Of a DNA stretch of 38,522 nucleotides, positions 1 through 38,522 are shown piece after piece (position 1 is the first letter of the stretch; every line of letters begins with the position of its first letter). The position numbers and the translations under genes are program-made. Below the pieces are notes generated by a model that did not search any database, had not been told where the DNA came from, and saw only the letters and a program-made list of their open reading frames with translations. Source of the DNA: an archaeon BMS3Bbin15 (GTDB lineage Archaea; Hydrothermarchaeota; Hydrothermarchaeia; Hydrothermarchaeales; BMS3B); NCBI GenBank assembly GCA_002897955.1, contig BDTY01000089.1, forward strand, positions 1 through 38,522. The letters run 5' to 3'.

Positions 1-156
1 AAATGCCCTTACTGTGGGTTGGTTCTTGATAGGCATGTTAATGCTGCCATAAATATCTTATACAGAGGATTGAAAAAAATAGGGTTGGGATACACCGATT
101 TGATGCCTGTTCGAGGTCTAGCACTAGTGTCATGCCAATTTAGTTATGAAACATAA
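1..156 (+). CDS. tnpB: TnpB (IS200/IS605 OrfB), C-terminal fragment
   Basis: The frame is open from the first base and encodes the last 51 residues of a TnpB-type protein, the RNA-guided nuclease of IS200/IS605 elements. It begins inside the zinc ribbon (CPYC, residues 2-5) and runs into the RuvC-III block, LDRHVNAAINIL at residues 9-20. Family members normally read D-R-D-x-N-A-A here. This copy has His (codon 34-36) at the second Asp, the position I take to be catalytic. The last 15 or so residues look atypical and may be a drifted tail. The 5' part lies outside the window. A right-end hairpin of the element follows at 324-343. Confidence 0.85.
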   Translation, partial: KCPYCGLVLDRHVNAAINILYRGLKKIGLGYTDLMPVRGLALVSCQFSYET

Positions 157-323
157 TACTTGGATAGTTTCCTGTCAGCCCTCTCTCTCGTAAACTTCCA
201 ATCTATCTTCTTTTTCAGGTCATTCCTTCCCCCAATCCATGAAGACAGTATAGTATTTGGAGATTATAAAGTTGTCATAAAATTAAGTTGCTGAGACACT
301 AGATACACCTATGACTCAGGAAG

Positions 324-343
324 CCCACGGCTTTAGCCGTGGG
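324..343 (+). repeat. IS right-end hairpin
   Basis: CCCACGGCTTTAGCCGTGGG forms a perfect 9-bp stem with a TT loop. It has the same architecture as the hairpin at 37508-37527, with two compensated base-pair changes between them. Confidence 0.8.
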
Positions 344-418
344 TAGTTCACTATACAATAGGAAACATAGAAGTTATACTTCTGTTTCATCTTAAAATAT
401 TTTAGCATGTTGGTGACA

Positions 419-793
419 ATGCCTAAGGTTGCTTTAGATACTAACTTTCTCTTACTACCCTTCCAGCTAAGGGTTGATATAGAAGAACAGCTTGAAGAGC
501 TCCTCCCGGGAGCAGATATATATGTTCCCAGCTCTGTTATACGGGAGCTCATAGGGCTGAGCCATGGAAAGATGAAGAGAGATGCAAAACTTGCCCTGGA
601 ACTTGCTAAAAGATATAAAGTTGTTAAAACAGAAGCAGGAGGAGATGAAGCCCTTGTTGAGCTGGCCGAAAAGGACTATGTAATAGCTACCAACGATAAG
701 CTTTTAAAGGAGAAGATAAGAAAAATGGGAAAGGCAGTAATATTTTTAAGGCAGGAAAAGCTTTTAAACATAAGTGGTTATGGAGGTATTTAG
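419..793 (+). CDS. Fcf1-like PIN-domain endoribonuclease
   Basis: This is a PIN-domain protein of about 124 residues. The acidic metal-binding residues are in the expected order: Asp in LDTNFLL near the N terminus, Glu in VIRELIGL, and Asp in IATNDKLL, with the closing strand AVIFLRQ. It resembles the archaeal COG1412 (Fcf1/Utp24-like) group rather than operon-encoded VapC toxins, because no antitoxin is adjacent and it heads the rpo7-spt4-S24e-S27ae operon. From family and context it is probably an rRNA-processing or RNA-cleaving enzyme. I prefer the ATG at 419 (MPKVALDTNF) over the in-frame ATG at 407, because the conserved beta-strand begins here. A GGTGA lies at 412-416, although spacing to 419 is short. 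Its stop abuts the hppA ATG. Confidence 0.75.
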   Translation: MPKVALDTNFLLLPFQLRVDIEEQLEELLPGADIYVPSSVIRELIGLSHGKMKRDAKLALELAKRYKVVKTEAGGDEALVELAEKDYVIATNDKLLKEKIRKMGKAVIFLRQEKLLNISGYGGI

Positions 794-2842
794 ATGGAAA
801 TAGCTTTGATAGGAATAGGTACAGGTATTCTTGCCCTTATCTTTGCAGCATATTTATTTAGAAATGTACTCAGCTACGAACCAGGAAATGAAAAGATGCA
901 GAAGATTGCTGGAGCTATTCAGCAGGGTGCAATGGCCTATCTAAACAGGCAGTATAAAACTATTGCTGTTTTTGCTATTGGTTTAGCGTTGATTCTGGGA
1001 GTGGTAATAAACTGGCAAACTGGCATAGGTTTTATCGTAGGTTCAACCTTTTCAGCTATTGCCGGTTATATAGGAATGAATATGTCTGTGAGAGCCAATG
1101 TCAGGACAGCAAATGCTGCTGGCAAAGGAGGCATGGATGAAGCTCTTCCTCTTGCCTTCAAGGGTGGCGCTGTCACAGGTATGAGTGTTGTGGGTCTGGG
1201 CCTTCTTGGTATCAGCCTTTTTTACTATTTTTTCAGAAACCCCTTTCTCATTGTGGGCTTTGGCTTTGGAAGCAGTTTGATAAGCCTTTTTGCAAGAATT
1301 GGAGGAGGAATCTACACCAAGGCTGCTGATGTTGGTGCAGACCTTGTGGGCAAGATTGAAGCAGGAATACCTGAGGATGACCCCAGAAATCCTGCTGTCA
1401 TAGCAGATAATGTCGGGGACAATGTTGGAGATTGCGCAGGTATGGGAGCGGATTTATTTGAGACATATGCAGTTACCTCCATAGCTGCAATGCTGTTAGG
1501 TTATATACTAATAGGTTCCACTCTGGCTGTTGAGCTTCCTATAGCTCTGGGTGCTGCTGCAATTATTGCCAGTATTATTGGCATCTTCTTTGTACGTTAT
1601 TCTGATGGGAGCATTATGGGCACACTATATAAGGGTGTAATAGCCAGTGGAGTTATATCAATTGCTTTATTTTATATACTCATAAACTATCTCATGAAAG
1701 GAAGTGTTTTAATATACCATGACCCGTACAGAGGAAAAATCATCCTGGGTTCTGGTGATATATTTATAGCAACTCTTGTTGGTATAGGTATTACTATAGC
1801 CATGATTGTAATCACAGAGTACTTCACATCCACGAAATACTTCCCTGTACAGAGTATATCAAGAGCTTCGACAACAGGGCCAGCCACAAACATTATCACA
1901 GGTATGGCTGTTGGTTTCAAAAGCACTGCTATCCCTGTTCTTATTGTTGGCTTTGGTATACTGGTTAGCTACTCATTCGCGGGCATATACGGTGTGGCTT
2001 TAGCTGCCATGGCCATGCTCAGCATAACAGGCATAATAGTTGCTCTTGACTCCTTCGGGCCCATAACAGACAATGCAGGAGGTATAGCTGAGATGGCAGG
2101 GCTTTCAGAGGAGGTAAGGAATGTAACAGATGCTCTGGATTCCGTAGGTAATACAACAAAAGCGATTACGAAGGGCTATGCCATAGCAAGTGCTGCTCTG
2201 GCAGCCCTTGCCCTTTTTTCTGCATACACTGAAGAGCTTACATCCAGTTCATCACAATTCACACTCAAGAGCTTCAATATAGCTGACCCACATGTGCTTG
2301 TAGGACTCCTATTTGGAGGTATGATACCATTCCTCTTTGCAGCCTTTGCTATGGAGGGAGTCGGTGCCACTGCTCATAAAGTAGTAGAAGAGGTAAGAAG
2401 ACAGTTCAGGGAAATCCCAGGGATTATGGAGGGGAAGGCAGAACCTGAGTATGCAAAATGTGTTGACATAGTAACTGTAGGAGCTCTGAAGAAGATGACC
2501 ACTCCAGCACTTCTAGCTGTACTCAGTCCACTTGCTGTTGGCTTCATTCTCGGACCTCTTGCCCTCGGTGGGCTACTTATGGGGAGTATAGTATCAGGAC
2601 TTCTGCTCGCTCTGACCATGTCCAATGGTGGTGCTGCATGGGACAATGCCAAAAAATATATAGAAGAAGGTAACCTTGGAGGAAAAGGCAGTGAGGCTCA
2701 TAAAGCTGCTATTGTTGGCGATACAGTAGGCGACCCCTACAAAGATACTGCGGGACCTGCCATAAATCCACTGATTAAGGTGATGAACACCATAGCAGTG
2801 ATTTTCGCTCCGCTGATAGCAAGTCACTTCCTCTTGAAATAA
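794..2842 (+). CDS. hppA: Membrane H+-translocating pyrophosphatase, K+-independent type
   Basis: The 682-residue polytopic protein hydrolyses pyrophosphate and pumps protons across the cytoplasmic membrane. The pyrophosphate/Mg binding block is clear: AADVGADLVGKIEAGIPEDD and then NPAVIADNVGDNVGDCAGMG, roughly residues 175-220. The C-terminal block GDTVGDPYKDTAGPAINPL is also present. In the GNTTKA motif residue 456 is Lys. In this family Lys here marks K+-independent H+-PPases and Ala marks K+-dependent ones. The ATG follows the PIN stop codon directly, and GGAGG at 782-786 inside the PIN gene gives 7-nt spacing, so translation is probably coupled. Its place between the PIN gene and rpo7 is unusual. 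Confidence 0.96.
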   Translation: MEIALIGIGTGILALIFAAYLFRNVLSYEPGNEKMQKIAGAIQQGAMAYLNRQYKTIAVFAIGLALILGVVINWQTGIGFIVGSTFSAIAGYIGMNMSVRANVRTANAAGKGGMDEALPLAFKGGAVTGMSVVGLGLLGISLFYYFFRNPFLIVGFGFGSSLISLFARIGGGIYTKAADVGADLVGKIEAGIPEDDPRNPAVIADNVGDNVGDCAGMGADLFETYAVTSIAAMLLGYILIGSTLAVELPIALGAAAIIASIIGIFFVRYSDGSIMGTLYKGVIASGVISIALFYILINYLMKGSVLIYHDPYRGKIILGSGDIFIATLVGIGITIAMIVITEYFTSTKYFPVQSISRASTTGPATNIITGMAVGFKSTAIPVLIVGFGILVSYSFAGIYGVALAAMAMLSITGIIVALDSFGPITDNAGGIAEMAGLSEEVRNVTDALDSVGNTTKAITKGYAIASAALAALALFSAYTEELTSSSSQFTLKSFNIADPHVLVGLLFGGMIPFLFAAFAMEGVGATAHKVVEEVRRQFREIPGIMEGKAEPEYAKCVDIVTVGALKKMTTPALLAVLSPLAVGFILGPLALGGLLMGSIVSGLLLALTMSNGGAAWDNAKKYIEEGNLGGKGSEAHKAAIVGDTVGDPYKDTAGPAINPLIKVMNTIAVIFAPLIASHFLLK

Positions 2843-2855
2843 AGGAGGTATAAAA

Positions 2856-3452
2856 ATTTTTAAACTAGCTTTAATGAAAGAACTTATAAGAGTTCCACCA
2901 GAGAGATTTGGAAGTCCCCTTGAAGAAGTTATAGAGGACATTCTGAGGAAAGGATATATGTTCAATGAAAGACAGGAGGGTGGTTTTGAAGGAAGGCTTC
3001 ACCCGGATATGGGAATGATACTCGCAATTTATAAAATCACCAAAATAGGTGAAGGCAAGATAATTCCAGGTGATGGTGCAGCCTACCACAGAACAGAATT
3101 TGAGGCTCTTATTTTCTATCCCGAACTTCACGAAATTATCGATGGTGAAGTTGTCGAGGTAGTTGAATTTGGCGCTTTTGCAAGATTTGCAGCCTTTGAT
3201 GCCCTTGTGCATGTCTCCCAGATTACAGACGACTATATAAGCTACGATAAGAAGAGAGAGGCTCTTATAGGCAAGGAAACCAGAAAGGTTCTTGAAGTGA
3301 ATGACAGAGTGAGAGCAAGGATTGTTGCAGTAAGCCTGAACCCGGATAAGCAGAAGGAATCCAAGATAAATCTTACAATGAGACAGCCGGGCCTTGGTAA
3401 GTTTAAATGGATTGAGGATGAAAAGAAAAAGGCTAAGAATAAGGAGAAGTAA
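2856..3452 (+). CDS. rpoE: RNA polymerase subunit Rpo7 (E'), probable ATT start
   Basis: Rpo7 forms the stalk of archaeal RNA polymerase with Rpo4 (encoded at 23463 here). The N-terminal RNP-like part (IRVPPERFG) is followed by an S1/OB domain (GEVVEVVEFGAFARF, LVHVSQITDDY). The first ATG is at 2874, but it lies 25 nt after the Shine-Dalgarno GGAGG (2844-2848) and omits family N-terminal residues. An ATT codon at 2856 lies exactly 7 nt after GGAGG. It yields a protein starting (I/M)FKLALMKELIRVPP, with ten residues before IRVPP, as I recall for M. jannaschii Rpo7. I therefore place the start at ATT 2856; the alternative is ATG 2874. Confidence 0.93.
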   Translation: MFKLALMKELIRVPPERFGSPLEEVIEDILRKGYMFNERQEGGFEGRLHPDMGMILAIYKITKIGEGKIIPGDGAAYHRTEFEALIFYPELHEIIDGEVVEVVEFGAFARFAAFDALVHVSQITDDYISYDKKREALIGKETRKVLEVNDRVRARIVAVSLNPDKQKESKINLTMRQPGLGKFKWIEDEKKKAKNKEK

Positions 3453-3454
3453 GA

Positions 3455-3643
3455 ATGGCAAAAAAAGAAAAGGCATGCAAGCAGTGCAGGATGATAACTT
3501 CAAAAGATACCTGCATATACTGCAATATAAACACATCTGGAGAATGGTTCGGCTTTGTATATATTGTAAATCCAGAGGAATCAGAGATAGCCCAGAAGCT
3601 TGGAGTTAAAATTAATGGTAGATATGCATTGAGGATTAGGTGA
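3455..3643 (+). CDS. spt4: Transcription elongation factor Spt4 (RpoE'')
   Basis: This 62-residue protein has an N-terminal zinc ribbon with two pairs, CKQC and CIYC, followed by the Spt4 core (GEWFGFVYIVNPEESEIA). Spt4 binds Spt5 and helps clamp RNA polymerase for processive elongation. It starts two bases after the rpo7 stop. Its own stop overlaps the ATG of the next gene by one base, so it sits in a tight operon. The rpo7-spt4 pairing is the standard archaeal arrangement. Confidence 0.95.
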   Translation: MAKKEKACKQCRMITSKDTCIYCNINTSGEWFGFVYIVNPEESEIAQKLGVKINGRYALRIR

Positions 3644-4158
3644 TGGAAGATTTGATTTTACCTGACACTCTGAGGCATTATCTGAGAAAGCCTCTGGGAG
3701 AGCTTTTTACAGAAGAAGGTGCAATGGAAAGAATCAAAAAGAGAATTAGAGACTCAAAGGTCATAACAGTAGGAGATGTAGTTTCAAGTGAGGCTGAGAA
3801 AGCAGGAATAAAACCCAAAGTGAAGATTATAGACTTCAGAACAAAGAGGAAGAACATTGATAGCCATGAGCCTTCTGGCAGGGTGATAAGGGCAAAGAAC
3901 CCTCCTGCCCATATCACAAAGGAACTCTGGGATGCAGTGCGTGAGGCTGTTAACTGTGATGATGAAGTTACTATTATTGTCGAAGGTGAAGAAGACCTGG
4001 CTGTTCTCCCCGCTGTTATTGAAGCAGATTGGGGCGATTATGTTATATACGGGCAGCCGGAGCAGGGTGTTGTTCTTGTTAGCTGTGGTGACGACTCTAA
4101 ACTTCATGTCGGTATAATTATAAAGATGATAATGGATAGAAAAGAACTTAAGATATAA
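3643..4158 (+). CDS. GTP-dependent dephospho-CoA kinase (DUF359)
   Basis: The 171-residue protein belongs to the DUF359 family, shown in Thermococcus to be the archaeal GTP-dependent dephospho-CoA kinase, the last step of coenzyme A synthesis. Recognisable family segments are the central DFRTKRK, the NPPAHITKELW strand-helix, IVEGEEDLAVLPAV, and the C-terminal YGQPEQGVVLV. I chose ATG 3643, which overlaps the spt4 stop by one base; an in-frame GTG immediately upstream at 3640 is the alternative. The gene is regularly found between spt4 and rps24e in euryarchaea, matching its position here. Confidence 0.88.
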   Translation: MEDLILPDTLRHYLRKPLGELFTEEGAMERIKKRIRDSKVITVGDVVSSEAEKAGIKPKVKIIDFRTKRKNIDSHEPSGRVIRAKNPPAHITKELWDAVREAVNCDDEVTIIVEGEEDLAVLPAVIEADWGDYVIYGQPEQGVVLVSCGDDSKLHVGIIIKMIMDRKELKI

Positions 4159-4170
4159 GGAGGTTATGTC

Positions 4171-4497
4171 ATGGAGATTGAAATACTTGAAGATAGAAAT
4201 AATCCTGTTCTACACAGGAGAGAGGTAAGGTTTAAGGTTATTATTCACAAAGGAGCTACACCATCAAGAGTTGAAGTCAGGAATAAGCTTATTGCTATCC
4301 TTAGCGCAGATAAGAATGCCTTTATTGTGAAAAAAATAGAGTCCAGCTTTGGAGTAAAAGTTTCTGAAGGTTCCGCAATGGTTTATGAGAACAGAGAAGC
4401 AATGCTCAAAATTGAGGCCGAACATCTGCTTAAAAAGAACTTTTCTGAGGGTGAGCTTAAGTCACTCAGAAATAAAGCTACTAAACAGGAGGCTTAG
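4171..4497 (+). CDS. rps24e: Ribosomal protein S24e
   Basis: The 108-residue small-subunit protein is recognisable from its N terminus ([19 protein letters not shown]) and the [20 protein letters not shown] core. GGAGG at 4159-4163 lies exactly 7 nt before this ATG; an earlier ATG at 4166 is out of frame. The S27ae gene follows after two bases. Confidence 0.95.
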
Positions 4498-4499
4498 AT

Positions 4500-4655
4500 A
4501 TGGGTCAGAAATGGAAGTATTACGAAATTAAAGGAGACAAGCTGGAGCGAAAACGTCAGACCTGTCCCAGATGTGGTGATGGAGTTTTTCTTGCAGAACA
4601 CAGGAATAGGTCCTCCTGTGGCACATGTGGTTATATGGTCTGGAAAAAGAAATGA
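4500..4655 (+). CDS. rps27ae: Ribosomal protein S27ae
   Basis: This is a 51-residue zinc-ribbon ribosomal protein of the small subunit. The two zinc-ligand pairs are CPRC and CGTC, with the family start [18 protein letters not shown]. It begins two bases after the S24e stop, and its TGA overlaps the kae1 ATG in an ATGA junction, implying translational coupling. Confidence 0.95.
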
Positions 4656-5623
4656 AGTGTCTTGGTATAGAGGCTACAGCAGAGAAGCTGGGTATTGGAA
4701 TCGTTAACATTAAGGGCGAAATCCTGGCAAACATTACAAAGTACAAGCCTCTTACCACGGGTATTCATCCCAGAGAGGCTGCCCAGCATCATGCAGATAA
4801 TATAAAAGACCTGATTAAAGAGACTCTCCAGAAGGCAGAACTCTCCTTTAAAGACATTGACCTGATATCTTTTTCTCAGGGTCCGGGGCTTGGACCATGC
4901 TTGAGAGTAGCCGCAGTGGCAGCAAGAACTCTGGCTTTAAAATATTCTTTACCTCTGGTTGGAGTCAATCACTGTGTTGCCCATATAGAAATAGGAAGGC
5001 TCAAAACGGAATCCAGAGACCCTCTGACAGTTTATGTTTCAGGAGGTAATACACAGATAACTGCCTTTGTCTCTGGAAGGTACAGAGTTTTTGGCGAGAC
5101 TCTTGATATAGCTCTAGGTAATCTTATTGACCAGTTTGCCAGAGCAGCAAATCTTGGTAATCCCGGTGGCCCTGTTGTGGAGAAGCTGGCAAGGAAGGGA
5201 AACTATATTGAGCTGCCCTATACTGTAAAAGGCATGGATTTATCCTACTCGGGTTTATTAACCGCTGCCAAAAGAGCTCTGAATAGTTATAGTGTAGAGG
5301 ACGTGTGCTACAGCCTGCAGGAAGTTTCTTTTTCGATGCTTGTCGAAGTCGCAGAGAGAGCTCTTGCACATACAGGCAAGGAAGAGCTTCTCATTGCAGG
5401 TGGGGTTGGAGTTAACAGAAGACTTCAGGAAATGCTAAATTCCATGGCCGATGAGAGAGGTTCGGGGTTCTTTACCACGCCTGAAAATTTACTCGGTGAC
5501 AATGGCGCCATGATAGCCTGGCTTGGAATTCTCGAATATACTCATGGAAAAAGAATGAAGCCTGAGGATAGCTTTGTGATGCAGCGCTGGCGCACTGATG
5601 AAGTGGAGGTGCTCTGGCGGTGA
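4652..5623 (+). CDS. kae1: tRNA threonylcarbamoyltransferase Kae1 (KEOPS)
   Basis: The 323-residue ASKHA-fold protein is the catalytic subunit of the KEOPS complex, which makes t6A37 on ANN-decoding tRNAs. The metal ligands His107 and His111 are visible in VNHCVAHIE. The nucleotide-binding segments [18 protein letters not shown] and [13 protein letters not shown] are intact, as is the terminal Asp motif in [11 protein letters not shown]. The start is the ATG overlapping the S27ae stop ([12 protein letters not shown]); the frame stays open upstream inside rps27ae, but family length fits 4652. The kinase partner Bud32 is a separate overlapping gene rather than fused, unlike in many euryarchaea. 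Confidence 0.96.
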
Positions 5624-6228
5624 AACTCATAGCAAGAGGGGCCGAGGCAGTTATTTTGCTTGACGAAGGGGAGATTATCAAAAAGAGAATAAAAAAGGAT
5701 TATAGAATACCCCAGATTGATTTAAAACTCAGAAAAAACAGGACAAAACGGGAAGCAAGGCTTCTCTCTCTTGCAAGACAGAACGGGATACCCACACCAT
5801 TTGTCAGGGATGTAATTCCGGAAGAGTTCACACTCAGAATTTCATATATCGAGGGTGAAAAGCTCAGGAACATTGTAGAAAAACTAAAAAACATTAAGGA
5901 GATTTTCCATGAAGTTGGAAACCTTGCCGGTAAAATGCACAGCGGAAATATTATTCACGGCGATTTGACCACATCAAACATGATTCTTTCAAAAGGAAGA
6001 ATATACCTTATAGATTTTGGCCTTGGTGAAGTTAATGAAAGTATTGAGGCAAAGGGTACAGATATACTTGTTTTCAAGAAATCAGTATGTTCCACACACT
6101 TTGAGTATGAAGAAGAGATTCTTGATGCCTTTTTCAGAGGCTATCAGGAAAGTTTTCCTTCCGGTAGCAGAGTAATTGAAAGACTGAAGCTCATGGAAAG
6201 AAGAGGGAGGTATTTTTCTGAACGCTGA
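5620..6228 (+). CDS. bud32: Bud32 atypical kinase/ATPase (KEOPS)
   Basis: The 202-residue small RIO-like kinase is the Kae1 partner that couples ATP hydrolysis to the KEOPS cycle. The catalytic loop HGDLTTSN starts at His113 and the metal-binding DFGLG begins at Asp132. The N-terminal lysine region (IIKKRIKKDYRIPQIDLKLR) and the basic C-terminal tail fit the family. It starts with GTG at 5620, overlapping the kae1 stop by four bases. The operon continues with rdgB, whose start lies inside this gene. Confidence 0.95.
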   Translation: MKLIARGAEAVILLDEGEIIKKRIKKDYRIPQIDLKLRKNRTKREARLLSLARQNGIPTPFVRDVIPEEFTLRISYIEGEKLRNIVEKLKNIKEIFHEVGNLAGKMHSGNIIHGDLTTSNMILSKGRIYLIDFGLGEVNESIEAKGTDILVFKKSVCSTHFEYEEEILDAFFRGYQESFPSGSRVIERLKLMERRGRYFSER

Positions 6229-6763
6229 ACTTTATTTTATAACCTCTAATGAGCACAAATTTAATGAGGCAAGAGAGATTCTAAAAGGTATTGAGATTAA
6301 GCTTATAAGGAAAAGCTACAGAGAAATTCAGAGTGATACCCTTAAAGAGGTTGCAATTGAAGCTATGAAGGAGATGGAGGGTGACAGAATTTTCATAGAG
6401 GACTCAGGTTTATTCGTTGAGGCTCTCAGGGGCTTTCCAGGGGTTTATTCTGCCTATGTATCTAAAACTATTGGTTATAAGGGAATTCTCAGACTTATGA
6501 AAGGCGAGGAGAACAGGAAGGCTTATTTTAAATCTGTTGTTTGTCTTAAGCTGAAAGGCGAGATTAAGATTTTCAGAGGAAAGGTTGAAGGCAGAATAGC
6601 AGAAAAGGCAAGAGGAAGAGGTGGCTTTGGCTATGACCCGATTTTTATTCCAGAGGGAAGTGACAAAACCTTTGCTGAGGCACCCGAAATTAAAAACATA
6701 GCTTCCCATAGAAAGAGAGCTCTTGAGGGTATGAAAGATTTCCTTGAAGAGTTTCAGATTTGA
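6218..6763 (+). CDS. rdgB: XTP/dITP pyrophosphatase (RdgB/Ham1), probable CTG start
   Basis: This house-cleaning NTPase removes XTP, ITP and dITP. All family motifs are present: ITSNEHK (the S/T-x-N-x-x-K loop) near the N terminus, EDSGLFVEAL, GFGYDPIF and the C-terminal SHRKRAL. The first ATG (6365) would delete the nucleotide-binding N terminus, yet the upstream frame is open and encodes ELYFITSNEHKFNEAREIL. The only plausible start is CTG at 6218, exactly 7 nt after GGAGG (6206-6210), inside the end of bud32. The resulting 181 residues match archaeal RdgB length. Confidence 0.93.
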   Translation: MNAELYFITSNEHKFNEAREILKGIEIKLIRKSYREIQSDTLKEVAIEAMKEMEGDRIFIEDSGLFVEALRGFPGVYSAYVSKTIGYKGILRLMKGEENRKAYFKSVVCLKLKGEIKIFRGKVEGRIAEKARGRGGFGYDPIFIPEGSDKTFAEAPEIKNIASHRKRALEGMKDFLEEFQI

Positions 6764-6898
6764 CAAAAACATTATTTTATCCTAATACCCTGTACTATCT
6801 CCTTTAATTTGGTGTATTAACATGATTATATTTGATATCAATGGTTCGTAAAGTAATCCCGGGAAGTTTAAGACTAAAATTCAAGACAAAGTAATGTT

Positions 6899-7422
6899 TT
6901 ACCTAACGAACATTGTTTTTAAGCGCACTCTGTTTATCGGCTTCAGGAGATTGTAACTCAACAAGCAGGCTAATAATAGGAATATAATACCTATTGCCAG
7001 ATAAAGTGGATTGTGGTAAAGAAGTTCTACTTCTTTTAGCACCGGCGGCTGACCTGGAGTTTCAAGAAATTCTGTAATTATCTTCATATTCTCACCAGAC
7101 AAATATCTAATAATTTCAAAAATCGATATTACCAAAGAGAGTATAATGGTTGTTAGCGATAAGGTTATTTTGATTTTTCCAGAAGTATCCAACATTCCTC
7201 TGCCGGCCTGAGTCAGGGTATAATACACGAACTTTGATTCTGGACGCTCTACTTTGCGACCAGCACACAATGGTTTAATAACTTCAGATGGTCCAGCAGG
7301 TTGAGCTCTTTTGATATCTCGCTTAAAGTTTTGTTTCTCTCATTTAAAGTTTTAAGGATTCTTATCCGCGTGTCAGAGGCCAATGTTTTTATAACTTCCC
7401 CATCCAAAATGGCTTCTCCCAT
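6899..7422 (-). pseudogene. Broken ArsR-like winged-helix membrane regulator
   Basis: Reading the minus strand from ATG 7422, 57 codons encode an ArsR-type N terminus (VIKTLASDTRIRILKTLNERN, then LSEISKELNL and DHLKLLNH), stopping at 7249. The homologous continuation is in another frame from about 7270: RKVERPESKFVYYTLTQAG, followed by two predicted membrane helices (KITLSLTTIILSLVISIFEI and LYLAIGIIFLLLACLLSYNL). The recognition helix region is also shorter than usual. This looks like a frameshift plus small deletions in a winged-helix protein with a C-terminal two-helix membrane anchor. The function of the intact form is unknown. Confidence 0.65.
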
Positions 7423-7609
7423 AGTGTATTTTATCTTGAGGTGTTCAACTTAAATTATTTTGGGTGTGTCAACAGTGGTTAGAATTTATCCCAAGAAACA
7501 ATAGTTCTGTTATAAAAATAAAAAATAGGAGGATTTATTTCTCTTGAGAAATTCGCCCCAAGTATTTATAAATTCTCTCTGATTTAACTGAACTACTCTC
7601 CCCATAGAA
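7423..7609. other. Intergenic stretch, no gene recognised
   Basis: This AT-rich stretch lies between two broken genes. A minus-strand reading frame beginning with ATG shortly after the antitoxin-like relic (MGRVVQLNQREFINTWGEFL) is 31 codons long and unrecognised; it could be a remnant of a toxin partner, but nothing proves it. Plus-strand AGGAGG near 7530 precedes no credible ORF. Confidence 0.4.
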
Positions 7610-7780
7610 TTATCTTTCAGTTTCCTTTACAGATAAAGTTTCTGCTATTGAGCAGAGGACATCCGAACCGTCTGGTTCAGAGTATTCCAGAAAATTCATC
7701 ACTTTTTGTAATTTTTACTCTGGAAACCTTTCTATCTTTTTAATAAGCCTATTCTTCAAGTCAGCGGCAACAGTAAAGGT
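7610..7780 (-). pseudogene. Relic of a small antitoxin-like protein
   Basis: One minus-strand frame reads LKNRLIKKIERFPE, an in-frame TAA at 7715-7717, then KLQKVMNFLEYSEPDGSDVL and onward to a second TAA at 7610. The pattern, L-x-x-R-L-I-x-K-I-E-x-x-P-E-x-K-L-x-x-V-x-x-F-L-E, is that of short antitoxin-like proteins of type II toxin-antitoxin loci. No ATG or clear start is visible, and the nonsense codon splits the reading frame, so I call it a decayed gene. An intact toxin is not adjacent. Confidence 0.5.
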
Positions 7781-7897
7781 TCACAGGTCTTTAATTGAAA
7801 GCTATTATAATACATAACTGTATATAGTAACATAAATTGGAATCAGAGCTTAAATAGAAATATTTTAGGAGATAAATCTGCCACTTACAACCTTTGT

Positions 7898-8338
7898 CTA
7901 CCATTTTTTATATGGCAAAAATTTTCCTGACATTGTAATCTTCACACGGTCTCCGTTGAGATTTTCTTCTTTATCGACATGCAAAGTAAAATCGATAGCA
8001 CTCATAATCCCATCACCAAATTTTTCATGAATAATTGACTTGAGGGGCATTCCATACACCTGCATTATTTCATAAAATCGATAAACCAGTGGGTCAGTTG
8101 GCACCAGAGGACCCAATCCTTTTAATGGGAATTCAGTAAGTGCTTCAGCAATATCGTAATCAAGCTCCAATGCAGATATCAGTTTATCTGCCTCATCTTC
8201 AGAAGCACTGGCCTGACGATAAACAACCGCAGCAACCCATACTTCATCACGCCCCACAACTTTTCCAAGGTCTGAGAAACTCAATCCCTTTTCTTTCTTT
8301 GCCGCCAGAACCTTTTTAGTAATTTCTGATGGTTCCAT
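7898..8338 (-). CDS. cynS: Cyanase (cyanate hydratase)
   Basis: The 146-residue enzyme converts cyanate and bicarbonate to ammonia and CO2 via carbamate. An N-terminal helix-turn-helix-like domain ([20 protein letters not shown]) precedes the compact catalytic domain. The three catalytic residues are in place: Arg87 and Glu90 in YRFYEIMQ, and Ser113 in [14 protein letters not shown] lies just upstream of the ATG. It is 66 bases downstream of the NiCoT transporter on the same strand and may be co-transcribed. Cyanase is uncommon in archaea, so lateral gain is likely. Confidence 0.95.
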
Positions 8339-8404
8339 ACTTATTCCTCCAATATCATATAAAAATATTAACCACTCAATTTTTAATTAATACACATCTG
8401 ACAT

Positions 8405-9448
8405 TTATAGCTGTATACTTATGTTCTGTTCTTTTAATATTTTTTTATAGTATAGATATGCAAAAAGCCATATAGCAAGCATGAAACCTACAACAAAAAC
8501 ACCTAAAACAGCAAAATCCAGATTGTTTAAAAAGTCAAAAAAGCTGCCGCTCAGGTTTAATTGGGAAGATAGCACTTCTATCCACTCAATAGTCCCAATA
8601 AGTAGCGCCACAGCCACAGATGCACCTGTTATTGTCATATTGAAGAAAATTTTACGTATAGGGTCCACCATAGCCCAATCATAAGCCTTTAGCATTATAA
8701 CTCCATCAGATGAATCCAATAGGCTCATGCCTGCCGTAAAAAGAAGCGGAAATATCATGATGCTCCATATAGGTAAATGACCATTCTGTGCCATTGCTGC
8801 TGCCAGGCCTAATACAGCCACTTCTGTTGCTGTATCAAAACCAAGACCAAAAAGAAAACCAACCGGGTACATCTTCCAGCTACGGTCTATATGCTTATAG
8901 AAAAAACGTAATGTTCTTGAGATTAATCCACGTTTGTTAAGTAAGTTTTCAATGTGTTCATCGTCTATAACACCGTTATCCCTATAATTCTTAAAAACCT
9001 TCCATAATTTGTAGAAGATAATCAGGTTCAATAAACCTATCAATGTCAGAAAACCTGCTGAGACTATAGTTCCGATTAGTCCGCCCCAATGTGCAAATAA
9101 CGAGTTTTTTGTTGCCTTTGTTGTTTTAACAAGTAAAACCAGGCCAAGCGATAATAGAACAACAACAGTTGAATGACCCATAGAAAAGAAAAAGCCTACT
9201 GCAACAGGTTTCTGACCACTCTGCCTCAGTTTGCGCGTAACGTTGTCTATAGCAGCGATATGGTCTGCATCAAATGCATGACGCAATCCAAAGAAATATG
9301 CCAATGCCCCAATACCAAGGAGACCTATATCTGCATCTATGAATGACAAACTTATTAAAAACAACCATACTGCCACATTAAAAATGACCAGTGTGACAAA
9401 CAATACCTTTAAACGTTTTTTTGACAAACCAAATATAGTGTTATCCAT
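8405..9448 (-). CDS. NiCoT-family nickel/cobalt permease
   Basis: The 347-residue integral membrane protein has about eight hydrophobic segments. The family signature HX4DH is present as HAFDADH (residues 57-63), followed by the other NiCoT motifs FSMGHSTVV and LGFDTATEVAVLGL. NiCoT proteins are high-affinity secondary importers for Ni2+ and/or Co2+; sequence alone does not decide the metal here. Cobalt would serve cobalamin (cbiC at 26744) and nickel would serve hydrogenase-type enzymes not seen in this window. A TATA-like ATATATACT lies upstream at about 9503-9513 (minus), with repeated GTTAA half-sites behind it. Confidence 0.93.
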   Translation of the reverse strand: MDNTIFGLSKKRLKVLFVTLVIFNVAVWLFLISLSFIDADIGLLGIGALAYFFGLRHAFDADHIAAIDNVTRKLRQSGQKPVAVGFFFSMGHSTVVVLLSLGLVLLVKTTKATKNSLFAHWGGLIGTIVSAGFLTLIGLLNLIIFYKLWKVFKNYRDNGVIDDEHIENLLNKRGLISRTLRFFYKHIDRSWKMYPVGFLFGLGFDTATEVAVLGLAAAMAQNGHLPIWSIMIFPLLFTAGMSLLDSSDGVIMLKAYDWAMVDPIRKIFFNMTITGASVAVALLIGTIEWIEVLSSQLNLSGSFFDFLNNLDFAVLGVFVVGFMLAIWLFAYLYYKKILKEQNISIQL

Positions 9449-9516
9449 AATTAAATCTTCTTATAGTTATTTTCTGCGTTTTTGTCTCTATTTTGAGATT
9501 ATAGTATATATGTTTT

Positions 9517-9540
9517 GTTAAGAGGTTAACAGATATTAAC
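9517..9540. promoter_or_regulatory. GTTAA/TTAAC half-site cluster upstream of the Ni/Co permease
   Basis: Within 24 bases there are GTTAA (9517-9521), GTTAAC (9525-9530) and ATTAAC (9535-9540). They lie immediately upstream of the minus-strand TATA-like element of the transporter gene. This is a candidate regulator-binding region. No known consensus is matched with confidence. Confidence 0.3.
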
Positions 9541-9616
9541 TATTAGGTGAATACCCTATAACCTCTATGGCAAATTACCACACCATGTTTTTAGACAATT
9601 GCTACTGAAGACCAGA

Positions 9617-9663
9617 GATTATAAAAACTATTGATACATGTTAACGTGTTACAGAGTAACATG
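9617..9663 (+). promoter_or_regulatory. Promoter and palindrome before the aromatic genes
   Basis: GATTATAAAAACT at about 9617-9629 is a TATA-box-like element for the plus-strand ADH synthase gene. About 10 to 35 bases downstream, around the expected transcription start, CATGTTA (9637-9643) and TAACATG (9657-9663) form a 7-bp inverted repeat with a nested GTTAC/GTAAC. The location would suit a repressor operator. Confidence 0.4.
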
Positions 9664-9671
9664 GTGGTATC

Positions 9672-10472
9672 ATGAGCTTGATAGGAAAGAGTATAAGAAT
9701 TGAGAGGATATTTAACAGAAAAACAAAACGGGCAATAATATTACCCATGGACCATGGTGTTAGTTCAGGCCCAATAGCAGGACTCATAGATATGCCAGAG
9801 GCAATTAATAAAGTAGCTGAAGGCGGAGCCAACGCTGTTCTCCTCCATAAAGGTATGGTCAGGCATGGACACAGGGGTTACGGAAGAGATTTAGGTCTGA
9901 TTGTTCATCTTTCTGGAAGTACATCTCTTGCCCCAGACCCGAACAACAAGGTTCTGGTATGTACTGTTGAAGAAGCAATAAAGATTGGTGCCGATGCTGT
10001 GAGTATTCATATAAATGTGGGAGCAGAAGAAGAGGCTAACATGATGGAACAGCTTGGCAGAGTTAGCAGTGAATGTGAGGGGTGGGGTATGCCTCTTCTT
10101 GCCATGATGTATCCCAGAGGAAATAAGATAGATAACGAGCATGATGTAAGTGTGGTGAAGCATACTGCAAGAGTCGGGGCAGAATTGGGAGCAGATATAG
10201 TCAAAACAAACTACACAGGTGATATAGATTCCTTCAAGGAGGTTGTTAAAGGCTGTCCTGTGCCCGTGGTTATCGCAGGAGGGCCAAAGATGAACACAGA
10301 TAGGGATGTCCTCGAGATGGTAGCAGGTGCAATCGAAGCGGGTGGAGCAGGCACAAGTATAGGAAGGAATATATTTCAGCATGAAAACCCCACCAAAATG
10401 GTAAAGGCTATTGCAGCAATAGTTCATGAAGGTCTGAGTGTTGATGAAGCAGAAAAAATACTGGAGAAGTGA
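9672..10472 (+). CDS. ADH synthase (archaeal aroA', class I aldolase family)
   Basis: The 266-residue TIM-barrel is a class I fructose-bisphosphate-aldolase homologue. Characteristic segments are [11 protein letters not shown], the substrate-binding [21 protein letters not shown] with the Schiff-base lysine, and [10 protein letters not shown]. Because DHQ synthase II follows immediately, the likely role is 2-amino-3,7-dideoxy-D-threo-hept-6-ulosonate synthase, the first step of archaeal aromatic amino acid synthesis, rather than a glycolytic aldolase. GGTGGT before the ATG can serve as ribosome binding site. The next gene starts five bases after the stop. Confidence 0.9.
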
Positions 10473-10476
10473 ATAT

Positions 10477-11589
10477 ATGAAATTTTTCTGGGTTGATGCA
10501 ACTGTCGGAAACAGGGACGAGAGAAAAAATCTAATAACAACAGCTCTGGAATCTGGAGCCTCGGGTGTGGTTGTTCTCGAGGAGGATTTTGAGATAGCAG
10601 AGAAATTAGGCAAAGTTGACCTTATTGTAAAGGAGAGCTGCAGAGGTAAAATAGCTCTTGTTGGCCCTCCAGCGCAGGAAAGCCTTCCGGAAGATGTTAG
10701 CAATAGCGATATATACAGAAAAGCAGAGGAGCTCTCAAAGCAGTGTAAGGTTGCAGGCTATGTTAAAATAAGCAGTAAGAGTCATGAAAGGCTCGCAGCA
10801 GAACTTTCAAATGTCTGCTCTCACATAATTGTTGTTGGAGAAGACTGGAAGATTATTCCCCTTGAGAATCTAATAGCAGAACTCCAGACAGAAGAGGTAA
10901 AGGTGATGGCAGGCGTGAGGGATGCTGAAGATGCAAAACTTGCATTCGAAACTCTTGAGGTGGGCGTGGATGGCGTACTTATACAGACTCAGAGTTTTGA
11001 TGAAATTAAAAAGGTGGGAGAGATAGCGCATTCTACATCTGAAACTCTTGAACTCAAAACAGGTAGAGTTGTAAGGCTTGAACAGGTAGGGCTTGGAGAC
11101 AGAGTATGTGTGGACACTGCCTCTCTCTTAAACCCGGGGGAGGGTATGCTTGTGGGCTCCCAGGGCTCGGGGTTATTCCTTGTGCATTCTGAAACTCTTG
11201 AAAGTGAATATGTAGCCTCAAGACCCTTCAGGGTAAATGCCGGTGCGGTTCACGCCTATATCCTTGCCCCAGGCATGAAGACAAGATATCTCAGTGAACT
11301 TGAGGCAGGAGATGTGGTTCTGGCTGTTGACAGCGGTGGCAGAGCAAGAGAGGTGGTTGTAGGCAGGGTTAAGATAGAGAAGAGACCCCTCATGCTTGTT
11401 GAGGTAGAGGCTGAGGGTAAGAGGTTCAAGACACTACTCCAGAATGCCGAGACTGTAAATCTTGTCACCCTGCAGGGTAATCCTGTCTCTGTATCAAAAC
11501 TCAAAGCTGGTGACGAGATTTTAATTTATGCAAAGAACATAGGGAGACACTTTGGAATGGAAGTTGAAGAGAGTATTATTGAGAAGTGA
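10477..11589 (+). CDS. 3-Dehydroquinate synthase II (archaeal aroB')
   Basis: The 370-residue archaeal-type enzyme converts the ADH synthase product, by oxidative deamination and cyclisation, to 3-dehydroquinate. Family landmarks are the start MKFFWVDATVGNRDERKNLI, the central VKVMAGVRDAEDAKLAFETL and the C-terminal domain with GSQGSGLFLVHSE and RPFRVNAGAVHAY. I chose ATG 10477, five bases past the upstream stop, instead of an in-frame ATG at 10438 inside the aldolase-like gene. Its 3' end overlaps the convergent DUF166 gene by a few bases. Confidence 0.94.
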   Translation: MKFFWVDATVGNRDERKNLITTALESGASGVVVLEEDFEIAEKLGKVDLIVKESCRGKIALVGPPAQESLPEDVSNSDIYRKAEELSKQCKVAGYVKISSKSHERLAAELSNVCSHIIVVGEDWKIIPLENLIAELQTEEVKVMAGVRDAEDAKLAFETLEVGVDGVLIQTQSFDEIKKVGEIAHSTSETLELKTGRVVRLEQVGLGDRVCVDTASLLNPGEGMLVGSQGSGLFLVHSETLESEYVASRPFRVNAGAVHAYILAPGMKTRYLSELEAGDVVLAVDSGGRAREVVVGRVKIEKRPLMLVEVEAEGKRFKTLLQNAETVNLVTLQGNPVSVSKLKAGDEILIYAKNIGRHFGMEVEESIIEK

Positions 11590-12190
11590 GTCTCTCCACT
11601 GCTCTTTTTATTGCCTCTTTATGAAGTTCTCCAGCTATATGCAGAGGTGCCTTCTTTCCTTTAACTTCATAAAAACCTCTGGCCTGACAGATAAACTGAA
11701 CTTCAAGAGCAAACCTTGTAAGAGCCTCCTCAACCTTCATGTTGATTATCTTCTCCGCAGCCTCCCATGTGGCACCACAGGGAGCACCTCTTTTAACTTT
11801 AACTTTTTTCACAATACCCTTATCCACATCAACTTCAATTTCTGGTAATCCGAATTGATGCGTGTATCCCTCTATCCCCTCAATATCACCAAGGGAACAG
11901 CAGGTGCTGGGAATTATTGCTCCGGGCTTTTTCCTTCCAGAAGCTATTATGGGTATATTCTTTTTATTTGCAATTTCAATCAGGTAGTCAGTTAAATCTC
12001 CATGGTAAAGGTAGTCAAGTATTAAATCCGCCTCAAAATCTTCGTAAATATAATCTTCAGGTTCATCTATAATCTGAGGTAGGGGTTCTGGAACTGTAAA
12101 AACCTCAAGCTCAATTCCTCTCCCATACTTTCTTATTCCCTCTATCTTGTGCTCGCCTTTATTTCCAACCTGAAATACAGCTATCTTCAT
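11576..12190 (-). CDS. DUF166 protein
   Basis: This 204-residue protein matches the archaeal DUF166 family, found mainly in methanogens and relatives and sometimes annotated as thymidylate-synthase-like. The signature portions are IIASGRKKPGAIIPSTCCSL with a Cys pair, and VKRGAPCGATWEAAEKI, with further Cys (FICQARGFYEVKG) near the C terminus. Four conserved-looking cysteines suggest metal or Fe-S binding (inference). The biochemical role is not settled. It overlaps the end of rnhA by four bases (ATGA-type junction) and is presumably co-translated with it. Confidence 0.8.
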   Translation of the reverse strand: MKIAVFQVGNKGEHKIEGIRKYGRGIELEVFTVPEPLPQIIDEPEDYIYEDFEADLILDYLYHGDLTDYLIEIANKKNIPIIASGRKKPGAIIPSTCCSLGDIEGIEGYTHQFGLPEIEVDVDKGIVKKVKVKRGAPCGATWEAAEKIINMKVEEALTRFALEVQFICQARGFYEVKGKKAPLHIAGELHKEAIKRAVERLTSQ

Positions 12191-12591
12191 AAAGCATCAA
12201 GGGCAAGATTTGCTAACTCATCAGCTCTCTGGATAAAAGGGTCGGTTCTACTCACATGTTTATATGTCACTCTTGTGAAGGCTTCTTCCTTATGCCTTAC
12301 AACCCTCTTAAGTTCTCTGAGTTTCAAATTTTTTGTCTTATACTCACCATTGAGCTGCTTCACAATAAGCTCGCTGTCGAGAAAGCAGTCCACCTCACCA
12401 GCATAATCCTGTGCCAGCTCAAGAGCCTTTATAATAGCTCTGTACTCTGCCTGATTGTTGGTTGCTATTCCTATAGCCTGACTGTGTTCTCTGAGTATTT
12501 TTTTGTTCTCTCCCACAAGGACAACACCTATTGCAGCTTTTCCCGGATTTCCCCTTGAGGCACCATCGCTATAACTTATTATTTTTCTCAT
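12187..12591 (-). CDS. rnhA: Ribonuclease HI
   Basis: This is a 134-residue RNase H fold enzyme that cleaves RNA in RNA-DNA hybrids. The DEDD catalytic set is visible: Asp9 (SYSDGASRGNPG), Glu49 (NNQAEYRA), Asp72 (CFLDSELIV) and Asp124 (QRADELANLA). It lacks the basic protrusion of E. coli RNase HI, as archaeal short versions do. It is the first gene of a two-gene minus-strand unit with DUF166. Confidence 0.94.
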   Translation of the reverse strand: MRKIISYSDGASRGNPGKAAIGVVLVGENKKILREHSQAIGIATNNQAEYRAIIKALELAQDYAGEVDCFLDSELIVKQLNGEYKTKNLKLRELKRVVRHKEEAFTRVTYKHVSRTDPFIQRADELANLALDAL

Positions 12592-12790
12592 AATTCATAT
12601 CTTCTATTATATACTAATAATATTTTATGTTGAGATACTACCATGAATAAGCATAAATACTATAAGCAAGTAATCATATTATAGGTGTTAAGGTGTTGAA
12701 TTGGGTTGGCAACACATATATTTATCTGGTGCTGGAAAATGCTGGTGAGTGTACTGGGTGGTTTTGCATTGTGTAACATAACTGACCAAA

Positions 12791-12802
12791 AGGCTTATAT
12801 AG
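12791..12802 (+). promoter_or_regulatory. TATA-box-like element in the argH upstream region
   Basis: AGGCTTATATAG has the form of an archaeal TATA box and is preceded by an A-rich BRE-like ACCAAA. It would start transcription near 12820, about 150 bases before argH and just ahead of the hairpin at 12828-12863. Confidence 0.4.
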
Positions 12803-12819
12803 GAGTATGAGTAAATTTT

Positions 12820-12900
12820 AGTTGCCGTTGGAGAATTGTGACTACTTTTCACCAAATCTCCAAGGGCCCCCCTCCCCAACACCTCCCCTTCCCTATACTT
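12820..12900 (+). ncRNA. Candidate structured RNA or leader upstream of argH
   Basis: The segment 12828-12863 folds into a strong stem. TTGGAGA (12828-12834) pairs with TCTCCAA (12857-12863), extended past one mismatch by TTG-TGA against TCACCAA around a CTACTTTT loop. A run of C-rich sequence (12867-12892) follows. It lies at the expected transcription start of the TATA element at 12791, and a second TATA element directly before argH means this transcript may be independent. It could be a small RNA or an argH 5' leader. No known RNA family is recognised, and short ORFs here look spurious. Confidence 0.3.
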
Positions 12901-12927
12901 ATTGATGTATATCTGAACAGGAAGCTC

Positions 12928-12935
12928 TTTTATAT
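12928..12935 (+). promoter_or_regulatory. argH TATA box
   Basis: CTTTTATATC lies about 35 bases before the argH ATG, with a GGTG ribosome-binding element at 12957-12960. The likely transcript has a very short leader. Confidence 0.45.
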
Positions 12936-12965
12936 CAGAAACTCCTATTTTTTTCTGGTGATATT

Positions 12966-14414
12966 ATGCTTAGAGAAGGCAGGCTTGGAAATCATGCTGA
13001 TACCGAATTTGCTGAATTCACTTCTTCATTAGAATTTGACAGAAATCTATTTAAATATGATATTGCTGGAAGTATTGCTCATGCAGAGATGCTTTCAAAG
13101 CAGGGTATTATATCTGAAGAAGATGCTAAATCTATAGTAAAGGGACTGAGAAAGATATTCTCTCTTGGCTACAGTGCTCTTGATTTAAATGCAGAGTATG
13201 AGGATATTCATATTGCTGTCGAGGCAAGACTCAAAGAATTTGCTGGTTCATCCGCCCTGAAGCTTCACACAGCAAGGTCGAGAAATGACCAGATAGCTCT
13301 CGACCTCAGAATGTTCTTAAGAGATGAAGTTATATCTCTGGCAGAGAATATGATTGCCTTCGAGAAAGTTATTCTGAATATAGCTTCTAGGCACACTGAA
13401 ACTTTAATGGCAGGTTATACACATCTCCAGATAGCCCAGCCCGTAACTCTTGCACACCACCTTCTTGCCCATTTCAACATACTTCTCAGAGACCTTGAAA
13501 GGCTGAGAGATGCCTTTCCAAGAATAAATGTCTCACCTCTCGGAGCCTGTGCTCTGGCTACAACCTCCTTCCCCATAAACAAGGATTATACTGCCGAGCT
13601 ATTGGGTTTCGAAGCAAGTTTTGAGAACTCACAGGATGCAGTAGCATCCAGAGATTTTCTTCTCGAAGCTCTATCCACTGTAAGTATATCTTCAATCAAT
13701 ATAACAAAAATATGTGAAGAGATAATTCTGTGGAGCACAAGGGAATTTGGATTTGTGGAGCTTCCTGAAGCACTTTCTTCAACTTCAAGTATAATGCCCC
13801 AGAAAAAAAATCCCGATGCTTTTGAAATAATAAGGGCAAAGGTTTCGGTTGCAGCAGGAAGCTTCAGCTCTGCATTAATGCTTACAAAGGCTCTACCCCT
13901 TGCTTACAACAGAGACCTGCAGGAGCTTTCACCTATAGTCTTTAATTCTATCCGGCTGGTCAGAAATTCATTCTCACTTCTATCAAAACTTTTTTCAGGC
14001 TTGAAGTTTAACAGAGAGGCTCTAAAAAGAAATCTCGATAAGAGTTTTTCCACTGCCACCGAGCTGGCTGATTTTCTTGTAAAGAAAAAAGAGCTCAGCT
14101 TCAGGGAGGCTCATCAGATTGTAGGTAGAGCTGCTATGAAAGCAGAAAAAAAAGGGAGAATGAACTTAAAGCTTCTTGAGGAGGCTTCTCAGGAAATTCT
14201 CGGAAGAAAGCTTGAAATTGATGAAGATGAATTTGAAACTGTGCTTGACCCAATGAAGGCTGTACTGAACAGGAAGATTTATGGTTCTCCCTCGCCTGAG
14301 CAGACAGAAAAATCCATTTATATTGGAAAGGAAAAGCTTAAACTTATTGAAGACTACTTTGCGGAAAGGAAAAAGACTGCCAAAAAGGTGTTTAACGAAC
14401 TTCTGGGTGATTGA
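12966..14414 (+). CDS. argH: Argininosuccinate lyase
   Basis: The 482-residue fumarase/aspartase-superfamily enzyme splits argininosuccinate into arginine and fumarate. The N-terminal family motif LREGRLG is followed by SSLEFDRNLFKYDI. The substrate-binding HTARSRNDQIALD and the signature loop with the catalytic serine, SSIMPQKKNPD, are both intact. GGTGA six bases before the ATG supports the start. The gatD ATG follows the stop with no gap, so the two are coupled. Confidence 0.96.
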   Translation: MLREGRLGNHADTEFAEFTSSLEFDRNLFKYDIAGSIAHAEMLSKQGIISEEDAKSIVKGLRKIFSLGYSALDLNAEYEDIHIAVEARLKEFAGSSALKLHTARSRNDQIALDLRMFLRDEVISLAENMIAFEKVILNIASRHTETLMAGYTHLQIAQPVTLAHHLLAHFNILLRDLERLRDAFPRINVSPLGACALATTSFPINKDYTAELLGFEASFENSQDAVASRDFLLEALSTVSISSINITKICEEIILWSTREFGFVELPEALSSTSSIMPQKKNPDAFEIIRAKVSVAAGSFSSALMLTKALPLAYNRDLQELSPIVFNSIRLVRNSFSLLSKLFSGLKFNREALKRNLDKSFSTATELADFLVKKKELSFREAHQIVGRAAMKAEKKGRMNLKLLEEASQEILGRKLEIDEDEFETVLDPMKAVLNRKIYGSPSPEQTEKSIYIGKEKLKLIEDYFAERKKTAKKVFNELLGD

Positions 14415-15704
14415 ATGTACAGAGGCAAAGCAAAGCACATACTCGGCGATATTGCAGAAGGAGATAGAGTAAAGGTGATTAATGGAGGGAAAGTCTATAA
14501 TGGCATACTCATGCCCAGAAGCGAGCTTGGTGATTCGAGACATGTTGTTATAAAACTTGCGAATGGTTATAACATAGGATTCAATATTGACAATATTAAA
14601 ATTGAACTTATTTCCGTGAGGGAGAAGGAAGATAAGGAAAAGAAGGTTGAAGAAGAGTCTTCACCAGAGAATAAGCCCTGTGTTTCAATTCTTGGTACAG
14701 GAGGTACAATCGCCTCGAAAATTGATTATATGTCCGGGGCTGTACACCCTGCTTTCTCAACCTCCGAGATTGTGAATGCTGTACCCGAGCTTGAGGATAT
14801 TGCCTCCCTGAATACAGAGATTGTCTTTAATATACTGAGCGAGAATATGACTCCGGAACACTGGCGTATTATTGCAAAGGAAGTTGTAAAGGCTATGAAT
14901 AAAAGCAGCGGTGTTGTAGTTGCCCATGGCACAGATACCCTTGCCTATACTGCCAGTGCCATTGCCTTTATGCTTTCCGATATTCCGAAGCCAGTCGTTT
15001 TTGTGGGAAGTCAGCGTTCCAGTGACAGACCCAGCAGCGATGCTTCTCTAAACTTAATCTCTGCAGTTAGAGTTGCTCTGAGCGATATAGCTGAGGTCGT
15101 TGCTGTTATGCATGCCGGAAGCAGCGACGAAGGATGTGCAATTCACAGGGCAACAAAGGTTAGAAAGATGCATTCCTCCAGAAGGGATGCTTTTAAGAGC
15201 ATCGACTCTCTACCCATTGGTGAGGTGATAGGAGACAAAATAACAACCTTTCAGGAATACAGCAGGAGGTCAGAAGGGAAGGTAAAGCTTGATGATAGGC
15301 TTGAAGAAGATGTTGCCCTTCTGAAGATTTATCCTGGGTTTCCTGAACAGCTTTTTGATTATTATATTGAAAACTTCAAAGGTATTGTTATAGAGGGCAC
15401 AGGCCTGGGTCATGTTCCAGAAAATCTGATTTCAAAGCTGGAAGAAGCCAGAAAGAAGGATATGCCAGTTGTCATGACATCTCAAACTATTTTCGGCAGG
15501 GTGGATATGAAAGTTTACTCCACCGGAAGAAAACTTCTGAAGGCAGGAGTTATCTCTGGTAGAGATATGCTGCCTGAAGTAGCTCTTGTCAAGCTTATGG
15601 TGGCTCTCGGCAGATTTAAAGAGTATGAGGAGGTAAGAAGCTTTATGGAGAGAAATATGGCCGGAGAGGTTTCAGAAAGAAGTCTTTACAATACTTTTTT
15701 TTAA
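14415..15704 (+). CDS. gatD: Glu-tRNA(Gln) amidotransferase subunit D
   Basis: The 429-residue archaea-specific asparaginase-like subunit of GatDE supplies ammonia for converting Glu-tRNA(Gln) to Gln-tRNA(Gln). An N-terminal SH3-like domain (about 1-75) and an acidic linker precede the amidase domain. The two catalytic threonine motifs are present as GTGGTIASKIDY (about residue 94) and AHGTDTLAYTASA (about residue 169). The partner gatE is not in this window. The gene ends in a T8 tract that could terminate transcription. Confidence 0.96.
   Translation: MYRGKAKHILGDIAEGDRVKVINGGKVYNGILMPRSELGDSRHVVIKLANGYNIGFNIDNIKIELISVREKEDKEKKVEEESSPENKPCVSILGTGGTIASKIDYMSGAVHPAFSTSEIVNAVPELEDIASLNTEIVFNILSENMTPEHWRIIAKEVVKAMNKSSGVVVAHGTDTLAYTASAIAFMLSDIPKPVVFVGSQRSSDRPSSDASLNLISAVRVALSDIAEVVAVMHAGSSDEGCAIHRATKVRKMHSSRRDAFKSIDSLPIGEVIGDKITTFQEYSRRSEGKVKLDDRLEEDVALLKIYPGFPEQLFDYYIENFKGIVIEGTGLGHVPENLISKLEEARKKDMPVVMTSQTIFGRVDMKVYSTGRKLLKAGVISGRDMLPEVALVKLMVALGRFKEYEEVRSFMERNMAGEVSERSLYNTFF
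15695..15702 (+). terminator. Oligo-T tract at the end of gatD
   Basis: Eight consecutive T residues overlap the gatD stop codon, with a further T5 run at 15712-15716. Archaeal terminators are often simple T tracts. The following aroC lacks an obvious Shine-Dalgarno sequence, which would fit a separate, short-leader transcript. Confidence 0.35.
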
Positions 15705-15727
15705 GGTTGCCTTTTTACTGCTAAAAT

Positions 15728-16819
15728 ATGGCAGGTAACATCTTTGGCAAAGTTTTTAGAGTAACAACCTTTGGAGAAAGTCATGGCTCTGCAGTTGGAG
15801 CAGTTATTGATGGCTGTCCCGCAGGTTTAGAAATTTCAGAGGATGATATCCAGAAGGAACTTGACAGACGGAGGCCGGGGCAGAGCAGTATAACAACCAC
15901 AAGAAAGGAAAAGGATGAGGTAAAAATCCTATCTGGAGTTTTTGAAGGTAAAACTCTTGGCACAAGTATAGCTCTGATGGTCTGGAATAGAGATGTGGAG
16001 TCTGACCCCTATACAGCAATAAAAGACCTTCCAAGACCCAACCATGCTGACTTTACATACCATCTTAAATATGGTTTCAGGGATTACAGGGGAGGGGGAA
16101 GAAGCTCGGGCAGGGAAACTCTTGCAAGGGTTGCAGCAGGTGCCATCGCAAAGAAGCTTCTGTCAATGTTGAATATCAAAATTATTGGCCACACCATTAA
16201 AATAGGTAAAGTTGAAGCTGAAAAAGTAGCTTTTGACAGGCTTGAAGAGGCAGAAAACAATGCTGTAAGGTGTGCAGACAGTAAAGCTGCTGAGACTATG
16301 ATTAAAGAAATTGAAAGGGTAAAGGGAGAAGGAGATTCCATAGGTGGTGTGATTGAAGTAGTTGCTATAAACGTTCCTGCAGGGCTGGGAGAACCGGTCT
16401 TTGACAAGCTGGATGCTGAACTTGCTAAGGGTTTGATGTCCATAGGTTCTGTAAAAGGTGTTGAGATAGGAGCAGGTTTTAACGTGGCTGAAAGAAAAGG
16501 TTCTGAAAATAATGATGAATTTTATTATAATGGCGAGATAAAAACCTACACCAATAACTCAGGAGGCATTCTCGGAGGAATAAGCAATGGCATGCCCATT
16601 GTTATAAGAGCGGCAATAAAGCCCACACCCTCAATATCAAAACCTCAGAAAACTGTAAATCTCAAAACATATAAAGAAGAAACTATTGTGATTAAGGGCA
16701 GACATGACCCCTGTATTGTTCCCAGAGTGCTGCCTGTGTGCGAAGCTATGGTGGCTATAACTCTTGCAGATTTCGCAATAAGAAATGGCAATATAAATCC
16801 AGATATGGTGAGTATATGA
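15728..16819 (+). CDS. aroC: Chorismate synthase
   Basis: The 363-residue enzyme converts 5-enolpyruvylshikimate-3-phosphate to chorismate using reduced flavin. It carries the three signature regions: [19 protein letters not shown], the [21 protein letters not shown] block with [16 protein letters not shown], and the C-terminal [19 protein letters not shown]. It serves the same aromatic pathway as the ADH synthase and DHQ synthase genes at 9672-11589. No Shine-Dalgarno sequence is evident before the ATG. The mptA start overlaps its stop. Confidence 0.97.
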
Positions 16820-17670
16820 ACGAAATTTTTGCACTTCACAATCTTGAGAGGCTGATAGAGATTAAGAGAGATAGCAGTGTTATTATTCTTCTGCCAAGAA
16901 TAGATATTGAAATTTCACCCACAAACGGCAACAATCATATGAGACTTATCAACTCAACGCTGGATGAAGTTATAAAGAAGGGTATAGATTCTCCAGACGA
17001 CATCTGCCTTAAAACTGTAGAGAGTATACTTGATGCTATTCCAGATATTGAACATATAGAGGTGAGGATGGAGGCTGAATATGTAGTATTCAGAAAGACC
17101 CCTGTAACACAGCACGAGACTCAGGAGATGTTCAAAATCCTTGCCAGGGCTGAGAAGAAAGGAGATAGAATAGTAAATATGATTGGTGCAGAGGTCACAG
17201 GAATTACCGCCTGCCCCTGTGCCCATGAAGGTATAGTAGAAAAGTCTAGACAGAACCTGAAGGAAAAGAACTTTGATGATAGTGATATTTCAACTATTCT
17301 CAACTCGGTAGCTATAGCAAGCCATAACCAGAGGAATATATCAACACTTATGATTGAAGTGCCCAGAGGTGAGAATATAGATGTTGAAGATATTATTGAA
17401 GTTCTTGAAATATCTATGAGTTCAAGGCTTTATGAAGTGCTTAAAAGGGAGGATGAAGTGGATGTTGTATATAAAGCTCATCTCAACCCGAATTTCGTTG
17501 AGGATACAGTCAGAAAAATTCTCATGAATGCCCTGAATAAATTATCGGAGCTTCCGGATATCTCCCATGTTTTTGCCAGTAGCGAAAGTCTTGAAAGTAT
17601 ACATCAGCACAATGCGATGGCGGAATGCAGTACAACCTTCGGAGAACTTAAAAGGGCAGAGAAATATTAA
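16816..17670 (+). CDS. mptA: GTP cyclohydrolase MptA (FolE2 family)
   Basis: The 284-residue Fe(II)-dependent GTP cyclohydrolase makes 7,8-dihydroneopterin 2',3'-cyclic phosphate, the first step of tetrahydromethanopterin synthesis. The metal-site motif ACPCAHEG is at residues 132-139 with Cys133. [13 protein letters not shown] and the C-terminal [13 protein letters not shown] are also typical. I use the ATG overlapping the aroC stop (ATGA). An upstream in-frame ATG at 16738 lies in aroC and gives a non-homologous extension. The N terminus is about ten residues shorter than the usual form (RVGVTGVKK-type segment replaced by [10 protein letters not shown]). Confidence 0.92.
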
Positions 17671-17683
17671 TACAATACAATAA

Positions 17684-17695
17684 CCTATATATATG
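17684..17695 (+). promoter_or_regulatory. TATA box for the DUF515 gene
   Basis: CCTATATATATG sits 55-65 bases before the ATG at 17749, and GAGGT six bases before the start provides the ribosome binding site. This implies a leader of about 35 nt. Confidence 0.5.
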
Positions 17696-17748
17696 AGGCA
17701 AGAAGATAGTAGAATAATAATATTCAAGCCTTTTCAAGAGGTATATTC

Positions 17749-18948
17749 ATGTATTACGCTAAGGCTACAGGCAGTGAAGACGACATAGTTGGCAGGTTAG
17801 AAGCACTGCGAAGGAGGGCACCTCCTGGTGGTAAAGAAGGGGGAAAACCTGAAAAAGTAAAACCTGTAAGACCACCGGATGATAGAAAAAGAAAAAGGAT
17901 GTACAGGATTGTTGGACTCGGAGTAATTGCTATTGTTTTGCTTGGACTGTTTTTTGTAGGTTATACAAAAGTTATAAAGCCCATGAAACAGAAGGAAGTT
18001 GTGGTTAATATCAAGCAGGAACAAGCCACCCAGCTTATCCTTCAAGGCCAGAAAATTGTAAGGGGGAGAATAATGGCTACCTTTTCAGGTTTACCTCCCG
18101 CATATAAGACAGGAGAAAAAACACTTTTTGAGCAGGTAGATAAAGCCAGAAGTATTGATGAACTCAAGGCTATAGATTATAAAACTGCTGCTGATATTGC
18201 CTGGAGAGAGTATCTCACGTCCAGACTTAGCGAAAAGTATAAAGGGGCCCAGGCTATTGGAGCCACGGTTGTGCTCAAGGTAGGAACTCATTCTATCAAT
18301 GGCTACAGAGAAGCTCTGGCTGCTCTTTCTACACTGAGTTATACGGCACTGAAAACAGCCTATGTTGAGGAGATAGGTAATGTATATGTGCCTGTTCTCC
18401 TGTCCAGAGAGCAGGCCGCAGGCGGCTTTTTGATGCCAGGGGATTCTGTAAATATTTACTATACTTATAAGGGAAATACAACTGCCATAGTTAAAAATGC
18501 CAGAGTTATCGCATATATGATGGCAACTGCATCAATAAGTCTGTCTGAAAATGAGAACAGAATAGTCTCTGGTCAGGGTGGAGGAGCAAAGGGTGAAGGT
18601 ACCATATCTACAGGTGGTGTCGCCTCTCTAAAAGGGCCCATAAGTATAGGTATGAAGCAGAGCAGTTCCAGCATGAGATATAGTGTCAATCTGGAAGAGG
18701 TGGAAAAAGCAGCGGCAGCAGGAAAACTTAATCAGGGCTATATGGAGGATGTGCTTTCTAACTATGGCATAAAGCTCACTAAAATTGAGATTGAATCACA
18801 GATAGGCAACTTTAACCAGCAATATATTGTCCTGCTTGAGATGAACGGAGATGAAGCCACAAATTTGATATCCAAGACATCCTCGAGTGTAGATAGAAAG
18901 AATATACAGCTTGCCCTTTCAAAACCTTCTTCCTGGATGAGTAGATAG
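17749..18948 (+). CDS. DUF515 membrane-anchored protein
   Basis: This 399-residue protein resembles the archaeal DUF515 family. A basic, proline-rich cytoplasmic N terminus (about 1-50) precedes one membrane helix (YRIVGLGVIAIVLLGLFFVGY, about 52-72, inside-to-outside by the positive-inside rule). The rest would be extracellular. The segment VYVPVLLSREQAAGGFLMPG followed by DSVNIYYTYKG and an ARVIAYM strand resembles the SAF/CpaB-type module of pilus assembly proteins. That resemblance is by eye and uncertain. A signal-peptide protein follows after 8 bases, so the two probably act together at the cell surface. Function is unknown. Confidence 0.72.
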   Translation: MYYAKATGSEDDIVGRLEALRRRAPPGGKEGGKPEKVKPVRPPDDRKRKRMYRIVGLGVIAIVLLGLFFVGYTKVIKPMKQKEVVVNIKQEQATQLILQGQKIVRGRIMATFSGLPPAYKTGEKTLFEQVDKARSIDELKAIDYKTAADIAWREYLTSRLSEKYKGAQAIGATVVLKVGTHSINGYREALAALSTLSYTALKTAYVEEIGNVYVPVLLSREQAAGGFLMPGDSVNIYYTYKGNTTAIVKNARVIAYMMATASISLSENENRIVSGQGGGAKGEGTISTGGVASLKGPISIGMKQSSSSMRYSVNLEEVEKAAAAGKLNQGYMEDVLSNYGIKLTKIEIESQIGNFNQQYIVLLEMNGDEATNLISKTSSSVDRKNIQLALSKPSSWMSR

Positions 18949-18956
18949 GAGGTTTC

Positions 18957-19880
18957 ATGTTGAAGTATCTTTATATCTTCCTAATCTTATTACTAACAGC
19001 AGCACCAGTTTATTCAGAAGTGGGTCCCTCGCTTGTCAGTGTATCTCAGGGCTCTGTTTCCAAGGTCACAAGTTATCTCAATGCAAAAATTGAAAATATA
19101 GGATACGACAGGGTTTTTGTTGCTCTACCTCAGGGGTGGAAGATAAATCTTATTGACAGCTCAGCTAAAGCCTATGCTGTCAGGACGGCAATCTGGAGAA
19201 TATATTCCTCTCCCGTAAGAAGTAATGACCTTCTCAGAAATGGCCATGTTTACAATATATTCAATTACCTTCAAATGGTGCAGAGCACAGAGATAAATAA
19301 TAGAGAGGGGTGGTGGCTTATGCCCAATGAGGGTATAATAATAAATGTAAAGCTTACCCTTCCCGCATCTGGAGAAGTTGATCCGATGAAAATTCAGGAA
19401 GAAGACCCTGATATCCTTGTGAGAAAGTGGAATCAGGAGTTTATTTTAGATGTTTCTTCCAGCGGGATAATAACAGCACCCTGGGTTGTGAAGGGCGCCA
19501 CCCTCACAACGGCTTCACCCCCTCCACTTGGAGATTCAAATAAAGTTAGCACCTCGAATTTCTACTACATTAAGAGCTACAGAAAGGAATATGAGAGGAA
19601 CTATAATAATACTCCTGACTGGGACGAATGGTTTCCTGTTAAAAACTCCCTTGCATATGCTTTCGAACCTTCCTACAACTCTGAAAATTTTGGCGAATTC
19701 TCCCAGCCGCCAGAGAAAAGCAATTATACAAAACCTGTCTGGCGCGTATATAACCTAAATCAGATAGAGTATACATATGACTGGGAGCAGGGAAAGGAGA
19801 TAAGTGGTATAAGCCTTATGAGGAATGATTTCAAGAATGTTCCCTCGTGGTTTGCGTGGTTCTATGGCTACAGATGGTGA
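18957..19880 (+). CDS. Secreted protein of unknown function
   Basis: A clear signal peptide (LKYLYIFLILLLTAAPVYSE, cleavage likely after YS at about residue 20) is followed by about 285 residues with no further hydrophobic segment. The mature part is rich in Trp, Tyr and Ser, with repeated aromatic patches such as REGWWLMPNEG, DWDEWFPV and SWFAWFYGYRW at the very end. I do not recognise a family. GGAGG at 18948-18952 precedes the start. The gene is coupled to the DUF515 membrane protein upstream, and its last 17 bases overlap mptD. It is probably an extracytoplasmic partner of the DUF515 protein. Confidence 0.75.
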   Translation: MLKYLYIFLILLLTAAPVYSEVGPSLVSVSQGSVSKVTSYLNAKIENIGYDRVFVALPQGWKINLIDSSAKAYAVRTAIWRIYSSPVRSNDLLRNGHVYNIFNYLQMVQSTEINNREGWWLMPNEGIIINVKLTLPASGEVDPMKIQEEDPDILVRKWNQEFILDVSSSGIITAPWVVKGATLTTASPPPLGDSNKVSTSNFYYIKSYRKEYERNYNNTPDWDEWFPVKNSLAYAFEPSYNSENFGEFSQPPEKSNYTKPVWRVYNLNQIEYTYDWEQGKEISGISLMRNDFKNVPSWFAWFYGYRW

Positions 19881-20202
19881 AATTGCAGCCTTTGAAGTGG
19901 GGATAAAACTTGGTGCACTTTTTCATCAGTTTACAGGAACTCCGGTCAGTATCAAAACAAAATCTTCTCTTGAAAAGGCTATGGGAGAAGCCATGAAAAA
20001 TCAACCCTATGTTATAGAAGCTGAAGTGAAAATAGATGAAGAAATGTTAAGAAATTCATTAAAAAATCCCTTTGGCTATGTTTCTCTTGAAGGTAAGATG
20101 ATATATGCAAGAGTCAGGATTAAATTTGGAAATGCCTCCTTTACCGGCGTACTTGAGTATTCCCCTGAAATTGATTATCCTGAGATGAAGCTTGTTGAAT
20201 AG
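19864..20202 (+). CDS. mptD: Dihydroneopterin aldolase MptD
   Basis: The protein of about 112 residues matches archaeal MptD (formerly DUF381), which cleaves 7,8-dihydroneopterin in tetrahydromethanopterin synthesis. The conserved core is EVGIKLGALFHQFTGTPVS, then SLEKAM and NQPYVIEAEVKID. The ATG at 19864 (MATDGEIAAFE) starts just before the conserved helix and lies within the 3' end of the secreted-protein gene; the frame is open to an ATG at 19825, which would add 13 unlikely residues. With mptA 2 kb upstream this gives two pterin steps in one neighbourhood. Confidence 0.88.
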   Translation: MATDGEIAAFEVGIKLGALFHQFTGTPVSIKTKSSLEKAMGEAMKNQPYVIEAEVKIDEEMLRNSLKNPFGYVSLEGKMIYARVRIKFGNASFTGVLEYSPEIDYPEMKLVE

Positions 20203-20255
20203 TAAGTTAATAATTACGAGGTTAAGAATATACTATAAGACAAGGAGGCTGGTTT

Positions 20256-20366
20256 ATGACAAGTATAGACAAGAGAGGAAGAGAGAGGAAAGGTACCGAA
20301 AAACAGCAACTGCTTGAAAAAAAACTTATTGACAAGGTGGCCGAAGAAGAGACAAAAAGCAGCTAG
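20256..20366 (+). CDS. Small charged protein, 36 residues
   Basis: A good GGAGG at 20244-20248 lies exactly 7 nt before an ATG that opens a 36-codon frame (MTSIDKRGRERKGTEKQQLL and onward). The protein is very rich in Lys, Arg and Glu and probably forms a single amphipathic helix. It converges on and overlaps the 3' end of hef by four bases. A TATA-like AATATACTATAAG lies just upstream. It is not recognised as a known family; an RNA- or DNA-binding micro-protein is one possibility. Confidence 0.5.
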   Translation: MTSIDKRGRERKGTEKQQLLEKKLIDKVAEEETKSS

Positions 20367-22567
20367 TCTTTTTTATATAGTGATGAGATAACCTCTCTCA
20401 TCTCTTTTGCTATTTTTTTGCCAATGCCCTGTACCTTATCCAGCTCTTTCTCATCAGCACTGAAAATCCTTTCTACACTTCCAAAGTGTTCAAGAAGTCT
20501 CCTTGCGAGAGTTGTGTTAATATTCGGAAGACCCGCAACAACAAACTCCTGCATTTCACTGAGAGACACAGGCTTTTTCTCAGCCCTTATCTGAATTTCA
20601 TTTTCCTCTATATTCTGTTCCCTTTCTGTTATACGAGATATTAAAACTGCTGTCTCCTTCTCATTCTTTGTGAATAGAACAGGTATGTTAAAATCCACTG
20701 TAAGGCTTATAAGAGCACCCATCACAGCCTCAACCCTTATATTTCTGATAGTATACAGACTCTCCCCCTCGACTATCATCAAAGCCCTGGAGTAACTCTG
20801 CCTTAAGTTAATAGCCTGGCTCATCAGCCTTCCATCTATCAGGCTGTTAATAAAATCCTCTGTTGTCTTCCTTTCAATACAAAGCCTCCTGCTTATAACA
20901 TAGTCTCCAACCTCAAGCCTTTTAGGCTTTGATATAATATTATAATTTAAGAGTTCTCTCGTAATACTGGAAAAAAGTTCCCTCGTGTCAACAACAATAG
21001 ATATTTTCCTTTTTTTAATAGAATTTTCAAGAGTTTTCTGGTTTTCATGCTTATTTTTAAGTTTTATATTCTTGAAATTCTGGAGTATTTCATACATCTT
21101 CTTTTCCTTTCTTGTGCTTCCCCAGTAGAAAGCTTCATCCCTTGTGTTTCTTGCAATCAGCACTATTGTTTTCCCTGCCCTGCTTCTTCCTGTTCTTCCT
21201 CGCCTCTGGATAGTTCTTATTTCACTGGGCACAGGCTCATAGAATATAACAAGGTCAACCCCTGGTATATCAAGTCCTTCTTCAGCTACTGATGTTGCCA
21301 CAAGAACATTCACCTCACCCTTTCTGAAACTTTCAAGAACTTCAAGCTGATTTTTCTGAGTCATACCTTTATCAGAGTTACTCCTCTTTGATTGACCTAC
21401 AAAGCGCATTACCCTTATTCCAGCCAATAAATTGAGTTCCTCAACAAGTTTTGCAGCAGTGTCTCTGTACTGGGTAAATATTATTGCCTTCTTTTCATCG
21501 GCTATATTTTCTACCAGAAATTGCTTGATTTTTTCTATTTTAGGATTTTTTATTTCATCCACCAGATTTTCTGTCAATCTGATAGCTCTGAGAAAATATG
21601 TATCCTCCAGAAGGCCCTTAACAGCCTTTGAACTTGCCTCAGACTCCACCCTCCTGAAATAGCTGAGAAGTGTATTCAATCCCTGAGTTTCAAGAAGTTC
21701 CATGGCATGTGTGAGGTTTATACAGGCAGCTATTAAACTGAGACCCTCATAGAGCTCGGGAATTCTCTCTTCAAGAAGCCTTGCCTGAAGGTTCCCTCTA
21801 ATCATAAGAAGGTCCCTCTTTGTAACATTACCTGTAACGGAAATTCCCAGCTTCCTGAGTTTCTCCAGCCTCGTTTCAAGGGCTTTTTCCAGGGCAGATT
21901 TAATAGGTTTTATTTCCTCTGGCAGAGAAACTCTCACCCACTCTATATTAATCCCCTTTATGAAAGGCCTGACATCAGAATCACTTTCAGTTCTTACCTC
22001 AATATTCTCTATAAATAAATTTTCAATAACATCTTTAATTCTGGCTTCATCTCCACCGGGTGAAGCTGTCAGGGCAAGAATCAGGGGCTTTGAAGCCTGC
22101 TTCATATACCTGCCGGCAATAAAAGCATAGGGATAATTGCCTGTGGCTCTGTGAGCTTCATCAAATATAACAAGAGAAACATCTTCAAGAGAATATCTAT
22201 CACTCAGAAGGTCGTTATGAATCACCTGAGGAGTTGCAACAATTATCTCTGCATTATTCCATAGCTCAATTCTATCAGATGGTTTCTTTGTTCCTGTGAA
22301 CACCTCAACCTTATCAACATTAAGAGTATTCTTGAAGCTCTCTGCATGCTGATTTACAAGAGGTCGTGTGGTTGCAAGCATGAGAATTTTCGATTCTGGA
22401 TATCTCTGAAGCCTATAAACAGCCACCATAACTCCTATAATTGTTTTTCCCAGGGCAGTCGGAGCAACCACAAGAGTGTTTGAACGTACTGCCCCAGCTA
22501 CTATAGTTTCCTGATAAAGCCTTGCTTCAATTGTCTCCTCTCTTATCAGAGGATGTTTTATGAACAT
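20363..22567 (-). CDS. hef: Hef helicase/XPF-type nuclease
   Basis: The 734-residue fork-repair protein has an N-terminal SF2 helicase: Walker A APTALGKT at 35-42, DEAH at 136-139, TASPGG, and motif VI QRRGRTGRSRAG. Next come a XPF/Mus81-type nuclease (VVDTREL, then GDYVISRR and IERKTTEDF, about residues 545-575) and C-terminal tandem helix-hairpin-helix repeats (AGLPNINTTLARRLLEHFG, VQGIGKKIAKEM). The nuclease metal residues appear intact, so this is full-length euryarchaeal Hef, which processes stalled forks and is orthologous to FANCM. The minus-strand start lies opposite the L21e operon promoter region. Confidence 0.96.
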   Translation of the reverse strand: MFIKHPLIREETIEARLYQETIVAGAVRSNTLVVAPTALGKTIIGVMVAVYRLQRYPESKILMLATTRPLVNQHAESFKNTLNVDKVEVFTGTKKPSDRIELWNNAEIIVATPQVIHNDLLSDRYSLEDVSLVIFDEAHRATGNYPYAFIAGRYMKQASKPLILALTASPGGDEARIKDVIENLFIENIEVRTESDSDVRPFIKGINIEWVRVSLPEEIKPIKSALEKALETRLEKLRKLGISVTGNVTKRDLLMIRGNLQARLLEERIPELYEGLSLIAACINLTHAMELLETQGLNTLLSYFRRVESEASSKAVKGLLEDTYFLRAIRLTENLVDEIKNPKIEKIKQFLVENIADEKKAIIFTQYRDTAAKLVEELNLLAGIRVMRFVGQSKRSNSDKGMTQKNQLEVLESFRKGEVNVLVATSVAEEGLDIPGVDLVIFYEPVPSEIRTIQRRGRTGRSRAGKTIVLIARNTRDEAFYWGSTRKEKKMYEILQNFKNIKLKNKHENQKTLENSIKKRKISIVVDTRELFSSITRELLNYNIISKPKRLEVGDYVISRRLCIERKTTEDFINSLIDGRLMSQAINLRQSYSRALMIVEGESLYTIRNIRVEAVMGALISLTVDFNIPVLFTKNEKETAVLISRITEREQNIEENEIQIRAEKKPVSLSEMQEFVVAGLPNINTTLARRLLEHFGSVERIFSADEKELDKVQGIGKKIAKEMREVISSLYKKD

Positions 22568-22673
22568 AGACTTAATTTTAACTTCGTGATTAAAGTATTT
22601 TTGCGAGAGCAGAAAAAAAGTTAGTAATGTTTTAAGGGGTTAAAAATGAAATATAGAAAAGTTGTTATTATGT

Positions 22674-22715
22674 TAATAGCCCCTGAAATTATAAAATAAC
22701 CCAGGGCTTTATTAA
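22674..22715. repeat. Hairpin between hef and the L21e promoter
   Basis: AATAGCCCCTG (from about 22674) pairs imperfectly with CAGGGCTTTATT (to about 22715). It sits between the divergent hef and L21e transcription units, so it is not an obvious terminator for either. Its role is unknown. Confidence 0.35.
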
Positions 22716-22730
22716 GCTCTTCAGGGATAA

Positions 22731-22742
22731 TAATATATATAA
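22731..22742 (+). promoter_or_regulatory. Strong TATA element upstream of the L21e leader
   Basis: ATATATATAAG near 22731-22742 is the best TATA box in this gap. Initiation would fall near 22757-22765, giving the L21e operon a leader of about 400 nt that includes the structured block at 22785-23160. Confidence 0.45.
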
Positions 22743-22784
22743 GATGGTTGAATTATTACACGTTACATTAAGGCAGGTAATACT

Positions 22785-23160
22785 GTCAATCACCACCCGT
22801 TAAAACGGTGGCTTGTCCTGTGAGGGATAAGGATAACAGGTTGATTAGGAGGCATTGTAAGATGCAGAAGTTATTGGTAGAGTTAAAGAACACATCAGGG
22901 AATGCTCCTCAAGTCCCCTGCTCTGTAAGTGAGGCATTAAACAGAGAGGAAACTCTCAGTGTGTCCCGCAAAGTACTGGCCAATAACAGCTCCGCTCAGG
23001 ACCAGCACTCTGGCAAGAGTGGACAGGACTTGCGAGTTCCAGTCATAAATATGCAAAAACAACTGATACCTGATGGTTTTGATTGGATTAAAATTATAAT
23101 TTTTAAAGAGGTGAAAAGGGCAATTCTTCCACCCATTGAAATGGGTGGTCTCTTTGCCCA
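22785..23160 (+). mobile_element. IS200/IS605-like non-coding block / structured leader of L21e
   Basis: About 375 non-coding bases are bounded by two hairpins. On the left, CCACCCGTTAAAACGGTGG (22793-22811) sits in the context TCAATCACC...CTTGTCC. On the right, CCACCCATTGAAATGGGTGG (23129-23148) has an outer GGGCAA/TTGCCC stem (23118-23159). Both have the short-loop stem style of the IS hairpins at 324 and 37508, and the interior looks like folded RNA rather than coding sequence. The right hairpin stops seven bases before the L21e ATG. It is either a transposon remnant or MITE-like element carrying an omega-RNA-like segment, or a structured ribosomal-protein leader. I cannot decide between these from sequence. 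Confidence 0.45.
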
Positions 23161-23166
23161 ACTATT

Positions 23167-23466
23167 ATGAAGAAATCAAGAGGTTTCTGGACAAAGAATA
23201 CCAGAAAGATGGCCAAGTCACCCAGAGAGAAGGGTCTCTTACCTATTACCAGGGTTATTCAGAAATTTGAGATAGGTGACAGAGTTCATATAAAGATTGA
23301 ACCCTCATTCCACAAGGGAATGCCTCATCCCAGATTTCATGGCAGGACAGGTATGGTAACAGGTAAGAGGGGTAAAGCTTACGTAGTAAGTGTCAAGGAT
23401 GGTAAGGCAGAGAAAACGATTATAACACATCCTGTTCATTTGAAACTCCAGAGGTTCTTAATATGA
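23167..23466 (+). CDS. rpl21e: Ribosomal protein L21e
   Basis: The 99-residue large-subunit protein contains the family core RVHIKIEPSFHKGMPHPRFHG followed by RTGMVTGKRGKAYVV. The start MKKSRGFWTKNTRK fits the family N terminus exactly, yet no Shine-Dalgarno sequence precedes it; instead a stable hairpin ends seven bases upstream. Its stop overlaps the rpo4 ATG. It heads an operon L21e-rpo4-DUF655-ksgA-hemK-like, which is widely conserved in euryarchaea. Confidence 0.96.
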   Translation: MKKSRGFWTKNTRKMAKSPREKGLLPITRVIQKFEIGDRVHIKIEPSFHKGMPHPRFHGRTGMVTGKRGKAYVVSVKDGKAEKTIITHPVHLKLQRFLI

Positions 23467-23807
23467 GTCAAAAGGTCATTGTTGATGTAAGGCCTATAAC
23501 GATGTATGAGGCCAAGAAGATTCTCAGTGAAGCAATAGAAGACATAGAGGAGCCTCTTTACGAACAGAAGATTTGTCTTGATTATCTCAATAAATTTGCA
23601 AAGTTGAGCCCCGAAGAAGGCAAAGAAGTTGTTGAGAAGGCACTTGAGGTAAGTGATAAAATCAGACCTGAAATGGCAGTTAAAATAGCTGACCTTCTTC
23701 CAGTTGACGAAGAGGATGTCAGGATAATCTTCGCAAAGGAAAGAGTTGTACTGGACAGAGAAGAGATAAATAAGATTGTTGAAATCTGTGCTCCATATCT
23801 TAAATGA
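23463..23807 (+). CDS. rpoF: RNA polymerase subunit Rpo4 (F)
   Basis: The 114-residue Rpo4 partners Rpo7 to form the polymerase stalk. Typical features are the N-terminal beta-hairpin RPITMYEAKKIL and the HRDC-like helical part KLSPEEGKEVVEKALEV. It ends with VDEEDVRIIFAKERVVLDRE and a short helix. It starts within the L21e stop codon (ATGA). The Rpo7 gene lies 20 kb away in a separate operon. Confidence 0.94.
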   Translation: MSQKVIVDVRPITMYEAKKILSEAIEDIEEPLYEQKICLDYLNKFAKLSPEEGKEVVEKALEVSDKIRPEMAVKIADLLPVDEEDVRIIFAKERVVLDREEINKIVEICAPYLK

Positions 23808-23819
23808 GAGGTGGAGATT

Positions 23820-24422
23820 ATGGGGATGGAAGAGTATGTCTATGTGTTAGACTATTTACCGGAGGGCAGGCTGGAAGACGATAGGCCCATATACAAGAGA
23901 GAACCCCTTGTTATCGGGCTGGGGGATAAGTATTTTTCAATTCTGGAGCTTGTACAAAAGAAAGATGTTGATTTCAGCATTAGTGAGAGAGTGTATATAG
24001 GAAAAAAAGAAAGGGATAAAATAGACTATATTAAAAGAAGGATAAACTATGACGAGCTCACAGCAGCAGCAAAGGCAGAACTTCCATATGTTGTTGAGAA
24101 GATTGTTAAGAGTAGAGAAAAGAAATTTGTGGACTTCTTCAACAGGGCAACTCCTATAACCACAAGGCTTCATGCTCTGGAACTACTACCAGGGATTGGA
24201 AAGAAGCTTATGTGGGAGATTCTCGAAGAGAGAAAGGAAAGACAGTTTGAAAGCTTTGAAGACATATCAAATAGAATCAAAGCTATTTCTGACCCTGCAA
24301 AGCTGATTGCCAGCAGAATAGTTGCTGAACTTGAAGAGGAAGATTCAAAGATGGGCAAGAGAAAGTACAGAATTTTTGTACCTTCTGGACCTAAAGATGA
24401 AGAAAGAGGAAGGAGAAGGTGA
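23820..24422 (+). CDS. DUF655 helix-hairpin-helix RNA-binding protein
   Basis: This protein of about 200 residues belongs to DUF655, an archaeal family of predicted RNA-binding proteins encoded between rpo4 and ksgA. The N-terminal OB-like part begins EEYVYVLDYLPEG and includes RPIYKREPLVIGLGDKYFSI. A helix-hairpin-helix motif is visible in ALELLPGIGKKLMWEILEE. The C terminus is very basic (GRRR). I prefer ATG 23820, six bases after GAGGTG; ATG 23826 and GTG 23811 are alternatives. Context suggests ribosome assembly or a link between transcription and rRNA modification, but the role is unproven. Confidence 0.85.
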   Translation: MGMEEYVYVLDYLPEGRLEDDRPIYKREPLVIGLGDKYFSILELVQKKDVDFSISERVYIGKKERDKIDYIKRRINYDELTAAAKAELPYVVEKIVKSREKKFVDFFNRATPITTRLHALELLPGIGKKLMWEILEERKERQFESFEDISNRIKAISDPAKLIASRIVAELEEEDSKMGKRKYRIFVPSGPKDEERGRRR

Positions 24423-25216
24423 GTTTCCTTTCAGAAACCCGTGAAATTTTAAGAAGATATAGTCTCAGACCAGAGAAGAAGCTGGGACAGAATTTTCTTG
24501 TGAACGAAAGAATTATAGAGATGGAGGCAAGAGAAGCTCAGCTAAATTCTCGAGATGTTGTGCTTGAAGTAGGACCTGGAATAGGAACTTTAACTCAGGA
24601 ACTTCTCAAAAAAGCTGGCAGGGTTGTAGCAGTTGAGAAGAGCGGTGCCATGGTGGATATTCTGAGGGACAGGTTTGGTGATGAAGAAAAGCTTCATCTC
24701 ATACACGGAGACTTCACAAAGGTTGAACTTCCACATTTTGACAAGGTTATTTCAAATATCCCCTACAGCATTTCCTCAAGCTTCATATTCAAGATTTTAA
24801 GTCTGGACTTTGAGAAGGCTGTGATTATATTACAGTACGAATTTGCCAGGCGTCTCTTTGCCAAACCGGGTACAGGTGACTACTCAAGAATAAGTGCAGC
24901 CTTCAGCTTTCTGGCTAATGGAAAAATAATCTCAAAAGTTTCTCCAAGTGCTTTCTACCCACCCCCCAGAGTTTACTCGGCTGTGGTTGAGATTTACCCG
25001 AAGGAGAAACCTCTGAATAAAGATAACTATCTGAGAATTTTGAATTTAATCTTCCCCTACAGAAGAAAGAGATTGAAAAAAGCTCTTAAGCTGGGTGCAG
25101 AGAGAGAAGGTATTGGAATCAATCTTGAGGATATTCCAGAGGCATCTTCTGAGAAGAGGGTTTTTCAGCTTACTCCTGAAGAAATTGCAGAATTGACTGG
25201 TATGCTTGGTGGTTGA
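24419..25216 (+). CDS. ksgA: 16S rRNA dimethyladenosine transferase KsgA/Dim1
   Basis: The 265-residue SAM-dependent enzyme dimethylates the two adenosines of the 3' helix of 16S rRNA, a late check on 30S assembly. Seen in order: KKLGQNFLVNE, SAM motif I VLEVGPGIGTLTQEL, the catalytic NIPYSISS, and the C-terminal RRKRLKKALK helix. It begins with GTG overlapping the DUF655 stop by four bases, with GGAGGAGAAGG upstream. Confidence 0.95.
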   Translation: MSFLSETREILRRYSLRPEKKLGQNFLVNERIIEMEAREAQLNSRDVVLEVGPGIGTLTQELLKKAGRVVAVEKSGAMVDILRDRFGDEEKLHLIHGDFTKVELPHFDKVISNIPYSISSSFIFKILSLDFEKAVIILQYEFARRLFAKPGTGDYSRISAAFSFLANGKIISKVSPSAFYPPPRVYSAVVEIYPKEKPLNKDNYLRILNLIFPYRRKRLKKALKLGAEREGIGINLEDIPEASSEKRVFQLTPEEIAELTGMLGG

Positions 25217-25807
25217 ATGGAATTTATGGGTGTAAGGCTGGAGCCATGCTCAAAGGTTTATAAACCATGTGACGATTCCTTTATTCTTGGCGAAGCTCTT
25301 GCAGCAGAAGTTAGAAAAGGAGAGAAAGTTCTTGATATGGGCACAGGTACAGGCATTCAGGCTATGATTGCAGCCTCAAGGGGAGGTGAAGTTACTGCAG
25401 TCGATATAAATAATAAAGCAATTGAGTGCCTGCGTTACAATGCAGAACTCAATAAACTTGAGATTAGAATAATTAAAAGCAACCTGTTTTCTGAAATAAA
25501 TTACAGTTTTGACCTCATAGTTTTCAATCCCCCTTATCTTCCCGAAGATGAAATGGACCCAGAGGATGAACTCACATTAGCCTGGGATGGAGGAAAGGAT
25601 GGAAGAGAGGTAGTTGACAGATTTCTCGAGCAATTTGAAAGCAACCTGAATAGAGAAGGAAGGGTACTGCTTATCCAGAGCTCTCTCAACGGTCTGGACA
25701 GTACTATGAAAAAGTTTAAAGAGCTGGGATTTAAGCCAGAGATAATTTTACAGAAAAACTTTTTCTTTGAAAAGCTATATGTAATCAGGGCAGGTAGATT
25801 ACCATGA
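25217..25807 (+). CDS. HemK/Mtq2-like protein glutamine methyltransferase
   Basis: The 196-residue class I methyltransferase has a SAM site VLDMGTGTGIQAMIAA and the glutamine-methyltransferase motif NPPYLPE at about residue 105. This short archaeal form resembles eukaryotic Mtq2, which methylates the GGQ motif of release factor eRF1 (inferred target here: aRF1). It starts directly after the ksgA stop. Its end overlaps the dcd start by four bases. Confidence 0.88.
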   Translation: MEFMGVRLEPCSKVYKPCDDSFILGEALAAEVRKGEKVLDMGTGTGIQAMIAASRGGEVTAVDINNKAIECLRYNAELNKLEIRIIKSNLFSEINYSFDLIVFNPPYLPEDEMDPEDELTLAWDGGKDGREVVDRFLEQFESNLNREGRVLLIQSSLNGLDSTMKKFKELGFKPEIILQKNFFFEKLYVIRAGRLP

Positions 25808-26391
25808 TTCTATCGGATAGAGATATAAAGAAATACATCAAAGCAGGAAAGCTCGTGGTTAAGCCTATTGAACCTGAAGTGCAGATTCAGCCTTCGAGTA
25901 TAGACCTCCGTCTGGGAAATCAATTCAAGGTTTTCAGGCATATAAGCAAGGGCTACATAGACCCTATGTTTGACAATATTGAACAATATACTGAAGATAT
26001 TTTAATAGGGGATGAAGATAAATTCATTCTTCACCCTGGCGAATTTGTTCTGAGCACAATAAAAGAATGGATTGAGATACCAGATGACCTTGTTGCCAGA
26101 ATAGAAGGGAGAAGCAGTCTTGGAAGGATGGCCCTTCTCATACATGCAACAGCAGGCTTTATAGACCCTGGCTTCAAAGGTAATATTACCCTCGAGCTGA
26201 GCAATGTCGGTAAGATGCCCATAGCCTTACACCCGAATATGAGAATATGTCAGCTCGCTCTTGAGAAGCTCTCGTCACCCTGCGAACGTCCCTACGGACA
26301 TCCCACAAGGGAGAGCAAGTATCAGATGCAGAGAGGTGCCACATCCTCAAAAATACACCTGGACAGGGAGTTCAGAATAAATGGCGATTAA
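25804..26391 (+). CDS. dcd: dCTP deaminase
   Basis: The 195-residue trimeric dUTPase-fold enzyme deaminates dCTP for thymidylate supply. Conserved segments are ILSDRDIKKYI, IQPSSIDLRLGN, the phosphate-binding EGRSSLGR and the region FIDPGFKGNITLELSN with the catalytic Glu. Some archaeal members are bifunctional dCTP deaminase/dUTPase; the sequence does not let me decide by eye. It overlaps the hemK-like gene upstream and pth2 downstream. Confidence 0.93.
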   Translation: MILSDRDIKKYIKAGKLVVKPIEPEVQIQPSSIDLRLGNQFKVFRHISKGYIDPMFDNIEQYTEDILIGDEDKFILHPGEFVLSTIKEWIEIPDDLVARIEGRSSLGRMALLIHATAGFIDPGFKGNITLELSNVGKMPIALHPNMRICQLALEKLSSPCERPYGHPTRESKYQMQRGATSSKIHLDREFRINGD

Positions 26392-26734
26392 ACAGGTTAT
26401 TGTTGTCAGAAAGGATATTAGAATGGGTAAAGGGAAAAGCTGCGCCCAGGTGGCTCATGCCAGCCTTGCTGCTGCAGAAATTGCCATGGAAAACTACAAG
26501 TCTGACTATATGGAGTGGAAGCAAACCGGTGAAAAGAAAATTGTGCTTTCAGGTGAGAGTCAGGAGCAGCTTGGCAGGCTATTTGAAGATGCCAGAACAT
26601 TAAATCTCCCCTGCTACCTTGTGAGGGATGCAGGTCTAACCCAGCTAAAGCCCGGAACCATTACAGCCCTGGCAATAGGCCCTGCTTCAGAGGAGAAAAT
26701 TGATAAAATAACCTCTCATCTAAAGCTACTATGA
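26381..26734 (+). CDS. pth2: Peptidyl-tRNA hydrolase, archaeal Pth2
   Basis: The 117-residue enzyme releases tRNA from stalled peptidyl-tRNA. The Pth2 fold is recognised from the N-terminal QVIVVRKDIRMGKGKSCAQV with the catalytic Lys/His region, then LPCYLVRDAGLTQLKPGT and TALAIGPA. It overlaps the end of dcd by 11 bases in another frame. cbiC follows after nine bases. Confidence 0.94.
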   Translation: MAIKQVIVVRKDIRMGKGKSCAQVAHASLAAAEIAMENYKSDYMEWKQTGEKKIVLSGESQEQLGRLFEDARTLNLPCYLVRDAGLTQLKPGTITALAIGPASEEKIDKITSHLKLL

Positions 26735-26743
26735 GGTATACTC

Positions 26744-27349
26744 ATGAAAGAAGCAGAAGAAATTGAAAAAAAAAGCTTTTCAATTATAGAAAGAAAACTC
26801 GGGAAAATCCCATATCCGGAGAGAGAGGTTGTGAAGAGGGTTATTCATTCCACTGCCGATTATACCTTTTCCGACCTTCTTGTATTTCATGAGAATGCTA
26901 TCAGGCAGGCTTTAAAGCTTATAAGGAACAGGGTTAAAGTCATAACTGATGTTAATATGGTGAGAGCCGGAATAAAAAGTTCATCTCTTATTGAATCTAC
27001 ATTTTGCTTCATAAACAACAGAGAGGTTATTGAATCTGCAGAAAAGCAGGGTATCACAAGAGCGAGGGCCTCCTTCAGAAATAAGGCTGAGGAGATAGAA
27101 GGAAGTTTTGTTGTTATAGGTAACTCTCCCACTGCTTTATTTGAACTCTGCAATCTTATTGATAAGGGTATAAAACCCGGCTTTGTTGTTGCCTCGCCTG
27201 TTGGCTTTGTCGGAGCTGCCGAATCCAAGGAGGAAATACTTAAGAGAAAAATCCCTTCTATTGCAGTTAGGGGAAATAGAGGTGGAAGCTCTGTTGCTGT
27301 CGCTATAACCAATGCCTTACTTATTCTTGCAGAGAGAGAGGAGCTTTAG
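26744..27349 (+). CDS. cbiC: Cobalt-precorrin-8 methylmutase
   Basis: The 201-residue CbiC/CobH-family enzyme moves the C-11 methyl to C-12, giving cobyrinate in the anaerobic cobalamin pathway. The catalytic His lies in RVIHSTADYTFSDLL, followed by ITDVNMVRAGI, VVIGNSPTALFEL and ASPVGFVGAAESKE. No other cob/cbi gene is in the window. Cobalamin synthesis plus tetrahydromethanopterin genes fits a C1-metabolising archaeon. The 3' end overlaps the convergent ilvE by four bases. Confidence 0.94.
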   Translation: MKEAEEIEKKSFSIIERKLGKIPYPEREVVKRVIHSTADYTFSDLLVFHENAIRQALKLIRNRVKVITDVNMVRAGIKSSSLIESTFCFINNREVIESAEKQGITRARASFRNKAEEIEGSFVVIGNSPTALFELCNLIDKGIKPGFVVASPVGFVGAAESKEEILKRKIPSIAVRGNRGGSSVAVAITNALLILAEREEL

Positions 27350-28260
27350 ATAATATCGAGCCATCCACCGAACTCATCAAATCTGCCATTTATTATATCA
27401 AAGAATACCTTCTGTATCTCCTTGGTAATTTTACCTGGCTCTCCTATCTCATAGCCATCTATCTCCCTTATGGGAGTTATCTCTGCCGCAGTACCGGTGA
27501 ATAAAGCTTCATCAGCAAGATAAAGAGAAGCCCTTGTTATATCCTGCTCCACAACTTTATAACCGAGGTATCTCCCAATCTGTATAACAGAATCTCTTGT
27601 GATACCCTTCAAAATACTTGCATGCTCAGGCGGGGTGTATATGACATTATCCCTGACTATAAAGATATTCTCTCCAGGACCTTCGCTCACAAATCCGCGT
27701 GAATCCAGAAGGAGAGCTTCATCATAGCCAGCTTTCATAGTCTCGATTTTTGCGAGAATCGAGTTTATATACTGCCCGGTTGCCTTGGCCATTGAAGGTA
27801 AAGTATTGGATGGAATTCTCTGATAGCTTGACGTTTTAACTCTTATGCCTTTCTCCAAACCCTCCTCACCAAGATAGGCACCCCATGGCCACACAGCTAT
27901 TGAAACATCAACCGGGGCATTGAGGGGATTTAAACCCATCTCGCCATAGCCACGGAAAACTATTGGCCTTATATAACATTTATCCAGCCCATTTGTTTTA
28001 ATTGTGTCTTTAACAGCCTGCATAATCTGCTCCTGTGAGTAGGGAATGTCCATATAGTAAAGTTTTGCTGAATCGAAGAGCCTCGAGATATGCTCCCTGT
28101 GCCTGAAAACAGCAGAACCAGAAGGAGTGCTGTAGCACCTTATTCCTTCAAACACTCCAGTACCATAATGCAGAGCATGAGTGAGCACATGAATCTTAGC
28201 GTCTTCCCAATTTACCAGAGAGCCATTCATCCATATTTTATTAACAGCCTGAAGAGACAT
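27346..28260 (-). CDS. ilvE: Branched-chain amino acid aminotransferase
   Basis: The fold-type IV PLP enzyme transaminates the keto acids of leucine, isoleucine and valine. Visible motifs are ALHYGTGVFEGIR, SMAKATGQYINS with the PLP lysine (Lys159 from the preferred start), SEGPGENIFIV, and GTAAEITPI. I prefer the ATG at 28260 (MSLQAVNKIW), with GGTG just upstream. A GTG at 28272 is also in frame. The start region forms one arm of a 15-nt inverted repeat (28259-28273 with 28305-28319) flanking its TATA element. Confidence 0.95.
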   Translation of the reverse strand: MSLQAVNKIWMNGSLVNWEDAKIHVLTHALHYGTGVFEGIRCYSTPSGSAVFRHREHISRLFDSAKLYYMDIPYSQEQIMQAVKDTIKTNGLDKCYIRPIVFRGYGEMGLNPLNAPVDVSIAVWPWGAYLGEEGLEKGIRVKTSSYQRIPSNTLPSMAKATGQYINSILAKIETMKAGYDEALLLDSRGFVSEGPGENIFIVRDNVIYTPPEHASILKGITRDSVIQIGRYLGYKVVEQDITRASLYLADEALFTGTAAEITPIREIDGYEIGEPGKITKEIQKVFFDIINGRFDEFGGWLDII

Positions 28261-28319
28261 AACAAACACCACAGAATAATAGTAAAAGCTGGTATATATC
28301 TTTTTGTGGTGTCTGTTAT
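28259..28319. promoter_or_regulatory. Inverted repeat around the ilvE promoter
   Basis: ATAACAAACACCACA (28259-28273) is matched at 14 of 15 positions by the reverse complement of TGTGGTGTCTGTTAT (28305-28319). The 31-bp spacer contains GGTATATATC (28291-28300), which is TATA-like on both strands. The left arm covers the ilvE start and ribosome binding site. It may be a regulatory palindrome or an inverted duplication of the ilvE 5' end. Confidence 0.45.
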
Positions 28320-28344
28320 AATCTTGCCCTCGTTGGCAAGCTGT

Positions 28345-28513
28345 ATTTTTATAATTGAAATAACCCTTAACAACTGTGACGGCTGCAAATGCATGCTTCT
28401 ATGTCTGTCCCAGAGGATGTATTATTGTCAAGGACAATAAGCCTGAGATGGATTACTCCAGATGCATATACTGTTACCAGTGTATGAAGTATCTGACATA
28501 CTCCCACGGCTAA
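28345..28513 (+). pseudogene. Truncated, frameshifted 2[4Fe-4S] ferredoxin relic
   Basis: Frame one reads EITLNNCDGC. After a one-base insertion between 28387 and 28393 the second frame continues CFYVCPRGCIIVKDNK and SRCIYCYQCMKY. Joined, this gives the first cluster C-x2-C-x2-C-x3-C-P and the first three cysteines of the second cluster. The last Cys-Pro and the rest are missing. The frame instead runs into the hairpin at 28503-28523 and stops at 28513 within it, as if a transposon end had replaced the 3' end. No convincing start codon; a TTG at 28333 is in frame. Confidence 0.6.
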
Positions 28514-28523
28514 AGACCGTGGG
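28503..28523 (-). repeat. IS200/IS605-type end hairpin
   Basis: CCCACGG (28503-28509) pairs with CCGTGGG (28517-28523) around CTAAAGA. The minus strand reads AAGCCCACGG...CCGTGGG, matching the style of the right-end hairpin at 324-343, but no transposase gene is attached. It is probably a solo end or a decayed element. Confidence 0.6.
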
Positions 28524-28596
28524 CTTTCTGCCCATCAAATTGATATAAACCGCCTTCTTCCCTTCCTTTTAATATATATTTATTATATTCAGATAA

Positions 28597-30626
<2,030 letters not shown>

Positions 30627-30792
30627 TCATAAGAAATTTAAGCTCTGAGTTAATAAATCTTTTCAAGACTAAAAGCAAGAGCTGTTTATATATTATGAAT
30701 AGAAAGGGTTAACTATAATAATATGTTTGTATCTTCTTACTATCCGAAATTTCATAGTAGTATACAACATGCCACCAGCTTAATAGAAAGTA

Positions 30793-31245
30793 TCACTTTT
30801 TAATCCAGTCAGAAATAAAAATTTTATATGTCCTTCCAAGTCTTTCCCTTGTAATAATTTCTTTCTTCTCCAGATTGAGCATGATAGCTGATACTTTTGA
30901 TTTGGAAAAACCTGTGCGAAAACGAAGAGAATCTTGGGTTACTCCTTCATTATTCCTTATTATGTCAATTACTATTGCCTCATCTTCATTGAGTGCTTTT
31001 TCAAGGATTTTATAGTTATTATTGCCTGTACTATTCACATTCACCGGTTTAGCCCAGATGTAGAAGGATACACCAGCTATAATGCTCAGAATGAAATTGA
31101 GCGTCATTCTATATCTCATAGCCTTCAAACCATCTTCAGGCAAAAGAAGAGATGCCATGGAGTCCAGCCCGAAATAAAGTATAAAAACTAAAAGCACACT
31201 GGCCAAAAGTCTCTCATTCTCTGTCTTGGGCTTAGTAATACGCAT
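30793..31245 (-). CDS. Membrane-anchored winged-helix protein
   Basis: The 150-residue protein has two predicted membrane helices at its N terminus (about 13-36, LLASVLLVFILYFGLDSMAS; and about 48-68, MTLNFILSIIAGVSFYIWA). A Asn/Gly linker and a C-terminal winged helix follow (about 75-148: NNEGVTQDSLRFRTGFSKSK, VSAIMLNLEKKEII). The topology resembles a family of archaeal one-component membrane regulators with C-terminal MarR/ArsR-like domains. Its target is unknown. It lies between hxlB and gyrB on the same strand. Confidence 0.7.
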   Translation of the reverse strand: MRITKPKTENERLLASVLLVFILYFGLDSMASLLLPEDGLKAMRYRMTLNFILSIIAGVSFYIWAKPVNVNSTGNNNYKILEKALNEDEAIVIDIIRNNEGVTQDSLRFRTGFSKSKVSAIMLNLEKKEIITRERLGRTYKIFISDWIKK

Positions 31246-31294
31246 ATGTTTTCTTCTTCATCATGGTTAATAAAACTCTCGACTATAGGCAAGC

Positions 31295-31882
31295 CTATTC
31301 CAGCTGAGTATGCCTGTACCTCATCTCATCTTCAGTCTTGCCCAGCCTGACCATAAGCTCCACAATCAGAGCATCTAGAAAAACTAAAACTGCAACCTCG
31401 AAAAGTGTGCCCAGAGGTGCAAGAGGATAATGCTCTCCTTTAATCTGCCTCAGAAAGAAATCTTTTTCCCCAATAAGCTTTGTTCTGCCCTTAATCAGAA
31501 CAACAATATCAGCCATTTTTCCTAGGGAAGAGGTAGGGTAGCTTGTAATAACTGCAAGTTTTGCTCCAGAACTCTTGGCTATTTTTCCAGAAGTGACTAT
31601 ACTTGTAGTTTCTCCTGAGCCAGAAATTGTTATAAGAAGGTCCTTGTCTGTTATAGAGGGTGTGACACTTTCTCCCACAACATAAACAGTTATACCAAGG
31701 TGCATCAGGCGCATGGCAAAGGCTTTTGCGACCAGACCGCTTCTTCCAGCACCATAAAGGAAGACCTTCTCTGAAGTTATAATCGCCTTAATCAGGCTCT
31801 CCATATCTTCCTCATTCAATCCCTTGGCAATATTATTTATATGCTCTGTAATACTGTAAATTGCATCTCTAAGAATTTCCAT
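31295..31882 (-). CDS. hxlB: 6-phospho-3-hexuloisomerase (SIS domain)
   Basis: This is a SIS-domain protein of about 195 residues. The hallmark sequences are FLYGAGRSGLVAKAFAMRLM, ITISGSGETTS and APLGTLFEVAVLVFLDAL. These match 6-phospho-3-hexuloisomerase, which in archaea runs the ribulose monophosphate pathway in reverse to supply pentose phosphates. I choose the ATG at 31882 (MEILRDAIYS) because a TATA box CTTAAATATC (minus, 31903-31912) lies 26 bases upstream, predicting a leaderless mRNA. The in-frame extension up to 31948 would cross the promoter. The partner hxlA/fae is not in the window. Confidence 0.9.
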   Translation of the reverse strand: MEILRDAIYSITEHINNIAKGLNEEDMESLIKAIITSEKVFLYGAGRSGLVAKAFAMRLMHLGITVYVVGESVTPSITDKDLLITISGSGETTSIVTSGKIAKSSGAKLAVITSYPTSSLGKMADIVVLIKGRTKLIGEKDFFLRQIKGEHYPLAPLGTLFEVAVLVFLDALIVELMVRLGKTEDEMRYRHTQLE

Positions 31883-31902
31883 GAGTAATGATAAAATACA
31901 AT

Positions 31903-31912
31903 GATATTTAAG
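31903..31912 (-). promoter_or_regulatory. hxlB TATA box, leaderless transcript
   Basis: CTTAAATATC on the minus strand is centred about 26 bases before the preferred ATG. No Shine-Dalgarno sequence exists there, so initiation would fall at or next to the start codon. Confidence 0.55.
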
Positions 31913-31953
31913 AGTTGGTGTTGTGATTACTCTGAGTAATACTTTCACCGAAA

Positions 31954-31963
31954 AAGATATATA
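31954..31963 (+). promoter_or_regulatory. TATA box of the thrC-SepCysS operon
   Basis: AAGATATATAG lies about 38 bases before the thrC ATG, with AGGTGA as ribosome binding site six bases ahead of it. This is divergent from the hxlB promoter, with the two TATA boxes about 50 bases apart. Confidence 0.5.
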
Positions 31964-31996
31964 GCAGTAATAATCATTGATAGTTTAGGTGATGCC

Positions 31997-33232
31997 ATGA
32001 GAGTAATAGGGTTAAAATGTAGAAACTGTGGTAAAGAATATAAGACCCTTCCAATTAATATATGTGAAGAATGTTTCGGACCTCTTGAAGTTAGATACGA
32101 TTATGAGGAAATAAAAGAGAATATATCAAAAAAGAAAATACAAAAAGCAGAGCCCACACTGTGGCGCTATAGAGATTTTCTGCCTGTTGAAGACCAGAAC
32201 AAAATTGTAGACCTCAAGGCTGGCTTCACGCCACTGCATAAGGCTGACAACCTTGCTGAAGTTCTCGGTCTCAAGGAGCTTTATCTGAAAAATGACAGTG
32301 TAAACACAACCTTCTCCTTCAAGGACAGAGTGGTTTCTGTGGCAATAAGCAAGGCAATAGAGTTCGGTTTTGATACTGTTGCCTGCGCTTCTACAGGAAA
32401 TCTGGCAAACAGTGTTGCTGCTCATGCTGCCAAAGCAAAACTCAACTGCTACATATTTATTCCGAAAAACCTCAGCAGAGGGAAAATTATACCTACTCTG
32501 GCCTATGACCCAAATCTAATAGCTGTTGATGGTAATTACGATGATGTCAACAGGCTTTGCACAGAGATATCCAGCTATTATGACTGGGCTTTTGTAAATA
32601 TAAATCTAAGACCTTACTATAGCGAAGGTTCAAAAACTCTCGGTTTTGAAGTTGTCGAACAGTTGGGCTGGGAGGTTCCAGAGCGCTATATTGCACCTGT
32701 CGGGTCAGGTTCACTGCTTACAAAAATCCACAAGGGACTTAAAGAGTTGGAAATAACAGGATTTATCGATGAGGTTAATACAAAGGTAACTGCTGCCCAG
32801 AGTGAGGGATGTTCACCTGTTACAACTTCCTTCAGGACGGGAGAGGCTATAAAACCTGTCAAGCCAAACACAATAGAACAGAGCCTTGCAATAGGCAATC
32901 CTGCTGACGGTTTCTATGCAGTCAAACTTATTAAGGAAACAGGAGGTACAGCAGGCACCGCAAATGACGATGAGATTATAGAAGGTATAAAGCTTCTTGC
33001 AAAGACCGAGGGTATATTCACAGAAACTGCCGGCGGTGTTGTAATAGGCACTCTGAAAAACCTTGTAGAAGCTGGAGAAATAGATAAAGATGAGAAGATA
33101 GTAGTATATATTACAGGAAATGGTTTGAAGACCCAGGATGTTCTTGTTAACAGGCTCAAAGAGCCCCGGGTAATTTCACCTGACCTGGATGAATTCAACA
33201 AACTTCTGAAAAAGGAGGCTGTTATATGGTAA
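31997..33232 (+). CDS. thrC: Threonine synthase-like PLP enzyme
   Basis: The 411-residue fold-type II PLP enzyme is of the archaeal threonine synthase group. An N-terminal zinc-ribbon-like segment has Cys8, Cys11, Cys23 and Cys26. The PLP lysine is Lys109 in SFKDRVVS. Phosphate-binding and substrate loops are seen in ACASTGNLANSVAAHAAKA and PVGSGSLLTKI. The standard reaction is O-phosphohomoserine to threonine. The next gene, a CysO-like sulfur carrier, overlaps its end by seven bases, so a sulfhydrylase-type reaction on a phosphorylated amino acid is a possible alternative (inference). Confidence 0.88.
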   Translation: MRVIGLKCRNCGKEYKTLPINICEECFGPLEVRYDYEEIKENISKKKIQKAEPTLWRYRDFLPVEDQNKIVDLKAGFTPLHKADNLAEVLGLKELYLKNDSVNTTFSFKDRVVSVAISKAIEFGFDTVACASTGNLANSVAAHAAKAKLNCYIFIPKNLSRGKIIPTLAYDPNLIAVDGNYDDVNRLCTEISSYYDWAFVNINLRPYYSEGSKTLGFEVVEQLGWEVPERYIAPVGSGSLLTKIHKGLKELEITGFIDEVNTKVTAAQSEGCSPVTTSFRTGEAIKPVKPNTIEQSLAIGNPADGFYAVKLIKETGGTAGTANDDEIIEGIKLLAKTEGIFTETAGGVVIGTLKNLVEAGEIDKDEKIVVYITGNGLKTQDVLVNRLKEPRVISPDLDEFNKLLKKEAVIW

Positions 33233-33495
33233 TTGTTAGGCTTGCCACACCCCTGAGGAAATTCTCGGGAGGTAAACCCGAGATAAAAGTAGAAGGAAGT
33301 ACAGTAAGAGAGGTTATTGAGAATATAGAGGCGAGAAGTCCAGGTTTTGCCGATAAAATTCTGGATGATAATGACATAAAGCAATTTATAAATATTTTCC
33401 ATAACAATGAGGATATACGGTTCCAAAAGGCTATTGATACAGAGATTAAACCTGATGATGTGCTATCAATTCTTCCAGCAGTATCTGGAGGTTAA
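33226..33495 (+). CDS. CysO/MoaD-like ubiquitin-fold sulfur carrier
   Basis: The 89-residue beta-grasp protein ends ILPAVSGG. The C-terminal Gly-Gly is the site of adenylation and thiocarboxylation by E1-like enzymes. The central FINIFHNNEDIRF and the ending resemble the mycobacterial cysteine-synthesis carrier CysO (recalled pattern RFVNIYVNDEDVRF...ILPAVAGG) more than canonical MoaD or ThiS. GGAGG at 33214-33218, inside thrC, lies 7 nt before the ATG. The E1 partner is two genes downstream. It is likely a sulfur donor for cysteine, homocysteine or tRNA-bound cysteine synthesis. A molybdopterin role or protein modification (SAMP-type) is the alternative. Confidence 0.85.
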   Translation: MVIVRLATPLRKFSGGKPEIKVEGSTVREVIENIEARSPGFADKILDDNDIKQFINIFHNNEDIRFQKAIDTEIKPDDVLSILPAVSGG

Positions 33496-33498
33496 ACT

Positions 33499-33957
33499 TT
33501 GATTATCTATACACCCTATAAAATTGAACGTTTTACCTGTCTGTATAAAGAATGCGGAGCAAAGTGCTGTACTCCCGGTAGGGTTATAACCCACAGAGAA
33601 AAGGAAAAGATTTCAGAAGCTACAGGACTTAAACCGGAGGAGTTTATTGAAAGAGAGGCAGAAAGAGGATTGTTCAGATTGAAAGGTAAGAATAATATGT
33701 GCATCTTTCTGAAAGAGGATTTTTCCTGTTCACTCCATAACATAGATGCAAAACCTCTATCCTGTCAGATGTATCCTTTCCTATTCGAGGGAATTATTTA
33801 TTCCGATGAGATTGTTCTGAAAGTGAGAGCTGCCGATGAATGCCCGGGTGTAGGTGTCGGTGAAGAGGTTGATGAAGATTTCGAGCTTAAAATTGAAGCT
33901 CTTGGAAATAAGTTTGTGAGTGAAATTAAGGCTGGCCTCAAGGAGGAGGAAAAGTGA
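33499..33957 (+). CDS. YkgJ-type Cys-rich (Zn/Fe cluster) protein
   Basis: The 152-residue protein belongs by motif to the YkgJ/CxxCxxCC family. FTCLYKECGAKCC near the N terminus and CIFL...FSCSLHNIDAKPLSCQMYPF in the middle supply up to eight cysteines for a metal or Fe-S cluster. The start is TTG at 33499, exactly 7 nt after GGAGG (33487-33491). It lies between the carrier and its E1, and its end overlaps the E1 GTG start. The function of this family is poorly known; a role in cluster or sulfur handling is an inference from context. Confidence 0.75.
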   Translation: MIIYTPYKIERFTCLYKECGAKCCTPGRVITHREKEKISEATGLKPEEFIEREAERGLFRLKGKNNMCIFLKEDFSCSLHNIDAKPLSCQMYPFLFEGIIYSDEIVLKVRAADECPGVGVGEEVDEDFELKIEALGNKFVSEIKAGLKEEEK

Positions 33958-34742
33958 ATTTAAATGAGATTAAGCGCTATTCCAGGCAGCTAATTCTTCA
34001 GGATTTCGGAACAAAGGAGCAGGCAAAACTCAAAAGAGCAAAGGTAGCTGTTACAGGTGCAGGCGGTCTTGGCTCGCCAATCTCAACCTATCTGACTCTT
34101 GCAGGTGTGGGAGAGCTTCATATTTTTGATATGGATAATATTGAGCTGAGCAACTTAAACCGCCAGTTTCTATATACCCCTGAAGACGATGGAAAACCAA
34201 AAACAGAGATTGCAGCAAAGAGACTTCAGGAGATTAACCCCGAAATTAAAGTTGAGGGGATAAATGAAAAGATAACCTACGATAATGCATTTGATATCCT
34301 CAAGGGCTATGATGCCATAGTGGATGGCACAGACAATTTTGCTGTGCGTTATGCAGTAAACGATTCAGCGGCGGTCAATAAAATTCCACTTTTCCATGGT
34401 GCTGCTCTGATGTATGAAGGCAGAGTTATGAGTATTATTCCCAAAGATACTGCCTGTTTCAGATGCATTTTTCCGGAAGCTCCTCCTCAGGGCACAATAC
34501 CTACATGCAGGGAGGCGGGAATCCTTGGAAGTGTCACAGGCATAGTCGGTTCAATTCAGGCTACTGAAGCAATAAGATACCTGGCAGGTCTGGAGATAGG
34601 GCTGAAAAATAAACTTCTTATTATAAATACGGACATAATGAGCTTCGATGTGGTAAATCTAAGGAGGAGAGAAAACTGCACAGCCTGCGGTGAAAAATTT
34701 ATTCCAAAGCCAGTTGAAGATGTATGCGGGGTAAATCCATGA
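33954..34742 (+). CDS. E1-like activating enzyme (ThiF/MoeB/HesA family)
   Basis: The 262-residue enzyme adenylates the C-terminal glycine of ubiquitin-fold sulfur carriers. It has the ATP-binding VTGAGGLGSPIS, the NLNRQFLY arginine finger segment, the Asp in DGTDNFAVR, a zinc site made of Cys168/Cys171 and Cys242/Cys245, and the candidate catalytic Cys185 in IPTCREAGI. There is no C-terminal rhodanese domain, so persulfide sulfur must come from another protein, plausibly the TusA-like product of the next gene. It starts with GTG overlapping the ykgJ-like stop, and its own stop overlaps the tusA-like ATG. Confidence 0.93.
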   Translation: MNLNEIKRYSRQLILQDFGTKEQAKLKRAKVAVTGAGGLGSPISTYLTLAGVGELHIFDMDNIELSNLNRQFLYTPEDDGKPKTEIAAKRLQEINPEIKVEGINEKITYDNAFDILKGYDAIVDGTDNFAVRYAVNDSAAVNKIPLFHGAALMYEGRVMSIIPKDTACFRCIFPEAPPQGTIPTCREAGILGSVTGIVGSIQATEAIRYLAGLEIGLKNKLLIINTDIMSFDVVNLRRRENCTACGEKFIPKPVEDVCGVNP

Positions 34743-34990
34743 GTGACTACGAAACACTTGACCTGAAGGGTGAGCACTGCCCCGATACCTTTGTATATAC
34801 AAAGATTAAGGCTGAAGAAATCGGATATTCTGGCGGGGGAAAGCTCAAGGTCATAGTGGATTATTCACCTGCTGTGGAGAGCATACCCAGGAGTCTTGCC
34901 CAGGAAAACAAGGGTTACAGTGTAACAGAGGTTAAAAAAGCCGGAAATAACATCTATGAGATTTATATAGATATACCTCCACTGGAGTAA
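34739..34990 (+). CDS. TusA-like sulfur carrier
   Basis: The 83-residue protein has the TusA/SirA/YedF two-layer fold pattern: LDLKGEHCPDTFVYTKIKAE with the single persulfide-carrying Cys14, then LKVIVDYSPAVESIPRSLAQ and a final beta strand YEIYIDI. The classic CPxP motif is CPDT here. TusA proteins pass persulfide between sulfurtransferases. The ATG overlaps the E1 stop (ATGA), linking the two translationally. An in-frame ATG 15 bases upstream is less likely. Confidence 0.85.
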   Translation: MSDYETLDLKGEHCPDTFVYTKIKAEEIGYSGGGKLKVIVDYSPAVESIPRSLAQENKGYSVTEVKKAGNNIYEIYIDIPPLE

Positions 34991-34998
34991 TAATTTTT

Positions 34999-35901
34999 AT
35001 GAAGTCAATAAGAGAATATTTCGGAAGCAGATACAGTCTTGTCGGGGTTAAGATTTATGAAGAGGTGCCGCAGGATTACCCCCGTCCTGAGAGAAGTGGC
35101 AGATACTGTGAGTTTGTGAAGAGGGCTGCTCTCGGTGAAACTCTGCTTATGCTTGAGGAAGATGAAGAATGCCCTGAATCGCTTATAGCACTTGGCTTTC
35201 AGGAACCCAGCTTTATTGACCTTCAGCCCCGCCTCCAGCCCGCAAAAACACAGGCGGTACTTATTGCTCCACTCGAAAAGATATCTGAGCCTGATGTTGT
35301 GCTCATGATACTGAACCCCAGACAGGCAATGGAAATAGCTGCCCTTGTCGATGGTCTTGAAGCACAGTTTAAAGGTGGAATGGCCGTATGCGGTGAGGTA
35401 ACGGCACTTCCAATAAAAGAAAACAGAGTAAATCTGAGTTTTCTCTGCGGTGGCGCGAGAATGTTCGCAGATTATAAAGATAGCGAGGTAATTCTCGGAG
35501 CAAATATGAAGTTCTTCCAGGAGCTCGAAGCAAGAGTTAAGGCTCTGCAGAAGAGCTGTGGAGCCCTGTGTGGCTGCAGAACAAGCGACCTCCCGCAGAG
35601 AATGGTGAATGCTCTTGAAAACCTTGGCTTTGAAAAAGGGATAGATTACTTCTTTGGAAGAATAAACGGCAAGAGTGTGAGAATCTATCTTAATAAAGAT
35701 AATAAGGGTAAGGTAAACTATATTACAATCCACATACCTGTAAGAGGTGAGGTTAAAGTTGAGAAGCCACTTGAGGTAAAAACACGTGGCCCATGGAATG
35801 ATGTATTTGCAACCCTCAGGGATGGTGAGGGTATAGATTTGAATACAGGAAAGGGTATCAGGGAAATAATTGAAGATTTTGTGGCGAAGGTGAAAAGTTG
35901 A
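34999..35901 (+). CDS. DUF169 protein with Cys-rich motif
   Basis: The 300-residue protein matches the DUF169 family over about residues 1-195 (GSRYSLVGVKIYEEVPQDYP, FVKRAALGETLLMLEEDEEC). A CGALCGCRTSDLP motif near residues 188-200 with three cysteines could hold a cluster or persulfide. A further C-terminal domain of about 100 residues is unrecognised. The family function is unknown. Its position directly before SepCysS, with overlapping stop and start codons (TTGA), suggests it acts with that enzyme or delivers sulfur to it. Confidence 0.75.
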   Translation: MKSIREYFGSRYSLVGVKIYEEVPQDYPRPERSGRYCEFVKRAALGETLLMLEEDEECPESLIALGFQEPSFIDLQPRLQPAKTQAVLIAPLEKISEPDVVLMILNPRQAMEIAALVDGLEAQFKGGMAVCGEVTALPIKENRVNLSFLCGGARMFADYKDSEVILGANMKFFQELEARVKALQKSCGALCGCRTSDLPQRMVNALENLGFEKGIDYFFGRINGKSVRIYLNKDNKGKVNYITIHIPVRGEVKVEKPLEVKTRGPWNDVFATLRDGEGIDLNTGKGIREIIEDFVAKVKS

Positions 35902-37073
35902 AGTTTATAAACAAATATAAAGAACATATAATTATAAACCCGCTGATGAGAGGAGGTATCGTACCGGAAGATGTTCAGGCACAGCTGTGCCAGGAAGGCT
36001 GGCTCGAAGTAGGATACTCTCTATGTCACGACTGCCTTGAGGGAAGGAGCAGTCTCGTTTCAAAGCCTCCTGTTAAAAGTTTTCTTGGAAATGTAGCTGA
36101 ATTTTTTGGCGGAGACGAGGCAGAACACACCTTTGGCTGTAGAGGTGCCCAGTTTGCAGTGATGAAGACAGTGGGTGATTATTGCAAAGAGGAAGACTTG
36201 GAACCTGTTATTGTCGTTGACCCCAATTCCCACTATTCCACGAATATAGCTGCCGAAATGGCGGGATTGAGGGTTGTAGAGCCTCCTCATACAGGCTACC
36301 CCGAATATAAAGTTACTGCCGAAGCCTTTGAGGATAAGATTGAGGAGGTTGGCAGACCAGCTCTTGTGGCAGTTACACATGCAGATCCATACTTCGGCAA
36401 TATAGCTCCTGTTGAAGAGATAGGAAAGATATGCGAGGAAAGGGACATACCATATATGGTTAATGCTGCCTACACAGCAGGTGTTGCTCCTGTGAATCTC
36501 AAAAAAATGAAGGCTCAGTTTCTTACTGTGAGTGCACATAAGTCCATGTCTTCCCTTGCCCCTCTCGGCTATGTTGTAACAACCTATGAATGGAGCAAGA
36601 AAATATTTGCCACTTCAAAATCAAAAGCTGAATGGACAGGCAGGATTTTTGGAAAGAAACTTCCAAACCTGTTTGGCTGCAGTATAGGCGGAGTGCCGGT
36701 TATAAGCTCAATGCTCAGTTTCGATTATGTGAAGGAAAGGGTTAAGCACTGGGATGAAGAACTCAGCAAGATTAACAGTTTTGTTGACAGGCTTGAGGAG
36801 ATTGGAGATGGCGATATAATGCTTCTTGGTGAGCGACCGAAGAGACATCACCTGCTTCATTTTGAAACACCTGTTTTCTGGGATATTTCACAGAAACACA
36901 AGCGTAGAGGTTTTTTCCTTGCTGAACACATGATTAAAAGGAAAATTGTCGGCCTGCACAAAGGGTTGAGCAAACATATTAAGCTAAGCGTTTATGGTTT
37001 AACTCAGGAAGAAATCGACAGGGTTCTCGAAGCTTTCAGAGAGGCTGTAAAATTAAGAGAGAAGCTCAATTAA
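35898..37073 (+). CDS. pscS: Sep-tRNA:Cys-tRNA synthase (SepCysS)
   Basis: The 391-residue PLP enzyme converts O-phosphoseryl-tRNA(Cys), made by SepRS, to Cys-tRNA(Cys). The N-terminal INPLMRGGIVPEDVQ, Cys43/Cys46 (SLCHDC) and Cys261 (LFGCSIGG) correspond to the conserved cysteines proposed to hold a persulfide or Fe-S cluster. The PLP lysine is Lys215 in VSAHKSMSS. It starts with TTG overlapping the DUF169 stop, with AAGGTGA a few bases upstream. SepRS and SepCysE are not in the window. Placement at the end of a sulfur-carrier operon is the notable feature. Confidence 0.95.
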   Translation: MKFINKYKEHIIINPLMRGGIVPEDVQAQLCQEGWLEVGYSLCHDCLEGRSSLVSKPPVKSFLGNVAEFFGGDEAEHTFGCRGAQFAVMKTVGDYCKEEDLEPVIVVDPNSHYSTNIAAEMAGLRVVEPPHTGYPEYKVTAEAFEDKIEEVGRPALVAVTHADPYFGNIAPVEEIGKICEERDIPYMVNAAYTAGVAPVNLKKMKAQFLTVSAHKSMSSLAPLGYVVTTYEWSKKIFATSKSKAEWTGRIFGKKLPNLFGCSIGGVPVISSMLSFDYVKERVKHWDEELSKINSFVDRLEEIGDGDIMLLGERPKRHHLLHFETPVFWDISQKHKRRGFFLAEHMIKRKIVGLHKGLSKHIKLSVYGLTQEEIDRVLEAFREAVKLREKLN

Positions 37074-37081
37074 GCTTCTAT

Positions 37082-37481
37082 TTATTCACCCAGAAGAGTT
37101 CTGAAATCATCCAGATGCTTTTCCTCATCCACAAGAATATTCTCAAAGAGTTTTCTTGTTACAATATCCCCTTCACTGTCAGCAAGAACAATTATTTCCC
37201 TGTATATCTTAACTGCCTCTTCCTCACTCTTTATGTCCTCGCTCAGCATTTCATCGAGATTTTCCCCCACAGTTATCATATCTGGCTTTGTTGTGGGTCT
37301 ACCCCCCAGAAAAACAAGTCTGTCAGCAATAGTTTCCGCATGCAGCATCTCATTTATTGCAGTTTTTCTGAATATGTCTCTAACCATAACGCCCCCTTAT
37401 CCCTTTTGCCTCAACATTCTGCCACATATATTGAATGCTCACCTGGAGTTCTCTGGCAACTGCCAGATTCAACATTTCCAT
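37082..37481 (-). pseudogene. Frameshifted bacterioferritin-like (ferritin-fold) protein
   Basis: From ATG 37481 the minus strand encodes MEMLNLAVARELQVSIQYMW, continuing to about KGIRGR. It then passes a G5 run (plus-strand C5 at 37392-37396) and hits TAG at 37380-37382. The adjacent frame continues VRDIFRKTAINEMLHAETIA, then DRLVFLGG, EEEAVKIYREII and DEEKHLDDF. Removing one G restores a single ferritin-like four-helix protein of about 132 residues with the iron ligands E, E-x-x-H and E-x-x-H. This is either a true mutation, a phase-variable tract or a sequence error. An IS hairpin lies 27 bases upstream. Confidence 0.75.
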
Positions 37482-37507
37482 AAGTTTATGAAGAACATCG
37501 CAGAAGA

Positions 37508-37527
37508 CCAACGACTTTAGTCGTTGG
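37508..37527 (+). repeat. IS end hairpin upstream of tnpB
   Basis: CCAACGACTTTAGTCGTTGG is a perfect 9-bp stem with a TT loop. Relative to 324-343 it differs at two stem positions, both compensated on the opposite arm. Confidence 0.8.
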
Positions 37528-37670
37528 ATGAATGCGTTACTATTTTAAAAATATTGAAATACCTCTAGCTAAGGGTATAATGAATCGTAAATTTTAATTT
37601 AGTGGTGAAAATAAGCATAAAGTTTATATATTTCTAAAAACAATGATTATATAATGAAGAGTGGATATAA

Positions 37671-38522
37671 ATGATGAAAAGTTATAAGTTCAGGCTGGAG
37701 CCAAACAAAGAGCAGCGAGTTACATTAAAAGCAACTCTGGATACATGCAGACATTTGTATAATAACGCTCTTGCCAGTAGAAAACTACAGGCAGAACTGT
37801 ATAGACTGCCTATGACAAAGCAGTGGATTACAGTAGAAAATCAGATTAAGGCTTTACCATTGCAGAAAGAAACGAATGAATATTTACCTCTGGTTCACAG
37901 TCAGGTATTACAAGATGTCTTGAGAAGAGTTAATAAGAGTTTTAAGAATTTCTTCAGACACCTTAAAAACCATGAAAAGCCTGGATATCCACGCTTTAAA
38001 AGCTATAATAGATATAACAGTTTCACCTATCCACAGACAGGATTTAAAATTGTGGGTAAGAAATTAGAGTTATCACATATTGGTAAGGTAAATATTAAGA
38101 TTCATAGAAGCCTGACAGGAAAGATTAAAACCTGCACAATAAAGAGAGACATAGATATATGGTATGCAAGCTTCTCTGTTGAAACAGAAGATTCCTTAGC
38201 AGAAAAAACAGTAATAAAATCAGCAGTGGGTATAAATCCTCTGGTTGCATTGAGTAACGGAGAACAGAAAAAACCTCCAAAATTCTTATTGCAATCAGAA
38301 CACAAGCTGGCTAAAGAGCAGCGAAAACTATCACGGAAACAGAAGGGGTCACACAACAGAGACAAACAGAGAGTTATTGTAGCAAAGGTTCACAGACGAA
38401 TTAGACAGCAAAGAATGGATTTCCATCATAAACTTAGCAGGGAGCTTGTGGAGAAATACGATTTTATTGCCTTTGAAGATTTGAAGATAAAAAACATGCT
38501 TAGAAATCATCATTTAGCTAAA
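37671..38522 (+). CDS. tnpB: TnpB (IS200/IS605 OrfB), 5' 284 codons, altered RuvC-I
   Basis: The open frame starts at ATG 37671 (or 37674) and continues past the window end. The N-terminal helix-turn-helix/OrfB start (KSYKFRLEPNKEQRVTLKAT), the QVLQDVLRRVNKSFKNFF helix and KPGYPRFK are typical. The RuvC-I motif, normally VGIDLG plus about ten residues before the LSNGE turn, reads VGINPLVALSNGE. The catalytic Asp is Asn189 and about four residues are missing. The RuvC-II Glu (Glu269 in AFEDLKIKNM) is kept. The protein is therefore probably nuclease-dead, either a decaying copy or a TldR-like guide-RNA-dependent binder. The RuvC-III part is outside the window. Confidence 0.88.
   Translation, partial: MMKSYKFRLEPNKEQRVTLKATLDTCRHLYNNALASRKLQAELYRLPMTKQWITVENQIKALPLQKETNEYLPLVHSQVLQDVLRRVNKSFKNFFRHLKNHEKPGYPRFKSYNRYNSFTYPQTGFKIVGKKLELSHIGKVNIKIHRSLTGKIKTCTIKRDIDIWYASFSVETEDSLAEKTVIKSAVGINPLVALSNGEQKKPPKFLLQSEHKLAKEQRKLSRKQKGSHNRDKQRVIVAKVHRRIRQQRMDFHHKLSRELVEKYDFIAFEDLKIKNMLRNHHLAK

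Follow-up and report, generated by a model that had tools for sequence, protein, structure and literature searches.

What supplies sulfur to O-phosphoseryl-tRNA:Cys-tRNA synthase (SepCysS) in vivo has long been sought, and an operon in which the SepCysS gene is joined by genes for a ubiquitin-like sulfur carrier, the E1 that activates it and a TusA protein raises the question of whether these neighbors form part of the answer. The operon belongs to a Hydrothermarchaeota-type deep-sea archaeon and lies in the window, the whole stretch of 38,522 nucleotides that was analyzed. A preliminary description of this DNA had proposed a sulfur relay for tRNA-dependent cysteine synthesis. We will deal with the genes of the operon and then with their recurrence in other archaea, before considering how sulfur might flow between the encoded proteins.

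The seven genes of the operon

The operon consists of seven open reading frames in the ORF list of the window, all on the + strand and spanning 31997-37073. The junctions between them measure, in order, -7, +3, -4, -4, +8 and -4 bases, in agreement with the overlaps or gaps of at most eight bases described earlier, and where start and stop codons overlap the sequence reads GTGA, ATGA or TTGA. Proteins were assigned to families by Pfam and NCBIfam profile searches, and the source genome was searched family by family. The profiles uphold the family identities first given, with the qualifications that the thrC-like gene represents a separate subfamily, that the TusA carries CPDT, that the cysteine motif of the DUF169 protein is only partly invariant, and that SepCysS exceeds the cut-off of one of its two profiles and falls short of the other.

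The first gene (31997..33232) encodes a divergent PLP enzyme of the threonine synthase family (411 aa; PF00291, TIGR00260), here called ThrC-F, whose subfamily is characterized by the motifs NxTFSFKDR, NINLRPYY.EGSKT and GNGLKTQ. Most of the residues with which threonine synthase binds the substrate phosphate are gone. In an alignment with the T. thermophilus enzyme, Thr88, Ser155 and Arg160, which we take to be the phosphate ligands of O-phosphohomoserine, are all replaced, Thr88 by Leu, and NSxNPxR has become NINLRPYY; canonical ThrC paralogues retain the equivalents of all three residues. This motif loss, together with a second, canonical ThrC encoded elsewhere in the source genome, rules out ThrC-F as an ordinary threonine synthase, and ThrC-F genes are probably misannotated.

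The carrier gene (33226..33495) encodes an 89-aa beta-grasp protein (PF02597) ending in ILPAVSGG, with a conserved C-terminus and a free C-terminal Gly-Gly (codons 33487-33492) of the CysO type. Its closest solved structures are both actinobacterial CysOs (4n6e, 71.3 bits; 3dwg, 55.5 bits), which justifies the earlier label of CysO-like, and it is also close to SAMP1. It is followed by a YkgJ-type CxxCxxCC protein (33499..33957; 152 aa, start codon TTG; PF03692, 30.0 bits), the gene for which keeps its position in Hydrothermarchaeota operons. The E1 (33954..34742) is a ThiF/MoeB/UbaA-like protein of 262 aa (PF00899, 274.5 bits), and a domain search confirmed that it has no rhodanese domain. 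The adjoining TusA (34739..34990; 83 aa; PF01206, 49.6 bits against a cut-off of 28.6) starts at 34739 and has the conserved Cys-Pro, with the catalytic Cys14 encoded at 34778-34780, in a CPDT rather than a CPxP motif. CPxT is found in E1-linked TusAs of several phyla, and this type co-occurs with E1 across loci, whereas most of the other TusAs compared have CPxP.

The sixth gene (34999..35901) encodes DUF169-L, a protein of 300 aa in which a DUF169 core (PF02596, 107.6 bits against a cut-off of 27) is joined to an additional C-terminal domain. This extension begins with CGC and is missing from the short DUF169 proteins linked to SepRS. The CGALCGC motif, from which a role as last sulfur donor had been suggested, holds up in part, in that only its last two cysteines (Cys191 and Cys193, at 35569-35577) are invariant. 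No sequence relative of DUF169 was found in the PDB, a fold search gave no more than a weak resemblance of the C-terminal domain to chaperones of type III secretion (best E value, 1.7e-3), and the CGC loop is modeled at low confidence. Identity with the known MA1715 protein is ruled out, as MA1715 belongs to COG2122.

The last gene (35898..37073) encodes SepCysS itself, 391 aa in length, which scores 382.8 bits with PRK09331, above the cut-off of 301, and 348.8 bits with TIGR02539, below the equivalog cut-off of 365.25. When aligned to the solved structures 3wkr (M. jannaschii) and 2e7i, it displays the PLP lysine Lys215 (36540-36542) and the persulfide/disulfide cysteines Cys43 (36024-36026), Cys46 (36033-36035) and Cys261 (36678-36680), all conserved in 74 of 74 aligned SepCysS sequences. 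The source genome also encodes SepRS (C96:24848-26386, 686.9 bits), which rules out a SepCysS that catalyzes some other reaction without SepRS.

Recurrence of the neighborhood across archaea

The same gene order is found at L060, L064, L065 and L075, and the operon is present in other families of the order. The arrangement is thus neither the result of chance nor confined to the source genome, and parts of it recur beside SepCysS elsewhere. Linkage was counted over the 79 SepCysS loci that best matched a query built on Hydrothermarchaeota, and the counts are not phylogenetically independent. In 30 of these loci an E1 gene is found no more than 9 kb from SepCysS, where about 0.8 would be expected by chance, and a long DUF169 is present in 27, usually directly adjoining SepCysS. 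On the SepCysS tree a minimum of 13 state changes is needed for E1 linkage and 10 for DUF169 linkage, and the linkages are spread over several well-separated clades in differing gene orders. DUF169, for instance, lies 5' of SepCysS in Hydrothermarchaeota and Bathyarchaeota and 3' of it in Archaeoglobi, and DUF169-L tracks SepCysS even where E1 is absent.

The recurrent neighbors of the carrier and E1 are SepCysS, DUF169, ThrC-F, TusA, DUF39, COG2122-type and JAMM genes; a few loci also contain ThiI-like genes. The suspicion that carrier and E1 might be confined to molybdopterin or thiamine genes is not sustained: MoaE, MoeA and Thi genes are all missing from the window operon, and wherever loci were inspected the pair is accompanied by SepCysS, ThrC-F or homocysteine genes. 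Because of this, and because the neighborhood recurs, a functional association of the carrier/E1 module with tRNA-dependent cysteine synthesis is well supported by gene context. E1, the CysO-like carrier, the CPxT-type TusA and the long DUF169 thereby become candidate sulfur-source genes linked to SepCysS in several phyla, and both the long DUF169 proteins and ThrC-F are given a first genomic context.

A proposed sulfur relay and its rivals

We consider it somewhat probable (about 0.55) that the operon encodes a protein-borne sulfur relay for cysteine that feeds both SepCysS and ThrC-F and in which DUF169-L is the partner of SepCysS. The CysO-like carrier would be adenylated by E1 at its C-terminal glycine, and the dedicated CPxT-type TusA would bring, as a persulfide, the sulfur that the rhodanese-less E1 needs to form the carrier thiocarboxylate. 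From this pool ThrC-F could make free cysteine or homocysteine by beta- or gamma-replacement, and SepCysS, which needs a persulfide on its Cys43/Cys46/Cys261 set, could convert Sep-tRNA(Cys) to Cys-tRNA(Cys). ThrC-F is probably a second, sulfhydrylase-like client that uses the thiocarboxylate, since it also accompanies a carrier-E1 fusion in a genome (G024) where SepCysS is missing. DUF169-L would most likely act as the last persulfide donor or loader, dedicated to SepCysS. The direction and order of sulfur flow, the donor to SepCysS, what ThrC-F acts on and the part played by DUF169-L are all deduced here. That the thiocarboxylate itself supplies the sulfur for the tRNA-bound reaction, either via DUF169-L or by attack on dehydroalanyl-tRNA with later JAMM release in lineages that have JAMM, is a bolder and rather doubtful version. 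If true, a ubiquitin-like carrier would take a direct part in aminoacyl-tRNA synthesis, and its thiocarboxylate would be the physiological SepCysS sulfur source in many non-methanogen archaea.

An unlikely explanation is that carrier, E1 and TusA serve ThrC-F only, as an archaeal counterpart of CysM-CysO-MoeZ or of Wolinella HcyS-MetY that makes free cysteine or homocysteine, while SepCysS sits downstream as part of a shared cysteine supply and uses free sulfide. The lost phosphate ligands of ThrC-F fit such a role, and the carrier gene lies directly 3' of ThrC-F in Hydrothermarchaeota, Archaeoglobi and Mnemosynella. Six Pyrohabitans-type relatives have the module without SepCysS beside it, and one genome (G024) pairs ThrC-F with a carrier-E1 fusion and has no SepCysS or SepRS match above cut-off. 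Replacement of DUF39 by ThrC-F in homocysteine synthesis has a mixed record, DUF39 being missing in most of the order, yet both genes are present in G078 to G081. However, Hadesarchaea and Methanomethylicota genomes in which E1 adjoins SepCysS have no ThrC-F, so the E1-SepCysS linkage is independent of that enzyme. Hadesarchaea orders show carrier-E1-SepCysS or E1-SepCysS, with the carrier in most, and in Methanomethylicota E1 and SepCysS are divergently oriented neighbors. SepCysS also stays in the cluster despite the rearranged gene order of L114 and L115, and in Bathyarchaeota and Archaeoglobi DUF169-L goes with SepCysS, not with ThrC-F.

It is more improbable still that E1 is a general UbaA-like activator for tRNA thiolation, molybdopterin and SAMP conjugation that merely resides in a cysteine operon with a shared sulfur demand. 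Most genomes examined have a single E1, the only E1 of the source genome must serve four ThiS-fold carriers and so is not dedicated, and the carrier of the operon is close to SAMP1. Such a bystander, however, would not be expected to be linked with SepCysS again and again across several phyla, accompanied by a matched CPxT-type TusA, nor to be fused to a carrier beside SepCysS. A purely metabolic grouping with no sulfur transfer among its members would accommodate thrC-family, E1 and SepCysS, all of them amino-acid or sulfur genes, but is very improbable given that specific subfamilies (ThrC-F, CPxT-TusA and DUF169-L), and not generic paralogues, recur in differing orders.

The interpretation first given is thus supported in part: the functional association and recurrent linkage stand, and several observations speak against an exclusive relay. 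Besides ThrC-F as a probable competing client, the shared E1 and the relatives whose module lies apart from SepCysS, the source genome also encodes CysRS. A seventh Pyrohabitans-type relative (G006) has SepCysS and SepRS with E1, DUF169 and ThrC-F all absent. At the threshold used, no E1 was found in many SepCysS genomes, among them G030, G033, G043, G052, G055 and G057, so the enzyme can function where such a relay is missing.

Comparison with known systems

No earlier report of a carrier/E1/TusA-SepCysS operon was found in the searchable literature, which does not include the supplementary figures of PMC5424206, and a literature search returned nothing on SepCysS with TusA, SepCysS with a sulfur donor, or tRNA-dependent cysteine with MoaD. 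In descriptions of the SepRS/SepCysS pathway (PMC5424206, PMC8762117), DUF169 is already noted occasionally beside SepRS. The present case resembles that pathway in having a SepCysS with all catalytic cysteines and a SepRS elsewhere in the genome; it differs in the carrier, E1 and TusA beside SepCysS, where the main texts name only "a few sulfur metabolism genes", possibly including some of these.

The mycobacterial CysO-CysM-Mec+ system with MoeZ likewise combines a CysO-like carrier, activation by an E1 and a PLP synthase adjoining the carrier, and the JAB/JAMM genes that adjoin E1 in Hadesarchaea extend the likeness. In contrast, the PLP enzyme of the window belongs to the threonine synthase branch and is not a CysM, TusA is present in place of a rhodanese domain on E1, and the operon contains SepCysS and DUF169-L and no JAMM gene. 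Bacterial ThiS/MoaD-E1-JAB-SirA operons (rows 4c and 4e of the table in PMC1779556), like the HcyS/HcyF/MetY system of Wolinella, similarly combine a carrier of the ThiS/MoaD family and an E1 with SirA/TusA and with either a PLP sulfhydrylase or a cysteine synthase. Unlike the window operon, they include sulfate-reduction genes, and SepCysS and DUF169 are not among the genes listed in the accounts consulted.

The DUF39/NIL-ferredoxin/COG2122 homocysteine pathway (PMC5764234), of which COG2122 has been proposed to act in SepCysS persulfide formation, differs in that the source genome and nearly all genomes of its order are without DUF39. In Hadesarchaea, however, genes of this pathway (DUF39, NIL-ferredoxin and COG2122-type) belong to the same operon as SepCysS and E1, with or without the carrier. 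If true, the relay would tie the homocysteine pathway to two other subjects, ubiquitin-like carriers of sulfur and the synthesis of cysteine on tRNA.

Operon composition and conservation within the order

Seven genes fill positions 31997-37073 on the forward strand, and their families are those named in the preliminary description, which reported an operon with overlaps or gaps of at most eight bases. By family assignment they encode, in order, a divergent threonine-synthase-like PLP enzyme (here ThrC-F), a ThiS/SAMP1 carrier, a CxxCxxCC protein, a ThiF E1, TusA, DUF169 and SepCysS, with junctions of -7, +3, -4, -4, +8 and -4 bases. The carrier ends in Gly-Gly, and in a structure-database comparison its closest solved structures are 4n6e and 3dwg, CysO proteins; 4n6e we take to be CysO, although its entry says only 'ThiS/MoaD family protein'. 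The E1 carries no rhodanese domain, as was originally noticed. SepCysS can be aligned to the M. jannaschii enzyme (3wkr) across its length, the PLP lysine and all three catalytic cysteines are kept without exception among 74 homologues, and the nearest record, from the SZUA-158 bin, is 99% identical. The genome also harbors SepRS, CysRS and a second, canonical ThrC, and DUF39 is absent from it. The gene between carrier and E1 in Hydrothermarchaeota operons (33499-33957) is of the YkgJ type, which is also present at locus L094 in another gene order. Just downstream of the operon, a partial gene at the contig end (37671-38522) has, by eye, an IS200/IS605 TnpB-type look.

The neighborhood is not unique to this genome. 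The same seven genes recur in identical order at three loci in other genomes (L060, L064, L065) and in the same order at L075, where one ORF separates DUF169 from SepCysS. L063 keeps the operon genes minus ykgJ, and in a member of the same genus (L049) the contig ends after tusA, cutting the operon there. Six relatives of the Pyrohabitans type (L167 to L171, L173) retain the complete six-gene module, with SepCysS located elsewhere; E1-TusA-DUF169 is visible in L172, which is cut by a contig end. Genome G006 has SepCysS and SepRS, with E1, DUF169 and the second ThrC all missing. In several Pyrohabitans-type relatives, at L169 (from 8953), L172 (2112-4145) and L173 (from 3048), a gene for a 676-aa FAD/multi-[4Fe-4S] oxidoreductase directly follows DUF169, in the place of SepCysS, and its role could be persulfide reduction.

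Recurrence beside SepCysS in other lineages

A SepCysS alignment, run against a single genome from each species, picked out 79 loci. In 30 of these an E1 is encoded no more than 9 kb from SepCysS, with about 0.8 expected by chance from an estimated rate of roughly 1.15 E1 per 1.3 Mb. DUF169 is found in 27 of the 79. The Poisson figure is only a guide because some absences in these counts are false, due to contig ends, and because related species are not independent. Neither link is confined to one part of the SepCysS tree: each occurs in several deep clades, and a minimum of 13 state changes is needed for E1 and of 10 for DUF169. The arrangements include carrier-E1-DUF169-SepCysS-TusA-ThrC in a bacterial MAG (L114); SepCysS followed by carrier-E1-TusA and ThrC (L115); SepCysS-DUF169 in Archaeoglobi, with ThrC-carrier-E1-TusA a few kb away (L125) or ThrC-carrier-E1 on the opposite strand (L132); SepCysS-E1-TusA in Hadarchaeum; E1 divergent from SepCysS in Methanomethylicota; and DUF39-NIL/ferredoxin-COG2122-(carrier)-E1-SepCysS in Hadesarchaea. 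The DUF39 (HcyBio), NIL/ferredoxin, JAB and carrier-E1 fusion labels were confirmed by Pfam/NCBIfam, and the COG2122 label denotes PRK04334-type matches slightly below their cut-offs. In Bathyarchaeota (L101, L103, L104), the gene downstream of DUF169-SepCysS is by eye nadA-like, nadA being quinolinate synthase, an Fe-S enzyme; E1 is not nearby.

In Hadesarchaea, DUF39, NIL/ferredoxin and COG2122-type genes share one operon with carrier, E1 and SepCysS (L146, L147, L148), and the same homocysteine genes share one with SepCysS and a carrier fused to E1 (L149, L155, L163), as if a single sulfur pool fed both homocysteine and Cys-tRNA. Such fusions, in which the E1 starts directly after the Gly-Gly, also occur at L118, L119, L122, L142 and L146. 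A JAMM/JAB peptidase gene is present at 8/8 fused versus 4/22 unfused loci (Fisher p 8e-5, uncorrected for relatedness), an enrichment which suggests that the peptidase releases the carrier; peptidase release of Ubl from fusions is already predicted in PMC1779556.

The E1-adjoining TusAs of Hydrothermarchaeota, Hadesarchaea, Mnemosynella and two other groups have the active-site motif CPxT, the exceptions being L132 (CPVP) and L125 (motif not found), and most other TusAs compared have CPxP. The DUF169 adjoining SepCysS is a long form, DUF169-L, whose core Cys37, Cys58, Cys131 and Cys150 are common to the short DUF169 that adjoins SepRS in genome G050; its extra C-terminal part, which the short form does not have, begins with an invariant CGC. 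The AlphaFold model of DUF169-L (pLDDT 88.6, pTM 0.62) is least certain at this CGC loop (residues 187-194). In fold comparison the C-terminal domain weakly resembles type III secretion chaperones, a likeness that hints at protein binding, as a lead rather than a result.

ThrC-F and a possible sulfur relay

Aligned with the canonical ThrC of the same genomes, ThrC-F and related proteins stand apart as a group of their own, marked by fixed motifs. Numbered by alignment to T. thermophilus threonine synthase, Thr88 is changed to Leu and the Ser155 and Arg160 region is replaced; we take these three to be the phosphate-binding residues for O-phosphohomoserine in that enzyme. In genome G024 (locus L199), ThrC-F directly adjoins a carrier-E1 fusion, and neither SepCysS nor SepRS gave a match above cut-offs, so ThrC-F is probably a carrier client in its own right. 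The L199 protein, annotated as threonine synthase, probably works as a stand-alone enzyme for thiocarboxylate-dependent synthesis of cysteine or homocysteine.

The evidence is most simply read as a relay in which TusA persulfide would be passed to the E1-activated carrier and carrier sulfur to both ThrC-F and SepCysS, with DUF169-L as the partner of SepCysS. The gene set, overlapping junctions and recurrence are what is observed, and the relay itself is a reading of them. G024 would suit carrier use by ThrC-F alone, an alternative that we consider unlikely. E1 adjoins SepCysS in Hadesarchaea and Methanomethylicota where the only ThrC scores are of the canonical level (280 to 390 bits or less, versus more than 600 for ThrC-F), so the E1-SepCysS link is independent of ThrC-F. 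The window's genome has a single E1 and four ThiS-fold carriers; that the E1 is general-purpose seems less probable still. Many SepCysS genomes have no E1, so the relay is not obligatory; organisms of this kind may use free sulfide.

Relation to known systems

A search of the open-access literature turned up no prior report of SepCysS with TusA, or of tRNA-dependent cysteine with MoaD. A 2010 survey that recorded Ubl-E1 fusions for Thaumarchaeota reported no strong new associations for archaeal E1 (PMC2948915). DUF169 adjoining SepRS is already on record (PMC8762117), and bacterial operons of ThiS/MoaD, E1, SirA and sulfhydrylases are likewise known, as described in PMC1779556.
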